64,000 nucleotides of DNA, taken from Desemzia incerta (lineage in GTDB: Bacteria > Bacillota > Bacilli > Lactobacillales > Carnobacteriaceae). The DNA lies in assembly GCF_900115825.1 (NCBI RefSeq), contig NZ_FOXW01000007.1, forward strand, positions 1 through 64,000. The letters are read 5' to 3'. Of this stretch, positions 1 to 64,000 are shown piece by piece; the first letter of the stretch is position 1; each line of letters opens with the position of its first letter. The notes beneath the pieces were generated by a model. That model was given only the letters and a program-made list of their open reading frames with translations, had not been told where the DNA came from and ran no database searches. A program made the translations under genes and the position numbers.

Positions 1-3
1 ATA

Positions 4-122
4 TGTGTGGTGATGATGGCAAGAAGGTCACACCTGTTCCCATGCCGAACACAGAAGTTAAGCTTCTTAGCGCCGAAGGTAGTGAGGGGTTTCCCCTTGT
101 GAGACTAGGACGTTGCCACGCA
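4..122 (+). rRNA. rrf: 5S ribosomal RNA
   Basis: This is a complete 5S rRNA of about 119 nt. It has the invariant core around the CCGAACACAGAAGTTAAG stretch and the GAGACTAGGAC segment near the 3' end, and the two termini pair to form helix I. It must be the last gene of an rRNA operon whose 16S and 23S genes lie left of the window. No tRNA gene follows before the terminator. The exact ends are set by the terminal helix and may be off by one or two bases. Confidence 0.95.
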
Positions 123-128
123 AATCGA

Positions 129-157
129 AAGTACCATCTTCGGATGGTGCTTTTTTT
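129..157 (+). terminator. rRNA operon terminator
   Basis: A 9-10 bp hairpin closed by a TTCG tetraloop is followed directly by seven Ts, seven bases after the 5S gene. This is a canonical intrinsic terminator for the rRNA operon. Confidence 0.92.
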
Positions 158-319
158 GTACATATTTAAGTTACAATAAGATTACTATTGTTGATTTGGC
201 TATCTTAGTTTTAGAAATCCTTGTACAATAAATGTAAGATAAAGATACGGAAACTAAAGACAGAATATTTGATTTTGATATCTGTCACAGCTCCATGAGT
301 ATCAAGAGGAGTGGATTAT

Positions 320-859
320 ATGGAAGAATCAACTAAAGAAATGTATTATTGTGCTCTTAGTCTGAATGACAAAGAATACCTGATTGCTGCTACTACGAAA
401 GGTTTAGCTTTTGTAGGGTCGCAAAATGCTGGTTTAATAGAATTAGTCGTTTGGATCGAAAAAAACCGACCAGGAACGCTATTAAAAGAAGATAGCATGT
501 TTATGGAACCTTACTGTATAGAGTTGGAAGAATACTTTACAGGTAAAAGAAAGAAATTTGATTTATCATTGGATGTAGAAGGATCAAATTTTCAAAAAAT
601 GGTTTGGAGAGAATTGCTGAATATCCCTTATGGAGAAACAAGAACGTATTCTGATATTGCTTGGGCAGTAGAAAATCCAAAAGCTATTCGTGCAGTCAGT
701 TCTGCTATAGGAAAGAATCCTATTGCAATCGTTGTCCCTTGTCATCGTGTGATTGGTAAGAATGGAAAATTGAATGGATATCGTGGTGGTTTGGAAATGA
801 AACAAGAACTATTGGATCTTGAAAAAATCAATACACCACCTTTAAAAGCAACTATGTAA
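320..859 (+). CDS. ogt: Methylated-DNA--protein-cysteine S-methyltransferase
   Basis: This cytoplasmic suicide enzyme repairs O6-alkylguanine by moving the alkyl group to its own cysteine. The active-site motif VVPCHRVIG sits near residue 140, in a C-terminal domain with the expected helix-turn-helix and the GYRGGLEMKQ segment. The length (179 aa) is normal for the Ogt/MGMT family. I chose the ATG at 320 because AAGAGGAG lies 8 nt before it; an in-frame GTG at 311 would overlap that ribosome site. It appears monocistronic, between the rRNA terminator and its own terminator. Confidence 0.92.
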   Translation: MEESTKEMYYCALSLNDKEYLIAATTKGLAFVGSQNAGLIELVVWIEKNRPGTLLKEDSMFMEPYCIELEEYFTGKRKKFDLSLDVEGSNFQKMVWRELLNIPYGETRTYSDIAWAVENPKAIRAVSSAIGKNPIAIVVPCHRVIGKNGKLNGYRGGLEMKQELLDLEKINTPPLKATM

Positions 860-861
860 CA

Positions 862-891
862 AAAACACATCTATTTAGATGTGTTTTTTTT
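862..891 (+). terminator. Terminator of ogt
   Basis: ACACATCTA/TAGATGTGT form a 9-bp stem with a two-base loop, followed by a long T tract three bases after the ogt stop codon. Confidence 0.9.
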
Positions 892-984
892 GTTTTTCTA
901 AAGAGTTCATTCTGATAGTGATACAGTTCGCAGACTGCTATGATATGTAAAAGGAAGCAATTGAAATTAAAGGGGTAATGTAAG

Positions 985-2718
985 GTGAAAACTAAACCAA
1001 ATGGCATTAAAAGTTTTATCCACCTGCTGTTGTCGACTAAAGTTTCAAAAGGAGCATTGATTATTGGGTTGATTGGAAGTATAGTAACGACCTTAGTGGG
1101 TTTAACTATTCCATTGATAGCTGGAAATATAGTAGATGAATTTACGTTGGACACGTTAACTGCAGGGATTATCAGTCTCATTGCAGCAGCATTTCTTTTG
1201 CAAGCACTAATAGATGGCGGATCAGCTTATCTATTAGCAAAGGCGGGGCAACAAATGGTGGCTCGCTTAAGGCATCGGTTATGGGTGAAAATGATTCACT
1301 TGCCTGTTAGTTACTTTGACAGCAACCCTAGTGGGCAATCAGTCAGCAGACTTGTTAATGATACTGGAATCGTGAGAGATCTGATCACGTATTATTTTCC
1401 GCAATTTATCACAGGTATCATATCGATTATTGGAGCAGTAACAATTTTGTTGTTAATGGATTGGCAAATGACGTTGTTGATGTTGGTATCAGTCCCGTTA
1501 GTTTTATTGGTGATTATACCATTAGGAAAAAAGATGGGAAAGATATCTAGAGAGCTGCAAGCAGAAACAGCTGAATTTTCAGGGAATATCCAGCAGACTT
1601 TTAGTGAAATCCGCTTAATGAAATCCTCAACAGCAGAGGCAGTGGAAGAAGCGAAGGGTAAGCATGGTATTGAGCGCTTATTTGGTATTGGGTTGAAAGA
1701 ATCGAGAGTGACTTCAGTCGTGGGGCCTTTGATGTATTTGATTATGATGGCATTAGTTGTCATGATTTTTGCTTATGGTGGGATTCGTGTAGCCGATGGA
1801 ACATTGTCTACAGGATCGTTAGTAGCTTTTTTACTCTATTTATTTCAAATCATTTACCCTATCACTTCATTTGCGACATTCTTTACTCAGCTGAACAAAA
1901 CGATAGGTGCGACGGAAAGAATCATGGATATTCTAGAGTTGCCTGATGAAAACGGACAAATAGGATGGGAAGAAGAGATAGCAGAAAAAGGGTTAACAGT
2001 TAAAGGAGTTACGTTTAGTTATGAGGAAGGCGAACCTATTTTAAAAGACATTTCTTTGACGGCACATCCTGGAGAGATGATTGCTTTTTCCGGACCTAGC
2101 GGGGGTGGGAAAACGACGTTGTTCAGCTTGTTGGAGAGGTACTATGAACCAGACTCTGGAGATATTTTAATTGGAGATCGGTCTATTTATGATTTTTCGT
2201 TGGCATCTTGGAGGAGTCAAATTGGGTATGTTTCTCAAGACAGTGCAATGATGGCAGGCACAATTCGGGAAAATTTGACGTATGGACTAGAAAATGCAAC
2301 TAATATTACGGAGGAGCGTTTATGGGAGGTCGCTGAACTAGCTTATGCAGATCGGTTTATTAAAGGATTTAAAGACGGCTTAGACACTCAAGTTGGAGAG
2401 AGAGGGATTATGTTGTCTGGAGGTCAAAAACAGCGGATAAGCATTGCTCGTGCCTTTTTAAGAGATCCTAAAATCCTTTTAATGGATGAAGCTACTGCAA
2501 GTTTAGACAGTCAATCGGAACAAGTGGTGCAACAAGCATTGATACGCTTGATGAAAGGCAGGACGACACTAGTCATTGCTCATCGATTAGCGACTATAGT
2601 GAATGCAGATAAAATAGTGTTTATCGAGAATGGACAAGTAACAGGAAGCGGCACTCATGAAGAATTAAAAGCAACTCATTTCTTATATAGACAATTTGCC
2701 GAACAACAACTCTCTTAG
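985..2718 (+). CDS. ABC multidrug half-transporter (BmrA/LmrA type)
   Basis: A 577-aa ABC exporter half-molecule, expected to work as a homodimer that pumps amphiphilic compounds out of the cell. The N-terminal ~310 residues form a six-helix membrane domain with the SYFDSNPSG coupling motif. The C-terminal ATPase has Walker A GPSGGGKTT (~370), signature LSGGQKQR (~478), Walker B ILLMDEATASLD with an intact catalytic Glu, and H-loop IAHR, so both composite sites should be catalytic. The start is GTG with AAGGGG upstream. It stands alone with no adjacent partner subunit or regulator. The transported compound cannot be read from sequence. Confidence 0.9.
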   Translation: MKTKPNGIKSFIHLLLSTKVSKGALIIGLIGSIVTTLVGLTIPLIAGNIVDEFTLDTLTAGIISLIAAAFLLQALIDGGSAYLLAKAGQQMVARLRHRLWVKMIHLPVSYFDSNPSGQSVSRLVNDTGIVRDLITYYFPQFITGIISIIGAVTILLLMDWQMTLLMLVSVPLVLLVIIPLGKKMGKISRELQAETAEFSGNIQQTFSEIRLMKSSTAEAVEEAKGKHGIERLFGIGLKESRVTSVVGPLMYLIMMALVVMIFAYGGIRVADGTLSTGSLVAFLLYLFQIIYPITSFATFFTQLNKTIGATERIMDILELPDENGQIGWEEEIAEKGLTVKGVTFSYEEGEPILKDISLTAHPGEMIAFSGPSGGGKTTLFSLLERYYEPDSGDILIGDRSIYDFSLASWRSQIGYVSQDSAMMAGTIRENLTYGLENATNITEERLWEVAELAYADRFIKGFKDGLDTQVGERGIMLSGGQKQRISIARAFLRDPKILLMDEATASLDSQSEQVVQQALIRLMKGRTTLVIAHRLATIVNADKIVFIENGQVTGSGTHEELKATHFLYRQFAEQQLS

Positions 2719-2840
2719 GTATTAAATAGGACTAGTTTCTTAATGATTGACGAATCATTTATTTAGGCTTTTCAGTTAGATTGTTATATCCTTAAATTAT
2801 ACATTAGATTCATAATTGTAGAAAAGAGGGGAACAGAACA

Positions 2841-3656
2841 ATGATGACAAATAGAAGGCAAGCTAGATCAATCGTCAATTATTTAGTTGTATTAGCTTAT
2901 CTGGCTATGATAGGAACAAACGCTTTAGCGAATATTCTTCCAATTAATGGAATCACAACGGGAGAAGTTTCAGACTCCTATCCAAACTTATTTGCTCCGG
3001 CAGGGCTGACATTTTCCATATGGGGAGTTATTTACTTTCTTTTGGCAGGTTATGCTGTTTATCAATTAGTAGTTGTGCAAAGAGGGAAACGTCCGCCGTC
3101 AGCAGATTGGCTGAAAAAAATCGGAATCTTATTCATTCTTTCTTCACTAGCGAATATTAGTTGGATTCTTGCATGGCATTATCGATTTATTGGACTTTCT
3201 ACAATATTGATCGCTAGTTTACTGGTTTGTCTGATTTTGATCAACCAATCTATCACACAAACTCATTTATCAAAATTAGACAAAATTTTTATCCGTTTGC
3301 CGTTTAGTATTTATTTTGGCTGGATCACGGTAGCTACCATTGCCAATGTCACCACTTTATTAGTAGACTGGAATTGGAATGGTTGGGGTCTGTCGGGTGA
3401 AACATGGACGATCATTATATTGATTGTTGGTGTGCTGATAGGAATCACAACGATGTTAACGAATAAAGACATTGTTTACGGCTTGACTCTTTTATGGGCT
3501 TATTTTGGAATAGGATACAAGCATTTATCAGCGAGTGGTTTCGATGGCGACTATCCGCTGATTATAGCGACTGTTGCAGGAACAATGGTAGCTTTAGCAG
3601 CTAGTGGAATTTATTTACTGGTATTGCGCAAGAAAAGAGCTAAACAATATTATTAA
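2841..3656 (+). CDS. TspO/MBR-like tryptophan-rich membrane protein
   Basis: A 271-aa polytopic membrane protein with about seven hydrophobic segments. Segments such as LFAPAGLTFSIWGVIYF and the Trp-rich stretch near residues 170-190 resemble the TspO/MBR (tryptophan-rich sensory protein) superfamily, although the protein is longer than a classical five-helix TspO (~160 aa). TspO proteins bind tetrapyrroles, but no ligand can be assigned here. Start ATG 2841 has GAGGGG 9 nt upstream; a second ATG follows at once. It is monocistronic and ends in a strong terminator. The family call is from resemblance only. Confidence 0.65.
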   Translation: MMTNRRQARSIVNYLVVLAYLAMIGTNALANILPINGITTGEVSDSYPNLFAPAGLTFSIWGVIYFLLAGYAVYQLVVVQRGKRPPSADWLKKIGILFILSSLANISWILAWHYRFIGLSTILIASLLVCLILINQSITQTHLSKLDKIFIRLPFSIYFGWITVATIANVTTLLVDWNWNGWGLSGETWTIIILIVGVLIGITTMLTNKDIVYGLTLLWAYFGIGYKHLSASGFDGDYPLIIATVAGTMVALAASGIYLLVLRKKRAKQYY

Positions 3657-3664
3657 TGAGAACG

Positions 3665-3716
3665 AATAACCTACCGGACGAGAAGAAGGTTTTCTCATTC
3701 GGTAGGTTATTTTATA
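3665..3716 (+). terminator. Terminator after TspO-like gene
   Basis: ATAACCTACCG pairs with CGGTAGGTTAT across a 24-nt loop that itself contains GAGAAGAAGG/TTTTCTC pairing. A short T-rich tail follows. Confidence 0.82.
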
Positions 3717-3823
3717 GGAACAGAGGTAGGCGATTTGCGCTGTTCTCTTCTTTATTCAATTCTTTTTAACTTTAAAGTATGGTAAACTTATTTTATGAAT
3801 CTAAAAAGTAAGGATTATGATGT

Positions 3824-4411
3824 ATGACTAAAAATACTCGTCTGATGTATATTGCATTATTAGCTGCCCAAGGGGTCGTTATTTCATTGATAGAACGATC
3901 TATTCCTTTCCCTTTTGCATTCGCTCCAGGGGCGAAATTGGGGCTGTCAAATATGATCACCATACTGGCTTTATTTACATTATCTTATAAAGACAGTTTT
4001 AAAGTTGTTTGGATGCGCCTTTTAGTAACTACCTTACTAGGAGGAACGGTTTCTACTTTTCTCTACAGTTTTGCAGGCGCTTTTTTAAGTTATTTTGGTA
4101 TGCTGGTTATACGAATGCTGGGACCAAAACGAGTAAGTTTGATTGGAGTCAGTGCTGCAGGCGGGATTTTGCATAATGTAGGGCAATTAATCGTTGCAAG
4201 CTCGATTGCTCAATCTTTTAGCGTTATGTTATATCTTCCAATTCTGTCTTTTTCCGGAATCTTTGCAGGAATAGCAGTTGGGATAGCGGCGAATTATTTG
4301 ATGGAACATGTAGCAACAATCAAAAAGATACAAAATGAAGAAGCGAAAAAGAATAAGCTTACAAGAGAATGGTATGAAGCTTCTCTGGAAAATAAATGGA
4401 ATGAGCGATGA
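3824..4411 (+). CDS. eetB: EetB, Gx-transporter-family membrane protein of the EET locus
   Basis: A 195-aa integral membrane protein of the family often annotated 'heptaprenyl diphosphate synthase component I' or 'Gx transporter'. It carries the family landmark PGAKLGLSNMITI near residue 35, followed by about five membrane helices and a basic C-terminal tail. In Listeria monocytogenes the homologue EetB is encoded in the flavin-based extracellular electron transfer locus; it may form part of the membrane complex linking demethylmenaquinol to extracellular flavoproteins, but its biochemistry is unknown. It is followed by its own terminator and by ndh2, which fits that locus. Start ATG has AAGGA upstream. 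The assignment rests on family motif plus neighbourhood. Confidence 0.85.
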   Translation: MTKNTRLMYIALLAAQGVVISLIERSIPFPFAFAPGAKLGLSNMITILALFTLSYKDSFKVVWMRLLVTTLLGGTVSTFLYSFAGAFLSYFGMLVIRMLGPKRVSLIGVSAAGGILHNVGQLIVASSIAQSFSVMLYLPILSFSGIFAGIAVGIAANYLMEHVATIKKIQNEEAKKNKLTREWYEASLENKWNER

Positions 4412-4417
4412 TTCGCT

Positions 4418-4460
4418 ACTACAAAAACAACGTCAAAGTGTTTTTGTAGTATTTTTTTTG
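4418..4460 (+). terminator. Terminator of eetB
   Basis: ACTACAAAAACA pairs perfectly with TGTTTTTGTAGT (12 bp, 9-nt loop), followed by a T-rich run. Confidence 0.9.
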
Positions 4461-4724
4461 TTAAAAGTCTTATTAAAGTAGACTTTGTTTAGTTTTTCTT
4501 TTATCTACAACTCACATGTGAAATAAAGAACAGTAAAGCGTATACAATTGACAGAAATGAGAACAAATCATGTAACATCAATATTTTTGCTTGATCAGTG
4601 TAGACATAACAAGCTAAATAAATTATAATTAACTCGTAATAATAAATAGTAAGTAAAATTTTTTTGCACTTGTTTGCTCACATAATAACAAATTATAGAA
4701 AAGAAAAGATAAGGGGTTTTTTAG
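4461..4724 (+). promoter_or_regulatory. AT-rich upstream region of ndh2
   Basis: About 260 bases of AT-rich DNA without a gene, presumably the ndh2 promoter region. A TTGACA lies near 4550 and a TTGTTT-17-TTATAG pair lies closer to the gene, but neither is decisive. A small palindrome (TCACATGTGA) at about 4512-4521 could be a regulator site. I see no riboswitch-like structure. Confidence 0.4.
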
Positions 4725-6593
4725 ATGGCAACAAAAAATATTGTTGTAGTTGGAGCTGGATATGCCGGCGTAGCAGCTGCGAAAAAATTGTCGAAACACT
4801 TTAAAAAAGATAAAGATGTTGTGATCACTTTGATCGACAAGCATTCTTATCAAACTTACATGACTGAGTTACATGAAGTTGCTGCCGGGCGTGTAGAACC
4901 AGATGCGATCCAATATGATTTACAACGATTATTTGCTCGTCAAAAAAACGTAGATGTGGTTACAGACGAAGTTCTTCATGTAGACCACGATGCTAAAACA
5001 GTCAAAACGGTTAAAACAGTATTTACGTATGACTATTTGATCTTAGCTATGGGTGGAGAGCCAAATACATTCAACGTTCCTGGAGTAAAAGAAAACGGAT
5101 TTACTTTATGGTCTTGGGAAGATGCAAATACTATTCGTCGTCATATCAAAGACACAGTAGAAGCGGCTTCAAATGAACACGATGTTGAAAAAAGAAAAGC
5201 TATGTTGACGGCTGTAGTCAGTGGAGCAGGTTTCACTGGTGTTGAAATGGTCGGAGAATTGATGGAATGGAAAGAACGTTTAGCTAAAGACAATAAATTA
5301 AATGTAGATGAATTTAGTTTGTACTTAGTAGAAGCTGCTCCAAAAATTCTTGGTGTGGTTACTGAAAAAGAACAAACAAAAGCTGAAAATTACATGTTGA
5401 AAAAAGGCATTCAAATCATCAAAGGAAATGGTGTAGCGAATGTTGAAAAAGATTCTATCGAGTTAACTGACGGGACAGTGATTCCTACACATACATTGAT
5501 TTGGACTGCTGGTGTTAAAGCTACATCAGATGTTGAAGGTTATGGAATCGAAACAGCTAGAGCTGGTCGCTTAGTTGCTAATGAATTTATGGAAGCTAAA
5601 GGAGTAAAAGATGTTTACTTGGCTGGGGACATCGTTTATTACGAAGAACCTGAAAAAGACAATACTCCAGTTCCTCAAATCGTTCAAAGTGCTGAACAAA
5701 CAGGACATACAGCCGCTGCAAATATCATTGCTTCGATTGAAGGCAAAGAAAAAACGAAACACAAAGGGAACTACCAAGGATTCATGGTTTCAATCGGTTC
5801 TCGTTATGGTGTAGCTTATTTGATGGATAAAATTCATTTGAGCGGATTCATCGCAATGTTTGTTAAACATATGGTGAACTTGTTGTACTTCTTGACTATC
5901 GGGTCAGCATTCTATTTTGTTCAATACATCAGACACGAATTCTTCTTTATTAAAGATGAACGTAATATCTTCAGAGGTCATTTATCACGCTTAGGAAACA
6001 TCCTTTGGTCAGTTCCGTTGCGAGTATTCTATGGTAGTATGTGGGCTTGGGAAGGTTTGAAAAAAACTTTTGGTTTGTTCGGTACAACGTCATGGTTTGG
6101 AGACGAAATCGTATTGCCGTTTGAATGGTTGAAAGACCCTACTACAGGAGCTTCTCAGGCAGTTGAAGAAGTTGTTGCTAAGCCGGTATTTGGTTTAAGC
6201 TATGTATACGGTGAAGAACCAATGATGGTATTCAGTAAAGCTCCAGGCTGGTTTAACTGGATCATGGAAATCATGATTCCTAATCAAGATGTTGCATTGT
6301 TCTTCCAAAAATTCATGACGATCGTTGAATTATTGATCGGATTAGCTATTATCGTAGGATTGTTTACGTGGTTGGCTAATGCTGCTACGATTGCTTTAGT
6401 CATTTCATTTGCACTCTCAGGTATGTTCTATTGGGTAAACATTTGGTTCATCCCGGTTGCATTCTCCTTGATGAATGGGTCAGGTAGAGCTTTAGGTTTA
6501 GACTACTACGTTATGCCATGGCTGCAAAAGAAACTAAGCAAGTGGTGGTATGGAGACGTCAAGTCGATTTACGAAACAGGTATTCAAAAGTAA
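4725..6593 (+). CDS. ndh2: Type II NADH dehydrogenase Ndh2 with C-terminal membrane domain (EET)
   Basis: Oxidises NADH and reduces a (demethyl)menaquinone at the cytoplasmic face of the membrane. Residues ~1-400 are a two-dinucleotide-binding flavoprotein: GAGYAGVAAAKKL (FAD) at the N-terminus, SGAGFTGVEMVGEL (NADH) near 165, and YLAGDIVYYEE near 305. Unlike the usual ~400-aa Ndh, this protein is 622 aa, with a C-terminal extension containing several hydrophobic segments and a DoxX-like end. This long form is the one encoded in the Listeria EET locus, where Ndh2 feeds a demethylmenaquinone pool separate from aerobic respiration. Start ATG is preceded by AAGGGG. Transcribed alone, between two terminators. 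Confidence 0.93.
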   Translation: MATKNIVVVGAGYAGVAAAKKLSKHFKKDKDVVITLIDKHSYQTYMTELHEVAAGRVEPDAIQYDLQRLFARQKNVDVVTDEVLHVDHDAKTVKTVKTVFTYDYLILAMGGEPNTFNVPGVKENGFTLWSWEDANTIRRHIKDTVEAASNEHDVEKRKAMLTAVVSGAGFTGVEMVGELMEWKERLAKDNKLNVDEFSLYLVEAAPKILGVVTEKEQTKAENYMLKKGIQIIKGNGVANVEKDSIELTDGTVIPTHTLIWTAGVKATSDVEGYGIETARAGRLVANEFMEAKGVKDVYLAGDIVYYEEPEKDNTPVPQIVQSAEQTGHTAAANIIASIEGKEKTKHKGNYQGFMVSIGSRYGVAYLMDKIHLSGFIAMFVKHMVNLLYFLTIGSAFYFVQYIRHEFFFIKDERNIFRGHLSRLGNILWSVPLRVFYGSMWAWEGLKKTFGLFGTTSWFGDEIVLPFEWLKDPTTGASQAVEEVVAKPVFGLSYVYGEEPMMVFSKAPGWFNWIMEIMIPNQDVALFFQKFMTIVELLIGLAIIVGLFTWLANAATIALVISFALSGMFYWVNIWFIPVAFSLMNGSGRALGLDYYVMPWLQKKLSKWWYGDVKSIYETGIQK

Positions 6594-6609
6594 AATGCGA
6601 CAAAAATGG

Positions 6610-6644
6610 GGATGGGACAGAAAACGTCTCATCCTTTATTTTGT
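6610..6644 (+). terminator. Terminator of ndh2
   Basis: GGATGGGACA pairs with CGTCTCATCC around a short A-rich loop and is followed by a T-rich tail, 16 bases after the stop codon. Confidence 0.88.
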
Positions 6645-6765
6645 TTAATGGATTTACAAATGAGTCAATAAAATATAAGCTTAAGAAAAGTCGCTGAGTT
6701 GTTCTCGTATCGTTGATAAGAGACGACGCTGCTTTGGACTCTATTATATTTTAGGATGTGTAGAT

Positions 6766-7191
6766 ATGGATTTAAAGAAACAATTACGTATGGTGCGCCG
6801 GTGGGATGTCGTTATTGTTCTTACTCTGATGCTGGCCTCTTTTCTGCCGCTTGGGGTCTTTACGTATGCACAAGCACAAGTAAAAGACGCTGAGCTGATA
6901 GCTGTTATCAGTGCAGACGGTGAACAACTGGCGGAATTTACTTTGGCAGAGGACGGGAAAACGGAAGAATATGTTTTCACAGACGAACATGGCCATGAGA
7001 ATACGATCATTCGAGACGGGTTAAAAGTTTATATGTCTGATGCCAATTGCTCAGATCAATTGTGTGTACGAAAAGGAGAAATTGACGCTGCCGGAGAGAC
7101 TATCGTCTGTCTGCCTAACCATTTGCTAGTAGAAATAGAACCTAGTCAGCCTGATGCTGATGTAGAAACCGAGTTAGATATTATCTCTTAA
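6766..7191 (+). CDS. eetA: EetA, NusG-domain-II-like extracellular protein of the EET locus
   Basis: A 141-aa protein with a basic N-terminus and one hydrophobic segment (residues ~15-36), so probably membrane-anchored with its body outside. The remainder resembles the NusG domain II family, with a late CSDQLCVRKGEI stretch and a second cysteine region VCLPNHLLVEI that together give three cysteines outside the membrane. In Listeria the equivalent EetA is encoded with EetB and is implicated in electron transfer to extracellular acceptors. Here it starts a probable two-gene unit with dmkB, 32 nt downstream. The role is inferred from locus context; the molecular function is not established. Confidence 0.85.
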   Translation: MDLKKQLRMVRRWDVVIVLTLMLASFLPLGVFTYAQAQVKDAELIAVISADGEQLAEFTLAEDGKTEEYVFTDEHGHENTIIRDGLKVYMSDANCSDQLCVRKGEIDAAGETIVCLPNHLLVEIEPSQPDADVETELDIIS

Positions 7192-7223
7192 GATAAGGTA
7201 TTCAAAGATAGAGGAGAAAGTGT

Positions 7224-8201
7224 ATGAAGATTCATCCAATGTGGAAAAAATATCCGTCCCTTCAAGCAGAATTAAAGGCTTGTAATGCTTTGATCGAAAA
7301 AAATATAACCATTAAAAACAAAGACGTTAATCAAAAAATCACAGAATTGTTGTCTTCAGGTGGGAAAATGCTGCGCCCAGCGTATACAATAATGTTTTCG
7401 CAGTACAAAAAAGATGCAGACAGCAAAAAAGCACAAGCTATAGCTGCTGCAATAGAAGTATTACATTTGGCAACTTTAGTCCATGATGATGTCATTGATG
7501 AATCACCTTTGCGTCGTGGACAAGAAACGATCAACTCGCGATATGATAATCGCGTTGCTGTCTACACAGGAGATTATTTGTTTACGGTGTGTTTCCGTTT
7601 ATTGTCAGATTATGTTGAAGATGCTGGAGCATTGCAGCTCGATAACAATGGAATGGAAAAGATCCTCATCGGAGAATTGAATCAGATGGACATGACCTTC
7701 AATCCAAAAATGACGATGAGAAATTACATTCATCAGATTCAAGGGAAGACAGCTCAGCTGTTTGCTTTGAGTTGTTATGCGGGGGCCTATGAAGAAGGAT
7801 CAGAAAAGCTGGCGAAAGCAGCTTATCAAATTGGAAATAACATCGGGTTAGCCTTTCAAATCATAGATGACATATTAGATTACACTCAAAAAACCGACGT
7901 TATGGGTAAACCTATCATGAATGATTTTAAAAAAGGAATCTATACGGCACCATTGTTATTTGCTATGCAAGAAAATCGGCGAGCTTTTGAACCGTATATT
8001 GCCAAGAAAGAACAGATCAGCGAAGAAGAACTTGAAGAAGTCTACCACCTGATCCAGCAATATCGCGGGGAAGAAAAAGCCAAAGAATTGGCTGACAAAT
8101 ATACTCAAAAAGCCTTGAAGCAAATTGAACGCCTGCCGGATAATCCGGTGAAGGAACAGTTATTAATCATTACTGAGCAAGCTTTAATGCGAAATAATTA
8201 A
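7224..8201 (+). CDS. dmkB: DmkB, polyprenyl diphosphate synthase
   Basis: A trans-isoprenyl diphosphate synthase that builds the side chain for demethylmenaquinone. Both aspartate-rich motifs are present: HDDVIDE (DDxxD-type, residues ~90-96) followed by the LRRG basic patch, and QIIDDILDY near 214. The length of 325 aa matches HepT/IspB-type catalytic subunits. Ribosome site GAGGAG lies 8 nt before the ATG. It is likely cotranscribed with eetA. Because a membrane prenyltransferase (dmkA) and the special Ndh2 are encoded nearby, it is best read as the EET-dedicated enzyme rather than a general housekeeping synthase. Product chain length cannot be deduced. Confidence 0.9.
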   Translation: MKIHPMWKKYPSLQAELKACNALIEKNITIKNKDVNQKITELLSSGGKMLRPAYTIMFSQYKKDADSKKAQAIAAAIEVLHLATLVHDDVIDESPLRRGQETINSRYDNRVAVYTGDYLFTVCFRLLSDYVEDAGALQLDNNGMEKILIGELNQMDMTFNPKMTMRNYIHQIQGKTAQLFALSCYAGAYEEGSEKLAKAAYQIGNNIGLAFQIIDDILDYTQKTDVMGKPIMNDFKKGIYTAPLLFAMQENRRAFEPYIAKKEQISEEELEEVYHLIQQYRGEEKAKELADKYTQKALKQIERLPDNPVKEQLLIITEQALMRNN

Positions 8202-8205
8202 GAAT

Positions 8206-8231
8206 AAAACCTCCTGTAAAGAGGTTTTTTC
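8206..8231 (+). terminator. Terminator of eetA-dmkB
   Basis: AAAACCTC and GAGGTTTT form a stem around a short loop, followed by a T run, four bases after the dmkB stop codon. Confidence 0.9.
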
Positions 8232-8264
8232 TTTTTATTGTGAAAATGTTCATTAAATAGTCAA

Positions 8265-8290
8265 AAGTTAATGAAAAATTTCATTAACTT
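8265..8290. promoter_or_regulatory. 26-bp palindrome upstream of the pplA promoter (probable operator)
   Basis: A perfect inverted repeat with 12-bp arms (AAGTTAATGAAA / TTTCATTAACTT) separated by AA. It ends 11 bp before the pplA -35 box. There is no T tract and the upstream operon already has a terminator, so a DNA operator is more likely than a terminator. It does not match the Rex, CcpA, PerR or CodY consensus sequences I know. Confidence 0.7.
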
Positions 8291-8301
8291 CCTAAAAGTT
8301 A

Positions 8302-8330
8302 TTGTTTTTATTCTATCTAAGTGCTATTAT
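8302..8330 (+). promoter_or_regulatory. pplA promoter
   Basis: -35 TTGTTT and -10 TATTAT are separated by exactly 17 bp, giving a start near 8337 and a ~70-nt leader before pplA. The palindrome just upstream suggests regulation. Confidence 0.8.
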
Positions 8331-8410
8331 AAAAGCGTAATAAGGAATGCGATTATTTGTGAAAACAAACACAAAAGCTACATAAAACAAAACAAAAAGG
8401 GGTTTTAGCA

Positions 8411-8896
8411 ATGAAAAAATTATTCTCAGTATCAACATTAACTTTAGCATCAGCATTAGTATTGGCAGCATGCGGAGGCGGCAATGAAGAAGCAGCAAGT
8501 ACTACAGAATCAGCAGCTTCAGAAGGCGGATTACAAGATGGAACTTACAAACTAGTAGAAAAAAATCTTGATGAAAATGGTTGGAAAACAGACTTCTCTA
8601 TTACTGTAGAAGGCGGCAAAATCACTGAATCAAACTACGAAAACTTGAATGAAGCAGGAGCTAAAAAATCTGAGGACGAAGGCTACCAAGAAAAAATGGC
8701 AGAAGTTGCTGGAGTAGGTCCAGCTGATTACTTCCCTGAATTAAACGAACAATTAGTTGAAACTCAAGATCCTGAAGCAGTAGAAGTCGTGACTGGCGCA
8801 ACTCATTCTTCAGAATCTTTCAAAGAATACGCACAACAATTGATTGATGCTGCTGAAGAAGGCAATACTGAAACAATCGAAATCGACAACAAATAG
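8411..8896 (+). CDS. pplA: PplA, flavinylated extracellular FMN-binding lipoprotein
   Basis: A secreted lipoprotein that would carry a covalent FMN and act as the terminal electron shuttle of the EET pathway. The signal peptide (residues 1-20) ends in lipobox LAAC with the lipidated Cys at about 21, then a low-complexity Ser/Glu/Ala linker and one FMN-binding domain. The motif VVTGATHSS near residue 125 matches the ApbE-target consensus (S/T-G-A-T), so the Thr is the expected flavinylation site. At 161 aa it has a single flavin domain, whereas Listeria PplA has two. Its own promoter and palindrome separate it from dmkB, and fmnB follows 97 bp on. Confidence 0.9.
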   Translation: MKKLFSVSTLTLASALVLAACGGGNEEAASTTESAASEGGLQDGTYKLVEKNLDENGWKTDFSITVEGGKITESNYENLNEAGAKKSEDEGYQEKMAEVAGVGPADYFPELNEQLVETQDPEAVEVVTGATHSSESFKEYAQQLIDAAEEGNTETIEIDNK

Positions 8897-8993
8897 TTTC
8901 TATTCTCAATAATTTATTTATAATAACAGGTAGGGGCAGAACATGTTCCTGCCTGTTTTATTTATGATTCAAATCAGTGAGGAGAAAACAAAA

Positions 8994-10067
8994 ATGATAA
9001 GGAATAACCAAAACAAAAAAAGGTTCGTTTGGTTTTTGACGGGACTATGCTTTTTATTGTTAGCTGCGTGCAGTTCGGGTGTTGAAGAAGAGCAGACTCT
9101 ATTAAAAACTCCCTATGAACAAACAGAGTTCTTGATGGGAACATATGTAACGTTGCGTGTTTATGATGAAGGAAAAGAAGCTGTTCTCGAACAAGGATTT
9201 AAGAGAGTCGAAGAATTAGCAGATAAAATAACGGTTAATGAGCCAGACTCAGAAATAGACAAAATTAATGAATTGGCTGGAAAAGAAGCCGTAGAATTGT
9301 CTGATGAAGTTTACCCATTGGTTGAGGCAGCCGCTGAATACAGTGAGGTCTCTGATGGAGGATTTGATTACACTGTTGGACCAATCACAGATTTATGGCG
9401 GATCGGCTTTGACGATGCCAGAAAGCCTGAACAGAGTGAAATTGATGCAGCATTAAATTTAGTAGACTTCAGTAAAGTTGAATTTGACACAGAAAATAAA
9501 AGTGTTTTCTTGACTGAAGAAGGTATGGCACTAGACTTGGGAGCTATTGCTAAAGGGTATATTGCAGATGAAATAAGAAAGTTATTTGAAGATTCAGGAG
9601 TTACGACAGCTATTATTGATTTAGGCGGAAATGTTATCGTTATGGGAGGTTCACCTACTAGAGAAGGGGAAGCTTGGAATGTTGGCATACAAGATCCATT
9701 ATCTGAAAGAGGAGAAACAGTTGGGAAAACGGCGCAAAAAAATCGCTCGATCGTGACTTCTGGAATCTACGAGCGTTACTTAGAGGTAGACGGAGAAATT
9801 TACCATCATTTGATGAACCCTCAAACTGGGTATCCATTTGACAATGAAATTGCTGGTGTCTCTATTATTTCTGAACGATCTGTTGATGGAGATGCACTTT
9901 CTACAGTAGTATTCGGTCTCGGGTTGGAAAAAGGCTTGGAGTATGTGAATAATCGAGAGGATATAGAAGCTGTTTTCATTACAAAAGATAAAGAAGTTTA
10001 CACTTCAAACGGAATGAAAGACAATTTTGAATTGACCAATGAAGAGTACACTTGGGTCAATCAGTAG
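8994..10067 (+). CDS. fmnB: FmnB, ApbE-type FAD:protein FMN transferase lipoprotein
   Basis: Transfers FMN from FAD to a Thr of partner proteins on the outer membrane face, here most obviously PplA. The N-terminus is a lipoprotein signal with lipobox LAAC; the Cys is near residue 26. ApbE landmarks follow: FLMGTYVTLRVYD at the domain start, ALDLGAIAKGYIAD, the HHLMNPQTGYP segment and DGDALSTVVFGLG near the end with the metal-binding Asp/Thr region. I chose the ATG at 8994, with AGGAG upstream, over an in-frame ATG at 8943. It lies in the same direction as pplA and dmkA. Confidence 0.92.
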   Translation: MIRNNQNKKRFVWFLTGLCFLLLAACSSGVEEEQTLLKTPYEQTEFLMGTYVTLRVYDEGKEAVLEQGFKRVEELADKITVNEPDSEIDKINELAGKEAVELSDEVYPLVEAAAEYSEVSDGGFDYTVGPITDLWRIGFDDARKPEQSEIDAALNLVDFSKVEFDTENKSVFLTEEGMALDLGAIAKGYIADEIRKLFEDSGVTTAIIDLGGNVIVMGGSPTREGEAWNVGIQDPLSERGETVGKTAQKNRSIVTSGIYERYLEVDGEIYHHLMNPQTGYPFDNEIAGVSIISERSVDGDALSTVVFGLGLEKGLEYVNNREDIEAVFITKDKEVYTSNGMKDNFELTNEEYTWVNQ

Positions 10068-10110
10068 ATAGTTTTAAGGTAGATAACAAACATTGAAGGA
10101 AGTGCACGAT

Positions 10111-11052
10111 ATGAGTATGCCCGTTTTTCTAGAATTAGTAGAAATCAGAACTAAATTAGCCAGCTTGTTCCCTTTTACCTTAGGTATATTATTTTCAGTT
10201 TATTATTTTTCAGAATTCAATGCAGTTAATACAATATTATTTTTTATAGCGATGTTGGTGTTCGACATGGCGACGACTGCCATCAATAATACGATGGACT
10301 ATGTCAAAGCTAAAAATATGCATTATAAAGAACATGAAAATATTTTAGGAAAAGCTGGTTTATCAGTTAAACAAGCCACTACCTTAATTGTAGCGATGAT
10401 CGGTTTTTCTGCCATTATTGGATTGACTTTAGTTTATAGAACCAATATTTTGTTGTTGGTTATTGGAGCGCTATGCTTTGCGGTAGGTATATTGTATACT
10501 TTCGGTCCGTTCCCAATCTCTAGAATGCCTTTAGGAGAAGTGATGTCAGGATTGACAATGGGCTTTGGTATTTTCTTTATAGCTGTATTTATCAATGTTC
10601 CTTCAACACTTATTACGGCGCTGGTTCTCGACTGGCCAAGCTTCATGCTGAGCGGCAGTCTGCAAAATATTGCAGCTGTCTTCCTAGCATCGCTGCCGCT
10701 GGTATTCACAATTGCAAATATTATGTTGTCGAATAACATTTGCGACTATGAAACAGATATTACCAACCACCGGTATACGTTGACGTTTTATATTGGAAAG
10801 CCGTTAGCGATCAAATTGTACGCGTGGCTTTACTATGGAGCATTTGCCGCATCAACATTAGCTGTCTTTGCAGGCGTTAATCCAATATGGATGTTAGGAA
10901 TATGGTTGGTTTTCCCAATCGTGCAAAAAAGCATCCAGCTTTTTAAAGACAAGCAAGATAAAGCGACCACATTCGGGTTGGCTATTAAAAATTTAGTCGT
11001 TTACCATGGAGCGCAAATCGTATTGTACAGTCTGGGGATTTTATTTGGTTAA
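10111..11052 (+). CDS. dmkA: DmkA, 1,4-dihydroxy-2-naphthoate prenyltransferase (UbiA family)
   Basis: Membrane prenyltransferase that joins dihydroxynaphthoate to the polyprenyl chain to make demethylmenaquinone. The UbiA family signatures are NNTMDYVKAKN (first Asp motif, residues ~55) and NNICDYETDITNHRYT (second Asp motif, ~208), set among about eight to nine membrane helices. I chose ATG 10111, with AAGGAAG ahead of it, over TTG 10093. It is 43 bp downstream of fmnB in the same orientation. Its pairing with dmkB in the EET block argues for a dedicated EET quinone. No genes for dihydroxynaphthoate synthesis are seen in the window. Confidence 0.9.
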   Translation: MSMPVFLELVEIRTKLASLFPFTLGILFSVYYFSEFNAVNTILFFIAMLVFDMATTAINNTMDYVKAKNMHYKEHENILGKAGLSVKQATTLIVAMIGFSAIIGLTLVYRTNILLLVIGALCFAVGILYTFGPFPISRMPLGEVMSGLTMGFGIFFIAVFINVPSTLITALVLDWPSFMLSGSLQNIAAVFLASLPLVFTIANIMLSNNICDYETDITNHRYTLTFYIGKPLAIKLYAWLYYGAFAASTLAVFAGVNPIWMLGIWLVFPIVQKSIQLFKDKQDKATTFGLAIKNLVVYHGAQIVLYSLGILFG

Positions 11053-11093
11053 TGTGAAGCGCAATGATTAAGCAGAGAGAAGGCTGAGGGTGT

Positions 11094-11834
11094 ATGGGGT
11101 TTAGAACATTGTGTTACCATGAATTTCGCAAACGAGAAGAAATAACTGAAACAGGTCCATCGACAATAAAAGTTGCGCAAGATTATCAAGATGCATTGCC
11201 GCGACCGTTGTTTACTTATGTCGAAGATTTTGAAGAGCAAATAGCTTATTTAAAAGCGGAAGGTTATCACTTTTTGACGTTGGAAGAAGTACGGGCATAT
11301 TACACAGGACAAGATATTCCGAAGAAAGCTATTTTACTAACGGTTGACGATGCGTATCAATCTTTTAAAAAGTATGCTTACCCGATTCTAAAAAAACACA
11401 ACATTCCCATCGTTTCTTTTGTAGTATTGGGATGGTTGAGTGAAGAGAGAGAATCGTATGCACCTGATCTTTCTGTAACGATGAGCAAAGAAGAATTGTC
11501 AGAGATGGCAGATAGTATAACAACGGCTAATCATACAACGCGATTGCATCAAAGGTATGCAGACGGCAGCACGGCTTTCCAAAATATTTCTTTTGAAGAG
11601 TTGAAAAGTGATTTGGATGAATGTGGAGAGTTTGTAGAAGAGCCTTCAGTGTTTGCTTATCCTTTTGGCATTTACAACAAAGAAGATGTGCTGCGCTTAA
11701 AGAACGCAGGTATGGAGTTTGCTTTTACATGCGAGTCAGGGATGAACACGCGCCTGACAACACCGCTGGAATTGCACCGGGAGGTTATTCCATTAGGGAT
11801 AGCTTTAAAACAATTTAAAGATTTAGTGAAATAA
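11094..11834 (+). CDS. NodB-type polysaccharide deacetylase-like protein
   Basis: A 246-aa carbohydrate esterase 4-like protein. Motifs: LCYHEF at the very N-terminus, LLTVDDAYQSF (the DD metal/base motif) near residue 82, NHTTRLH (His motif) near 145 and FAYPFGIYN near 195. There is no signal peptide or membrane anchor, and an in-frame stop lies 5 codons before the ATG, so the protein as read would be cytoplasmic unless a secretion segment was lost. It follows dmkA by 41 bp, so it may be cotranscribed with the EET genes; no functional link is known. The substrate is unknown. Confidence 0.8.
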   Translation: MGFRTLCYHEFRKREEITETGPSTIKVAQDYQDALPRPLFTYVEDFEEQIAYLKAEGYHFLTLEEVRAYYTGQDIPKKAILLTVDDAYQSFKKYAYPILKKHNIPIVSFVVLGWLSEERESYAPDLSVTMSKEELSEMADSITTANHTTRLHQRYADGSTAFQNISFEELKSDLDECGEFVEEPSVFAYPFGIYNKEDVLRLKNAGMEFAFTCESGMNTRLTTPLELHREVIPLGIALKQFKDLVK

Positions 11835-12038
11835 AGCTGGGAAAAGCCGGACCTGGGAAATAACTCCCAGCTCCTTCAATTTTACGAATATTGGTTTCGT
11901 AAACGTGCTCAAAAAGGCAGCCCCGACGTCCACTTCACGAATAATGCTCGAATGGTCTACGACCATCCTGTGCTTATTCGCTCCAGTGATTCGGGGCTAA
12001 ACGCCTTTTTTCCCACTCTCGGCTTTTTGGCAGCAGCT
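11835..12038. repeat. ~200-bp long imperfect inverted repeat (structured intergenic element)
   Basis: Nested complementary arms run through the whole gap. From outside in: AGCTG/CAGCT, AAAAGCCG/CGGCTTTT, TGGGAAA/TTTCCCA, AAAAAGGC/GCCTTTTT, AGCCCCGA/TCGGGGCT, CACT/AGTG, CGAATAA/TTATTCG and ATGGTC/GACCAT around a 3-base tip. The left arm also holds an inserted hairpin near 11881-11904 (TTTACGAA/TTCGTAAA). It begins directly after the deacetylase stop codon, between convergent genes. It could be a bidirectional terminator, a MITE-like insertion or a structured RNA. Confidence 0.75.
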
Positions 12039-12040
12039 CA

Positions 12041-12074
12041 AATAAAAATCCTTTCTGCCACAAAGACAGAAAGG
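12041..12074 (-). terminator. Terminator of msmK
   Basis: CCTTTCTG and CAGAAAGG form an 8-bp stem. Read on the minus strand it is followed by ATTTTTATT, about 30 bases after the msmK stop codon. Confidence 0.82.
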
Positions 12075-12103
12075 ATAAAAAGGGGTAATCATTTGAACCA
12101 AAA

Positions 12104-13231
12104 TTATGGTTTCATTGTTACTGGTTCTCTGCGAACAACTTCTTGAGTTTCTAAATCAAAGAAGTGACCTTTATTCATATTGAAAGCTAATTCGATCATT
12201 TCACCAGGGTTGTGGAAGTCGCGTGCATCAACTTTAGCAATGAATTCTGTATCGCCGACTCTTGAGTAAAGCATCGTTTCAGCACCTAATAATTCAGATA
12301 CCACTACTTCAGATGTCACGACAGTATTTGGACTAGCGTCAATTGCCACTTGTTCGCTGTGGATATCTTCAGGACGAATACCGAAAATCAATTTTTTGCC
12401 ATCATATCCGCGTTCTTTCAATAAGCCTAATTTACCTGCAGGAACTTCGATCTCTAGATCTCTTCCATTCGAGATCATGTTTCCATTTAGAGTTACTTCA
12501 AACAAGTTCATTGCCGGAGAACCAATAAAACCAGCTACGAATACATTGTTTGGAGTATCATAAACTTCTTTAGGAGAACCGATTTGTTGAATGAATCCAT
12601 CTTTCATAATAACGATACGGTCAGCCATAGTCATAGCCTCTGTTTGGTCATGGGTTACATAAATCGTTGTTGTTTCAAGGCGACGGTGTAGTTTAGCGAT
12701 CTCAGCACGCATCGCTACACGTAATTTAGCATCTAAGTTGGATAAAGGCTCATCCATTAAGAATACTTTCGCATCACGAACGATGGCACGTCCTAAAGCA
12801 ACACGTTGACGTTGTCCACCAGAAAGAGCTGCTGGTTTACGTTTTAGATATTCTGTTAAACCTAAGATTTCTGCAGCTTCTTCAACACGTTTTTTGATTT
12901 CTTCTTTTTTGTACTTACGCAATTTCAACCCGAAAGCCATGTTGTCGTATACAGTCATATGAGGGTATAAAGCGTAGTTTTGGAAAACCATCGCGATATC
13001 GCGGTCTTTTGGTGCAACGTCATTCATCATTGTGTCGCCGATCCAAAGTTCGCCTTCTGTGATTTCCTCTAAACCAGCTATCATACGCAATGTAGTGGAT
13101 TTACCACATCCAGATGGTCCGACGAATACGATGAACTCACGATCTTTGATGTTTAAATTGAAGTCTGTTACTGAGTAAGTATCATTATTGTCATAACGTT
13201 TATGAATTTGTTTTAGTGCCATTTCTACCAT
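12104..13231 (-). CDS. msmK: Carbohydrate ABC transporter ATP-binding protein (MsmK/UgpC family)
   Basis: A 375-aa ATPase of the CUT1 sugar importer family; in Gram-positives one such ATPase often energises several permeases. Walker A GPSGCGKST (~38-46), signature LSGGQRQRVALGRAI (~135), Walker B VFLMDEPLSNLD and H-loop TIYVTHDQTEAM are intact, and the C-terminal ~130 residues form the TOBE/regulatory region (IFGIRPEDI). I start at ATG 13231 because AAAGGGG lies 9-10 nt upstream; the longer reading from 13342 runs through the promoter. It stands alone with no permease or binding-protein gene nearby, as expected of a shared ATPase. A perfect cre overlaps its promoter. Confidence 0.92.
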   Translation of the reverse strand: MVEMALKQIHKRYDNNDTYSVTDFNLNIKDREFIVFVGPSGCGKSTTLRMIAGLEEITEGELWIGDTMMNDVAPKDRDIAMVFQNYALYPHMTVYDNMAFGLKLRKYKKEEIKKRVEEAAEILGLTEYLKRKPAALSGGQRQRVALGRAIVRDAKVFLMDEPLSNLDAKLRVAMRAEIAKLHRRLETTTIYVTHDQTEAMTMADRIVIMKDGFIQQIGSPKEVYDTPNNVFVAGFIGSPAMNLFEVTLNGNMISNGRDLEIEVPAGKLGLLKERGYDGKKLIFGIRPEDIHSEQVAIDASPNTVVTSEVVVSELLGAETMLYSRVGDTEFIAKVDARDFHNPGEMIELAFNMNKGHFFDLETQEVVRREPVTMKP

Positions 13232-13274
13232 GTCGTTTGTCCCCTTTAAGTAAAGTGTTTGTTTGAATATCATC

Positions 13275-13302
13275 AGTATATTGTAAACGCTCTCTTTTTC
13301 AA
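13275..13302 (-). promoter_or_regulatory. msmK promoter with embedded cre site
   Basis: On the minus strand, TTGAAA and TATACT are 16 bp apart. Positions 13281-13295 (TTGTAAACGCTCTCT on the plus strand) fit the Gram-positive cre pattern WTGNAANCGNWNNCW at every position. The site lies between the two promoter boxes, where CcpA binding would repress. Confidence 0.75.
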
Positions 13303-13363
13303 ATGTTGGAGTGCACAAAAATGAAAAGCGTTCTTTGTGCAAATTGCTCAGGAGTGAAATCGG

Positions 13364-13668
13364 TAGTTACATACGTCATACGCATAAAAAAATTAAATAA
13401 AAAAAACTGTATTAGATAGTTTTAGGGACTTAGTAATGAATTTTCCTCCGGAATGGACGTGTTTGCTTATGAAGAGCCATGGGATCGTATGGAGCCTGTA
13501 GTCTCCAGACTTTCAAGCCTCAAACGGAGCGTACGCGCTAAAGCGCAAACGCTTCATAATTTGCATTTCATCCATTGCCAATATCCACTAGTTGACATAG
13601 CTCCTTTATAAAAATAAGTATCTGATATTCAGTAAAAAGAATCTTTCATGCGTATGTCATAGTAATTA
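13364..13668. repeat. ~305-bp MITE-like / structured intergenic element
   Basis: Near-terminal inverted repeats of about 21 bp (13364-13385 and 13648-13668; the shared core reads CATACGCAT) bound a segment with no plausible gene. Both ends are TA, as with mariner/IS630-type insertion. The centre (13438-13575) is richer in G+C than its flanks and has several short stems, including GCGC/GCGC with TTTA loop near 13530-13550 and TGGAG/CTCCA near 13493-13510. It could be a non-autonomous mobile element or a structured RNA; no transposase is present. Confidence 0.5.
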
Positions 13669-13674
13669 CAAGAA

Positions 13675-13703
13675 TTGTATTCATGAGGTGTGCAGAATAT
13701 GCT
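13675..13703 (+). promoter_or_regulatory. Probable dut promoter
   Basis: TTGTAT and TATGCT with 17-bp spacing, about 60 bases before the dut start codon and just outside the MITE-like element. Confidence 0.6.
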
Positions 13704-13766
13704 AAACTAATAAGATGAAATCTGCTCAGAAAGCGGAAATTTTTTAATAGAGAGAGGAATTATCAA

Positions 13767-14306
13767 ATGAATAAAGTAAGAGGTTTTGAAGTTGTGTCAT
13801 CGTATGAAGGAAAAGGAATCGAGTTGCCGAAAAGAGCTACTCAACAAGCAGCAGGGTATGACTTTCAAGCAGCCGAAGATACGGTAATTCCTTCTATTTG
13901 GAACGTACTGTTGAAAAATCAAGCGTTAAGCAATGCTAATGAATCAGAATCGATTGTTTTACCGGAAGAAAACAAGACTTATCTAGCATCTACGCTTGTT
14001 CCTACAGGAATTAAAGCTTACATGCAAGAAGACGAATATTTGCAATTGGCAAACCGTTCGAGCAATCCAATCAAAAATCAGTTGTCTATGCCGAATGGAG
14101 TGGGCATTGTAGATGCTGATTACTATGGGAATGAAAAAAATGAAGGGCATATTTACTTCCAGTTCATCAATTATGGAACAACAGATTATGTGGTCAAAAA
14201 AGGAGACCGCATTGGTCAAGGGATCTTTATGCCGTATTTGAAAGCGGATGGTGATCAAAACGAAGGTGTTTTACGTACTGGCGGTTTTGGCTCTTCTGGG
14301 AAATAA
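13767..14306 (+). CDS. dut: dUTP diphosphatase
   Basis: Hydrolyses dUTP to dUMP and pyrophosphate, keeping uracil out of DNA and supplying dTMP synthesis. The 179-aa trimeric-type dUTPase has the family motifs in order: AAGYDFQAAED (motif 1, residues ~28), ANRSSNP (motif 2, ~96), NGVGIVDADYYGN (motif 3, ~110), GDRIGQGIF (motif 4) and the C-terminal RTGGFGSSG (motif 5). An insertion between motifs 1 and 2 makes it longer than the E. coli enzyme, as in other lactic acid bacteria. Start ATG with AGAGAGG. It heads the dut-radA-yacL-ispD block. Confidence 0.93.
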   Translation: MNKVRGFEVVSSYEGKGIELPKRATQQAAGYDFQAAEDTVIPSIWNVLLKNQALSNANESESIVLPEENKTYLASTLVPTGIKAYMQEDEYLQLANRSSNPIKNQLSMPNGVGIVDADYYGNEKNEGHIYFQFINYGTTDYVVKKGDRIGQGIFMPYLKADGDQNEGVLRTGGFGSSGK

Positions 14307-14478
14307 ACCACCGAGCAAATAAACACTACTTTTAGCTGTTTTTGCATATACTAGTGTAATAAAGAAAAAACTTATAGGATATTTAAGCTAATTGCTCGAT
14401 CTGAAGCCCATAGAGCTTTGTAAATGTGGTAAAATAAAGACAGTGATTCTATAAGTTTAAGAAAGAGGGGTTCACCTA

Positions 14479-15852
14479 TTGGCCAAAAAGAAATCGACTA
14501 AATTTGTTTGTCAATCTTGCGGTTATGAATCTCCTAAGTGGATGGGACGTTGTCCTAATTGTGGCAGTTGGAATGAAATGATGGAAGAAATGGTAGTAGA
14601 TAAAGACGATCGTCGCAGCCGCGTCAGCATGACGGGTACGGTCGCTAAAGCTCAACTCGTCCAAGATGTAACGATTTCAAATGAAACTCGTGTGAAAACC
14701 AAATTAGGCGAATTGAACCGAGTATTAGGCGGAGGAGTAGTTCCTGGATCGTTGGTCCTTATCGGTGGAGACCCGGGTATCGGAAAATCCACTTTACTAT
14801 TGCAAGTATCAGCTCAGCTCAACATGACAGGCGGGAAAGTACTTTATGTAACTGGAGAAGAGAGCGCGACACAAATTAAGCTGCGTGCTACTCGTTTAGG
14901 TGTAGATGGAGAAAAATTCTACATTTACCCAGAAACAGATATGAGTGCGATTAGAAAAACCATTGAAGAGATCAGACCGGAATACGTTATTATTGACTCG
15001 ATCCAAACAATGAATCAACCAGATATTACGAGCGCTGCAGGAAGCGTCTCACAAGTACGTGAAAATACTTCAGAATTGATGAAAATAGCTAAAACCAACA
15101 ACATTGCAATTTTTATTGTTGGGCACGTAACTAAAGAAGGAGCTTTAGCTGGACCGCGAATGTTGGAACATATGGTGGATACGGTATTGTATTTTGAAGG
15201 CGACCGTCACCAATCGTTTAGAATTTTGCGGGCAGTCAAAAACCGCTTTGGTTCCACGAATGAAATTGGAATTTTTGAAATGCGGGAGAGCGGTCTGCAA
15301 GAAGTGCTGAATCCATCAGAAATGTTTCTGGAGGAGCGGCTGACTGGAGCAAACGGATCATCAGTCGTAGCGGCTATGGAAGGTACAAGACCCATCTTAG
15401 TGGAAATTCAAGCCTTACTGACTCCGACAGCTTTTGGTAATGCGAAACGGACGGCGAGCGGATTAGACCACAACCGTGTGTCATTGATCATGGCGGTGCT
15501 GGAAAAAAGGGCTAACCTGCTGTTGCAAAACCAAGATGCTTATCTGAAAGCAGCTGGTGGAGTAAGGTTGGATGAACCTGCTATTGATTTGGCGATAGCA
15601 ATCAGTATTGCATCAAGCTACAAAGAAAGAGGTACCCAAGCTACAGATTGTTTTATCGGCGAAATCGGCTTGACGGGTGAGATACGACGAGTGAGTCATA
15701 TCGAACAGCGTGTTAAAGAAGCAGCCAAGTTAGGGTTTGAAAGAATCTTTATTCCTAAAAACAATATTGGCGGCTGGACATTGCCTAAAGAAATTACCGT
15801 AGTAGGTGTGGAAACAATCAGCGAAGCATTGAAAAAAGCGCTCGGCGACTAA
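14479..15852 (+). CDS. radA: DNA repair protein RadA/Sms
   Basis: A RecA-like ATPase/helicase that promotes branch migration during recombination and transformation. It has an N-terminal zinc finger (CQSCG and CPNCG, residues ~11-31), Walker [11 protein letters not shown] (~95), the RadA-specific KNRFG motif (~254), and a C-terminal Lon-protease-like domain. The 457-aa length is typical. The start is TTG at 14479 with AAAGAGGGG upstream; no ATG lies near. It is in the conserved Firmicutes order upstream of yacL. Confidence 0.95.
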
Positions 15853-15967
15853 AAGTCATCAAGTCATCTGAAAAGCTTTGTTTTGGTAGAGTAAGTTATA
15901 CTAAAACGAAGCTGCTCAATGGCTCGTATTATTCTTTAAATAAAGAGTTTAAAAAGGAGGAATATAG

Positions 15968-17077
15968 TTGAAGAAAAAAATCATTTCGCTTGTTTTTATC
16001 TTAATCGGTGGAAGTATCGGAGCAACATTTCTGCCAGTTTTTTGGGAAATAATCAGCGTTCATAATCAGTTGATCAACAACATTTTCACGAATATTTTGA
16101 TTGGTGCACTTATTTTTTATATTATATCTTTACCTTCCGTGAAGTATGTTGAACAAGGGGTTCAAAAGTTAGAAGAGTTTATCAGCCGTTTGAGTTTAAT
16201 GTATTTGATCGCAGGAAGTATTGGAACCATTATAGGGTTATTGTTGGCATGGTTGATCAACATGTCGCTTTACAGTTTAAACTGGCCAATCGTCAGTACA
16301 GTGATGCCGATCGTTGTAAGTATCTTATTGGCATATATGGGTTTTCGCGTGGGGACATCACGCCAACCAGAAATCAGAGCTTTATTTCAATCTAAACCGA
16401 AACCAGAAGTGGAAGAAAGCAGTCAGATCTTAGAACGTAACGCAGATGACAATTTCCGCAAATACAAGATTTTAGACACAAGTGTCATTATTGATGGACG
16501 CATTTACGATATCGTGATGACGGGATTCTTAGAAGGAACGATTTTAATTCCGAATTTTGTGTTGCATGAATTACAGCATATCGCCGATTCATCTGATAGT
16601 TTAAAACGAGTACGAGGCAGACGTGGTTTAGACATTTTAAATGCATTGCAAAAAGAAGAAGGTTTGCAAGTAGAGAACTACGACGGCGACTTCAATGAAA
16701 TCGAAGAAGTAGATGCTAAGCTCGTCAAATTAGCTAAAGTATTAGACGGAATCGTCGTTACCAATGACTACAACTTAAATAAAGTATGTGAGTTCCAAAA
16801 TGTACCTGTGTTGAACATTAACGAATTAGCAAATGCTGTTAAGCCAGTTGTGATTCCTGGTGAAAATATGGTGGTTACTATTGTAAAAGCCGGTACAGAA
16901 AGAACTCAAGGTGTCGCTTACTTAGACGATGGAACGATGATCGTAGTAGAAGAAGGACAACATTACATGAACAAAACTATAGAAGTAGTGGTGACAAGTG
17001 CTCTTCAAACAGCAGCTGGTCGAATGATTTTTGCGAAGCTGGCTAATGGACAAAAGAAACTGAATGAAAAAGAATAG
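15968..17077 (+). CDS. yacL: PIN/TRAM domain membrane protein YacL
   Basis: A 369-aa protein with four N-terminal membrane helices (residues ~1-125), a PIN-type nuclease domain starting at YKILDTSVIIDGRI (~175) with conserved acidic residues (D of LDTS, VTNDYNL near 275), and a C-terminal TRAM domain. PIN/TRAM proteins are predicted membrane-bound ribonucleases; the substrate is not established. The start is TTG with a strong AAGGAGG. It overlaps nothing, and ispD follows 12 bp later, so the two are very probably cotranscribed. Confidence 0.92.
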   Translation: MKKKIISLVFILIGGSIGATFLPVFWEIISVHNQLINNIFTNILIGALIFYIISLPSVKYVEQGVQKLEEFISRLSLMYLIAGSIGTIIGLLLAWLINMSLYSLNWPIVSTVMPIVVSILLAYMGFRVGTSRQPEIRALFQSKPKPEVEESSQILERNADDNFRKYKILDTSVIIDGRIYDIVMTGFLEGTILIPNFVLHELQHIADSSDSLKRVRGRRGLDILNALQKEEGLQVENYDGDFNEIEEVDAKLVKLAKVLDGIVVTNDYNLNKVCEFQNVPVLNINELANAVKPVVIPGENMVVTIVKAGTERTQGVAYLDDGTMIVVEEGQHYMNKTIEVVVTSALQTAAGRMIFAKLANGQKKLNEKE

Positions 17078-17089
17078 GAGCGATTGGAT

Positions 17090-17812
17090 TTGGCAAAGAC
17101 AAGTTATGAGCTAGTTTTACTAGCAGCTGGCCAAGGCAAGCGCATGAAAAGCGATCGCAATAAAGTATGGTTGTCTTTAATGGGAAAACCACTGATTCAA
17201 CGAGCTCTAGAGACTTTTTTGAAAGACCCTTTTTGTACCCACATTATTGTGACGGTCAACCCGGATGAAATCGAAATGCTGCAAGAACTGATTGAAGCAG
17301 AGTTTTCAGACACCAAAAAGCCAATTACACTCGTTGTAGGCGGAGCAGAAAGACAGTACAGTTCTTACAATGGACTGCAATATCTACAAAATCCTCAAGA
17401 TGGTTATGTTATGATCCATGAAGCTGCACGTCCGTTTTTGGAACAATCTGCAGTCGATGAATTGAATGAAGAAATGCAAAAAAGCGGCGCAGCTATCTTA
17501 GCTGTTCCACCTAAAGATACCATCAAACAAGTAAAGAACGGCATTATTGAACAGACGATTTTGCGAGAAACGGTCTGGCAAGCTCAGACTCCGCAAGCAT
17601 TTAAGAGTTCTCTAGTTTTAGAAGCTCATGAAAAAGCACGAGTGGAAGACTTTTTTGGAACAGATGATGCGTCAGTGGTGGAAAGAACTTTTTCCGGTAT
17701 CCGAATCGTTTCCGGAAATTACTACAATATCAAAATGACGACACCAGAAGACTGGGTCACAGGCGAAGCTATTCTTCGTCACCAACAGAACAAAGAAGTA
17801 CCCGGTCAATAA
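17090..17812 (+). CDS. ispD: 2-C-methyl-D-erythritol 4-phosphate cytidylyltransferase (IspD/TarI family)
   Basis: A cytidylyltransferase that would make CDP-methylerythritol in the MEP isoprenoid pathway. N-terminal LAAGQGKRMKSDRNKVW is the CTP-binding loop, HEAARPF sits near residue 113 and VPPKDTIK near 145, all typical of IspD. I prefer TTG 17090 (AGGAG 9 nt upstream) to TTG 17084 (3 nt). In Bacillus ispF follows directly, but here the next gene is gltX, so the partner is absent from the locus. Because TarI ribitol-phosphate cytidylyltransferases are homologous, a teichoic-acid role cannot be ruled out. Confidence 0.85.
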   Translation: MAKTSYELVLLAAGQGKRMKSDRNKVWLSLMGKPLIQRALETFLKDPFCTHIIVTVNPDEIEMLQELIEAEFSDTKKPITLVVGGAERQYSSYNGLQYLQNPQDGYVMIHEAARPFLEQSAVDELNEEMQKSGAAILAVPPKDTIKQVKNGIIEQTILRETVWQAQTPQAFKSSLVLEAHEKARVEDFFGTDDASVVERTFSGIRIVSGNYYNIKMTTPEDWVTGEAILRHQQNKEVPGQ

Positions 17813-17887
17813 TAATAATTCACTAAAAATTGACCGCCATCTTAGAGTTAACAATTGTCAAAGGAACATTTGCATGTTAACTTTAAT

Positions 17888-17917
17888 TTGATAAGCTTAA
17901 ACGCTTCAGCATAAAAT
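17888..17917 (+). promoter_or_regulatory. gltX promoter
   Basis: TTGATA and TAAAAT with 18-bp spacing, 32 bases before the gltX start codon. A GTTAACA/TGTTAAC inverted repeat (about 17847-17881) lies just upstream and may affect readthrough from ispD. Confidence 0.6.
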
Positions 17918-17949
17918 GAATTCACTTATTTCAGAGAAGAGGATATATT

Positions 17950-19422
17950 ATGACAAAAAAAGTTCGTGTACGTTATGCACCAAGCCCAACAGGACATTTA
18001 CACATCGGAAATGCTCGTACGGCTTTATTTAACTACTTATTCGCTCGTCACCACGACGGAGAATTCATCATCCGAATCGAAGATACCGATCAAAAACGGA
18101 ATATCGAAGGCGGAGAAGAAAGCCAGTTGGAAAACTTGAAATGGTTAGGGATTGAATGGGATGAAAGTCCAGAAAACCCTGGTAAATATGGACCTTACCG
18201 CCAATCAGAACGTAAGGATATTTATGATCCGCTGATCGATCAATTATTGATGAGCAACCGCGCGTATAAATGCTACTGTACAGAAGAAGAACTTGAAGAA
18301 GAACGTGAAGCACAACGAGCTCGTGGCGAAATGCCTCATTATGGCGGAAAATGTGCTCATTTATCTGCTGCTGAACAAAAAGCTAAAGAAGAAGAAGGGA
18401 TCACGCCGGTTATTCGTTTCCGCGTACCCAAAGAAAATACGTATACTTTTGAAGACTTGGTTAAAGGACACATCTCTTTTGAAGCAGAAAGTGTTGGAGG
18501 AGACTTTGTTATCCGTAAACGTGACGGATTCCCAACGTATAACTTTGCTGTTGCAGTAGATGACCACTACATGAAAATCACTCACATCTTACGTGGGGAT
18601 GACCATATCGCCAATACACCAAAACAAATGATGATTTACGAAGCATTTGATTGGAAAGCACCTGAATTTGGACATATGACATTGATCATCAATAGTGAAA
18701 CAGGTAAGAAATTAAGTAAACGTGATGAAAGTATTCTTCAATTTATTGAACAATACCGTGAATTAGGCTACTTACCAGAAGCTATGTTCAACTTTATTGC
18801 CTTATTAGGTTGGTCGCCAGTTGGAGAAGATGAGATTTTTGATCCTAAGACATTGGTCGATATCTTTGATTCAGCTCGTTTGAGTAAATCTCCAGCAGCA
18901 TTTGATGCGAAGAAATTAGAATGGATCAATAACCATTACATGAAAGCAGCAGATTTAGAAACGGTTACTGAATTAGCGAAACCACATTTGGTAAAAGCTG
19001 GACGTATTGAAGAAAATCTATCTCCTGAACAAGAAGAGTGGGTAAAAAATCTTGTCAGCTTATACCATGAACAAATGAGTTTTGGGGCAGAAATCGTTGA
19101 ATTGTCTGAATTGTTCTTTACTGAAGCACCAACGTTAGGAAACGAAGCTCGTGAAGTTCTAACGGGAGAAACCGTTCCTGAAGTATTGGCTGCATTTGAT
19201 AAAGTGTTAGATGAAATCGAACCATTTGATGCAGAAAATGTCAAAAAAGGAATCAAAACAGTTCAAAAAGAAACAGGCATCAAAGGTAAAAACTTATTCA
19301 TGCCGATTCGTATTGCTGTAACAGGCCAAATGCATGGACCACAATTGAACGAAACGATTGAATTGTTGGGACGCGAAAAAACGAAAAAACATTTAGAAGA
19401 AGTGTTAAACACTCTAGCTTAG
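17950..19422 (+). CDS. gltX: Glutamyl-tRNA synthetase
   Basis: Class I aminoacyl-tRNA synthetase that charges tRNA-Glu (and usually tRNA-Gln, which is then amidated, in bacteria of this group). The HIGH-type motif is [15 protein letters not shown] near residue 10, and the KMSKS-type motif is KKLSKRDES near 255. The length of 490 aa is normal, with a helical anticodon-binding C-terminal half. Start ATG is preceded by AGAGGA. It is followed by the cysE T-box leader, as in other Firmicutes. Confidence 0.96.
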
Positions 19423-19457
19423 GAAAAAAGCTATTCAATACCATATGTTTAAAGACG

Positions 19458-19695
19458 ATGATAAGAAAGAGTAGCTGGACAAGCGCCTACAGAGAGTCTG
19501 TGATGCTGGGAGCAGATGACGCGAATTCAGTGAAGTGCCTCTTGGAGTCGTGCTGTCGAATAAAGTAGACAGTACCGGTCAACAACCGTTACCCTGTCAA
19601 AGATCAGCTGTATAAAAACAGCTGGTGAAGAAAAGTGGAACCACGCCCAAAGCGTCTTTTATTGTGAAAACAACAAAAGACGCTTATTTTTTTCA
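19458..19695 (+). ncRNA. T-box leader (tRNA-Cys responsive) of cysE-cysS
   Basis: A T-box riboswitch. Stem I begins around AGAGAGTCTGTGATGCTGGG and contains a candidate specifier TGC (Cys) at 19536-19538. The T-box motif AAGTGGAACCACGC is at 19632-19645, and a terminator AAGCGTCTTTT/AAAAGACGCTT with a T run spans about 19649-19692. Uncharged tRNA-Cys would stabilise the antiterminator and switch on cysE-cysS. The remaining ~260 nt to cysE hold no gene I can support. Confidence 0.9.
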
Positions 19696-19956
19696 GGATG
19701 CTGAGAAAGCCCGAAAGAGATGAAGGAAAAATAGGGAAAAATTGTTGTGGTGCTTTTCAACCATAAAATTTTTCATCTTTTTTTCCAAAACCTCTGACTT
19801 TCGAAGCTCTACTAAAAGGATGCAAAGGTTGTTGTTTTCTTTATCTCAAGTGCCTAGAGACACGACAAGAACTCAGTTAAAGAATACAAAAAATCCCGAT
19901 TCACTTTCCAGCTGCAAAAAAACAATTTCAACCATAGAAAAGAAAAGGTGGTTAAA

Positions 19957-20496
19957 ATGCGTACTATTAAAGAGAGTATACAAACGATAAAACGAAATGA
20001 TCCTTCAGTTCGTAGTACTTTAGAAATCATCTTAACGTACCCTGGTTTTCATGTATTAGGTTTTCATTGGGTTGCTCACTTTTTTTATCAGCGTCAATGG
20101 TTTCTGATAGCAAAAGTGATAGCAGCTGTTGCTCGCTTTATTACTGGCATTGAGATTCATCCAGGCGCTGTTATTGGTAAAAGATTGTTTATTGATCATG
20201 GTATGGGATTGGTTATAGGAGAGACGACTGAAATCGGCGACGATGTCGTTCTTTTCCACGGAGTAACGCTAGGCGGTACAGGAAAAGGTAGAGGGAAGCG
20301 ACACCCGACAATTGGAAATAATGTCTTGATATCGGCTCACGCGCAAGTTTTAGGTCCTATTACGATAGGGAACAATTCTAAAATCGGAGCTAGTGCAGTA
20401 GTGTTGAAGGATATTCCTGATAACGCTACAGCTGTCGGGATACCAGCCGTAGTCGTCAAGCTGAACGGACAGCGAGTTCATCAAGAAAAAAACTAA
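19957..20496 (+). CDS. cysE: Serine O-acetyltransferase
   Basis: Acetylates L-serine with acetyl-CoA, the first step of cysteine synthesis. The C-terminal half has the left-handed beta-helix hexapeptide repeats and conserved catalytic segments [16 protein letters not shown] and [15 protein letters not shown]; the short 179-aa form lacks the long N-terminal domain of the E. coli enzyme, as in other Firmicutes. I start at ATG 19957 with AAAGG upstream rather than GTG 19948. It is governed by the T-box leader and followed by cysS 31 bp on. Confidence 0.94.
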
Positions 20497-20527
20497 GAAA
20501 AACAATATACCAGAAAGGGGTAAGTCT

Positions 20528-21934
20528 ATGCTGAAAATTTATAATACATTGACCCGACAGAAAGAAGAGTTTATTCCTTTAGAAGAAGGAAAGGTCAAAA
20601 TGTATGTGTGCGGCCCGACTGTATATAATTATATTCATATTGGGAATGCTCGCAGTACTGTTGCTTTTGATACCGTTCGCCGTTACCTTGAGTACAAAGG
20701 TTTTGACGTGAACTATGTTTCCAATTTTACTGATGTAGACGATAAAATCATTCGTACTGCTAAAGAGTTGAACATCACGGCACCAGAAGTGGCGCAACGA
20801 TTTATTGATGCTTACTATGAAGACACAGCGGCTTTAGGTGTTGCAAAAGCTACCAAGAATCCTCGTGTAATGGACAGTATGCCGGATATCGTTGAGTTTA
20901 TTCAAGCATTGATTGAAAAAGAGTATGCTTACGAGTCTATGGGAGATGTTTATTTCCGTACGCGCAAATTCAAAGATTATGGAAAACTGAGCGATATGTC
21001 GATTGATGACTTAGAAGTTGGAGCCAGCAATCGTTTAGAGGATGAAGAAAACAAAAAGAAAGAAGATCCTTTAGATTTTGCGCTGTGGAAAGCTGCCAAA
21101 GCAGATGAAATAAGTTGGGATTCACCTTGGGGTAAAGGGCGTCCTGGTTGGCACATTGAATGCTCGGTGATGGCTACGAAATATCTAGGAGATACGATCG
21201 ATATCCACGCTGGCGGCCAAGATTTGGCTTTCCCTCATCATGAAAATGAAATTGCTCAAAGTGAAGCGAAAACAGGTCACCCATTTGCGCATTACTGGAT
21301 GCATAATGGATTTGTGACGATGGACAACGAAAAAATGAGCAAATCCCTAGGGAACTTTGTTTTAGTGCACGATATTATCAAACAAGTAGATCCACAGATT
21401 TTACGTTTCTTTATGGCAACGACTCAATACCGCCGTCCGATCAGTTACAGCATGGCAACGATTGAAGAAGCTAAGAACAATTTGGCAAAATTGAGAAACG
21501 CTTACGAAAATGTTGGTCATCGTTTGAAAGATGCTGTAGAATCAATAGGAACAGATGATGAGAAGCTTGCTCAATTGGAGCAATTTAAACAAGATTTCAT
21601 TCATGAAATGGATGATGACTTCAATGCGGCTAACGGAATCACAGTGGTTTACGAGTTGGCAAAAACGATGAATATTTATAGCGAACAAGCAGAAGTGTCT
21701 AAAGTCGTACTAGAAGCTATGCGTGAACTAATGAGTGAGCTGCTGCAAGTATTCGGGATCACATTTGAAGAAGAGACGTTGTTAGATGAAAAAATCGAAC
21801 AGTTAATTGTTGAGCGAAATGAAGCCCGTGCGGCTAAAAATTTCCAACGCAGTGATGAGATTCGAGACCTGTTAAAAGCAGAAGGCATTATTCTAGACGA
21901 TACACCGCAAGGAACCAGATGGAAAAGAGGATAA
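20528..21934 (+). CDS. cysS: Cysteinyl-tRNA synthetase
   Basis: Charges tRNA-Cys. Class I landmarks: [16 protein letters not shown] (HIGH region, residue ~28), zinc ligands including the CSVM and HHENE segments (~209-238), and EKMSKSLGN (KMSKS, ~266). The length is 468 aa. Start ATG follows AAAGGGG. It is cotranscribed with cysE under the T-box, which makes sense because the same uncharged tRNA reports on both cysteine supply and charging. mrnC begins one base after the stop codon. Confidence 0.96.
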
Positions 21935-21935
21935 T

Positions 21936-22346
21936 ATGACTGAAAAGAATTGGGCATTACTTAACGGATTGGCTTTAGCTTATGTTGGGGATGCCATTTA
22001 TGAAACATATATACGAGATTATTTAGTAAACCAAGGACAGACTAGACCTAACCAATTGCATCGCATGGCAACTCATTTTGTTTCAGCGAAAGCACAAGCT
22101 TTTTTGATGCATGAAATGATTTCGGCAGAGTTACTGTCTGAGGAAGAAGAAACGATGTTCAAACGAGGAAGAAATGCTAAGAGCCATACATCAGCTAAGA
22201 ACGCGGATATCACGACTTACCGTATTTCAACAGGATTTGAAGCTTTGATGGGCTTCTTGCATTTGTCCGGCAGAAAAGAACGTATGGAAGAACTAATCAA
22301 CTGGTGTATCCAGAAAGTGGAGGAGACGAACGATGCCAAGAAATGA
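21936..22346 (+). CDS. mrnC: Mini-ribonuclease III
   Basis: A 136-aa RNase III-like catalytic domain without a double-stranded-RNA-binding domain; it matures 23S rRNA ends. The signature ALAYVGDAIYETYIRDYL near residue 11 carries catalytic acidic residues, and a second acidic/helical segment lies near 95-105. It starts one base after cysS stops and overlaps rlmB by 14 bp, so translation of the three genes is likely coupled. Confidence 0.94.
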   Translation: MTEKNWALLNGLALAYVGDAIYETYIRDYLVNQGQTRPNQLHRMATHFVSAKAQAFLMHEMISAELLSEEEETMFKRGRNAKSHTSAKNADITTYRISTGFEALMGFLHLSGRKERMEELINWCIQKVEETNDAKK

Positions 22347-23184
22347 TAAACGATCGCCTAAGAGAGAACAAAGAAAATCCAATCAACAACGCCCTCAACG
22401 TAAACGTCCTCAGCCGAGAGAAGAAGTAGAAGTTGTAGAGAACGAAGAAGAACGCGATTTTGTCATGGGAAGAATTCCGGCAATCGAGGTATTGAAGTCT
22501 GAAAGAGACATCAATAAAGTCTTCTTGCAAGAAGGATTATCAGGAACTAAATTAGATGAGATCCAAGGCCTGGCGAAAAAACGTAAATTACAGATTTCAA
22601 TCGTGCCAAAATCAAAATTAGATCAATTAGTTGATGGACAAAACCACCAAGGTGTAGTCATTGGAACTGCGGCATATCCGTATGCAACTATAGATGATTT
22701 GTTTGAAGCAGCTGCTAAGAAAAATGAAGATCCGTTTTTCATTCTATTAGATGGCGTAGAAGATCCGCATAACTTAGGCTCAATCATGCGTACTGCAGAT
22801 GCAATCGGAGCTCATGGAATCATCATTCCAAAACGCCGTGCTGTAGGATTGACGGCTACCGTAGCCAAAGCTTCAACAGGAGCGATTGAACATGTACCTG
22901 TTGTTCGAGTAACGAACCTGGTCCAAACGATCAAAGACTTGAAAGAACGTGGTATCTGGTTCTACGGAACGGATATGGAAGGGCAAGATTATCGTCGTTG
23001 GGATGCAACATTGCCTGTTGGTCTTGTAATCGGAAATGAAGGAAAAGGTGTTTCAAGATTAGTAAAAGAACAAATGGATGGAACCATTACGATTCCAATG
23101 ACTGGACACGTCCAAAGCTTGAATGCCAGTGTGGCAGCCAGCTTATTGATGTATGAGGTTTATCGCGGTCGGAATCCATTATAA
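22333..23184 (+). CDS. rlmB: 23S rRNA (guanosine-2'-O-)-methyltransferase RlmB
   Basis: A SPOUT-class (TrmH) ribose methyltransferase. An unusually basic, Gln/Arg/Pro-rich tail of ~45 residues precedes the substrate-binding domain (GRIPAIEVLKSERDI). The SPOUT domain has the trefoil-knot motifs GVEDPHNLGSIMRTADA (~135), VIGNEGKGVSRLV (~234) and IPMTGHVQSLNASVAASLL (~257). Start ATG is within the end of mrnC, with GGAGGAG upstream. The basic tail may help bind rRNA. Confidence 0.94.
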   Translation: MPRNDKRSPKREQRKSNQQRPQRKRPQPREEVEVVENEEERDFVMGRIPAIEVLKSERDINKVFLQEGLSGTKLDEIQGLAKKRKLQISIVPKSKLDQLVDGQNHQGVVIGTAAYPYATIDDLFEAAAKKNEDPFFILLDGVEDPHNLGSIMRTADAIGAHGIIIPKRRAVGLTATVAKASTGAIEHVPVVRVTNLVQTIKDLKERGIWFYGTDMEGQDYRRWDATLPVGLVIGNEGKGVSRLVKEQMDGTITIPMTGHVQSLNASVAASLLMYEVYRGRNPL

Positions 23185-23236
23185 TTTATTGAAAAAAATG
23201 AACTAACAGTACCAGAAAAGAAGGGGGGTCGAGACC

Positions 23237-23761
23237 ATGAAAAAAGAAGTACTGCTTGTTGATGGATACAATATGATCGGCGCTTGGCCAATGTTGGAAA
23301 AATTAAAAAACCAAGATGAAATGGAAGAGGCAAGAGATTTGCTGCTTCATGAATTATCGAATTATGCTAAGTATGAAGACATTGAAGTACGCGTGGTCTT
23401 TGACGCCCAACTGGTTCCAGGTATCCAAAAAAGTTATAAAAAATTTCACTTGGATGTTATTTTCACTAAAGAAGGTGAAACGGCAGATAGTTATATTGAA
23501 CGTGTCGTAGGGCAAGAAAATTTATTGATCACTCAAGTCACTGTCGCTACAAGCGATTTGGCTGAACAGTGGATTGTTTTTCAAAGAGGAGCTTTGCGCA
23601 AATCAGCTAACGAATTGTACAAAGATCTGCAACACTCCAAAAAGGCAATTGAAAATGATGCAAAAACATTGCACGGGCAAAGTTACAGACGAAATTCTCC
23701 TTGGAACCATCGTCAACTAGATGCACTAGAAAGATTCCGAGATGACTTAGCAAAAAAATAA
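23237..23761 (+). CDS. yacP: NYN-domain ribonuclease YacP (Rae1-like)
   Basis: A 174-aa PIN-like NYN domain protein. It has the N-terminal LLVDGYNMIG motif with the catalytic Asp and a late TVATSDLAEQ segment with a second conserved Asp near residue 110. In Bacillus the homologue Rae1 is an A-site-dependent endoribonuclease acting on ribosome-bound mRNA; the same role here is inferred. Strong GGGGGG-type ribosome site. It keeps the conserved position between rlmB and sigH. Confidence 0.9.
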   Translation: MKKEVLLVDGYNMIGAWPMLEKLKNQDEMEEARDLLLHELSNYAKYEDIEVRVVFDAQLVPGIQKSYKKFHLDVIFTKEGETADSYIERVVGQENLLITQVTVATSDLAEQWIVFQRGALRKSANELYKDLQHSKKAIENDAKTLHGQSYRRNSPWNHRQLDALERFRDDLAKK

Positions 23762-23842
23762 CCATACACTATTTGAGAATTCAGAAAAAGAGCAGACTGA
23801 ATGAAAGGCCAAAAGAATAAAACATAGGCTGGAGGAAAACAA

Positions 23843-24439
23843 GTGAGTGGTACCAAGGAATTCTTTGAGCAGTTAAAAGATGAAGATTTGATCACAGTAA
23901 TTAAAAGCGGCGATTATTATCCTTTTGAAATTCTATTTCAACGTTATACTCCATTGGTAAAGAATGTCATCAAGGATTATTATATATTGGGTTACGAAAG
24001 AGATGATTTTGTCCAAGAAGCAAGAATTGTCTTCAATAAAACCATTCTTTTTTATGATAAAACAAGAGGACATACTTTCGGAAATTATTTCAAATTAAAC
24101 TTAAAAAATCATTTATTCAGTCTGATACGAAAAGATATGGCTAAAAAGAGAAGGATAGAAAAAATTTCTGAGTCGTTAGACAGTTTGTTAGAAAATGGTT
24201 TTTCCCCGCAATACATACAAAATTATACCAGCAGTATGAGCTTCCAAGAAGCTTTAGAAGTTAAGGAGAGTATACCTCAATACTTCGAGTCATTATCTGA
24301 TTTCGAACATCAAGTCTTTATTAGGTATCTTCGAAACATACCACGAGAAGATATCGCAAAAGAGTTTAATTGTGAAACCGTAAAAGTAATCAATGCGTTA
24401 GATAGATGTAAAAGAAAAATGAAGCAGTACTGCAACTAA
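23843..24439 (+). CDS. sigH: RNA polymerase sigma factor SigH family
   Basis: A 198-aa sigma-70-family factor with region 2 (YERDDFVQEARIVFNKTI, residues ~50-70) and a short region 4 helix-turn-helix (REDIAKEFNCETVKVINALDRCKRK, from ~170). The position after yacP identifies it as the SigH/ComX-like factor; in lactic acid bacteria such factors can drive competence genes rather than sporulation. The start is GTG with GGAGG upstream. In Bacillus the next gene is rpmG, which here lies 29 kb away. The regulon cannot be read from this window. Confidence 0.88.
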   Translation: MSGTKEFFEQLKDEDLITVIKSGDYYPFEILFQRYTPLVKNVIKDYYILGYERDDFVQEARIVFNKTILFYDKTRGHTFGNYFKLNLKNHLFSLIRKDMAKKRRIEKISESLDSLLENGFSPQYIQNYTSSMSFQEALEVKESIPQYFESLSDFEHQVFIRYLRNIPREDIAKEFNCETVKVINALDRCKRKMKQYCN

Positions 24440-24503
24440 AAATGGAAGCGTTTGCTAAATAAGTCTGCTCTTTTTAGCACTCTTAAATAATGTATGTTAT
24501 ATA

Positions 24504-24542
24504 AAAAAACTACCTCACTGCAATTCAGTGAGGTAGTTTTTT
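24504..24542. terminator. Bidirectional terminator between sigH and the DUF975 gene
   Basis: AACTACCTCACTG pairs with CAGTGAGGTAGTT (13 bp, 5-nt loop), flanked by A and T runs so that it can end transcripts from both convergent genes. Confidence 0.9.
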
Positions 24543-24566
24543 GATGAATGCTCTGTTGAATATTCT

Positions 24567-25403
24567 TTAAATAAGCGAGTCATTCCATTCTTCGTCTTCC
24601 CAATCTTCGTCCCATTCCATGTCAGTTTCTGTAGGTGTTCCACCAACTAAATCATTGTAGAATGCTGTTCTGGCAGCAGTTGTGTATGGAGTGATCCATA
24701 AAAACCCGATTCCTAAAGTAAGGAAACCAATCAAATACCAACCGATAAAGCTTAAATCAAGGGCGAACAACCGTCCTTTGTGTCCATCCATCAGTTCTCG
24801 ACTCTCCGTAATGCAATTGATTGCTGAGACTTTTTCCGTATTAGGATGATCCGCGTGGTCTTTGTAAATCAAGTAAGCTTGCGAATAGGAATAAGATTTG
24901 ATGAGCCCAGGGATAAAGAATAACAATGTCCATAAAACTATAAACAGGCTTGAAACGATATAAATCAGAAATACACCTAAAAAATATTTTTTAGAGAATA
25001 CTTGGAATGCATCTCTAAGTGGTCGAATTTTATAACCAGGATCTCTAAAGGCTGTTAAGAAGGCAAATGACATTCCAGTAGTGATAATCGTCGTAAATAA
25101 ATTTTGAACAAACGTAACTCTTGTATCATTAGTATCATTATAGGAATTTTCGTCTTCATATAATACATCTGAATCAGAATAAGCGCCTCTATCTTCGTAT
25201 TCAATATCACCATATGTACTTTCCGTTGCAAAATAGTCGCTTGTGCTTGCAGAAAAAGTAGCAATACTTACTACCAACAGCGCCAAAGTGGCTATCCCCA
25301 ATAATGCTGGAAGAAGATTCATTAACACCGCATCTTTCCATCGACCTTTCAACATCTCACGAGCATCTTGCTTAAGTTCAGAGCTTGTTTTAAACTCATC
25401 CAT
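24567..25403 (-). CDS. DUF975 family integral membrane protein
   Basis: A 278-aa membrane protein of the DUF975 family. It begins with a short amphipathic cytoplasmic stretch (LKQDAREMLKGRWKDAV), then has about five membrane segments and ends in a Trp/Asp/Glu-rich tail (DMEWDEDWEDEEW). The region around residues 55-95 is an acidic loop rich in Asp, Ser and Tyr. Function unknown. Good AAGGAG ribosome site on the minus strand. It is the first gene of the accessory block that separates sigH from rpmG. Confidence 0.8.
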   Translation of the reverse strand: MDEFKTSSELKQDAREMLKGRWKDAVLMNLLPALLGIATLALLVVSIATFSASTSDYFATESTYGDIEYEDRGAYSDSDVLYEDENSYNDTNDTRVTFVQNLFTTIITTGMSFAFLTAFRDPGYKIRPLRDAFQVFSKKYFLGVFLIYIVSSLFIVLWTLLFFIPGLIKSYSYSQAYLIYKDHADHPNTEKVSAINCITESRELMDGHKGRLFALDLSFIGWYLIGFLTLGIGFLWITPYTTAARTAFYNDLVGGTPTETDMEWDEDWEDEEWNDSLI

Positions 25404-25665
25404 TTTGTGTAACTCCTTTTTCTTCTATATTATTTCATGATTAATATAACACACAGAATGACATAAAAATAGCTAAGTATAACAGTTTTTATATTAAAAA
25501 AATCCACTTTAAAATTGTAAAAGATTACTTGTTTGGTATGTTTTCAATCGGATTTCAAAATATTTGAATCCATTATTGGCTAGACATTTTCTGACGTGTT
25601 AAAGTAAGGGTAATAGAAAAGAAGGTCTGAATTAAGAGGCGATTTGTTTTAAACGAAAGGGTGTA

Positions 25666-28020
25666 GTGACGAATTTGAAAAGTGATCAAACCGAAGATTT
25701 TAATATTGTCATGGAAAATGTCCAATATTTTCCTCCACAACAATATTATGGGACCATTGTTTTATTTATGATTAAGGGAACGGCACAAGTCAGGTACGAA
25801 GGTCAAGAAGATGAACTGAAAGAAAATGATATTTTGTTTATCAACCGGAATTCTCGTTATTCCATTAGAGGAAATGAAGAGAATATACTGATATCTTTAT
25901 CCATATCCAGTCATTTTTTTGCGCTGCATTATAAAAATTATTTCCATAGTTACTTTCAGTCTTTCTCTAAAGAATTGGATAAAGGAAGAGAAAAAGTCAC
26001 TCAACAATTGAGGCATTTATTGTCAGAAATGATTATTGAAAAGTACCGCGACGAAGATGGCAGTGCACTCGTGATCCAAAGCAGTGTTTACCAAATTATG
26101 TTGATGATGACGCGTTTCTTCAAAAAAGAGATGCCGATGTGGGAAGGCGCTGAAGCCAACGATGAACGTATTGCTCGCATCATTCAACTAATCGAACAAC
26201 ACTATTCAGAACCGCTGACGTTATCTGAAGTGGCTGAAAACGAGTTTTTATCTGTCTCTTACTTATCGCGCTACTTTAAGCAAATGGCAGGGATCGGTTT
26301 TTTGAACTATTTGAATCAAGTTCGTTTGAAACACAGTATCGATGATTTATTGTACACAACAGATAATTTATACGAAATTGCTCACAACAATGGATTTTCA
26401 ACGGCTAAAAATTATTCTGCAATCTTCAAGTCGGTCTACCACATGACTCCCTCACAGTACCGAAAACAGCATCAGCAAGCCAATTTGATCAGAGAAAAAG
26501 AAGAGGAAGTTCAAGAAGAAACACGTTCAGTGATGGAATCCCCAGCAGTCTTGATCCGATTAGCCAAATATTTAGATGAAAGTGCAGACCAAAATTTTGT
26601 TTACGATAAAGCTCCAGTAGAAGAATTAGAGATTCGCCTAGAGAAAGAAAGCGATGAAAAATTGGGGCACGAAAAGCATTTAGTGTTCATAGGTGAATTG
26701 AAAGAATTGCTGAATGAAAATGTTAAAAAACAAGTTCTAACAGCTAATCAACAATTAGGAATCCATTATATAGGAATTCGAAAATTACTGGAGGGAATTA
26801 CTTTGCTGCCGGAAGTAGATACTGACGAGATGATCTCAACATCGCCTGTATATGCTAATTCCGATTTGGCTATCCAATTTTTAAAAGAGCAGCACATCCC
26901 TTTATTTATCCGTGTCGATTACAAAGAAATCAAACAAGATGAACTCTCCTTTTTTGATCGTTTTGATCGCTTTATTCAGCATTCATTATTGGTTTTTGGA
27001 CGTTCATTTGTAGGACAGTGGCGCGTCTTATTTCAAGGACCAAATCAAAAATCTGTATCCGCTGATGAGTTGAAGAAGATGTATTTGAAGTTACGGCAAT
27101 TATTAAAGAATCGTGTATCTGACATAGCGGTTGGCTATTATGTTTCTTATGATGAAAAAAAAGATATTATTTCACAGGATCAGCATTGGATATTCGATGA
27201 AGCAGAAAAAATTGAATTTATCAGTTACGACGCTGATCAAAACGATTTGATTGATTTTGATAAAATCAGCGACAAAGATTTTATCAAGAGTCAGGACTAC
27301 ATCGTTGATAAGACAGCCAGATTAAAACAGTTTTTAAGAAAACACCAATTGAATAAACCCTTGTACTTGAACAACTGGAATACATTAACAGGTAATACGC
27401 GTTATACGAATGGAACTTTCTTTAGAGGAGCACTGATTCTGAGAACTGTTCTTGCTTTAAGCAAGGAAGTTGAGAGCTTGGGCTTTTGGATCAACAATGA
27501 ATTGCATGAAAAAAGCAGCGGCAGCCGCAACATCTTGATTGATGGATTGGAATTGTTTCACTTTTTCGATGGAAAACGGCCAGTGTATTATGCGGTCATG
27601 TTTAAAGAAAGACTCCGAGGAAAAGTAATTGCAAGAGGAGACAGCTTTTTGATGACTGAAAATGAAGAGGGTTATCAAATTATTTTATATAACGAGAAAC
27701 GATTTAATCCTCAATACTCTACGGATGAACTGTTTGTCCAATCTCGTAAAAAAGAGCTGCATTTCAGTTTGAAGGGGTTAGAAAAAGGCGATTATCAAAT
27801 TCGTACATTCCGATTCGACAGCGAAAACGGCGGTCTATATAAAAATTGGGGCAAATTAAACAGTCAGTATGGTATTGATAAAGAAATCATAGATTACATT
27901 GTTCAAACATCTCGTCCAGCCATTGAGTTAACAGATGAAAGCATTGAAGGAGACTGGTCTTTTTATTCCTTATTGAATATCAATGCTATTCACTTTATTG
28001 AAATGAGAAAAGTTATATAA
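25666..28020 (+). CDS. AraC-family regulator with C-terminal GH39-like domain
   Basis: A 784-aa three-part regulator. Residues ~15-100 are a cupin-like sensor; ~165-265 are two AraC helix-turn-helices (LSEVAENEFLSVSYLSRYFK, then YEIAHNNGFSTAKNYSAIFK and TPSQYRKQH); ~300-780 resemble the glycoside hydrolase 39 fold found on some Firmicutes AraC proteins. In the strand where related enzymes have a nucleophile Glu (EWN), this one reads NNWN, so the domain may only bind sugar. Start is GTG with GAAAGGG upstream. No sugar operon adjoins it, so its target is unknown; the M20 gene 240 bp downstream is the nearest candidate. Confidence 0.8.
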   Translation: MTNLKSDQTEDFNIVMENVQYFPPQQYYGTIVLFMIKGTAQVRYEGQEDELKENDILFINRNSRYSIRGNEENILISLSISSHFFALHYKNYFHSYFQSFSKELDKGREKVTQQLRHLLSEMIIEKYRDEDGSALVIQSSVYQIMLMMTRFFKKEMPMWEGAEANDERIARIIQLIEQHYSEPLTLSEVAENEFLSVSYLSRYFKQMAGIGFLNYLNQVRLKHSIDDLLYTTDNLYEIAHNNGFSTAKNYSAIFKSVYHMTPSQYRKQHQQANLIREKEEEVQEETRSVMESPAVLIRLAKYLDESADQNFVYDKAPVEELEIRLEKESDEKLGHEKHLVFIGELKELLNENVKKQVLTANQQLGIHYIGIRKLLEGITLLPEVDTDEMISTSPVYANSDLAIQFLKEQHIPLFIRVDYKEIKQDELSFFDRFDRFIQHSLLVFGRSFVGQWRVLFQGPNQKSVSADELKKMYLKLRQLLKNRVSDIAVGYYVSYDEKKDIISQDQHWIFDEAEKIEFISYDADQNDLIDFDKISDKDFIKSQDYIVDKTARLKQFLRKHQLNKPLYLNNWNTLTGNTRYTNGTFFRGALILRTVLALSKEVESLGFWINNELHEKSSGSRNILIDGLELFHFFDGKRPVYYAVMFKERLRGKVIARGDSFLMTENEEGYQIILYNEKRFNPQYSTDELFVQSRKKELHFSLKGLEKGDYQIRTFRFDSENGGLYKNWGKLNSQYGIDKEIIDYIVQTSRPAIELTDESIEGDWSFYSLLNINAIHFIEMRKVI

Positions 28021-28079
28021 TGGAATTAAAGAAAGTTTCTACTTGCTATAAAAGAATAAAATGACAAAAAAGACGAAAG

Positions 28080-28113
28080 GACAAAAAACACCCCCTGGAT
28101 TTTGTCTTTTTTG
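28080..28113 (+). terminator. Terminator of the AraC-family gene
   Basis: GACAAAA and TTTTGTC pair around a C-rich loop and are followed by six Ts, about 60 bases after the stop codon. Confidence 0.8.
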
Positions 28114-28261
28114 TTTTACCTTAGGAGAAGAGGGCAAAAAAGCAGTAAAAAAGGATAAGAACCGCTCTGGTTAAAACTTTTAAAGAGGCTATAATAGAGA
28201 TTGTCGCTAAATGAAAGCTTGGTATTAAAGGAATAGGTAAAAAATTAGGAGGTAATGTTAA

Positions 28262-29464
28262 ATGACAGAAGTATCGGTTAAAGAAGAGTTGCTGAAACGA
28301 TTAGAAGAAAAAAATGATCGTATGATTGAAATCCGTCGTTATTTGCATGCACACCCAGAATTGTCTTTTAAAGAAGATAAAACGGCTAAATACATTCAAG
28401 ATTTTTATAAAGAAAAAGAGTGCGATGTTCGCGCAAACGTTGGAGGAAATGGCGTTGTTGTAACGATTGATAGTGGCAAACCTGGAAAGACTATCGGGAT
28501 TCGTGCCGATTTTGATGCACTTCCGATTACAGAAGAAACAGACTTGCCATTTGCTTCGCAAAATCCAGGAGTCATGCATGCATGTGGTCATGATGGACAT
28601 ACAGCTTACATGTTGATTCTTGGAGAAACGTTGATCGAAATGAAAGATAAATTAGAAGGTAAAGTTGTCATCCTTCACCAACATGCAGAAGAAGTTCCCC
28701 CAGGCGGAGCTATCAGCATGATCGCAGATGGAGCCCTAGACGGAGTGGACAATGTATTTGGTATCCACGTGATGTCAGAAATGGAATCAGGTAAAATTTT
28801 CTACCGTCCAGGCAATGTTCAAACAGGACGTTCTTATTTTAAAGTTACCATCAATGGTGTTGGGGGACATGGTTCTTCTCCACACAAAGCAAAAGATGCG
28901 ATCGTTGCAGCGAGTCATTTTGTAGTGACTCTTCAAAGTGTCGTCAGTCGTGCGTTGAGTCCATTTGATGTAGGTTCAATCACGATCGGAAATTTTGATG
29001 GAAAAGGTTCATTCAATGTCATCAAAGACAAAGTGACCCTTGAAGGAGATGTCCGCTCCATGTCCGATGAAGCACAAGCAACGATCGAAAGAGAAGTTCG
29101 GGCGAAATTAGATGGAATCAGTGCAATGTTCGGCGTCACTTATGATTTAGATTACAAAAATGATTACCCGGTTCTTTACAATGATCCTGAAATAACTGAG
29201 TTTGGTGTCAATGTGTTGCGAAATACGGATATTCCAGAATTAACAGGTGTTGAAATGTGCGAACCGCAACCACCTTCAGAAGATTTTGCTTATTACGCGA
29301 AAGAACGTCCAAGTATGTTCTTCTATGTGGGGGCAACTCCTGAAAACGGAAAAGCTTACCCTCATCACAACCCTAAGTTTGATATTGATGAAAAATCACT
29401 AATGATCTCTGCTAAAGCAATGGGCGCCATCGTTGTTGATTATTTGAAAGGAAGTAGCAAGTAA
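28262..29464 (+). CDS. M20 family amidohydrolase/peptidase
   Basis: A 400-aa metal-dependent hydrolase of the IAL/amidohydrolase branch of M20 (N-acyl amino acid, hippurate or indole-conjugate type substrates). Features: LHAHPELSF near residue 28, the metal cluster HACGHDGHTAYM (~105), HQHAEEVPPGGA with the catalytic Glu pair (~140), a dimerisation domain in the middle, and a late PPSEDFAYY and YPHHNPKFD metal ligand. Start ATG with AGGAGG. The MFS gene starts directly after its stop, so the pair probably imports or exports a conjugate and hydrolyses it. Exact substrate unknown. Confidence 0.88.
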   Translation: MTEVSVKEELLKRLEEKNDRMIEIRRYLHAHPELSFKEDKTAKYIQDFYKEKECDVRANVGGNGVVVTIDSGKPGKTIGIRADFDALPITEETDLPFASQNPGVMHACGHDGHTAYMLILGETLIEMKDKLEGKVVILHQHAEEVPPGGAISMIADGALDGVDNVFGIHVMSEMESGKIFYRPGNVQTGRSYFKVTINGVGGHGSSPHKAKDAIVAASHFVVTLQSVVSRALSPFDVGSITIGNFDGKGSFNVIKDKVTLEGDVRSMSDEAQATIEREVRAKLDGISAMFGVTYDLDYKNDYPVLYNDPEITEFGVNVLRNTDIPELTGVEMCEPQPPSEDFAYYAKERPSMFFYVGATPENGKAYPHHNPKFDIDEKSLMISAKAMGAIVVDYLKGSSK

Positions 29465-30859
29465 TTGGAACAAGAGTATAAAGGGAATAACAGATTAATC
29501 GCAGGTATCGTCATGGGTGTTATCACATTTTGGTTGTTTGCCCAAACGATGCTGAATATCGGTCCAGCTGTACAACAAGATCTAGGGATCTCTGCAGGAG
29601 TATTGAATATTTCTGTCAGCTTGACCGCTTTATTCTCCGGTATGTTCATGGTTGGAGCTGGAAGCTTGGCTGACCGTATCGGACGCGTAAAAATGACGAA
29701 TATTGGTATGGTTTTAAGCATTACTGGTTCCTTGTTTATTGTAGTGGCACAAGGTGCGCCTCTATTGATTCTTGGACGGATCATCCAAGGGTTGTCTGCA
29801 GCAGCTATCATGCCATCCACCATGGCTTTGATGAAAGTGTATTTTGATGGAAAAGAAAGACAACGGGCGCTAAGTTACTGGTCAATTGGTTCGTGGGGCG
29901 GTTCTGGATTAACGTCTCTATTTGCTGGATTGGTTGCCAGTACACTTGGATGGAGAGCAATCTTCATTTTGTCTATCGTGATTACTGTTATTGGGATGAT
30001 GTTGCTGAAAGGTACACCTGAAAGCAAAGTAGAAGCTATTGGGAGTCAAAAGTTTGATTTTTCGGGATTAATGGCTTTCGTGGTAATGATGTTGTCGTTC
30101 AACCTTTATATTACGAACGGGTCTGCATTAGGCTGGACTAGCTTAGCTGGACTTGGACTTATTGCTGTTTTCCTGCTTTCAACATTAGTTTTTGTCAAAT
30201 TAGAAACCAGTAAAGACAATAGTTTGATTGATTTCTCGCTTTTTAAAAACAAAGCTTATGCTGGAGCAACTTTGTCGAACTTCTTATTGAACGCAGCAGC
30301 GGGCACATTGATCGTTGTAAACACGTATGCTCAATCTGGTCGCGGATTCACTTCTTTCCAAACAGGACTATTAACAATCGGTTACTTAGTCTTTGTGTTG
30401 ATCGCGATTCGTATGGGTGAAAAATTCTTGCAAAAATATGGTGCGCGTATGCCAATGCTGGCTAGTGCAGTCATTACTGCGATAGGGATCGCCTTGATGT
30501 CATTGACGTTCTTACCAAATAGTCTGTACATCATTTTTATCATCGTAGGGTATGCATTATTTGGATTCGGATTAGGAATTTATGCGACTCCTTCAACAGA
30601 TACCGCTGTTTCAAATGCACCCGCTGAAAAAGTAGCCGTTGCATCTGGTGTTTACAAAATGGCCAGTTCTTTAGGCGGTGCTATTGGTGTAGCTATTTCA
30701 GCAAGTGTCTTTGCAGCCGTAAATGCTGATGGACATGTGCATGAAGCAGGTTCTATTGGGTTATTGGTCAACATTTTATTTGTGGTGATTGCTTTCTTAA
30801 GTGTGTTCTTTACAACACCAAAAGATCATGCAGATGCTGTACATTCAACAACTAAATAA
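29465..30859 (+). CDS. Major facilitator superfamily transporter (DHA2/14-TM type)
   Basis: A 464-aa permease with about fourteen membrane helices and the MFS loop motif GSLADRIGRVKMTN (residues ~75). The repeat GRIIQGLSAAAIMPSTMAL is the motif C region of drug/H+ antiporters of the QacA-like group. It starts at TTG immediately after the stop codon of the M20 hydrolase, with GGAAG within that gene, so translation is coupled. It is more likely to move the hydrolase's substrate or product than a general drug, but this is inference. Confidence 0.87.
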   Translation: MEQEYKGNNRLIAGIVMGVITFWLFAQTMLNIGPAVQQDLGISAGVLNISVSLTALFSGMFMVGAGSLADRIGRVKMTNIGMVLSITGSLFIVVAQGAPLLILGRIIQGLSAAAIMPSTMALMKVYFDGKERQRALSYWSIGSWGGSGLTSLFAGLVASTLGWRAIFILSIVITVIGMMLLKGTPESKVEAIGSQKFDFSGLMAFVVMMLSFNLYITNGSALGWTSLAGLGLIAVFLLSTLVFVKLETSKDNSLIDFSLFKNKAYAGATLSNFLLNAAAGTLIVVNTYAQSGRGFTSFQTGLLTIGYLVFVLIAIRMGEKFLQKYGARMPMLASAVITAIGIALMSLTFLPNSLYIIFIIVGYALFGFGLGIYATPSTDTAVSNAPAEKVAVASGVYKMASSLGGAIGVAISASVFAAVNADGHVHEAGSIGLLVNILFVVIAFLSVFFTTPKDHADAVHSTTK

Positions 30860-30868
30860 ACAACAAAA

Positions 30869-30905
30869 CAAGCGACTGGGAACAAAATCCTAGTCGCTTG
30901 CTTTA
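30869..30905. terminator. Bidirectional terminator after the MFS gene
   Basis: CAAGCGACTgGGA pairs with TCCtAGTCGCTTG around a 6-nt loop, between convergent transcripts. Confidence 0.85.
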
Positions 30906-30919
30906 TTATCAGATTGGAT

Positions 30920-31404
30920 TTAAAAAGTCTTTCCTAGTTCTTTAGCTTTTTCAATACCTGCCGCTACAATGCTTTCCGAATTTTCAGGATCGTGATCCAT
31001 GCCTTCGACAAATAACTCGGAACAATCTTTGATGCCTAGGAAGCCGAAAATAGTTTTGATGTATTGGCTGGCAGGATCTTGTCCATGAAATACGCCGCCA
31101 TTGGCTTGAATATGTAAAAGTTTTTTGTTGTTGATCAAACCTTCGGATCCTGTTTCAGTATAGCGGAATGTTTTGCCAGCAACCGTTACGGTATCGATCC
31201 AAGATTTCAGGCGAGAATGTACATGCAGATTCCATAATGGAGTCGCAATCAATTTCTGGAAGAGTTACTTGGTATAAGTTCAACTCTTCAATGCTGTTAT
31301 CAGGATTAGTCTTTTGTATTCTTCTAGAAAGCATCTAACACTTTCATTGAACTTGAAACTGAACGATCAAACTGGTGAACGCGTACTACTAAAACTTTTG
31401 CCAT
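30920..31404 (-). pseudogene. Broken FMN-dependent NADH-azoreductase (azoR-like)
   Basis: The C-terminal half (31252-30920 on the minus strand) reads well as AzoR: LWNLHVHSRLKSWIDTV, IQANGGVFHG and the SIVAAGIEKAKELG end. Upstream, from an ATG at 31404, the N-terminal MAKVLVVRVHQF start is found but is interrupted by frameshifts and stops near residue 27 and again downstream. About 60-100 residues between LPEID and IATPLWN are missing. Several independent lesions make this a decayed gene rather than a sequencing error. A functional copy would have reduced azo dyes and quinones using NADH. Confidence 0.85.
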
Positions 31405-31513
31405 TTCTTTCCCTACTTTCGTTTTTATAAATAAACTGTATCATGATTGAAGCGCTTTAATAATAAGCTCTGAAGAATTTACAAATAAAAGCTAAACGCT
31501 TGCATAAAACAAT

Positions 31514-31546
31514 TTGGTTGTGTACAATTCAATTGTGCACAACCAA
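31514..31546. promoter_or_regulatory. OhrR operator
   Basis: A 33-bp inverted repeat with 16-bp arms and one mismatch, centred on TACAATTCAATTGT, which matches the known OhrR box (TACAATT-N-AATTGTA). It ends three bases before the ribosome binding site of ohrR, so it would control the ohrR-ohr unit directly. Confidence 0.85.
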
Positions 31547-31561
31547 TTAGGGGGAAATCAA

Positions 31562-32005
31562 ATGGAAGGAAATCAGTTTTTATTAGAAGAACAGCTTTGT
31601 TTTTCGACGTACACTCTATCTAAACAATTTACCAAATTTTATCGGCCAATTTTAGAACCGTATTCGTTAACGTACCCTCAATATGTAACTTTATTGATTT
31701 TATGGGAGAACGATAACCAAAGCGTGCAAGAATTAGGTAATCGATTAGGATTAGATAGCGGAACGTTGACGCCTATGCTCAAGCGAATGGAAACAGCGGG
31801 ATATGTTACTCGAAATCGTCATCCGGAAGATGATAGAAAAGTCGTAATTGCTGTGACTGAAAAAGCGATGGGCATCAAAAGTGAAGTAATAGAAAAAGTT
31901 TCTGCCTGTTTGCAGCTTCTCCAATTGGAAGAAAAAGATTATTTTGATTTGATCGAACGCATCAATGCTCTGACCAAAACTTTAGGAGGAATCAATCATG
32001 ACTGA
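31562..32005 (+). CDS. ohrR: Organic hydroperoxide-sensing MarR-family repressor OhrR
   Basis: A 147-aa winged-helix repressor that releases DNA when organic peroxides oxidise its reactive cysteine. The N-terminal LEEQLCFSTYTLSKQF has the single conserved Cys (residue ~13) exactly where OhrR proteins place it. The winged helix follows (LGNRLGLDSGTLTPMLKRME, then RHPEDDRKV). I start at ATG 31562 with GGGGG upstream; an earlier in-frame start would lie inside the operator. It overlaps ohr by 8 bp, and the palindromic OhrR box lies directly upstream. I see only one other Cys, near residue 115. Confidence 0.92.
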   Translation: MEGNQFLLEEQLCFSTYTLSKQFTKFYRPILEPYSLTYPQYVTLLILWENDNQSVQELGNRLGLDSGTLTPMLKRMETAGYVTRNRHPEDDRKVVIAVTEKAMGIKSEVIEKVSACLQLLQLEEKDYFDLIERINALTKTLGGINHD

Positions 32006-32432
32006 ATCAAGAAAACTTTATACAACAAAAGCAATCAATACAGGTGGACGTAACGGAGAAAGCCGTTTACCAGACGGGTCATTTTCAGTTAGAGTTTCTA
32101 CACCAAAAAAATTAGGTGGTCTAGGACAAGGAAGCAACCCTGAACAATTATTTGCATTAGGATACAGTGCTTGTTTCAACTCTGCTTTAGAAGCGAAAAT
32201 GAAAGAAGCAAAAGTAGAGGCTAAATCAGAAGTAACGGCTGAAGTGGTTTTAAATTCAGATCCGTCAGACAATGGCTTCAAATTATCTGTTGTCTTAGAA
32301 GTCGGTATTGAAGGAAAAACGTTAGAAGAAACAACAGAACTAGCTGAAAAAGCTCATGCATTCTGCCCGTATTCAAAAGCTGTTCAAAACAATATTGATG
32401 TTGAAGTGAAAGCTGTAGAATATGTCGGTTAA
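31998..32432 (+). CDS. ohr: Organic hydroperoxide resistance protein Ohr
   Basis: Thiol-dependent peroxidase of the OsmC/Ohr family that detoxifies organic hydroperoxides. It has the two redox cysteines in their usual settings, GYSACFNSALE (~55) and HAFCPYSKAVQ (~120), plus the catalytic Arg in the N-terminal NGESRLPDGSFSVRVSTP region. The 144-aa length is standard. The start overlaps the end of ohrR, giving a self-contained sensor-effector pair. It is followed by a bidirectional terminator. Confidence 0.95.
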   Translation: MTESRKLYTTKAINTGGRNGESRLPDGSFSVRVSTPKKLGGLGQGSNPEQLFALGYSACFNSALEAKMKEAKVEAKSEVTAEVVLNSDPSDNGFKLSVVLEVGIEGKTLEETTELAEKAHAFCPYSKAVQNNIDVEVKAVEYVG

Positions 32433-32435
32433 TTT

Positions 32436-32471
32436 TAAAAAAACTCTCGCCGAATCTGGCGAGAGTTTTTG
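32436..32471. terminator. Bidirectional terminator after ohr
   Basis: AAAACTCTCGCC pairs with GGCGAGAGTTTT (12 bp), flanked by A and T runs; it serves ohr on the plus strand and the AEC gene on the minus strand. Confidence 0.9.
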
Positions 32472-32472
32472 T

Positions 32473-33384
32473 TTACAAAATGAAGATCAAAGCTCCAATC
32501 ATGAGAATCAAGGATAACAGGATGCTCATTGAAGATAAAAATCCTGAAAGAGAAGCTTTGTTTCCATAAACCACCATGTTGATGGTAGAAACAGTCCCTA
32601 TTGGAGCAAGAGCCAATAAGACTAACGATATTCGAACGAGTTGCGGTAGAGGCAGCAAGAAATAGAAAATCAACGCAAGTAAAATACCTAATAAGTAGCG
32701 TGTAAACAATAGTTTTGCTACTTTCGTCAAATCGACTCGAGGAATCTTAAAGTCTAAGTAAAGCCCAATCATAAACATGGATAGAAAGGCATTTCCGCTA
32801 GAAAAAAGTTTGACGACCGAAAGAACATTTTCCGGAATCACAAATTGAAAAAGGGCCAGTAGGATCATAACAATGTAAGTAGAAAAAGAAGGAGAGCGAA
32901 ACAAACGAAAAATCACTTCTTTAGCTCCGCGAGAGCTTCGATTTTGTCCCAGCATTTTATCTGCTAATAAAGGCGTCCCGCCAAATAACATCAACGCATT
33001 ACCTGTATCGAAACTGCCGATAAAAGGAATAGCAGCAGGGAAAAAACCTTGTACAAATGGAATCGTAAAATTCCCAATGTTGTACCCCGCTTGACTGAAC
33101 ATCATTAAAGCCTGATCAGAAGTGTCTTTCTTACGCCAGATTATTCCGCCGATTGACACCAACAAAATATTTGACAACAAACCTAAAGAAATCATAATGA
33201 TCAATATGCTATCAATCTCAACGGCATTGAAGCCGACAATAATCGTAGCCGGCAAAGTTAAGTTCAGAATGATTTTTGAAATGGTGTGGCCGTCCCGCTC
33301 TTCTAATAGCCCACCTGCTTTAAATAAATAACCTACTAGTATGACCAATAAAAAGCTGATTGCTTGTGTTAATACAGCCCCCAA
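32473..33384 (-). CDS. AEC family transporter (auxin efflux carrier-like)
   Basis: A 303-aa permease with about ten membrane helices in the bilobal AEC arrangement, with conserved polar breaks such as LNLTLPATIIVGF near residue 45 and LALAPIGTVSTINMVVYG in the last third. Bacterial AEC proteins move small organic acids such as malate, lactate or auxin-like compounds; the substrate here is unknown. The start is TTG at 33384 with AAGGAG ~11 nt upstream. A 17-bp palindrome sits just before the ribosome site, suggesting dedicated control. Confidence 0.85.
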   Translation of the reverse strand: MGAVLTQAISFLLVILVGYLFKAGGLLEERDGHTISKIILNLTLPATIIVGFNAVEIDSILIIMISLGLLSNILLVSIGGIIWRKKDTSDQALMMFSQAGYNIGNFTIPFVQGFFPAAIPFIGSFDTGNALMLFGGTPLLADKMLGQNRSSRGAKEVIFRLFRSPSFSTYIVMILLALFQFVIPENVLSVVKLFSSGNAFLSMFMIGLYLDFKIPRVDLTKVAKLLFTRYLLGILLALIFYFLLPLPQLVRISLVLLALAPIGTVSTINMVVYGNKASLSGFLSSMSILLSLILMIGALIFIL

Positions 33385-33403
33385 TAAAAAAACGCTCCTT
33401 TTT

Positions 33404-33420
33404 CTAGGTTTAAAACCTAG
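33404..33420. promoter_or_regulatory. Palindrome in the AEC gene leader
   Basis: Perfect 8-bp arms CTAGGTTT/AAACCTAG around one base, about 10 bp upstream of the AEC ribosome site on the minus strand. It has no T tract, so an operator is the simplest reading. The binding protein is unknown. Confidence 0.55.
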
Positions 33421-33575
33421 TTTTACCTTATCTTACCTTACCAAATCATAAATTCCAATCTTAAGGTAAATGCCTTAAAACAAGTTCGAATAAAATAGAT
33501 AATGCTCTCCTTGTCTTTTCTGCTTAACACATTTGTATATTAGGTAGAAAAAAATTCGAAAGTTAGCGAGGGAAA

Positions 33576-34141
33576 ATGAAAAAGGGCAAAGAAAATCAGA
33601 CCAGTGATGCGTCATTTGATTTTGGAGAAGTGGAACTGTTAGATATGGAAACAGTAGCCTTAGCCCAGTTCAACAGCGATCAAATAACGGTGTTAGGCGA
33701 TATCAGTATACCTAGCGTTGGATTGAATCTGGCAATTGGAAAAGGTACCTCTCCTTATACCTTGGCATTGACAGCAGGAACCATGAAAGAAGAGCAAGCA
33801 ATGGGGAAGGGAAACTATGCTTTAGCTGGACGTTATATGGAAGATCCAGACTTGTTGTTTAGACCTTTATATGAAGTAGAAATAGGCGACACTGTTTATT
33901 TGACTGATTTGAGCTACATTTATGAGTACCAAGTCATTGAGCAACGAAACATCGAAGCTACAGAAGTCAGCGTCATAGATGAGTCCCGAATAAGACATTA
34001 CTGACATTGATCACGTGTGACGGTAATGGAGTTACTCGCGTATTGACCACTGCTGAACTTGTCCAAAAGGTTTCCGTAGACAATGCTTCTCCTGAAATGT
34101 TAGAAGCTTTTGATTCAGATCTGAGTATTCGATCTCGTTGA
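33576..34141 (+). pseudogene. Broken class A sortase
   Basis: Residues from SFDFGEVELLDMETV through DISIPSVGLNLAI, GTMKEEQAMGKGNYALAG and YLTDLSYIYEYQVIE match the sortase A beta-barrel, with the catalytic His expected in the ALAG(R/H)Y region replaced by Arg (ALAGRY). The reading frame then stops at 34004. The catalytic Cys segment TLLTLITCDGNG continues in another frame to 34141, so one base is missing around 33980. The N-terminal membrane anchor is also absent. Three defects (no anchor, His lost, frameshift) indicate a dead gene. An intact enzyme would anchor LPxTG proteins to the wall. Confidence 0.88.
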
Positions 34142-34196
34142 TGAGAAAAGAAGCAATCAGATATAAGATAAGATTTATATAACAGCATACAGCAAA

Positions 34197-34231
34197 GGAA
34201 CCACAACTTTTTCCTGGTTGTGGTTCTTTTG
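34197..34231 (+). terminator. Terminator after the sortase remnant
   Basis: GAACCACAA pairs with TTGTGGTTC, followed by TTTT. Confidence 0.8.
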
Positions 34232-34332
34232 TATCTAAAGGAATGTAAGGGGAAACATTGGAAAGACAAGCTTATTCTTTGAAAATAAAGCTTGCAAACA
34301 GGATATAAAAAGAGCATACTATTTGTTAGTTA

Positions 34333-34360
34333 CCTAACAGTTCGGTGCCGAACTATTAGG
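34333..34360. promoter_or_regulatory. Operator upstream of the marR-ABC operon
   Basis: CCTAA-c-AGTTCGG-TG-CCGAACT-a-TTAGG: a 28-bp palindrome with a single mismatched pair. It lies 48 bp before the MarR-family gene and is the natural binding site for that repressor. Confidence 0.75.
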
Positions 34361-34407
34361 GAGAGAATTCAAAAAGACAACCAAGAAATTTTAAGAGGAG
34401 GTAAAAA

Positions 34408-34854
34408 GTGAGGGAATTTCAGGATTACGTTTGTTTCTCACTGCAAGCAGCCAATCACCAAGTCAAAAAATCCATTGCTGCCAAAATGACGGAGATCTCA
34501 GATGATCAAAACAATATGATGCAATCCAGAATCATCGGTTTCATTCATAGTCGACAAGATAAAGATATCTTTCAAAAAGATATTGAAGAATTGCTGAAAA
34601 TACGTCGTTCAACAGCGACGGGAATGTTGAATACACTGGAAAAAAAGGGACTCCTAGAGCGCCAGCCAGTGAGTCATGACGCTCGCTTGAAAAAACTGGT
34701 CATCACTCCTAAAGGAATCGAATTTTCAAAAAAAGCAGTAGAATGCATTCAAAGTGTAGAACGTAAAGTACGTTCCGGATTGAGCGAAGAAGAACTGGAA
34801 ACCTTTTTTAATGTATTAAGTAAAATCAGAAAAAATATAGAAGATATGGAATAG
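34408..34854 (+). CDS. MarR-family transcriptional regulator
   Basis: A 148-aa winged-helix repressor. The DNA-binding core reads FQKDIEELLKIRRSTATGMLNTLEKKG, followed by the wing with VSHDARLKKLVITPKG. N- and C-terminal helices form the usual dimer interface. The start is GTG at 34408 with an excellent AGAGGAGG. The two ABC half-transporter genes follow 19 bp later, so it probably represses the whole operon through the 28-bp palindrome. MarR proteins of this kind usually respond to a transported drug or phenolic ligand; the actual ligand is unknown. Confidence 0.9.
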   Translation: MREFQDYVCFSLQAANHQVKKSIAAKMTEISDDQNNMMQSRIIGFIHSRQDKDIFQKDIEELLKIRRSTATGMLNTLEKKGLLERQPVSHDARLKKLVITPKGIEFSKKAVECIQSVERKVRSGLSEEELETFFNVLSKIRKNIEDME

Positions 34855-34873
34855 AATGTAAGGGAGTTTATGT

Positions 34874-36640
34874 ATGATACAGTTGTTAAAATATTTAAAA
34901 ACGAAAGACTGGGGAATCGTTTTTATGGTTCTCCTATTTATTATTGCTCAAGTCTTCTTAGATTTGAAATTACCAGACTATATGTCTGAAATCACTGTTA
35001 AGGTTCAAACACCAGGTAGTGAGACCAGTGAAATCATCCAAACAGGTGGATACATGATGCTGTGTGCTTTAGGAAGTTTAGTGGCGGCAATTATCGTCAG
35101 CTTCCTGTCTACCAGACTAGCAGCTTCGTTTGCTAAAAATTTGAGAGAAAGACAATTTGATAAAGTGGAAAGTTTCTCGATGCAAGAGATCAATGGTTTC
35201 TCGACTTCCAGCTTGATCACTCGTTCAACAAATGACATCACTCAAGTGCAAATGTTTATTGCAGTGGGAATGCAAATAATGTTTAAAGCACCTATCATGG
35301 CAGTTTGGGCGTTAACAAAAATTTCTAATAAGAACTGGCAATGGACAGCAGCTACTGGAATCACTGTAGTCGCATTGTTAGCGGTGATTATTACAGTTAT
35401 TTCTTTGGCATTGCCTAGATTTAAACGTATCCAGTCATTAACCGATAACTTAACCTCTGTTACAAGAGAGAACTTAACAGGGATTCGCGTAGTTCGCGCA
35501 TATAACGCTGAAGACCACGAAGAAAGTAAATTCGAGACAGCTAATACAGCTTTGAATCAAAATTACTTATTTACGACACGTTTGATGGCGTTTATGTCTC
35601 CAAGTATGGTCGCTGCAATGAATGGATTGAGTTTAGCTATTTACTGGATCGGAGCTTATTTGATTAATGAATCGATGGACATGATGGAACGTATCACTAT
35701 TTTCAGTGACATGGTCGTGTTCTCTTCTTATGCCATCCAAGTCGTGATGTCATTCGTTATGTTGACATTCGTTTTCGTGATCTTGCCAAGAGCGCAAGTT
35801 TCAGCAAATCGTATCAAAGAAGTTTTAAATACAGATTCTACTATTAATGATGGAACAGTAACAGAAGGAAAAGACGATTTAGAAGGTGAAGTTGAATTCC
35901 GCAATGTCAGTTTCAAATATCCGGATGCTGCTGATTATGTAATCAAAGATATCAGCTTCAAAGCGCGTAAAGGAGAAACTATTGCGTTTATCGGATCAAC
36001 AGGAAGCGGTAAAAGTACGATCGTCAATCTTGTTCCGCGTTTCTACGATCCAACAGAAGGTGAAATTTTAATTGATGGTGTGAACGTAAAAGATTATACC
36101 CAAGAAGCGTTGTGCAATAAAATCGGGTACGTTCCTCAAAAAGCTGTTTTATTCAGTGGAACGATTGCTTCGAATATTGCTTTCGGAGAAAATGGAAAAG
36201 AAGACATCTCTAGAGATGCTGTAAAACGTGCAATCAGTGTAGCCAAAGGAACAGATTTTGTTGAAAAAACAGAAAATCAATATGAAGGTCACGTTGCCCA
36301 AGGCGGGAACAACTTCTCCGGAGGTCAAAAACAACGTATGGCGATTGCCAGAGCGATTGCTCGTGATCCGGAAATTTTCGTTTTTGATGATTCATTCTCT
36401 GCATTAGACTACAAAACAGACCGCGAATTACGTTCGCAGTTGAAAGAAGAAGCAAGCGGAGTCACTAATCTGATTGTTGGCCAACGAATTGGAACAATCA
36501 AAGACGCTGACACGATCATTGTACTAGATGAAGGTCGGATCGTTGGAAAAGGTACGCATACAGAATTGCTGGAAACATCTGAAGTGTACCGCGAAATTGC
36601 TTATTCTCAATTATCAGAGGAGGAATTAGCTAGTGAGTAA
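34874..36640 (+). CDS. ABC exporter subunit with degenerate ATPase site (BmrC/LmrC-like)
   Basis: A 588-aa half-transporter forming a heterodimer with the next gene product. Six N-terminal helices are followed by an ATPase with Walker A GSTGSGKST (~378) and signature NFSGGQKQR (~484). The catalytic Glu after Walker B is Asp (FVFDDSFSALD) and the H-loop His is Gln (VGQRIGTI), so its own ATP site is non-canonical while its signature completes the partner's active site. This asymmetry is characteristic of BmrCD/LmrCD-type pairs. Start ATG with AAGGGAG; its end overlaps the next start by 8 bp. Confidence 0.92.
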   Translation: MIQLLKYLKTKDWGIVFMVLLFIIAQVFLDLKLPDYMSEITVKVQTPGSETSEIIQTGGYMMLCALGSLVAAIIVSFLSTRLAASFAKNLRERQFDKVESFSMQEINGFSTSSLITRSTNDITQVQMFIAVGMQIMFKAPIMAVWALTKISNKNWQWTAATGITVVALLAVIITVISLALPRFKRIQSLTDNLTSVTRENLTGIRVVRAYNAEDHEESKFETANTALNQNYLFTTRLMAFMSPSMVAAMNGLSLAIYWIGAYLINESMDMMERITIFSDMVVFSSYAIQVVMSFVMLTFVFVILPRAQVSANRIKEVLNTDSTINDGTVTEGKDDLEGEVEFRNVSFKYPDAADYVIKDISFKARKGETIAFIGSTGSGKSTIVNLVPRFYDPTEGEILIDGVNVKDYTQEALCNKIGYVPQKAVLFSGTIASNIAFGENGKEDISRDAVKRAISVAKGTDFVEKTENQYEGHVAQGGNNFSGGQKQRMAIARAIARDPEIFVFDDSFSALDYKTDRELRSQLKEEASGVTNLIVGQRIGTIKDADTIIVLDEGRIVGKGTHTELLETSEVYREIAYSQLSEEELASE

Positions 36641-38414
36641 ACATGCTGGAAAAGTATCGGGTATGAAACCGAAAAATATGAAACAAACGTATAAAGACTT
36701 ATTGGCTTACATCAATGTGTACTTGCCTATTGTGATAGTAGCACTTGTTTTAGCTATGGGAGCAGCAGTCATTTCGTTGATCGGTCCGCGCCAATTAAGT
36801 GAGATCACAGATTTGATCACAGCAGGATTGACCGGTCAATTGGATATTGCAGCAATCGAAAAAATCGCTCTTCTCTTGGTGACTTTATATGTGATCAGTT
36901 ACATTGCCAACTATGTTCAAGGATTCATCATGGCAACGATCACGCAACGCGTTTCTAAAAAATTAAGAAGAGACATTTCTGAAAAAATCAATCGTTTGCC
37001 GTTGCGCTATTTTGACTCTAACAGTGTCGGAGATGTACTGAGTCGAGTAACGAATGATATCGACATGATCAGTCAAACGATGAACCAAAGTATCAGTACT
37101 TTAGTAACAGCAACAACTATGTTCTTGGGTTCATTATTTATGATGTTCATTACAAATGTCCCTATGACTCTTGCAGCAATTGCTTCAACGTTGATCGGGT
37201 TCGGTCTAATGATCTTAATCGTGAGACACTCTCAACAATACTTTGGAGCACAACAAAAAGCTTTAGGAGCCGTTAATGGACATGTGGAAGAAATCTATTC
37301 CGGTCATAATGTCGTAAAAGCCTATAATGCTGAACGAGGAGCCAAAGAAACTTTTGACCAAATCAATGATGATTTGTACCAAAGTGCCTGGAAGTCTCAA
37401 TTCTTCTCTGGGATCATGATGCCATTGATGAACTTTATCGGGAACTTCGGTTATGTAGTTGTCAGTATTTTAGGAGCTGTGTTGGCTTTAAATGGAGATA
37501 TCACTTTTGGAGTGATCGTAGCCTTTATGATGTACATTCGCTTGTTCACCCAACCGTTATCTCAATTTGCACAAGCAGCAACAAGTCTGCAATCAACAGC
37601 TGCAGCAAGTGAACGCGTATTCGACTTCTTGCATGAAGTCGAATTGATAGACGAAAAAGGGAAGACAAGTCAATTGGAAAACATCCGTGGAGACGTGGAA
37701 TTTGAGCATGTTCATTTCGGATATACACCTGAGAAAACAATCATCAATGATTTCTCTGTGCATATCAAACCTGGTCAAAAAGTAGCTATTGTTGGACCGA
37801 CTGGTGCTGGTAAGACAACGATCGTCAATTTATTGATGCGTTTCTATGAGATCAATAGCGGTTCGATCAAAATTGATGGAATTCCAACAACGGATCTGAC
37901 GCGTGAAGATGTCCATGAGCAGTTTTGTATGGTGCTTCAAGATACTTGGATCTTCCAAGGAACTGTACGAGAAAATATCGTCTACAACGTCGAAGGTGTA
38001 ACTGATGAGCAAGTGGAAGATGCATGTAAAGCAGTAGGAATCGATCACTTTATCCGTACTCTGCCTCATGGATACGATACAGTATTAGATGATCAAACCA
38101 GCTTGTCTGCTGGACAAAAACAGTTGATCACGATCGCGCGTGCTTTAGTTAAAGATGCGCCACTACTGATTTTGGATGAAGCAACGAGTTCAGTAGATAC
38201 ACGTACAGAAGCTTTGATTCAACAAGCAATGGACCATTTGATGGTTGGGCGTACGTCATTTGTGATCGCTCACCGTTTGTCTACGATCAAGAATTCTGAT
38301 GTGATTTTGGTAATGGATAATGGAGACATCATCGAAAAAGGAAATCACGTAGAATTATTGGCCGCTGGCGGGTTCTATGCAAACTTGTATAATAGCCAAT
38401 TTGAAGAAGCTTAA
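36633..38414 (+). CDS. ABC exporter subunit with canonical ATPase site (BmrD/LmrD-like)
   Basis: The 593-aa partner half-transporter. After a basic N-terminal stretch and six helices (RYFDSNSVGDVLSR coupling motif near 125), the ATPase has Walker A GPTGAGKTT (~388), signature LSAGQKQL (~492), Walker B LLILDEATSSVD with catalytic Glu, and H-loop IAHRLSTI. Its signature has Ala in place of the first Gly (SAGQ), which is also seen in the canonical half of such heterodimers. The start is GTG within the previous gene, preceded by GAGGAGG. Together the pair probably exports drugs or a peptide/lipid, under the MarR repressor. Confidence 0.92.
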   Translation: MSKHAGKVSGMKPKNMKQTYKDLLAYINVYLPIVIVALVLAMGAAVISLIGPRQLSEITDLITAGLTGQLDIAAIEKIALLLVTLYVISYIANYVQGFIMATITQRVSKKLRRDISEKINRLPLRYFDSNSVGDVLSRVTNDIDMISQTMNQSISTLVTATTMFLGSLFMMFITNVPMTLAAIASTLIGFGLMILIVRHSQQYFGAQQKALGAVNGHVEEIYSGHNVVKAYNAERGAKETFDQINDDLYQSAWKSQFFSGIMMPLMNFIGNFGYVVVSILGAVLALNGDITFGVIVAFMMYIRLFTQPLSQFAQAATSLQSTAAASERVFDFLHEVELIDEKGKTSQLENIRGDVEFEHVHFGYTPEKTIINDFSVHIKPGQKVAIVGPTGAGKTTIVNLLMRFYEINSGSIKIDGIPTTDLTREDVHEQFCMVLQDTWIFQGTVRENIVYNVEGVTDEQVEDACKAVGIDHFIRTLPHGYDTVLDDQTSLSAGQKQLITIARALVKDAPLLILDEATSSVDTRTEALIQQAMDHLMVGRTSFVIAHRLSTIKNSDVILVMDNGDIIEKGNHVELLAAGGFYANLYNSQFEEA

Positions 38415-38445
38415 TTTACAGGCTTCATTTGAACAATAAACAGTT

Positions 38446-38486
38446 AAAAGGTCCTTTCTGCTGTATAAGTAGAGAGGACCTTTTTG
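38446..38486 (+). terminator. Terminator of the marR-ABC operon
   Basis: AAAAGGTCCTttCT pairs with AGagAGGACCTTTT and is followed by Ts, about 30 bases after the stop codon. Confidence 0.88.
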
Positions 38487-38500
38487 TTGAATTTTGAAGA

Positions 38501-38637
38501 TAGGCCATGAATGATATAGGAGTTAGGCTCATGGCTGAAAATGAAGTAATTTCGGCCATGAGCAAGCTAGGAACCGAGCTTATGGCACAGAAAAAGAATT
38601 TATCGGCCATGAGCTTCCAAAAATGAAGGCCCATGGC
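38501..38637. repeat. Tandem inverted repeats built on GGCCATGAGC
   Basis: Two consecutive hairpin units (38526-38563 and 38576-38616), each with arms of GCTCATGGC/GCCATGAGC type around a 19-base loop. They are flanked by single half-copies near 38503 and 38628. The loops are similar but not identical (TGAAAATGAAGTAATTTCG and ACAGAAAAAGAATTTATCG). They lie between the convergent ABC and SDR genes. Confidence 0.75.
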
Positions 38638-38661
38638 AAAATAAGAAACCATAACTCAAAA

Positions 38662-38700
38662 AACGAGCCCCTCAATCATCCAGTGAGGGGCTCGTTACTT
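38662..38700. terminator. Terminator between the repeats and the SDR gene
   Basis: AACGAGCCCCTCA pairs perfectly with TGAGGGGCTCGTT (13 bp, 9-nt loop), 7 bases past the SDR stop codon on the minus strand. Confidence 0.88.
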
Positions 38701-38706
38701 TACTCA

Positions 38707-39747
38707 TTATTTTTTGTGTTTCAGCAGTTTCATCCCGATCAAAGCTAAACTAGTGACAGCAACAGTAGCCAACACAGGGTTTTTAGTAGCCTTGACATAG
38801 TAGCTTTTCTTCCGTATCCAGCCTTTGTTAGTGCCGCGTTCATGCAGACCGTATCCAGCGTGATATAGGCTGCTTTCTTCTTTTGGCTTAGATGGACGAG
38901 AATCGTATTGAGAAGGGTGCATCACCTTTTCGACAAATTTGTCCGTGAAGCGCGGCAGCATATGAGATAGAACGGTCAAGAACTTCGATTGTCTACCTAC
39001 ATAGACATCTCTTGTCGGTTTTTCAGCTGCAAATAGAATAGCTTCTGCGACGGCATCTGGAGGATAGACCATACCGATATGAGTCGGTTGGTGTTCCAAA
39101 TAACTGTGTGCATGCTCATTGTATGGGGTATCGATTTTTCCAGGCTGAATCAAAGTAACAGAAATCGGAACATGATCTTTTTCAAATTCCATACGGATAC
39201 TTTCCGTCCAGCCGTGTACAGCAAATTTAGAGGAAGCATAAATTGATTGAATCAAGGAAGCTTTGTTCCCGAAAATTGATCCGACATTAATAATTGCGCT
39301 GGGTTGCCCAGTTTCTTTAAAGTGCTTGGCCGCAGCTTTTGTCCCATAGACAACGCCCCAAAAGTTGACTTCAAACATTTGCTTCATATCAGGAGTACTG
39401 ATCTCTGTACCGTGTCCGTAAATAGAAACACCGGCATTGTTGACCCACGTATCAAAATGTCCAAATTCTGCAATCGCCTTTTCAGCGATTCTATAGACAT
39501 CTTCTTCTTTTGAAACGTCAGCCACCACATACATGGCAGATTGCCCTTTAGATTTCAGTTCATCGACCAATTTCTTCAAGGCTTCTTCGTTTCTTGCGGC
39601 TGCGACTACCTTTGCACCTTTAGCAGCTGCCATCCTGGCAGTAACTAACCCAATCCCGCTGGATGCTCCTGTGATAACAATGACTTGATCAGCTAATTTC
39701 TTCAAAGGCAACTTCATATTATTGACGGGCATTTTTTCTTTTGACAT
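38707..39747 (-). CDS. Short-chain dehydrogenase/reductase with C-terminal extension
   Basis: An NAD(P)-dependent oxidoreductase of the SDR family. Motifs: VITGASSGIG cofactor site (residues ~25), NNAGVSIYG (~108), the catalytic Ser near NVGSIFGNK and YASSK active site (~170). The Rossmann domain takes about 240 residues; a further ~100 residues form a basic tail ending in a hydrophobic helix (VLATVAVTSLALIGMKLL), suggesting membrane association. This long architecture is common in proteins of unknown substrate. AAGGAGG precedes the ATG. It has no close operon partner; cspA is upstream with its own terminator. Confidence 0.85.
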   Translation of the reverse strand: MSKEKMPVNNMKLPLKKLADQVIVITGASSGIGLVTARMAAAKGAKVVAAARNEEALKKLVDELKSKGQSAMYVVADVSKEEDVYRIAEKAIAEFGHFDTWVNNAGVSIYGHGTEISTPDMKQMFEVNFWGVVYGTKAAAKHFKETGQPSAIINVGSIFGNKASLIQSIYASSKFAVHGWTESIRMEFEKDHVPISVTLIQPGKIDTPYNEHAHSYLEHQPTHIGMVYPPDAVAEAILFAAEKPTRDVYVGRQSKFLTVLSHMLPRFTDKFVEKVMHPSQYDSRPSKPKEESSLYHAGYGLHERGTNKGWIRKKSYYVKATKNPVLATVAVTSLALIGMKLLKHKK

Positions 39748-39896
39748 AAATGAATATCCTCCTTATTTTATAGTTTGTGGTCCACAACCAGTAAAAAAGA
39801 ATTTATTCCTAATGACAATTGCTTCAACATTTCTTTCTTTACTCTTTATTTTAAAGAAAGGATGGGACGATATGCAAAAATAAGGCTTAGTAAACC

Positions 39897-39939
39897 TAAA
39901 AAAAACACCCCGACTAGACTAATCTAGTTGGGGTGTTTG
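39897..39939 (-). terminator. Terminator of the cold-shock gene
   Basis: AAACACCCCgACTAGA pairs with TCTAGTtGGGGTGTTT. Read on the minus strand it is followed by a T run (plus-strand A run 39895-39905). Confidence 0.88.
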
Positions 39940-39954
39940 AGTTTTAAGTTTAAA

Positions 39955-40155
39955 TTATGCTTTAGTAATGTTTACTGCTTGAAGTCCGCGGTTACCTTCT
40001 TCAATATCAAAAGTAACTGTTTCGCCTTCTTCTAAAGTTTTGAAACCGTCAGTTTGGATAGCTGAGAAGTGTGCGAATAAATCTTCTTCGCCTTCGCGTT
40101 CGATAAAACCGAAACCTTTGTCTGCATTAAACCATTTAACTGTACCTTTATTCAT
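39955..40155 (-). CDS. csp: Cold-shock protein (CspA family)
   Basis: A 66-aa nucleic-acid chaperone with the single OB-fold cold-shock domain: [16 protein letters not shown] carries RNP1, and [10 protein letters not shown] carries RNP2. Such proteins melt RNA secondary structure and aid translation at low temperature. The true start is the ATG at 40155 with GGAGG upstream on the minus strand; the reading continues in frame upstream to 40377 but those residues do not resemble the family. The long AT-rich upstream stretch (40156-40330) probably holds the structured 5' leader common to csp genes. Confidence 0.95.
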
Positions 40156-40390
40156 AATAAAATTCCTCCATTGTTTTGTGCTTTGAGCACGTTGTATTTG
40201 CAATATTTCATTTAAAAAAAGAAGAGGGAATTTAGTCATAAAATGAATAAAACTACCAATTAATTTTGTTAATAAAACTACTACAATTAATACTATACCC
40301 TTTATTTCGAGATAAGTAAAGCTCCACGCTGAATATCTTTTTTTACTCCCTCGGATTGAGTGAACAAAAAGACACATCTGTTATGAATAT

Positions 40391-41149
40391 CTAACCCAAA
40401 AACTGTTGTCTGTCATTAAAGAAACTGCGGTAAGCCAGGAACGATGCAATATAAGAAGACAAGCTGGTCGTCGCTACGACCATGAAAGTCACCATGATCT
40501 GATACATGATAGCTGTAGTAGGGACAGTTCCGGCAAATATCAATCCTGACATCATACCTGGCAGTGTCACGATCCCAATGGTTTTAGCAGAATCTAGAGA
40601 AGGCTGCATGCCGGATTTAATCGTTTCTCGTAAAATCGAACGCGAAGCTTGGTTAGGTGTAGCGCCAAGCGACAGTTTTTCCAATATTTGTTGGCGCTGG
40701 TCTCGAAACAGGGTATTCAAGTTACGGTAGCACAAACCAATGGTCGTCATAGCTGTCCCACAAATCATTCCTGAAATAGGAACGATTTGGGAAGGGGTAA
40801 ATTTGATAGAGCCTGATAAAACAAGTACCGTTAACGTTAAAATAACAGTAGAAAAAATAGCGATGATGGAGATTTTTAAGGAATTTGGAATCTGATTGCT
40901 GCGTTTATGAGCGTTCCACGCAGCATTGAAAGACATCACAAAGACTAAACCAATCGTCACCAAAGGACTGTCTATCCCAAACAAGTAAGTTAAAATATAC
41001 CCCACAGCCACTAATTGAATGACCGCTCGAGTAATGCTGTACAAGATTTCTTTGGCGGTCCCTAACTGTTCTTTATAAGAAATAAAGACACCTACAAGAA
41101 CTAAAGCAAAGCTAAGAGCAATGGTTGTTGGGCTAATTTGCAAATTCAT
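40391..41149 (-). CDS. fetB: FetB-type ABC transporter permease (iron export)
   Basis: A 252-aa membrane protein of the UPF0014/FetB family with about seven helices and the conserved SLGATPNQASRSILRETI segment near residue 160, which resembles ABC permease coupling loops. In E. coli FetAB exports iron and aids oxidative-stress resistance. I start at the ATG for MNLQISPTT (41149), 17 bp inside fetA, with AGGAGG upstream; the longer 278-aa reading would begin far into fetA. Translationally coupled to fetA. Confidence 0.85.
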   Translation of the reverse strand: MNLQISPTTIALSFALVLVGVFISYKEQLGTAKEILYSITRAVIQLVAVGYILTYLFGIDSPLVTIGLVFVMSFNAAWNAHKRSNQIPNSLKISIIAIFSTVILTLTVLVLSGSIKFTPSQIVPISGMICGTAMTTIGLCYRNLNTLFRDQRQQILEKLSLGATPNQASRSILRETIKSGMQPSLDSAKTIGIVTLPGMMSGLIFAGTVPTTAIMYQIMVTFMVVATTSLSSYIASFLAYRSFFNDRQQFLG

Positions 41150-41804
41150 TTTGCAATTCCTCCTTATGAACAATTTTCCCGTCAACGATACGGATCCGTT
41201 TATCTGCCAAAGCAGCTTCTGCTTCATTATGACTGATCATCAAAATCGTCATTTCCGTCGTTGAACGCATTTCTTGAAGCCAGTGCCAGATGATTTGACG
41301 GTTTTCTTCGTCTAAAGCACTGGTTACTTCATCCAACAATAAAATTTTCGGCTGGAACAAAACGTTGCGGATCAAAGCAATTCGTTGTTTTTCTCCACCT
41401 GATAGTGCATTGATCGGTTTGTCTAAGTAATCCTCAGGCAATCCGACCATCCCTAAATAGTCCGTCGCTTTTTGTTGATCAAATGCCATCTGGCGAATCT
41501 CATATGGAAAGCTCAAGTTGTCTCTCACCGTGTCTCCAAATAAAACAGGGGACTGGAAGCAGTAAGACACTTCTTTTCGGTATTCAATAGGATCATACTG
41601 TTCAATAGAGCGACCATTGTAAAGCAATTCGCCGTTCGTTTTAGATAAGATAGTCGCAATGATTTTTAATAAAGTGCTTTTCCCACTGCCAGATGGCCCG
41701 GTAATGGATACAAACTCTCCACTTTCCACTGTAAACTGAATATCTGCTAAAATTTTTTTACCTTCAGACTCAAAAGACAGCTGTTTGATTTCTAATAAAG
41801 CCAT
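41133..41804 (-). CDS. fetA: FetA-type ABC transporter ATP-binding protein
   Basis: A 223-aa ABC ATPase with Walker A GPSGSGKST (~36), signature ALSGGEKQRIALIRN (~133), Walker B ILLLDEVTSALD and H-loop LMISHN. It overlaps and precedes fetB on the minus strand, forming a two-gene exporter predicted to move iron, by homology with E. coli FetAB. The start ATG at 41804 has AAAGGAG upstream. No metal regulator is encoded nearby and I cannot identify a metal-box in the leader. Confidence 0.88.
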   Translation of the reverse strand: MALLEIKQLSFESEGKKILADIQFTVESGEFVSITGPSGSGKSTLLKIIATILSKTNGELLYNGRSIEQYDPIEYRKEVSYCFQSPVLFGDTVRDNLSFPYEIRQMAFDQQKATDYLGMVGLPEDYLDKPINALSGGEKQRIALIRNVLFQPKILLLDEVTSALDEENRQIIWHWLQEMRSTTEMTILMISHNEAEAALADKRIRIVDGKIVHKEELQNEFAN

Positions 41805-41931
41805 GGTTATCGGTCTCCTTTTAATGTACTGGTTCTCTTATCCTATCATGTTTTTTGAATGGATAGAAAGATAACTGACAGAAAAGTGTGTTATTGAAGA
41901 AAGTTGTTCGTTGAATCCGTTTTCTTTGTTG

Positions 41932-41960
41932 TTGACACTTTTTTATATAAGCGGTAGACT
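41932..41960 (+). promoter_or_regulatory. Promoter of the MupG-type gene
   Basis: Consensus -35 TTGACA and -10 TAGACT with 17-bp spacing. A near-match to cre (TTGCAAACGCTTTAT on the reverse strand, one mismatch) lies about 20 bp downstream around 41975-41990. Confidence 0.75.
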
Positions 41961-42011
41961 ATTTAAGTGTTTACGATAAAGCGTTTGCAACGAGAAGAGA
42001 GGGCAATAAGC

Positions 42012-43103
42012 ATGAAAAAAATGGGCGTATCGATCTACCCGGAAAAAAGCACTTATGAACAAGACAAAGATTATTTAGACTTAGCGCATCAATACGGGTA
42101 CAAACGTATTTTTACTAGTCTGCTGGAAATTACAGGAGATTCAAAAGAAGTTGTAGCTAAATTCAAAAAGATCATCGAGTACGGCAATTCATTAGGTATG
42201 GAGACTGTGGTCGATATTAATCCTGGTCTATTTGAACAATTAAATGTCAGTTATGATGATTTATCTTTCTTCCATGAACTAGGCGCAACAGCCGTTCGAT
42301 TAGATTTAGGTTTTACGGGTGCTGAAGAGGCGCGAATGACCAAAAATCCATATGGTCTTCAAATTGAAGTCAATATGAGCAGTGGGACGAAATACATCGA
42401 CAATATTATGAGTTACCAACCAAACAAAGAAAATTTGACCGCTTCACAAAACTTCTACCCTCAAAGATACTCTGGTTTGGCTCAAGACCACTTTGAACAA
42501 ACAACTGCTCAATACACTCACTACAGATTGAATACAGCAGCTTTTGTTACTTCACAAGCTGGGAAATTGGGACCATGGCCTGTTCAAATGGGATTATGCA
42601 CATTAGAACAGCATAGACATTTGTCTATCCAGACGCAAGTCACACATTACCGTTTAATGGACACGATCGATGATTTATTGATCGGGAATGGATACGCTTC
42701 TGAAACTGAATTAAAAGCTATGGCAAGTGCATTTTCAAATGCGCATCCTCAATTGGAAATCGTATTTGAGCCGCATGCAACAGAATTGGAAAAGAAAGTG
42801 ATCTTAGAAGAAGTACACCAATACCGTGGTGACCGATCAGAATACATGATTCGTTCTTCTATGACTCGAGTAAAGTACAAAGCAGAAGACTTTCCAGTGC
42901 ATTCTACTGCAGAAACAAAAAAAGGAGACGTAGTGATCTGCAACAACAGCTTTGGTCAATACAAAGGGGAAACCCAAATAGCACTAAAAACTATGGAAGA
43001 TGATGGATCACGCAATATCGTCGCCAAATTAACACCAGAGTCCGTTTTCTTGTTGGACTACCTAACTCCTTGGTCAAGCTTCCAATTTATTGAAGTTCAG
43101 TAA
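42012..43103 (+). CDS. mupG: 6-phospho-N-acetylmuramidase (MupG/DUF871 family)
   Basis: A 363-aa TIM-barrel protein of the DUF871 family; MupG splits MurNAc-6P-GlcNAc released during peptidoglycan recycling. The N-terminal GVSIYPEKSTYEQD, the GYKRIFTSLLE strand and the internal FYPQRYSGL and RLNTAAFVTS segments are typical, and a C-terminal beta domain begins around residue 250. I start at ATG 42012, where the protein aligns with the family, rather than at 41967. No murP or murQ is adjacent, so it may serve another phosphodisaccharide. It is transcribed alone from a strong promoter and ends in a 20-bp terminator hairpin. Confidence 0.85.
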   Translation: MKKMGVSIYPEKSTYEQDKDYLDLAHQYGYKRIFTSLLEITGDSKEVVAKFKKIIEYGNSLGMETVVDINPGLFEQLNVSYDDLSFFHELGATAVRLDLGFTGAEEARMTKNPYGLQIEVNMSSGTKYIDNIMSYQPNKENLTASQNFYPQRYSGLAQDHFEQTTAQYTHYRLNTAAFVTSQAGKLGPWPVQMGLCTLEQHRHLSIQTQVTHYRLMDTIDDLLIGNGYASETELKAMASAFSNAHPQLEIVFEPHATELEKKVILEEVHQYRGDRSEYMIRSSMTRVKYKAEDFPVHSTAETKKGDVVICNNSFGQYKGETQIALKTMEDDGSRNIVAKLTPESVFLLDYLTPWSSFQFIEVQ

Positions 43104-43164
43104 AAATAAGGGATTGCACTAAAATCATGTAGATGTTTTGGTTTAATTAGATTGATAAGCAACT

Positions 43165-43219
43165 AAAAAAGCAACCATTCCCCTGATGAAAAAATTCGTC
43201 AGGGGAATGGTTGCTTTTT
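43165..43219 (+). terminator. Terminator of the MupG-type gene
   Basis: AAAAGCAACCATTCCCCTGA pairs perfectly with its complement (20 bp) around a 12-nt loop, ending in a T run. Confidence 0.93.
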
Positions 43220-43262
43220 GTATCGTCAGTTCTGCAAACTGATTCATTAGTGATGACTAACT

Positions 43263-43705
43263 TTACACATTAGAATTGTTATCCTTGATATCCGATTTCT
43301 CTACGTCAGTCATCATCGATTGAGGTTTGTTTTGCCATTCCAAAAACTCCATTCGGTGACCGAAAAAAGCATATGTGTAGAAGCGACGAGCACCAGGAAG
43401 ATTGTAATCTTCTTCAAACGGAATATTGTATTCTGTCAGACGATCCATCAATCCAACAATATTTGCTATTTCAAAGGCTGGATGGCCTCTTTTTCTGCGT
43501 GGAAATCTTTATCTAACCCCACGTGAAGAACATGTTTGCCCGTATCAAACCACAAACTTTCAAAGTGACTCAGTGATTCTGGTTTTTCAATCTCTTGGCA
43601 TCCTAAAATCTCGGTAAAAAAGTGTCTGGTTTCTTTTTCTGTCCCTAATGGAGCAGTAATTTGAATATGGTCTAAACCTTTAAAAGAAAAATTCATTTTA
43701 TCCAT
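43263..43705 (-). pseudogene. Frameshifted VOC-family (glyoxalase-like) protein
   Basis: The first part, starting at 43705, reads FSFKGLDHIQITAP with the metal-binding His, then the ILGCQEIEKPES and HVLHVGLDKDF segments, and stops at 43466. The second part, GHPAFEIANIVGLMDRL to ARRFYTYAFFGHRMEFLEW, continues in a neighbouring frame to 43263. The join is at about 43485-43495, around GAAAAAGAGG, where one base has been lost. The whole would be ~147 aa, a normal VOC metalloenzyme. A single frameshift could also be an assembly error, so loss of function is probable, not certain. Confidence 0.8.
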
Positions 43706-44068
43706 CTCCTTTCTATTTCATATTTTAATCCTACATGATTTGGGAACTTATTATAAGTATGCTTTACTCTTGAACCGTCTACACTCAATTACACATACTT
43801 CGATTTATACTGATTGAATCTGATTATGATACTAAGTACAAGAATGGATAAAAAATATCTCGAATTCGTAAAGTTTAACTTGCGTTTAATTTATTTTCAT
43901 GACATAATGTAAGTAAGATAACAAAAAGTAAGTAAAGAGTTAGTGGGTTTCCCACAATTCATTACAAGAATGGGAGGAAACGCATTGGCAACAGAAAGCT
44001 TTATTACACGAATAAAGAATACTTTATTCAGTAACCAACAACAAACAATAGAAGAGGAGAACAAAATT
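43706..44068 (+). promoter_or_regulatory. Upstream region of the FMN reductase gene
   Basis: About 360 bases between the VOC remnant and the reductase. A probable promoter TTGCGT-17 bp-CATAAT lies at 43880-43908, giving a ~150-nt leader that includes a small GTGGG/CCCAC hairpin near 43948-43961. An in-frame extension from 43943 lacks a ribosome site and family similarity, so I leave it untranslated. Confidence 0.5.
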
Positions 44069-44626
44069 ATGAAAATCGGTATTATATCAGGAAGTGTACG
44101 TGAAGGGAACAATGCAGCAGCAGTATCACAATGGATCTTAGATTTTGCTAATAACAGAAACGACGAGGGTGTAGAATACGAACTAGTTTCTTTAGCAGAT
44201 TATGATTTGCCGTTGTTAGGAGCTAAACTTCCTATTGAACGTCAAGAAGCTGCAGGTGCTGCTATTCAAGCTTGGTCAGAAAAAATAGCTTCATTTGACG
44301 GATATGTATTTGTTACTCCAGAGTACAACCACGCAGTAGGCGGCGCATTAAAAAATGCGATTGATTTCTTGAAGCCAGAAGTAGCTAATAAAGCAGCAGC
44401 ATTAGTTGGATACGGTAGTTTAGGTGGAGCTCGTGCTCACGAAAACCTGCGTGTTATTTTAGGCGAATTAAGTGTAGCAACTGTTCGTACAACGACCAAC
44501 TTCTCATTGATGACAGACTTTGAAAATATGAGTGTCTTCAAACCAAATGACTACAACAAAGTAAATGCTGAAGGTATGTTCAATGACTTACTGTTATGGA
44601 CTAAAGCATTGAACACAATTAGATAA
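44069..44626 (+). CDS. NADPH-dependent FMN reductase
   Basis: A 185-aa flavodoxin-fold oxidoreductase. GIISGSVREGNNAAAVSQW is the phosphate-binding loop of the family and VFVTPEYNHAVGGALKNAID is its second signature. Such enzymes reduce FMN, quinones, azo compounds or metals using NADPH. Start ATG 44069 has AGAGGAG 8-9 nt upstream. It could compensate for the broken azoreductase, or supply reduced flavin, but no direct link to the EET locus can be seen from position. Confidence 0.88.
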   Translation: MKIGIISGSVREGNNAAAVSQWILDFANNRNDEGVEYELVSLADYDLPLLGAKLPIERQEAAGAAIQAWSEKIASFDGYVFVTPEYNHAVGGALKNAIDFLKPEVANKAAALVGYGSLGGARAHENLRVILGELSVATVRTTTNFSLMTDFENMSVFKPNDYNKVNAEGMFNDLLLWTKALNTIR

Positions 44627-44654
44627 TTTATTCTTAAAATAATTAAAAGAACAT

Positions 44655-44701
44655 AAAACAGAGCTGTGTGCAGAATCTATTCTGACACAGCTCTGTTTTT
44701 A
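44655..44701 (+). terminator. Terminator of the FMN reductase gene
   Basis: AAAACAGAGCTGTGT pairs perfectly with ACACAGCTCTGTTTT (15 bp, 15-nt loop), followed by Ts. Confidence 0.92.
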
Positions 44702-45024
44702 TTAATGGGTAATCTGCTTAATTGTGAAAAAAATCTCATAAATAAAAAGCTCGAAAATAGAAATTGGAATAATGGAAAAAAACAAAAAAATCTTATTATT
44801 TCTAGCATGTAATACTGCGTAATCAGAATAAAAAAAATACTGGTACAGTTGTAAAAGGAAAAATTGAAAGGAGAATTGTTTTCTTAATCTAAATTATAAA
44901 TGAGAAAACCAGTCAAATATTGTATTAACATTCAACTTGTGATAAATTTAACTTGTAATAATTAGTGAATATTTGAGCAAAAAGAAACGTTTATTGATTA
45001 TCAAAAGAAGAGAGGTTGAGTTTG
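44702..45024 (+). promoter_or_regulatory. AT-rich upstream region of the PTS-IIC gene
   Basis: About 320 bases of strongly AT-rich DNA presumed to hold the promoter of the PTS-IIC gene. I see no clear consensus promoter, riboswitch or hairpin apart from short A/T runs. Confidence 0.35.
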
Positions 45025-46071
45025 ATGGAAGAAAGAGTAAAATATACGGGTAAAGATTATTTGAATAAAGTTTTAGGAGGCACGGCATCAGGTATTGTTA
45101 TTGGGTTGATTGCTAATGCGATTTTAGGTTCTATTTTTACCGCACTTATTCCTTATGGTTCAATTTTTGCTTTGTTAGCAAATGTAGTCAAAATCATGCA
45201 ATTTATTACACCAGCAATTATCGGCGTTCTCGTAGCTATGCAATTCAAAATGAATGGAATGGAAAGTGTCATCATCGGAGCAGCAACCTTTTTAGGTTCT
45301 GGAGCTTACCAAGTGACTGAAACTGGTGTCCAATTAGTGGGAATCGGAGATTTGATCAATGTGATGCTCATCTCAGCGATTGCTGTCTTTGTTACTCGTT
45401 TGCTGCAAGGTAAATTAGGGTCGTTGACACTGATTTTAATGCCGATCATCGTAGGAGCCGGCGTAGGAACTTTAGGGTTAGTGATGCTGCCTTATGTAGG
45501 GATGATCACTTCTTCAATAGGTAATTTGATCAACAGCTTTACGACTCTTCAACCGTTATTGATGGCTGTATTGATATCAGTCGCTTTCGCTATTTTGATT
45601 ATTTCTCCTATTTCAACAGTCGCTATCGGAATCGCGATAGGAGTAGCAGGATTAGGCGCAGGTGCAGCAGCAGTCGGAGTGACAGCTTGTACAGCAATTT
45701 TGATCATTGGTTCTTTAAGAATCAATCAATCTGGGACAACCTTAGCTATCTTGCTGGGAGCTATGAAAATGATGATCCCCAACTTGATCAAATACCCTAA
45801 AATCATGATTCCGATCGTATTGAATGCTATCGTATCAGGTGCAGGAGTTTACTTCTTAACCATTCAAGGAACTCCTCAAACTGCTGGATTTGGTATCGTC
45901 GGATTAGTCGGACCCATTCAAGCGTATAACATGGGAACAAGTTTAATCAGTGTATTAGCGGCTTACTTTATCATTCCATTTGTCGGAGGCTTTATAATCG
46001 ACTTTATATGTACCAAATTGCTGCATGTGTATGAAGACGAAATTTTCAAATTTATTCCAGCTTCAAATTAA
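45025..46071 (+). CDS. Stand-alone PTS-type EIIC membrane protein (PTS_EIIC_2 family)
   Basis: A 348-aa membrane protein with about ten helices. GGTASGIVIGLIANAILGSI at the N-terminus, QFITPAIIGVLVAMQFKMNG, and a Gly/Ala-rich segment GVAGLGAGAAAVGVTA are typical of the PTS_EIIC_2 family. No EIIA or EIIB domain is fused or adjacent, and this family often lacks them, so sugar phosphorylation is doubtful. I use ATG 45025, with AGAGAGG 9 nt upstream, rather than TTG 45016. The panE-like gene follows 39 bp later in the same unit, suggesting a link with a 2-oxo-acid or pantoate-like compound. Confidence 0.82.
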   Translation: MEERVKYTGKDYLNKVLGGTASGIVIGLIANAILGSIFTALIPYGSIFALLANVVKIMQFITPAIIGVLVAMQFKMNGMESVIIGAATFLGSGAYQVTETGVQLVGIGDLINVMLISAIAVFVTRLLQGKLGSLTLILMPIIVGAGVGTLGLVMLPYVGMITSSIGNLINSFTTLQPLLMAVLISVAFAILIISPISTVAIGIAIGVAGLGAGAAAVGVTACTAILIIGSLRINQSGTTLAILLGAMKMMIPNLIKYPKIMIPIVLNAIVSGAGVYFLTIQGTPQTAGFGIVGLVGPIQAYNMGTSLISVLAAYFIIPFVGGFIIDFICTKLLHVYEDEIFKFIPASN

Positions 46072-46110
46072 AAACAATAAACTAATGAGTACAAACGGAG
46101 GAAATTCGAT

Positions 46111-47037
46111 ATGAAAATTGCTATTGCAGGTTCAGGAGCTTTAGGATGCGGGTTCGGGTATATGATGCAAAAGGGCGGTAATGAAGTAACGCTGCTTGAT
46201 TTTTGGGAAGACCACATTCAAGCGATTCGTGAAAATGGACTTTCTATCACGGTTAATGGGAAAGAAGACAACATCACTATTCCAGTAGGTAAACCAGATG
46301 AATTCAATGAAACATTTGAGACGGTTTTTATCTTTACCAAATCAATGGGCTTAAGACATATGTTGGAAGCTATCAAACACTTATTAGACGAAAATACGAA
46401 AGTAGTTTGTTTGTTGAATGGACTGGGACATGCCAACACGATTTCTAAATACGTTCCTAAAAAAAATATCATCATGGGAACAACGGTATGGACAGGAGGA
46501 CTGGACGCTCCAGGGAAAACGCACTTTATGGGTGAAGGTCCCGTAGAGGTTCAAAATTCCGACGAGAATGAAGAAGCGGCAGCTCGCCAAGTGGTGCAAA
46601 TGATGGCGGATTGCGGATTAAACGGAGTATATAGTTCAAACGTTCACTTTACTACTTGGAGAAAAGCTTGTGTCAATGGAACAATGAATGCTTTGTGTTC
46701 TCTATTAGACTGTAATATCAAAGAATTGTTTGAGACTGCTCAAATCGATCAATTGAATCACAATATCGTATCCGAATTTTCACGCGTAGCTGAAACAGAA
46801 GGAGTCCAACTCGACGTGGAAGAAACGATCAATTACTTAAAAACTGTTGCGGAAAAAGTGGGAGGACACTACCCTTCAATGCATCAAGATCTTAAAAATA
46901 AACGTCCGACAGAAATCGACTTTTTAAATGGTGTTGTAGCTAAAGAGTCTGAAATAAATGGCTTTGAAGCTCCTTACAGCAAACAAATCACTCAATTGAT
47001 CCATGCTAAAGAAGATATATTAGGTATCAAACGCTAA
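46111..47037 (+). CDS. Ketopantoate reductase family protein (PanE/ApbA)
   Basis: A 308-aa NADP-dependent 2-oxo-acid reductase, related to the enzyme that makes pantoate for CoA. N-terminal AIAGSGALGCGFGYM is the dinucleotide site; WRKACVNGTMNAL (~188) holds the catalytic Lys/Asn pair, and PTEIDFLNG (~266) holds the conserved Glu. AGGAGG-type site before ATG. No panB, panC or panD is near, and it is paired with a PTS-IIC-like transporter, so it may act on another branched 2-oxo acid. I therefore give no gene symbol. Confidence 0.85.
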   Translation: MKIAIAGSGALGCGFGYMMQKGGNEVTLLDFWEDHIQAIRENGLSITVNGKEDNITIPVGKPDEFNETFETVFIFTKSMGLRHMLEAIKHLLDENTKVVCLLNGLGHANTISKYVPKKNIIMGTTVWTGGLDAPGKTHFMGEGPVEVQNSDENEEAAARQVVQMMADCGLNGVYSSNVHFTTWRKACVNGTMNALCSLLDCNIKELFETAQIDQLNHNIVSEFSRVAETEGVQLDVEETINYLKTVAEKVGGHYPSMHQDLKNKRPTEIDFLNGVVAKESEINGFEAPYSKQITQLIHAKEDILGIKR

Positions 47038-47049
47038 GCGAATAGACAT

Positions 47050-47093
47050 CAGGCTGGTTAAGGATAAAACCTTGATCAGCCTGGATTTTTTTG
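47050..47093 (+). terminator. Terminator of the PTS-IIC/panE-like operon
   Basis: CAGGCTG and CAGCCTG with inner AAGG/CCTT pairing, followed by a T run. Confidence 0.85.
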
Positions 47094-47153
47094 CTTCTGG
47101 GAAGAAAGTTAGTATAATGGGTTGGAAACGTTTTTATTTATAGGAGGAAAAGA

Positions 47154-48023
47154 ATGGATACATTAGCATTTTACGACATGACATTGACTTGGATAGACGG
47201 TGGAATCACTTCTATGGATGGAGGAGCTATGTTTGGTGTTGTGCCAAAGCCTTTATGGTCAAAAAAGTACCCGTATAACGAGAAAAATCAAATTGAATTG
47301 CCGACCGATGCAATTGTAGTCCAGTACCAAGGCAAAAACTATTTGATTGATGCCGGAGTAGGACAAGGAAAATTAAGTGAAAAACAACGGCGGAACTTCG
47401 GTGTGACGGAAGAAACGAAAATAGATGAAAGCTTGAAGGAACTAGGATTGACGGTGAACGATATTGATGTAGTGTTGATGACGCATATGCATTTTGACCA
47501 CGCTGGCGGATTGACTCGTTTCGAGAATGGAGAGTTAGTCTCTACTTTTTCAAATGCTGTTATTTATGTGAATGACATAGAATGGGATGAATTGCGCAAT
47601 CCAAATATTCGTTCGAAAAGTACGTATTGGAAAGAAAACTGGGAACCGATTCAAGAACAAGTTGTTACCTATCATGATCGGTTAGAAGTCGTACCAGGAA
47701 TAGAAATGATCCATACAGGCGGTCACAGCGATGGACATGCGGTTATAAAACTGACCCAACAAGATGAAACATTACTGCATATGGCTGATATCATGCCGAC
47801 ACATGCCCATCAAAATCCTTTATGGGTGCTGGCGTATGATGATTATCCAATGACATCTGTTTTCAGCAAAGAAAAATGGATGAAAGAAGCATACGAAAAT
47901 CAGTACAAATTTATTTTTTACCATGACGCTTATTATCGAATGATGCAATGGGATGAAACTGGAAAAGAAGTCATCGATTCTTTGAAACGAACCAAACCTG
48001 CTTATATCACATTTCCTGAATAA
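47154..48023 (+). CDS. Metallo-beta-lactamase fold hydrolase (lactonase-like)
   Basis: A 289-aa MBL-fold protein with the zinc motif [10 protein letters not shown] (~115-124), a third His in [11 protein letters not shown] (~195) and an Asp in [11 protein letters not shown] (~220). The arrangement resembles N-acyl homoserine lactonases and related hydrolases, but substrate cannot be assigned. Start ATG follows AGGAGG. A promoter-like TTAGTATAATGGG lies just before it near 47110. It stands alone, between two terminators. Confidence 0.85.
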
Positions 48024-48068
48024 AAAAATGGTCCAAGCTCTCTTCTAAGAGAACTTGGACCATTTTTA
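48023..48068. terminator. Bidirectional terminator between the MBL gene and ansA
   Basis: AAATGGTCCAAGcTCTCTT pairs with AAGAGAaCTTGGACCATTT, with A and T runs on the two sides; it serves both convergent genes. Confidence 0.92.
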
Positions 48069-48070
48069 GC

Positions 48071-49063
48071 TTAAAACAAAATATCGTTGGCGATCGTTTG
48101 ATAAAACAGGGTTTTGACTTTGTCTGGATCGCTTTCTCTGCCGAGAGCCCACATCAATTTGCAGACCACGGATTCGGTCGTCATATCGTAAGCCTCTAAC
48201 ACACTGACTTTATTTTTCAGTTTGTTGCCGACTTTGTAGATTTCCATGTCGCTGCCTTCGTTAGGCACTTGTGTGGTCATCACAATAATTTTCCCGCGTT
48301 TCGTCCATTTCTTGATAACATCGTAGAAGCCGTATTCCGGAAATGAAGGAATGCCTCCAACACCGTAACTTTCAATGATAATAGCGTCTTTCTTAGATAA
48401 CATAAAGTCTAAGATCTCGGCTTCTGCACCAGGGGTCAATTTGAACAAACCTACTTTTGGATTGATGGTTGGGTAAAATTCAGGCTGAGCAGCTGCGGGT
48501 TGTTGAATGTATTGAATCAAATGATTGTCTTGGATAATAGCGATATAGGGATAATTGATGCTGGAAAAAGCTTTGAAACTTTTGGAATGCGTTTTTCTAG
48601 CTCGTGTCCCCAAAATCACTTTCCCGTTGAATACGATTTGAACACCGCTGGCTTTATCGGATGATGCGTATAAAAAACTGTCGTACAAATTGGTTTTCGA
48701 ATCGCTGATCTCCATATTGATCGGCTTTTGAGATCCTGTAATCACAATGGGTTTCGGCGAGTTTTGAATCATGTAAGACAAGGCAGATGCTGTATAAGCC
48801 ATCGTATCTGTTCCATGTGTAACAACGAAACCGTCATACTGATCGTAGTTGTCTCGAATTGTTTCTGTTAATAAAGTCCAAATGTCAGGAGACATATTGG
48901 TGCTGTCTATGTTGCAAACTTCTAAAGTGCTCACTTCGCAAAATTTGGAAATATTCGGTATGTAATGCAAAATATCTGAGGAAGCCATTTGCGGTTCTAA
49001 TCCATCTGCTGTCAATGCAGAAGCAATCGTTCCGCCGGTTCCAATCATTAAAATCCGTTTCAT
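48071..49063 (-). CDS. ansA: Type I (cytoplasmic) L-asparaginase
   Basis: Hydrolyses asparagine to aspartate and ammonia. Catalytic threonines lie in IGTGGTIAS (residues ~8-15) and VTHGTDTMAYTASAL (~84-98); the conserved Lys is in GSQKPI (~158 by family numbering, ~110 here). No signal peptide, so cytoplasmic. The 330-aa length is typical. Ribosome site AAGGAG lies before the ATG on the minus strand. It is divergently arranged relative to the uracil permease gene, 260 bp away. Confidence 0.92.
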   Translation of the reverse strand: MKRILMIGTGGTIASALTADGLEPQMASSDILHYIPNISKFCEVSTLEVCNIDSTNMSPDIWTLLTETIRDNYDQYDGFVVTHGTDTMAYTASALSYMIQNSPKPIVITGSQKPINMEISDSKTNLYDSFLYASSDKASGVQIVFNGKVILGTRARKTHSKSFKAFSSINYPYIAIIQDNHLIQYIQQPAAAQPEFYPTINPKVGLFKLTPGAEAEILDFMLSKKDAIIIESYGVGGIPSFPEYGFYDVIKKWTKRGKIIVMTTQVPNEGSDMEIYKVGNKLKNKVSVLEAYDMTTESVVCKLMWALGRESDPDKVKTLFYQTIANDILF

Positions 49064-49198
49064 TTCTAGACTCCTTACATTGATTTGATTAGAGATACTT
49101 TATTATACCGCAAGTATTCCCTTTGAAAAAGAAGCGGAAAATAAAAAAAGATTTCTTGGTTGTAATCCAATCAGAATACTGCTACAATCATTTACAGC

Positions 49199-49318
49199 AA
49201 AGTCCTTTAATTTGATCCTGTGAGATCGAGAAGGGTAACAAATCGAATATATTTGATACCAGAGGTCCTTTTGCGAATAAAAAAATTCACATAGGGCATT
49301 TTTTTGTGCCCTGGAGAG
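49199..49318 (+). ncRNA. PyrR-type regulatory leader of the uracil permease gene
   Basis: The hairpin at 49212-49243 (TTTGATCCT ... AGGGTAACAAA, with the loop GTGAGATCGAGA) resembles the PyrR-binding loop of Firmicutes pyr leaders. Downstream AGGGCA/TGCCCT (49293-49312) forms a second hairpin with a T-rich loop ending right at the ribosome site. UMP-bound PyrR would be expected to lower expression. The exact terminator/antiterminator pairing is not clear to me. Confidence 0.7.
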
Positions 49319-49323
49319 GAAGT

Positions 49324-50685
49324 ATGGTCATGGCTGTAGAACACAAGAAGTTATTATTGGATATTGAGGAGAAGCCTCCAGTAGCCAAAGGTTTATTACT
49401 AAGTCTTCAACATATTTTTGCAATGTTTGGAGCCACTATTTTAGTCCCGTTGATTTTAGGAATGCCAGTATCTGTAGCTCTACTTGCAAGTGGGGTCGGT
49501 ACGCTGATTTATCAAGTCGCTACTAAGTCAAAAGTTCCGGTTTACCTAGGATCTTCATTTGCTTATATCACTGCAATGGCGGTTGCTATCCAGCAAATGG
49601 ATGGAGACATCAGCGCTGCTCAAACAGGAGTCGTATTGGTCGGGTTGTTGTATGTTGTTGTAGCAGCTTTTGTTAAATTTTTGGGAACTAAGTGGATCGA
49701 TAAATTATTGCCTCCAATCGTTATTGGACCAATGATCATGGTCATCGGTCTAGGCCTAGCGGGATCTGCAGTCACAAACGCAGGTTTTGTAGCAGGCGGA
49801 GACTTAAGGCATATTCTTGTAGCCATCAGCACGTTCTTGATTACAGCTTTTGTGAATACTAAAGGAAAAGGATTGTTTAAAATCATTCCTTTCTTGATTG
49901 GGATCATAGGAGGATACGTGATAGCATTAGTCTTAGGGCTAGTTGACTTCACGCCTGTTTTAGAAGCTAAGTGGGTTGAAATGCCAGGCTTGATCTTGCC
50001 ATTTGCCACACCTTGGTTTGGAAACTATGAATTCTATCTTGGTCCGGAAACGCTAGCGATCCTGCCAGTAGCTTTAGTGACTATTTCTGAACACATTGGA
50101 GATCACACTGTTTTAGGCAAAATTACTCATAGAGAATTTTTGAAAGATCCTGGGTTATCCAGAACGTTGATCGGAGATGGAGTTGCAACAGCTGTTTCAG
50201 CCTTTATCGGCGGTCCGGCCAACACGACGTATGGAGAAAACACGGGTGTTATCGGTATGACCAGAATAGCTTCAGTGTCTGTCATTCGCAATGCAGCTCT
50301 AATAGCGATCGGGTTGAGTTTTTTCGGGAAGTTCACCGCGTTGATCTCTACGATTCCCACCGCAGTTCTTGGGGGCATGTCGATCTTGTTGTACGGCGTT
50401 ATTGCAAGCAATGGCTTGAAAGTCTTGATTGAAGAGCAAGTAGATTTTGGAAAAGTCCGCAACTTGATCATTGCCAGCAGCATGATGGTTTTGGGGCTTG
50501 GCGGAGCAGTATTGGAAATCGGGACAGTCATTTCTTTTTCTGGGACAGCATTGAGCGCTATAGCGGGAATTCTTTTGAATTTGATCTTGCCGCAAGAAAG
50601 CGAATATGTACCAGAAGAAAATATGGAAACGAAACCGTCTAAAAAAATGGCTAGTGTACAAAAATTAAAGAATACAACCGTATAA
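49324..50685 (+). CDS. pyrP: Uracil permease (NCS2 family)
   Basis: A 453-aa proton-coupled nucleobase importer with about fourteen membrane segments. The N-terminal LLLSLQHIFAMFGATILVPL, the central ISEHIGDHTVLGKI with substrate-binding Glu/His and the GGPANTTYGENTGVIG signature identify the uracil branch of NCS2. Start could be ATG 49324 or 49330; GGAGAGG lies just upstream of both. The PyrR-like leader supports uracil as the substrate. It is not linked to other pyr genes in the window. Confidence 0.92.
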   Translation: MVMAVEHKKLLLDIEEKPPVAKGLLLSLQHIFAMFGATILVPLILGMPVSVALLASGVGTLIYQVATKSKVPVYLGSSFAYITAMAVAIQQMDGDISAAQTGVVLVGLLYVVVAAFVKFLGTKWIDKLLPPIVIGPMIMVIGLGLAGSAVTNAGFVAGGDLRHILVAISTFLITAFVNTKGKGLFKIIPFLIGIIGGYVIALVLGLVDFTPVLEAKWVEMPGLILPFATPWFGNYEFYLGPETLAILPVALVTISEHIGDHTVLGKITHREFLKDPGLSRTLIGDGVATAVSAFIGGPANTTYGENTGVIGMTRIASVSVIRNAALIAIGLSFFGKFTALISTIPTAVLGGMSILLYGVIASNGLKVLIEEQVDFGKVRNLIIASSMMVLGLGGAVLEIGTVISFSGTALSAIAGILLNLILPQESEYVPEENMETKPSKKMASVQKLKNTTV

Positions 50686-50692
50686 AAAACAA

Positions 50693-50742
50693 AAAATAAA
50701 CCCTGCTTAAGGAACTATCCTTTAAGCAGGGTTTATTTTTTA
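50693..50742. terminator. Bidirectional terminator after pyrP
   Basis: AAATAAACCCTGCTTAAgGGA-type arm pairs with TCCTTTAAGCAGGGTTTATTT; A and T runs flank it between convergent genes. Confidence 0.9.
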
Positions 50743-50771
50743 TCAAGTTTCTACTATATTAAGTGTTTATT

Positions 50772-51563
50772 TTATTTAGAAGAATCGTCATTGTCTTCTG
50801 GTGAAGGAGGAACGACTGTGTCATGTCTTCCAGGACGATTTCCTCTTGTTAAGTGATCTGATTCAGTATTTCCTGTTGCTTCATCTGATGCAGATGATCC
50901 CATTGAACCGATATCTGTAGCAGGATCTATTGTTTCATCAGGTAAAAGATTTTCTTCTGTATCAGCCAAGTAGTTTGTATCAATAGAAGTATCTACTTCA
51001 TCTTGATAATCATAATCTTCAGAGCTGTCCCCAGATAAATCATCTTCAGATAAAGAAGGTGTTCTAGCATTGCCTGGATTTTCATTAGGTGCATAATGAG
51101 AATTACGGCGTCTAGTATCCATATCGTCTTCGTTGTCTAAAATAGGAGGATAACTGGTAGGTTCTTCATCAGTAGGTTCAGATACATAGTGCTCTTCGTC
51201 AGCTACAGGGGGTGTACTGTTAGTGAAATCTGTCGCACCCGCTTCTTGCGAGAAATCATCTACTAAAAGGACGATTTTTCCGTCATCAATATCGTCTTTA
51301 TACGGTTCTAAAACTTCTTCGTCTGCTTCATATCCATCATCATCGTTGGAAAAAACATCTTTGATTTTGTCCCATGTTGATTCGTCAGTATCAGCATGCT
51401 CCGTATTGATTTGAGTTTCTGCGGCATCAGCAAAACGGTCATGTGCCTCTTGGTTCGCGATCAATGTCAGTAAAGTTCTGTCATAACCTTGTCGCACTAG
51501 TTTTTCAATAGCCTCATTAGCTTCATCGATCGTTGAATAACTTCCTTGAACAAATTTTCCCAT
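50772..51563 (-). CDS. YflT-domain general stress protein with acidic low-complexity tail
   Basis: A 263-aa protein. Residues 1-~110 match the heat-induced stress protein YflT domain (VQGSYSTIDEANEAIEKLV, then TLLTLIANQEA and DDGKIVLLVDD). The remaining ~150 residues are disordered and very rich in Asp, Glu, Ser, Thr, Asn and Pro, with no recognisable fold. Strongly acidic overall. AAGGAGG precedes the ATG. The function of the family is unknown; stress induction is inferred from homologues. No sigma-B-type promoter could be recognised with confidence. Confidence 0.8.
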   Translation of the reverse strand: MGKFVQGSYSTIDEANEAIEKLVRQGYDRTLLTLIANQEAHDRFADAAETQINTEHADTDESTWDKIKDVFSNDDDGYEADEEVLEPYKDDIDDGKIVLLVDDFSQEAGATDFTNSTPPVADEEHYVSEPTDEEPTSYPPILDNEDDMDTRRRNSHYAPNENPGNARTPSLSEDDLSGDSSEDYDYQDEVDTSIDTNYLADTEENLLPDETIDPATDIGSMGSSASDEATGNTESDHLTRGNRPGRHDTVVPPSPEDNDDSSK

Positions 51564-51818
51564 GATTCTTTCCTCCTTGAATTTTATCGAATAAGTTTCC
51601 TTTTTAACTGTGACTTCAGTGTAAAGAGATTTTTAGAAAACAGCAAAAGATATGCGTTGAGAAAACAAAATCAACGTAAAATAAAGAACGCGTGTTTTGT
51701 GATGTTGGACAAAGAGTGTTCATAATGTGCCGGTTAAAAATGAAGTAAGACTTGTAGGGGAATAACAGTCATGCTATTATAGGAAATAAATTGCAATTTT
51801 GGGGGGAATAACTATTAC

Positions 51819-53123
51819 ATGGACAGTGATAGTATAAGGTACATTATCTTTTTAGGGCTACTCATAGCAGCATCCGCATTCTTTTCTGCTTCTGAGACAG
51901 CTTACACGTCGTTGAACCGCATGCGTTTGAAAGAGTTAGCAGAAGATGGAGACAAGAAAGCTAAGTTAGCATTGTCTCTAGCAGACAATTACGACACTCT
52001 CTTATCTACTATTTTAGTAGGAAATAATATCGTAAATATTTTAGCTTCGTCTTTAGCCACTGTATTGTTTGTCACTTATTTTCCAGTAACTGGCGTAACC
52101 ATCTCGACAATCGTCATGACAATCTTAGTGTTGATTTTTGGTGAAATTTCACCAAAGAGTATTGCTAAAGAAAGGCCTGAAGCATTCGCAGTGAATGCTG
52201 CTCCTTTTTTAAGGATCGGAATGGTAGTACTAACTCCAGTCAACTTTTTCTTTAAGTCGTGGAAAAAACTGTTAAACAAACTTTTTACTTTTGAGGCGAG
52301 TGACAGTATTAGCGAAAAGGAACTGCTTTTCTTGGTAGATGAGGCTCAAAATAGTGGTGGGATCGAAAATCATGAACACCAATTGATCCGGTCAGCCATT
52401 ACGTTCAATGAATTGGAAGTTCAAGATATTTTAACGCCTCGTGTAGATGTTATTGGAACAGATGTGAACAGCAGTCTGGAAGAAATAGAAACGTTATTTT
52501 TGACAGAAGGCTATTCTAGAATAGTGTTGTATGATGACTCCATTGATAAAGTCGTTGGTGTGCTGCATCAGAAGGACTTTTATGCTTTTGTCAAAAACAA
52601 TGCTGGTACCGAAATAAATCAATCGATTCAATCCATTGTCAAAGATGTCATTTGGACACCGGCCAATATGAAGATTTCTAAATTGTTGAAACAGTTGCAG
52701 TTGGAAAAAGCTCATTTGGCGATCGTGAGTGATGAATATGGCGGAACGATCGGTATAGTAACGTTGGAAGACATCCTGGAAGAGCTGGTAGGCGAGATTT
52801 GGGATGAGCATGATGAAGTTACCGAAGAAGTAGTGAAGATAGATGAATCTACTTACCGCATTGCAGCTTCTGCCAATCTAGATAAAGTATTAAGTTTATT
52901 TGGTATCGAAGAAGAGTTTATTTCCAATACCGTGAGCGGTTTTGTGATGGAGCAAATGGGTAAACTGCCTGATGAAGGAGATACATTCGTTTATCACAAC
53001 CTTAAAATAACGGTCACCAAAGTAAGGTTTAGACGGATTCTTGAAACTTTCGTTGAGTTGATTCCTGAAACAGATGAAGAAGAACTCTTGTCTATGCCAG
53101 AATTGAGCGACCCGACCCTTTAA
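51819..53123 (+). CDS. CorC/HlyC-family membrane protein with CBS pair
   Basis: A 434-aa protein with an N-terminal DUF21/CNNM membrane domain (four segments within residues ~1-160, starting ASAFFSASETAYTSLNRMRL), a CBS-domain pair (~200-330, with VQDILTPRVDVIGTD and HLAIVSDEYGGTIGIVTLEDILEELVG split over it) and a C-terminal CorC_HlyC transporter-associated domain. Related proteins are magnesium exporters or regulators. A G-rich ribosome site lies 12 nt before the ATG. It is the last gene of the accessory block, next to rpmG. Confidence 0.88.
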   Translation: MDSDSIRYIIFLGLLIAASAFFSASETAYTSLNRMRLKELAEDGDKKAKLALSLADNYDTLLSTILVGNNIVNILASSLATVLFVTYFPVTGVTISTIVMTILVLIFGEISPKSIAKERPEAFAVNAAPFLRIGMVVLTPVNFFFKSWKKLLNKLFTFEASDSISEKELLFLVDEAQNSGGIENHEHQLIRSAITFNELEVQDILTPRVDVIGTDVNSSLEEIETLFLTEGYSRIVLYDDSIDKVVGVLHQKDFYAFVKNNAGTEINQSIQSIVKDVIWTPANMKISKLLKQLQLEKAHLAIVSDEYGGTIGIVTLEDILEELVGEIWDEHDEVTEEVVKIDESTYRIAASANLDKVLSLFGIEEEFISNTVSGFVMEQMGKLPDEGDTFVYHNLKITVTKVRFRRILETFVELIPETDEEELLSMPELSDPTL

Positions 53124-53152
53124 TACCGATAAAGATTAAAAGCATGGATTTG

Positions 53153-53205
53153 AACCCTGTAGACTGGCAAAATAACTTTTTCTGCCAGCTTACAGGGTAT
53201 TTTAA
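53153..53205 (+). terminator. Terminator of the CorC-type gene
   Basis: AACCCTGTA and TACAGGGT outer arms with CTGGCA/TGCCAG inner arms, followed by ATTTT. Confidence 0.88.
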
Positions 53206-53261
53206 AGAGATCAAAAGGCATTAAAACAGATACATCTTCCCCGCAGAAAGCGCAAGAGAGC

Positions 53262-53290
53262 TTGACATGAAAGGGAAGTAATGGTAAATT
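53262..53290 (+). promoter_or_regulatory. rpmG-secE promoter
   Basis: Consensus -35 TTGACA and -10 TAAATT with 17-bp spacing, about 45 bases before rpmG. Confidence 0.8.
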
Positions 53291-53334
53291 GTGAGCGATA
53301 CCCTAGGTTTTTAAGAAAGAATAGGTGAAAAGAT

Positions 53335-53487
53335 TTGAGTGCAAAAAAAACAGCGTTGGCTTGCTCTATTTGTGGTTCTAGAAACTACACAGCTCGTGCA
53401 GGTGAAACAACTCGTGCAGAACGTTTAGAAGTTAAAAAATTCTGTAAATACTGTAACAAACATACGTTGCATCGTGAAACAAAATAA
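53335..53487 (+). CDS. rpmG: 50S ribosomal protein L33
   Basis: A 50-aa ribosomal protein of the large subunit. It has a zinc ribbon with two CxxC pairs (CSICG at residue ~10 and CKYC at ~37) and the family end [10 protein letters not shown]. The start is TTG with AGGTGA upstream. In Bacillus rpmG sits directly after sigH; here it begins the rpmG-secE-nusG group after the 29-kb accessory block. The four-cysteine zinc form suggests that a zinc-free paralogue may exist elsewhere. Confidence 0.95.
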
Positions 53488-53521
53488 TCAAGCAAGCTAA
53501 AGATAGTTTGGAGGGAATAAA

Positions 53522-53701
53522 GTGGGGAAAGTAAAAAACTTTTTTGGCGGTGTTCGTCAAGAAATGCGCCAAGTGACTTGGCCAACAGGAAAAGAATTGA
53601 GAAAATACACAGTTACTGTCTTTGGAGTAGTCATCTTATTTGCTATTTTCTTCTTTGTAGTTGATTTTGCCATCACATCATTACTGGATTTATTTATCTA
53701 A
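53522..53701 (+). CDS. secE: Preprotein translocase subunit SecE
   Basis: A 59-aa membrane subunit of the SecYEG channel. It has the amphipathic helix FFGGVRQEMRQVTWPTGKEL, including the invariant VTWP, followed by a single membrane helix (VFGVVILFAIFFFVVDFAI). The start is GTG at 53522 with TTGGAGGG upstream. It lies 34 bp after rpmG and is followed by a terminator-like hairpin before nusG, which has its own ribosome site. Confidence 0.95.
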   Translation: MGKVKNFFGGVRQEMRQVTWPTGKELRKYTVTVFGVVILFAIFFFVVDFAITSLLDLFI

Positions 53702-53780
53702 ATTACATGCAGTGGTCAAGATATAACTAGCCTTAAGACTTGACTAATGGTATAATGAGCACAATAAAGCATTACGCAGA

Positions 53781-53811
53781 GCCTTCCTTATATGATGGAG
53801 AAGGTTTTTTT
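53781..53811 (+). terminator. Terminator/attenuator between secE and nusG
   Basis: GCCTTCC and GGAGAAGG pair around a short AT-rich loop and are followed by seven Ts, about 70 bases before nusG. Partial termination would set the nusG level relative to secE. Confidence 0.75.
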
Positions 53812-53879
53812 GTGTGTTTAAAAGAAAGTAAACCGGTAGAATGAACTTGACCCCAAAACCCATACAAGGAGTGTTAATA

Positions 53880-54428
53880 ATGGAAGAATTAGAAACTGAA
53901 AAACAGTGGTATGTACTGCATACGTATTCTGGCTATGAAAATAAAGTAAAACAAAACATTGAATCCCGTGCAAACAGCATGAACATGGAAGATTACATTT
54001 ATCGTGTGGTAGTTCCTGAAGAAGAAGAGCACGAAGTAAAAAACGGTAAAGAAAAAGTAAAAATGAAGAAAGTTTTCCCTGGATATGTATTAGTGGAAAT
54101 GATCATGTCAGATGACTCTTGGTATGTGGTTCGTAACACTCCTGGTGTAACTGGGTTTGTTGGTTCACACGGAGCAGGAAGCAAACCAGCTCCATTATTG
54201 CCTGAAGAAGTGAAATCGATCTTGCGCAGCTTAGGAATGAGCACTCGCCACCAAGAATTGAACTTTGAAATCGGCGAAACGGTAACAATCATCGAAGGTG
54301 CCTTCAATGGTATGACCGGTCGAGTGACTGAAATCGAAGAAGAAAAAGGCAAGTTGAAAGTAAACGTAGAGATGTTTGGACGCGAAACAAGCACCGAACT
54401 AGAATTCGACCAAGTAGACAAACTATAA
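53880..54428 (+). CDS. nusG: Transcription termination/antitermination protein NusG
   Basis: A 182-aa factor that binds RNA polymerase and links it to ribosomes and pausing signals. The NGN domain begins with WYVLHTYSGYENKV and includes the VFPGYVLVEM and NTPGVTGFVG segments; the KOW domain near the C-terminus has IIEGAFNGMTGRV. ATG 53880 is chosen (AAGGAG upstream), giving normal length; the in-frame 53841 start adds 13 unsupported residues. The first structured repeat begins directly after its stop codon. Confidence 0.96.
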   Translation: MEELETEKQWYVLHTYSGYENKVKQNIESRANSMNMEDYIYRVVVPEEEEHEVKNGKEKVKMKKVFPGYVLVEMIMSDDSWYVVRNTPGVTGFVGSHGAGSKPAPLLPEEVKSILRSLGMSTRHQELNFEIGETVTIIEGAFNGMTGRVTEIEEEKGKLKVNVEMFGRETSTELEFDQVDKL

Positions 54429-54549
54429 GAGAGCGAAGCAAGGCGTTTTGCTCCTCGAATATAAGTTTAAACCCCCAACAGTTAGGTGTTTTTCCTGACA
54501 GTTGGGGGTTAACTTATAGGCGCGTGAGCAGCCTTGTGCAGCTCGTTTA
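54429..54549 (+). repeat. Modular stem-loop element C (type 2), after nusG
   Basis: Outer arms GAGAGCGAAGCAAGGC and GCCTTGTGCAGCTC pair (GAGC/GCTC, GCA/TGC and CAAGGC/GCCTTG). Next come TTGCTC/GAGCAG and ATAAGTTTAA/TTAACTTAT, then a long apical hairpin AACCCCCAAC/GTTGGGGGTT holding a smaller one. It begins the base after the nusG stop. The same outer and middle modules recur in element D at 59286 with a much shorter tip. Confidence 0.8.
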
Positions 54550-54551
54550 AA

Positions 54552-54671
54552 GAGAGCGGAGCAGAGCGTTAAGGATTCCGTAGAGTTCAGTTTCCGGTTT
54601 TTCATTGGGTATCTTCCCCAATAAAAACCGGAAATGAAATCATAGGAAGCCTGCTCTGCATAGCTCGTTTA
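54552..54671 (+). repeat. Modular stem-loop element A (type 1), after nusG
   Basis: Outer arms GAGAGCGGAGCAGAGC and GCTCTGCATAGCTC pair. Inside lie AGG-A-TTCC/GGAA-G-CCT, a conserved internal loop (GTAGAG on one side, ATCATA on the other), TTCA/TGAA, TTCCGGTTTTT/AAAAACCGGAA and a TTGGG...CCCAA tip. It is separated from element C by two bases. It aligns along its whole length with element B (59162), with compensatory changes in the stems. Confidence 0.8.
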
Positions 54672-54689
54672 GAAAAGCAGTATGCCTTC

Positions 54690-54731
54690 AGCCCCTGACC
54701 AGTTAGGTAAATAACTAACTGATCAGGAGCT
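54690..54731. repeat. Hairpin downstream of the nusG elements
   Basis: AGCCCCTGACCAGTTAG pairs with CTAACTGATCAGGAGCT over 17 positions with two mismatches, around an 8-nt loop. It is followed by TATTTTG; it is possibly a weak bidirectional terminator. Confidence 0.75.
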
Positions 54732-54813
54732 ATTTTGCTGCCAAATAATCTTTATTTAACCCTCTTTATATATGGAGCGAAGTAAAATTTGTGTTCCAAT
54801 AAACGCAAATTTT

Positions 54814-54858
54814 CTTTCAAAAGGTAACGCAAAAACAAATTGCGTTACCTTTTGAAAG
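54814..54858. repeat. Perfect 18-bp hairpin
   Basis: Arms CTTTCAAAAGGTAACGCA and TGCGTTACCTTTTGAAAG are perfectly complementary around a 9-base A-rich loop. No T tract follows. It lies in the middle of the nusG/NRDE intergenic region. Confidence 0.85.
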
Positions 54859-54867
54859 ATGTTGAGA

Positions 54868-54907
54868 GAAAACCGGCATGCAAACTAAATTTGCGTGACG
54901 GTTTTTT
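54868..54907 (+). terminator. Terminator-like hairpin before the NRDE gene end
   Basis: AAACCGGCATGCAAA pairs with TTTGCGTGACGGTTT around ~4 bases and continues into a TTTTTT run. It would stop plus-strand transcripts from nusG before they meet the convergent NRDE gene. Confidence 0.82.
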
Positions 54908-54957
54908 GTATTTGATGTTAAAAATGGTACGCAAATCGTCCCCCAGGCGTCAAAACG

Positions 54958-55752
54958 TCAATTATCTAACACGAAGGAAAAAGAATTCTCTTCCAGAAGG
55001 CCGTTTTCAGTGAATCTGCGCTCTGTGAAGGTGACTTGGTTCTGTTGATCCACTAAAATCACAGTCGTCCCTACCGTCCCATACTCCTTTGTTCGAATAA
55101 AAACAGCCGATGCTGCTTCTTCAAACTCAACAGGGAGCCCAGTGTCCGGAAGTTCTTCTTTTTTAGCGGTCTCTGTGTCGGCAAACAAATCAAATAATTG
55201 TTCTGTGATGTCAGTTTGGCTGCCTTGCAACTGATTCAACCCGGCGGTGACTTTTTTGACTTTGGGCCATGGCGTATTCAAAGTAGCGTTGCTTAAGCCG
55301 TGAGTGCCCGATGAAATAGGCGATAAACTGCCGTCGAAGTTATTGTAATGAAGAAAGTGACCATCAAGTATGTTGCCGAAAATCAAGTTATACCCATCAT
55401 ATTGGTTTCTAGTTTCTACTAAATGAACAGCGTACTCGTCAGCTGTTTGGCTGCTGGTTAAGAAGTCTTTTACGAGAGCTCCGCGTGAAGTGATGAATGT
55501 TTTTTCTGATCCAGTATCAATCGAAGGGCCAACAGATGATTGCCGACAGTTCGTCAGTGCAGCGAATTTTCCTTGCTTAGTAATCCCGAGCCAAGTTCCT
55601 TTTTGCATTTCATCTCGTCCAGCCAACAGATCAGGATATTCTGGCCAATAGTGGGCACGTTGAGTAGGTCTAGAATAAGATTCGTCTCTATTTGCGGCGA
55701 AGATGAATTTATAGGTCTCGCTTTGTTGAAGTTGAAATCCGATATTGCACAT
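54958..55752 (-). CDS. NRDE (TANGO2-like) family protein
   Basis: A 264-aa protein of the NRDE family, named from the N-terminal motif found here as FAANRDESYSRPT (residues ~18-30) after an initial Cys (MCNIGFQ) that would be exposed once Met is removed, as in N-terminal-nucleophile hydrolases. WPEYPDLLAGRDEMQKGTWLG and TNCRQ are further family signatures. Eukaryotic TANGO2 has been linked to haem or lipid handling, but bacterial function is unknown. It is transcribed against nusG, in an interruption of the usual nusG-rplK order. Confidence 0.85.
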   Translation of the reverse strand: MCNIGFQLQQSETYKFIFAANRDESYSRPTQRAHYWPEYPDLLAGRDEMQKGTWLGITKQGKFAALTNCRQSSVGPSIDTGSEKTFITSRGALVKDFLTSSQTADEYAVHLVETRNQYDGYNLIFGNILDGHFLHYNNFDGSLSPISSGTHGLSNATLNTPWPKVKKVTAGLNQLQGSQTDITEQLFDLFADTETAKKEELPDTGLPVEFEEAASAVFIRTKEYGTVGTTVILVDQQNQVTFTERRFTENGLLEENSFSFVLDN

Positions 55753-55900
55753 AGTATCCTCCTTAGCAGAAGTAGTTGATAGAAACAGTATACCTTAATA
55801 GGAAAAGAGATGGCTGAAAACAGCCTTACTTTTTATGAGCAAATTTGCTATAAGAGTTTATGCTATACTAAACAGAAATCATTTCAAGGGGTGAAGCAGG

Positions 55901-56470
55901 ATGAGAGACATTATATTGATTTTATCGGAAATTATGAATCAAATACACGATATTTTAATGGTTAGAGTCGGCATAAATATGACAGATAAACAACTGCACT
56001 TCTGGGTGATAGGGTTCATTGGTTTAGTGACTTTCCTTGTCGTATTTGTTTTAGTGAAATTGATCCAATTGTTAAAGTTCCATACAACGATTTTGTCGTT
56101 TATTTTTACATTTATAATGATGACGGTATTTGTATTTGCCATTGAGATCCAGCAAGCCGTATCGAACAGCGGAAATATGGAATTTGCGGATGCCATAGCG
56201 GGGTTATGGGGATTTATTGTCTTTTTTGCTGTTTATGCTGTGGTTGCTGGACTCTTGTATGGTATGTATCGAATGGCTCGAGGGAAGAAAACTGGGCGCA
56301 AAAAAGAAAAGTTGAAAAAAGACCGTTCAACTCCAATAGTTGAAAAGAATACAGCTGATTCCAAAGCTGAAATAAGACCAGAGCCAAACATCGACACGAT
56401 GGATGAACAAAATGAGAAACCAATTCGCACTCGAACAGAAACAAGAAAACGAAAAGAATCTATCAGATAA
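55901..56470 (+). CDS. VanZ-like membrane protein with basic/charged tail
   Basis: A 189-aa protein with about four hydrophobic segments within residues ~1-125 and a highly charged, Lys/Arg/Glu-rich tail of ~65 residues. The segments MTDKQLHFWVIGFIGL and AIEIQQ resemble the DK..HF and E..Q pattern of VanZ-like proteins. Function is unknown; VanZ relatives are tied to glycopeptide tolerance or sortase systems. AAGGGGTG ribosome site. It is divergent from the NRDE gene and ends 60 bases before the rplK promoter. Confidence 0.65.
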   Translation: MRDIILILSEIMNQIHDILMVRVGINMTDKQLHFWVIGFIGLVTFLVVFVLVKLIQLLKFHTTILSFIFTFIMMTVFVFAIEIQQAVSNSGNMEFADAIAGLWGFIVFFAVYAVVAGLLYGMYRMARGKKTGRKKEKLKKDRSTPIVEKNTADSKAEIRPEPNIDTMDEQNEKPIRTRTETRKRKESIR

Positions 56471-56528
56471 TAGTGAAGAATAGCGACACAAATTACAGGG
56501 TTTTTAACAAAAGATTCTGAAGAACCGG

Positions 56529-56557
56529 TTGACAAGCAGTGGTAAGTGTTCTATAAT
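56529..56557 (+). promoter_or_regulatory. rplK-rplA promoter
   Basis: Perfect consensus TTGACA-17 bp-TATAAT, about 90 bases before rplK; transcription should start near 56564. Confidence 0.93.
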
Positions 56558-56587
56558 TCCATGGTACGTCTAGGCGTATGTACCAAT

Positions 56588-56620
56588 GTGGGAGGGGAAA
56601 TATTAACCCCATTCAACCAC
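56588..56620 (+). promoter_or_regulatory. Probable ribosomal protein L1 binding site, rplK leader
   Basis: GTGG-GA-GGGG, a 9-base loop, then CCCC-ATTCAA-CCAC. The two helices are separated by an asymmetric internal loop, the shape L1 recognises on 23S rRNA and on its own mRNA. Excess L1 binding here would repress rplK-rplA translation. Confidence 0.7.
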
Positions 56621-56649
56621 ACCCGGACAAAATCAAGGAGGAATGTCTC

Positions 56650-57075
56650 GTGGCTAAAAAAGTTGTAAACGTAGTAAAATTGCAAATTCCTGCAGGAAAA
56701 GCAAGTCCAGCTCCACCCGTAGGTCCAGCTTTAGGTCAAGCACAAGTAAACATCATGGGATTCTGTAAAGAATTCAATGCACGTACAGCTGACCAAGCAG
56801 GTATGATTATTCCAGTTGTAATCTCTGTATATGAAGATCGTTCATTTACATTTGTTACAAAAACACCACCAGCTGCAATCTTATTGAAAAAAGCTGCAGG
56901 TGTTGAATCAGGTTCTGGTGAACCAAATACCAAAAAAGTTGCTACTGTTTCTCGTGACCAAGTTAGAGAAATCGCTGAAACAAAAATGGAAGACTTAAAC
57001 GCTGCAAACGTTGAATCTGCAATGCGTATGGTCGAAGGTACTGCACGAAGCATGGGATTTGTCGTAAAAGACTAA
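56650..57075 (+). CDS. rplK: 50S ribosomal protein L11
   Basis: A 141-aa protein of the ribosomal GTPase-associated centre. It has the N-terminal [22 protein letters not shown] (split over the domain start) and C-terminal rRNA-binding domain with VRSMG-type end (RSMGFVVKD). The true start is the GTG at 56650, with AAGGAGG ten bases upstream; the reading from 56578 runs through the L1-type leader. Cotranscribed with rplA. Confidence 0.96.
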
Positions 57076-57130
57076 TCTGATTCGAAGCTTCTCAGTATCT
57101 CTTCTAGAAGCTTTGCTTCTCGAAGGATAA

Positions 57131-57156
57131 GTGGGAGGTTTAACCGTTATAACCAC
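57131..57156 (+). promoter_or_regulatory. Second L1-type binding site, upstream of rplA
   Basis: GTGG-GA-GG, a 5-base loop, then CC-GTTATAA-CCAC repeats the arrangement seen in the rplK leader, in the 101-bp gap before rplA. A separate hairpin (AGCTTCT/AGAAGCT) lies just upstream at 57087-57113. Confidence 0.65.
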
Positions 57157-57176
57157 AATCAAGGAGGAAAATAAAC

Positions 57177-57866
57177 ATGGCTAAAAAGAGTAAAAAATTC
57201 TTAGCTGCTTTGGAAAAAGTAGACGCTACAAAAGCTTACTCAGTTGAAGAAGCTGTAGCTTTAGTAAAAGAACTTGACTACGCTAATTTCGACGCAACTA
57301 TTGAAGTTGCTTACCGTCTTGGAGTTGACCCTAAAAAAGCTGACCAACAAATTCGTGGGGCAGTTGTTCTTCCAAACGGAACTGGTAAATCACAAAAAGT
57401 TTTAGTTTTTGCTAAAGGCGAAAAAGCTGCTGAAGCAGAAGCTGCAGGAGCAGATTACGTAGGTGAATCTGATCTTGTTCAAAAAATCAATGGTGGATGG
57501 ATGGACTTCGACGTTGTCGTAGCAACTCCAGACATGATGGGTGAAGTTGGACGTCTTGGACGTGTCTTAGGACCTAAAGGATTAATGCCTAACCCTAAAA
57601 CAGGAACTGTTACTATGGACGTAGCTAAAGCTATCAATGAAATCAAAGCTGGTAAAGTAACTTACCGTGTGGACAAACAAAGTAATTTGCATGCTCCAAT
57701 CGGAAAAGTATCTTTCGGTGCTGACAAATTGATCGAAAACTTTAAAACTATCCAAGATACAGTGTTGAAAGCTAAACCTGCAACTGCTAAAGGGGTTTAC
57801 ATCAAAAATGTTACAATCACTTCAACATTTGGTCCTGGGGTAAAAGTTAACCCTCAATCATTCTAA
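57177..57866 (+). CDS. rplA: 50S ribosomal protein L1
   Basis: A 229-aa protein of the ribosomal L1 stalk and a translational repressor of its own operon. It has the N-terminal [38 protein letters not shown] and the conserved [14 protein letters not shown] signature (~127-141). ATG start with AAGGAGG. The two L1-type sites upstream fit autoregulation of rplK-rplA. Confidence 0.97.
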
Positions 57867-57881
57867 AAACCAAAAAAGTTC

Positions 57882-57910
57882 TTGACCTAGGCGATGAGAA
57901 TTGGTAAACT
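57882..57910 (+). promoter_or_regulatory. rplJ-rplL promoter inside a palindrome
   Basis: TTGACC-17 bp-TAAACT. The -35 box and most of the spacer form the left arm of an imperfect inverted repeat (57881-57923, CTTGACCTAGGCG... against CGTCTAGGTTAAG) with the -10 box at its tip. Confidence 0.72.
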
Positions 57911-57916
57911 CGTCTA

Positions 57917-58105
57917 GGTTAAGAATAAATTGAATTATTACCGAAGACAGTAGGTGGCTTTTGCCTTAATTTCCTACCGAGGATGATATGTCGTGAATAC
58001 ACACTACACAATCTCTATGTCTACGGTGACATGGGATTTTTTATTTGTATAGGACTTTTTTGAAAAGTCTGAATGGAAAATTCCCGCCAATTGATCAGGA
58101 GGTGA
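57917..58105 (+). ncRNA. Ribosomal protein L10 leader
   Basis: A ~190-nt structured leader before rplJ, in the place of the known L10-leader RNA of Firmicutes that binds the L10-(L12)4 complex. It ends in a terminator-like hairpin at 58011-58042 (ATCTCTATGTC/GACATGGGAT with TTTTTT), so control by premature termination is likely. I assign it by position and by this hairpin, not by a covariance search. Confidence 0.8.
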
Positions 58106-58112
58106 AATGTTA

Positions 58113-58613
58113 ATGAGTGAAGCAGCAATCGCTAAAAAACAAGAATTAGTAGATTTAGCTACAACAAAATTTAAAGATGCTGCCGCAGTAGTAGTAGTTG
58201 ACTACCGTGGATTAACAGTTGAAGAAGTTACTGAATTACGTAAACAATTGCGTGACTCTGGAATCGAAATGCGTGTTATCAAAAACTCTATTTTATCTCG
58301 TGCAGCTAATGCAGCTGGACTTGAAGGAATGGACGACGTATTTAAAGGACCTACAGCTATCGCTTTCAGTAATGAAGATGTTGTTGCACCAGCAAAAATT
58401 ATCGCTAATTTTGCTAAAGAAGCAGAAGCTTTAGAAATCAAAGGTGGAGTTATCAGTGGTAAAGTTTCTTCAGTAGAAGAAATCAACACACTTGCAACAC
58501 TACCAGACCACAACGGTTTACTTTCTATGTTGCTATCTGTACTTCAAGCACCAATCCGCAACACTGCACTTGCAGTCAAAGCTGTTGCAGAACAAAAAGA
58601 AGAAGTTGCTTAA
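58113..58613 (+). CDS. rplJ: 50S ribosomal protein L10
   Basis: A 166-aa protein that anchors L7/L12 dimers on the ribosome. N-terminal [19 protein letters not shown] and [20 protein letters not shown] are typical, with the C-terminal helix that carries L7/L12. I start at ATG 58113, 10 nt from AGGAGG; ATG 58107 is only 4 nt away. It follows the L10 leader and is cotranscribed with rplL. Confidence 0.96.
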
Positions 58614-58689
58614 ACCTAAGCGCTACTCTTTTAATGAACAAACAAGCAAGCTAATAAAAAACTAAAACATTATAATGGAGGAACTAACA

Positions 58690-59058
58690 ATGGCATTAAA
58701 CATTGAACAAATCGTTGCTGATTTGAAAGAATCAACAATCTTAGAATTAAACGACTTAGTAAAAGCAATTGAAGAAGAATTTGGCGTAACTGCTGCTGCT
58801 CCTGTAGCTGCTGCTGGTGGAGCTGGAGAATCTGCTGCTGCAGAACAAACAGAATTCACTGTTGAATTAACAGACGCTGGATCTGCTAAAATTAAAGTAA
58901 TCAAAGCTGTTCGTGAAGCTACTGGCTTAGGCTTGAAAGAAGCTAAAGCATTAGTTGACGGAGCTCCTGCTGCAATCAAAGAAGGCGTATCTAAAGAAGA
59001 CGCTGAAGCATTGAAAGAAGCTATCGAAGCTGCTGGCGGATCTGTAGAAGTTAAATAA
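58690..59058 (+). CDS. rplL: 50S ribosomal protein L7/L12
   Basis: A 122-aa stalk protein recruiting translational GTPases. It has an N-terminal dimerisation domain ([20 protein letters not shown]), an Ala/Gly-rich hinge (residues ~38-52) and the C-terminal domain with [20 protein letters not shown]. The ATG at 58690 follows GGAGG by about 8 nt. Codons are strongly biased, as expected of very high expression. It is followed by a strong terminator. Confidence 0.97.
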
Positions 59059-59096
59059 TTATTTTTTAAATAATTAACTATCCTTTACAACCAATT

Positions 59097-59131
59097 AAAA
59101 GGCTTGAGTCATTGCGACTCTAGCCTTTTTT
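59097..59131 (+). terminator. Terminator of rplJ-rplL
   Basis: AAAAGGCTtGAGTC pairs with GACTCtAGCCTTTT around a 5-nt loop, ending in a T run, about 40 bases past rplL. Confidence 0.92.
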
Positions 59132-59148
59132 ATTTGCCCACTTTTGAG

Positions 59149-59154
59149 TATAAT
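59149..59154 (+). promoter_or_regulatory. Perfect -10 box before element B
   Basis: TATAAT lies 7 bases before position 59162, where element B begins, so a transcript from here would start on or next to the element's first base. No good -35 box is visible at 17 bp, where the sequence is the T tract of the rplL terminator. Confidence 0.45.
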
Positions 59155-59161
59155 TAAAGAA

Positions 59162-59280
59162 GAGAGTGCAGCAAACCGTTTAGAAGACCGTAGAGTTCAT
59201 CTTTTCCGTTTGCTTGGGTGTCTTTCCCAAGAAAAAGGAAAAGTGAAATCATAGGACTTCTGGTTTGCGGAACTCGTCTA
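59162..59280 (+). repeat. Modular stem-loop element B (type 1), after rplL
   Basis: It aligns end-to-end with element A (54552). Stems: GCAAACC/GGTTTGC (A has GCAGAGC/GCTCTGC), AGAAG-A-CC/GG-A-CTTCT, CTTTTCC/GGAAAAG and CTTGGG/CCCAAG. Unpaired CGTAGAG, ATCATAGGA and the tip sequence GTGTCTT are nearly identical to A. Stems change in matched pairs while loops stay fixed. Confidence 0.8.
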
Positions 59281-59285
59281 AAGAA

Positions 59286-59366
59286 GAGAGCGGAGCATGG
59301 CGTTCAGCTTACTGGATATAAGAATACGGCTTATAGGCGCGTAAGTTGCTATGTGCAGCTCGTCTA
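59286..59366 (+). repeat. Modular stem-loop element D (type 2), after rplL
   Basis: It shares GAGAGCG-AGCA, GATATAAG and CTTATAGGCGCGT with element C. Stems: GAGC/GCTC, GCATGGC/GCTATGTGC and CAGCTTAC/GTAAGTTG (C has TTGCTC/GAGCAG). The long apical hairpin of C is replaced by seven bases. Five bases separate it from element B. Confidence 0.8.
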
Positions 59367-59385
59367 GAGACCGGAGCAAACCGTT
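59367..59385 (+). repeat. Isolated 5' half of a stem-loop element
   Basis: GAGACCGGAGCAAACCGTT matches the 5' box of the element family directly after element D, but I find no matching 3' half before the rsmC-like gene. It may be a degenerate third copy. Confidence 0.55.
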
Positions 59386-59468
59386 CCGTTAACTGAATTG
59401 GTAGATAAGTCTAAAATTTAGCGTTCACATAAAGACAGATAGAACGCATAAGCAAGGAGTGAGTAATC

Positions 59469-60074
59469 ATGTCAGATCATTATTATACAAGCAACCCGCA
59501 TGCGAAAAGCGAGGTCGTTTCTTGGGAATATACGTTAAGAGGAAATGAATTTCAGTTTACGACAGACTCAGGAGTATTCTCTAAAGCGACAGTTGATTTT
59601 GGCTCACGTTTATTGATTGAAACAGTCGACTTTAATGAATTGCCTGAAGGAGATTTGTTAGACGTAGGGTGCGGATATGGACCAATGGGGTTAGCTTTAG
59701 CGAAAGAAGATCCGAAACGCATCGTTGAAATGGTGGATGTAAATGAACGTGCAATCGGATTAGCGCAGCAAAATGCACAAAAAAACAACATTTCTAATGT
59801 TCTTATTCATACATCTAATATTTATGATGAAGTAAAAGGTACAGAATTGGCAGCTGTTTTTAGTAATCCTCCAATCCGTGCCGGAAAAAAAGTGGTGCAT
59901 GAAATTTTGACCGGTGCATTTGAAAAATTGACAGTCGGCGGCATGTTGATGGTTGTCATCCAAAAGAAACAAGGTGCTCCAAGTGCAATGTCTAAAATGG
60001 AAGAAACCTTCGGCAATGCGGAAGTTGTGACCAAAGACAAAGGCTATTGGATTATAAAAAGTGTAAAAGAATAA
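59469..60074 (+). CDS. Class I SAM-dependent methyltransferase (RsmC-like, YbxB)
   Basis: A 201-aa methyltransferase. LLDVGCGYGPMGLALAKE (residues ~60-77) is the SAM-binding motif I; FSNPPIRAGKKVVHEI (~130) contains the NPP(I/Y) catalytic motif of N-methyltransferases acting on guanine or adenine, as in 16S rRNA methyltransferase RsmC. It keeps the Bacillus YbxB position between rplL and rpoB. AAGGAG ribosome site. The rRNA target is inferred from family and position. Confidence 0.9.
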   Translation: MSDHYYTSNPHAKSEVVSWEYTLRGNEFQFTTDSGVFSKATVDFGSRLLIETVDFNELPEGDLLDVGCGYGPMGLALAKEDPKRIVEMVDVNERAIGLAQQNAQKNNISNVLIHTSNIYDEVKGTELAAVFSNPPIRAGKKVVHEILTGAFEKLTVGGMLMVVIQKKQGAPSAMSKMEETFGNAEVVTKDKGYWIIKSVKE

Positions 60075-60075
60075 A

Positions 60076-60130
60076 AGCATTCGTCCTTTGAGTAAGATTT
60101 TTATCTTGCGAGAGGGAGGAATGTTTTTTT
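60076..60130 (+). terminator. Terminator of the RsmC-like gene
   Basis: GCATTCgTCC pairs with GGAGGAATG and an inner AAGAT/ATCTT stem is present; a TTTTTTT run follows. Confidence 0.85.
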
Positions 60131-60185
60131 ATTGAAAAAGTTGTCGTTGTCCACTAAATAGACAAAATATAGAACAAAAATAGGC

Positions 60186-60214
60186 TTGACTATTTAAGTA
60201 GATAAGAGTAAAAT
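60186..60214 (+). promoter_or_regulatory. rpoB promoter
   Basis: TTGACT and TAAAAT with 17-bp spacing, predicting a start near 60221 and a leader of about 240 nt before rpoB. Confidence 0.82.
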
Positions 60215-60220
60215 CAATAG

Positions 60221-60459
60221 ATGCAGTAGTATCTAAAAAAATAAGCTGTTGATTTGAAATATTGTCCAAATCAATGGGTTATGTATGCAAAACAAAAGAA
60301 AATGTGCTTTTTTTGAAAAAGTTACGGATCTTTTGGTTTTTTTTTGCCTAAAAACAGGGTAGGAATCGCCTTTTTCAGCAAGTTTTTCATTTGTAACACA
60401 AATGTAATATAAGGTGGCATACAGGAAGATACGAATAATCTTTTTAAGGGGTGAACAGG
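60221..60459 (+). ncRNA. Long structured rpoB 5' leader (possible lacto-rpoB RNA)
   Basis: A ~240-nt untranslated leader with a hairpin TTGATTTG/CAAATCAA at 60249-60274 and another CATTTGT/ACAAATG with a 3-nt loop at 60388-60404, separated by runs of T. Lactobacillales are known to carry a conserved RNA motif (lacto-rpoB) in this position. I cannot confirm its consensus here; no gene is present in this stretch. Confidence 0.5.
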
Positions 60460-63400
60460 TTGGCAGGCCACTTAGTAAATTACGGTAAACACCGTACACG
60501 TAGAAGTTATGCACGTATCAATGAAGTTTTAGAACTGCCGAATCTGATTGAAATCCAATCAGACTCATATCAATGGTTCTTAGATGAAGGATTACGTGAA
60601 ATGTTTAGAGATATTTCACCAATCGAAGACTTCGCAGGAAACTTATCACTAGAGTTTTTGGATTACACATTACAAGAACCAAAATACTCTGTTTCAGAAG
60701 CTCGTGCTCATGACGCAAATTATTCCGCACCTATATATGTAAAATTACGCTTGATCAACAAAGAAACTGGGGAAGTAAAAGACCAAGAAGTATTCTTTGG
60801 TGATTTCCCATTAATGACTGAAATGGGTACTTTTATTATCAATGGAGCTGAGCGTGTTATTGTTTCTCAATTAGTTCGCTCACCAGGTGTGTATTTCAAC
60901 TTGAAGATTGATAAAAATGGCCGCGAAAGTTTCGGTTCTACATTGATCCCTAACCGTGGAGCTTGGTTAGAATTTGAAACAGATGCTAAAAACATTACGT
61001 ATGTACGTATCGACCGTACGCGTAAAATTCCTTTGAGTGTACTTGTTCGTGCGTTAGGGTTCGGTTCTGATGATCAAATCTTAGACATTTTTGGTTCAAA
61101 CGAATCATTGAACTTAACATTAGAAAAAGACATTCATAAAAATGCGAGCGACTCTCGTACAGAAGAAGCCCTTAAAGATGTATACGAACGACTACGTCCA
61201 GGTGAGCCGAAAACAGCTGACAGCTCAAGAAGCTTACTAACAGCTCGTTTCTTCGATCCAAAACGTTATGACTTGGCAGCAGTAGGTCGTTACAAAGTAA
61301 ATAAAAAATTAAGCCTGAAAACTCGTTTGTTCAACCAAACAGTAGCAGAAACATTGATCGATTCTGAAACAGGAGAAATCATTGTAGAAGCTGGTACGCT
61401 ATTAGACCGCGACCAAATGAACAAATTGGAAGAGCACTTGGACAATGGATTGAACAATGTTACTTTCTATCCAAGTGAAGATGGTGTAGTTCCAGAACCT
61501 ATCACATTGCAAATCGTAAAAGTTTATTCTAAAGAAGATCCTGAACGCATTGTAAACGTGATTGGTAACGGAAATGTTTCAGAAGACCACAAACATGTGA
61601 CTCCTGCAGATATCCTTGCATCAATGAGCTACTTCTTCAACTTGCAAGAAGGCATCGGCAACGTAGACGACATTGACCACTTAGGTAACCGTCGTATCCG
61701 TTCAGTTGGTGAATTGCTGCAAAACCAATACCGTATTGGTTTGTCTCGTATGGAACGTGTGGTTCGTGAACGTATGTCTATTCAAGATATGTCTACTGTA
61801 ACACCACAACAATTGATCAATATTCGTCCAGTTGTAGCATCAATCAAAGAATTCTTTGGTTCTTCTCAATTGTCTCAATTCATGGACCAAACAAACCCAT
61901 TAGGAGAGTTGACGCACAAACGTCGTTTATCTGCCTTAGGGCCCGGCGGTTTGACAAGAGACCGTGCTGGATACGAAGTTCGAGACGTTCACTATTCTCA
62001 CTATGGCCGTATGTGTCCTATCGAGACTCCTGAAGGTCCCAACATCGGATTGATCAACAGTTTATCTAGTTTTGCTAAAGTAAACAAATTTGGTTTCATC
62101 GAAACACCGTACCGTCGTGTGGATCGTGAAACTGGAAAAGTAACAGAGCACATCGATTATTTAACAGCTGACGAAGAAGATAATTACGTTATCGCTCAAG
62201 CGAATGCTCCATTAAACGAAGATGGTACATTTACAAATGATATCGTTCTAGCTCGTTACAAAGATGAAAACTTAGAGATGTCTGTATCTCGTGTAGACTA
62301 CATGGACGTTTCACCTAAACAAGTAGTTGCCGTTGCGACAGCATGTATTCCTTTCTTGGAAAACGATGACTCCAACCGTGCCTTGATGGGTGCCAACATG
62401 CAGCGTCAAGCTGTACCGTTGATCAAACCAGATGCTCCTTTAGTAGGAACTGGTATGGAACATGTAACTGCAAGAGACTCTGGAGCAGCTATGATTTGTA
62501 AGAATGACGGAATTGTTGAGTATGTAGATGCTGATCAAATCCGTGTTCGCCGCGACAATGGCGCTTTGGACAAATATTCAGTAATCAAATTCCAACGTTC
62601 TAACTCAGGTACTTCTTACAACCAAAATCCGATCGTTTCTAAAGGCGACCGTGTAGACAAAGGTGAAATTTTAGCTGATGGTCCATCAATGGATCAAGGT
62701 GAAATGGCACTTGGTCAAAACCCGGTAGTTGCTTTCATGACTTATGACGGATACAACTTTGAGGATGCTATCATCATGAGTGAACGTTTAGTAAAAGATG
62801 ACGTTTATACTTCTATCCATATTGAAGAATATGAATCAGAAGCTCGTGATACAAAACTTGGACCTGAAGAAATCACTCGTGAACTTCCAAACGTCGGTGA
62901 CGACGCATTGAAGAACTTGAACGAAATGGGTATTATCCGTATCGGTGCTGAAGTTAAAGATGGCGACTTGTTAGTAGGTAAAGTTACTCCTAAAGGGGTT
63001 ACGGAATTATCTGCTGAAGAACGCTTGCTGCACGCGATCTTTGGAGAAAAAGCTCGTGAAGTCAGAGATACTTCATTACGCGTACCTCATGGTGGCGGCG
63101 GAATCGTTCATGATGTTAAGATCTTTACTCGTGAAGCCGGCGATGAATTATCACCAGGTGTAAATATGTTAGTTCGTGTTTATATCGTTCAAAAACGTAA
63201 AATCAACGTTGGGGATAAAATGGCTGGACGTCATGGTAATAAAGGGGTCGTTTCCCTGATCTTGCCTGAAGAAGATATGCCGTTCTTACCAGATGGTACA
63301 CCAGTTGATATCATGTTGAATCCACTTGGGGTTCCTTCTCGTATGAATATTGGACAAGTATTTGAAACACATATGGGTATGGCTGCTCGTCGTTTAGGTA

Positions 63401-64000
63401 TTCGTATCGCAACTCCAGTATTTGACGGAGTTCGTGAAGAAGACTTATGGGCTACTGTTAAAGAAGCCGGTATGGCAGCAGATGCTAAGACAGTATTGTA
63501 TGATGGACGTACAGGTGAACCATTTGATAACCGTGTAACCGTTGGGGTTATGTACATGATCAAATTGGCTCACATGGTTGACGACAAATTACATGCTCGT
63601 TCTACTGGACCATACTCTCTTGTTACACAACAACCATTGGGTGGTAAAGCTCAATTCGGTGGACAACGTTTTGGTGAGATGGAAGTTTGGGCTCTTGAAG
63701 CTTATGGAGCTGCTTATACTTTACAAGAAATCTTAACGTACAAATCCGATGATGTTGTTGGACGTGTGAAAACATACGAAGCAATCGTTAAAGGTGAACC
63801 AATTCCGACTCCTGGTGTTCCTGAATCTTTCCGTGTATTAGTAAAAGAGTTGCAATCTCTTGGACTAGACATGAAAGTATTGGACGCACAAGACGAAGAA
63901 ATTGAATTACGCGATATGGACGATGACGATGACATCGGTACTGTTGATGCGTTGAGCAAATACGCTGAAGAACAAGAAAGAGTTAGACAAGAACAAGAAA
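60460..64000 (+). CDS. rpoB: DNA-directed RNA polymerase subunit beta (3' end outside window)
   Basis: The first ~1180 residues of the RNA polymerase beta subunit, catalytic partner of RpoC. The start is TTG at 60460 with AAGGGGTG upstream ([19 protein letters not shown]). The rifampicin-site region [13 protein letters not shown] ... [13 protein letters not shown] lies near residues 464-495 and shows no obvious resistance change. [19 protein letters not shown] and the [19 protein letters not shown] active-site segments are intact. The end reaches the acidic DMDDDDD tail typical of lactic acid bacteria, so only a few codons are missing. Confidence 0.97.

Follow-up and report, generated by a model that had tools for sequence, protein, structure and literature searches.

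A probable flavin-based extracellular electron transfer locus of Desemzia with a one-site PplA and all genes on one strand

The window analyzed here is the first 64 kb (64,000 nucleotides) of contig C17 (131 kb) of the Desemzia incerta genome (2.33 Mb, rated 99.99% complete), and genome-wide statements are based on family searches and on selected stretches of the genome. As shown in Table 1, the seven genes eetB, ndh2, eetA, dmkB, pplA, fmnB and dmkA, which the original prediction had placed at 3824-11052 on the plus strand, were all found as open reading frames at these positions. All seven frames are undisrupted and retain their motifs as well as ribosome-binding sites, and each encoded protein scored above the Pfam cut-off for its expected family; DmkA also exceeded the NCBIfam cut-off for DHNA polyprenyltransferases, and FmnB matched the FAD:protein FMN transferase PDB 7esa with 408 bits.

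Table 1. Genes and terminators of the Desemzia locus (positions in the window)
Feature	Position	Strand	Evidence
eetB, ECF-S-like FAD exporter subunit	3824..4411	+	Pfam Hpre_diP_synt_I, 161.8 bits; 66% identity to Listeria EetB; function from PMC9973259
Intrinsic terminator 3' of eetB	4420..4459	+	-14.7 kcal/mol, z -3.8
ndh2, type-II NADH dehydrogenase with C-terminal membrane extension (DoxX/DoxD-like)	4725..6593	+	Pyr_redox_2, 149.6 bits; 55% identity to Listeria Ndh2
Intrinsic terminator 3' of ndh2	6608..6646	+	-20.2 kcal/mol, z -5.1
eetA, NusG_II-domain membrane protein	6766..7191	+	NusG_II, 95.5 bits; 43% identity to Listeria EetA
dmkB, polyprenyl diphosphate synthase	7224..8201	+	polyprenyl_synt, 224 bits; DDVID and DDILD motifs intact; 46% identity to Listeria DmkB
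Terminator 3' of dmkB	8206..8240	+	z -4.1; palindromic, could act on both strands
pplA, 161-aa lipoprotein (lipobox LAAC) with one FMN-bind domain	8411..8896	+	FMN_bind, 29.4 bits (cut-off 22); 43% identity to Listeria PplA
Strong terminator between pplA and fmnB	8925..8964	+	-23.3 kcal/mol, z -5.8
fmnB, ApbE-type FAD:protein FMN transferase, lipoprotein	8994..10067	+	ApbE, 287 bits; DGDALST motif; 53% identity to Listeria FmnB
dmkA, DHNA polyprenyltransferase (UbiA family)	10111..11052	+	UbiA, 73.8 bits; NF009926, 334.6 bits (cut-off 316)
Polysaccharide deacetylase gene	11094..11834	+	41 bp 3' of dmkA, no terminator between

The proposed division of the locus into five units by terminators was borne out by four hairpins with U-rich tails (z from -3.8 to -5.8), located 3' of eetB, ndh2, dmkB and pplA. 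The resulting units are eetB, ndh2, eetA-dmkB, pplA and fmnB-dmkA, the last of which probably also includes the polysaccharide deacetylase gene as a co-transcribed neighbor of dmkA; an EET role for the deacetylase is unlikely. The start of FmnB is more likely at 8994 than at the listed position 8943, since the latter falls within a terminator hairpin, and that of DmkA is more likely at 10111. Ndh2 is of the long form, as had been suggested: it comprises 622 aa, and its matches to solved type-II NADH dehydrogenases (approximately 400 aa) stop near residue 396. Among named organisms, Desemzia sp. RIT 804 is the closest by this protein (93% identity).

Assignment of the genes to a Listeria-type EET set agreed with comparison to the annotated Listeria locus, to which six of the seven proteins align with 43-66% identity (dmkA is unannotated in that Listeria record and was left out). 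The locus contains the long-form Ndh2 with its C-terminal extension, both EetA and EetB, DmkA together with DmkB for demethylmenaquinone, and an ApbE-type FmnB accompanied by its extracytosolic FMN-bind substrate PplA, each of the latter two with a lipobox and PplA with a T-G-A-T-H-S site. A dedicated FmnA (second ECF-T) was not found, as neither of the two CbiQ-family genes detected genome-wide is FmnA. Clustering of the gene set is conserved across about 70 Lactobacillales loci. Desemzia shares the gene set of Listeria monocytogenes apart from fmnA, which lies at the Listeria locus, and differs from it in the number of flavin sites in PplA, in the separation of eetB from eetA and in the apparent lack of DHNA synthesis. 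The search of the genome detected no second copy of eetA. Absence of EetA from the relatives was considered and rejected, the gene being present but unlinked in most of them.

The PplA protein of Desemzia carries one flavin site (EVVTGATHS), in which T131 is the predicted flavin-bearing residue, whereas Listeria PplA (299 aa) has two (PMC9973259). The presence of a single flavin domain had been missed in the original prediction. Alignment to the NCBIfam model NF041941 covered positions 2-177 of 302 with 183.8 bits, below the cut-off of 325, and the protein therefore falls outside the full-length two-domain class; it nevertheless combines a lipoprotein signature, an FMN-bind fold and an [ST]GAT flavinylation site, and is encoded beside fmnB. 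The AlphaFold model, confident over residues 38-161, matches the one-domain FMN-bind fold of CPE2226 from Clostridium perfringens (PDB 3o6u; rmsd 1.1-1.2 A, 45% identity), a structural-genomics construct without assigned function.

Among 18 genomes of the family, 12 encode an intact one-domain PplA, two a two-domain form and four no intact gene. One-domain PplA was also detected in Streptococcus and in two Vagococcus species, and the Vagococcus proteins group with domain 2 of the PplA of their relatives, which suggests that the one-domain state arose more than once or reflects repeated loss. In the larger FMN-bind2 subtype the domains are usually even in number and two of them pack face to face, according to modeling (PMC10979944); PplA of Desemzia, with one domain per chain, does not follow this rule. 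The insertions present in either half of a two-domain PplA also occur in its domain, and a PplA homodimer is therefore a reasonable guess from the sequence. A second FMN-bind substrate of FmnB was considered and rejected, as a single FMN_bind protein scored over the cut-off in the whole genome, and a flavinylated fumarate reductase was not found (the FAD_binding_2 matches span only about 30-43 of 414 model positions). Since most of the family has a one-site PplA, this protein offers a minimal electron-transfer lipoprotein for asking if a chain requires two flavins.

The part of the original prediction that treated EetB as a membrane electron carrier paired with EetA had to be abandoned. Listeria EetB binds FAD and, together with FmnA and EcfA/EcfA', makes up an FAD exporter of the ECF type in which it is the S-subunit (PMC9973259), and NCBI annotates it as a 'flavinylation system FAD exporter subunit'; schemes that show EetA and EetB as a pair carrying electrons are thus inappropriate. 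The statement that the window lacks fmnA, ribU and ECF exporter genes holds for a separate fmnA, but eetB itself would supply the substrate-binding part of the exporter, given that the Listeria protein binds the exported FAD. In the family search, two CbiQ/EcfT-type genes were detected in the genome. One of them encodes an EcfT, is accompanied by EcfA and EcfA' genes and flanked by ribosomal-protein genes, and is located at C17:91-94 kb, 82 kb from the locus on the same contig and outside the window. It is the single close FmnA homologue (63% identity to Listeria FmnA, 58% to Listeria EcfT), and no separate fmnA was found in the genome by this search. The other, on contig C5, was rejected as FmnA on account of its 24% identity and because it belongs to a separate ECF operon, next to genes for a PF07155 S component and a fused ATPase. 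Several other ECF S-components encoded in the genome, one of them a PF07155 protein of 'riboflavin-type', are candidates for flavin uptake.

Judging from this gene content, EetB likely works on the shared EcfT module. FAD export by this route is an assumption, as the EcfT of Listeria is unable to replace FmnA in export (PMC9973259). A bolder scheme, which we regard as tentative and somewhat doubtful, is that one ECF module (EcfT/EcfA/EcfA') would serve both flavin import and FAD export, the S-subunit (EetB or a RibU-type protein) alone deciding the direction, and that a homodimer of the one-site PplA would rebuild the two-flavin wire of Listeria. The case bears on the way in which ECF transporters operate as exporters. 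In Listeria, uptake and export can rely on distinct T subunits, which makes the role of T hard to tell from that of S. A genome that encodes EetB but a single close homologue of FmnA/EcfT offers a natural setting in which the direction would have to be decided by the S-subunit alone.

The view that the locus is served by a dedicated demethylmenaquinone was upheld in part: DmkA and DmkB are present, but de novo synthesis is not indicated, as menD and menB gave no match over the cut-off in a genome rated nearly complete. Judged by these two genes, the strain does not have the Listeria-like DHNA synthesis of a quinone prototroph, and DHNA probably comes from outside. The menD-like match was identified as pyruvate oxidase, and the menB-like match as a short-chain enoyl-CoA hydratase (crotonase) in a butyrate-type gene cluster; both were rejected. 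No bona fide menG was found, the best UbiE/MenG-type match reaching only 43 bits, and cytochrome bd gave no match over the cut-off in the genome. The genome does contain two pairs of polyprenyl synthase and UbiA prenyltransferase genes: besides dmkB/dmkA of the locus, there is another one at C15:220.9-222.8 kb.

A similar situation is known from Lactiplantibacillus plantarum, which does not synthesize DHNA, in which prenyl-quinone genes occur in more than one set (two routes, dmkA plus lp_1135), and in which the same EET gene set drives EET with exogenous DHNA (PMC8837199, PMC9888254, PMC10746273). This FLEET host is fermentative and, like Desemzia, combines two prenyl-quinone routes with an apparent lack of its own DHNA synthesis; two loci of Lactiplantibacillus relatives differ from that of Desemzia in their divergent order, two-domain PplA and adjoining ecfA-ecfA'-T genes. 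By analogy, Desemzia probably converts DHNA scavenged from outside into demethylmenaquinone as its quinone, and we infer that this would happen only when DHNA is available.

In our judgment the locus very probably encodes a pathway for flavin-based extracellular electron transfer (FLEET) in a fermentative member of the Carnobacteriaceae, with a single-site PplA, no dedicated FmnA, apparently no DHNA synthesis of its own and a one-strand gene order. It is a known system with a few differing features, which leave the established pathway unchanged; our literature search found no link between Desemzia and EET. From the genes and their motifs, the absences at the stated cut-offs, gene order and trees, we infer each electron-transfer and transport step in Desemzia as follows. 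Ndh2 would oxidize cytosolic NADH and pass the electrons to demethylmenaquinone, built from scavenged DHNA by DmkA/DmkB, or to DHNA itself. They would then reach the outer face, perhaps with the help of EetA; this step is uncertain because the Listeria eetA deletion strain has no EET phenotype (PMC9973259), whereas in L. plantarum eetA/eetB are needed for flavin-dependent EET (PMC9888254). The predicted next carrier is the FMN on Thr131 of PplA, which FmnB would attach using FAD exported via EetB and the shared EcfT/EcfA/EcfA'. PplA or free flavin/DHNA may finally reduce ferric iron, an electrode or another outside acceptor, and the presumed outcome is the regeneration of NAD+ in fermentation.

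The same genes might instead serve mainly the cycling of electrons from NADH to DHNA or quinone, regenerating NAD+ by way of soluble quinone shuttles or oxygen, with PplA as a minor flavin reductase and extracellular metal as an incidental acceptor. DHNA is a shuttle in L. plantarum, where dmkA and dmkB are dispensable (PMC9888254), for which reason a bound quinone may not be the true carrier; flavin-dependent iron reduction in this species is independent of pplA (PMC9888254), and loci of Alkalibacterium and Lacticigenium have kept the ndh2-dmk genes without pplA. On the other hand, pplA is required for DHNA-dependent iron and anode reduction in L. plantarum (PMC9888254), and both Desemzia genomes, like most of the family, have retained pplA and fmnB with intact sites, which makes this reading rather unlikely.

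As the original prediction had noted, the gene order differs from that in Listeria, where the locus forms two divergent groups (dmkB-eetB-eetA-ndh2 / pplA-fmnB-dmkA-fmnA in the layout of Light et al. 2018, as cited in PMC9973259). Divergence of dmkA-fmnB-pplA from ndh2-(eetA)-eetB-dmkB was observed in Listeria, Enterococcus, most Vagococcus and the other Carnobacteriaceae examined, whereas all locus genes are on one strand in both Desemzia genomes. The order is not peculiar to one genome: the second Desemzia has it as well, and the core ndh2>dmkB>pplA>fmnB>dmkA is common to Desemzia, Streptococcus and Abiotrophia. The seven Streptococcus/Abiotrophia loci compared, for which our literature search yielded no functional data, are sister to Desemzia in the concatenated tree; Streptococcus resembles it in having a one-domain PplA, while Abiotrophia PplA is two-domain; unlike in Desemzia, eetB lies on the opposite strand, and an eetA-like gene at the far end in Streptococcus.

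The tree of Ndh2, FmnB and DmkB, rooted on Listeria, united Desemzia with Streptococcus and Abiotrophia with 100/99 support, although this clade was named only after the first tree had been seen and the long branches of Streptococcus/Abiotrophia call for caution. The single trees of Ndh2 (99), DmkB (100) and FmnB (88/90) and the concatenations (99) joined the same groups. In the AU test, placement of Desemzia with the core Carnobacteriaceae was rejected (p-AU 0.008), as was a family held together as a whole (p-AU 1.8e-5, a value inflated because the family genome G016 falls beside Listeria). For DmkA the support for the Streptococcus link was weak (68), EetB gave none, and PplA placed Desemzia with the Carnobacteriaceae (SH-aLRT 83, 123 columns). 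The position of Ndh2, FmnB and DmkB outside their own family suggests horizontal transfer, and the simplest reading, in which we have moderate confidence, would be that the locus, or at least a part of it, crossed from one family to another. Such incongruence suggests that families of lactic-acid-type bacteria can exchange this respiration-like trait.

Alternatively, Desemzia and Streptococcus/Abiotrophia could each have evolved the one-strand order on their own, without a common transfer. This would fit the differing positions of eetB and of eetA (between ndh2 and dmkB in Desemzia, at the far end and on the opposite strand in Streptococcus) as well as the PplA and EetB trees, the latter without a resolved placement. 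The supports for Ndh2, DmkB, FmnB and the concatenations and the AU test against the core Carnobacteriaceae argue against it, and we consider independent origin rather unlikely. That the locus is merely a decaying or non-functional remnant, with its genes scattered in units, a PplA domain lost and parts missing in relatives (a broken pplA and a split fmnB in family genome G006, the four family genomes with no intact PplA, and the Alkalibacterium/Lacticigenium loci that have ndh2, dmkA and dmkB but no pplA/fmnB within reach), is very improbable in view of the seven intact Desemzia frames, the intact single-domain PplA of most family genomes and the order kept in the second Desemzia species.

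Reduced EET loci were found in several relatives of Desemzia incerta. One family genome (G006, L149) retains intact ndh2, eetB, dmkB and dmkA genes together with only a fragment of pplA and an fmnB broken into two frames; the flavinylated branch has apparently been lost in this genome. The examined stretches of Lacticigenium and Alkalibacterium (L005, L007, L009, L011) have ndh2, dmkA and dmkB in a divergent order, all three genes being retained, and no pplA, fmnB, eetA or eetB was detected in these stretches.

In most other Carnobacteriaceae, an EetA-like NusG_II gene is placed away from the EET locus. It adjoins a ribose-phosphate pyrophosphokinase gene in L153 and L161 (genomes G003 and G011, both Pfam-checked), and in L155, L158, L160, L163 and L169 the EetA-like gene has a neighbour matching that gene in length.

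Three further gene groups were located on other contigs (C5 and C15) of the D. incerta genome, as listed below.

Gene groups on other contigs of D. incerta
Feature	Locus	Contig	Contig position	Strand
Second polyprenyl diphosphate synthase and DHNA-prenyltransferase-like pair	L094:6902-8809	C15	about 220.9-222.8 kb	+
Second ApbE and two FMN_red proteins, adjacent	L084:6673-9501	C15	about 201.7-204.5 kb	-
ECF operon	L095:6090-10089	C5		-

The second prenyl-quinone pair is separate from the EET locus, and the genome carrying it gave no match over the cut-off for menD or menB.

The second ApbE is devoid of a signal peptide. The larger FMN_red protein (416 aa, FMN_red plus PAS_10) bears three flavinylation-like motifs in tandem in its tail (DAVSGAS, DATSGAS and DAVSSAS). 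These ApbE/FMN_red genes are consistent with a class of FMN_red proteins associated with ApbE that PMC10979944 reports, but triple tandem tags on a single tail look unusual.

The ECF operon comprises a PF07155 'riboflavin-type' S component, a fused double ATPase (577 aa) and a divergent T subunit. Beside it lies a 282-aa gene, recognised by eye, which we take to resemble SAM hydroxide adenosyltransferase.
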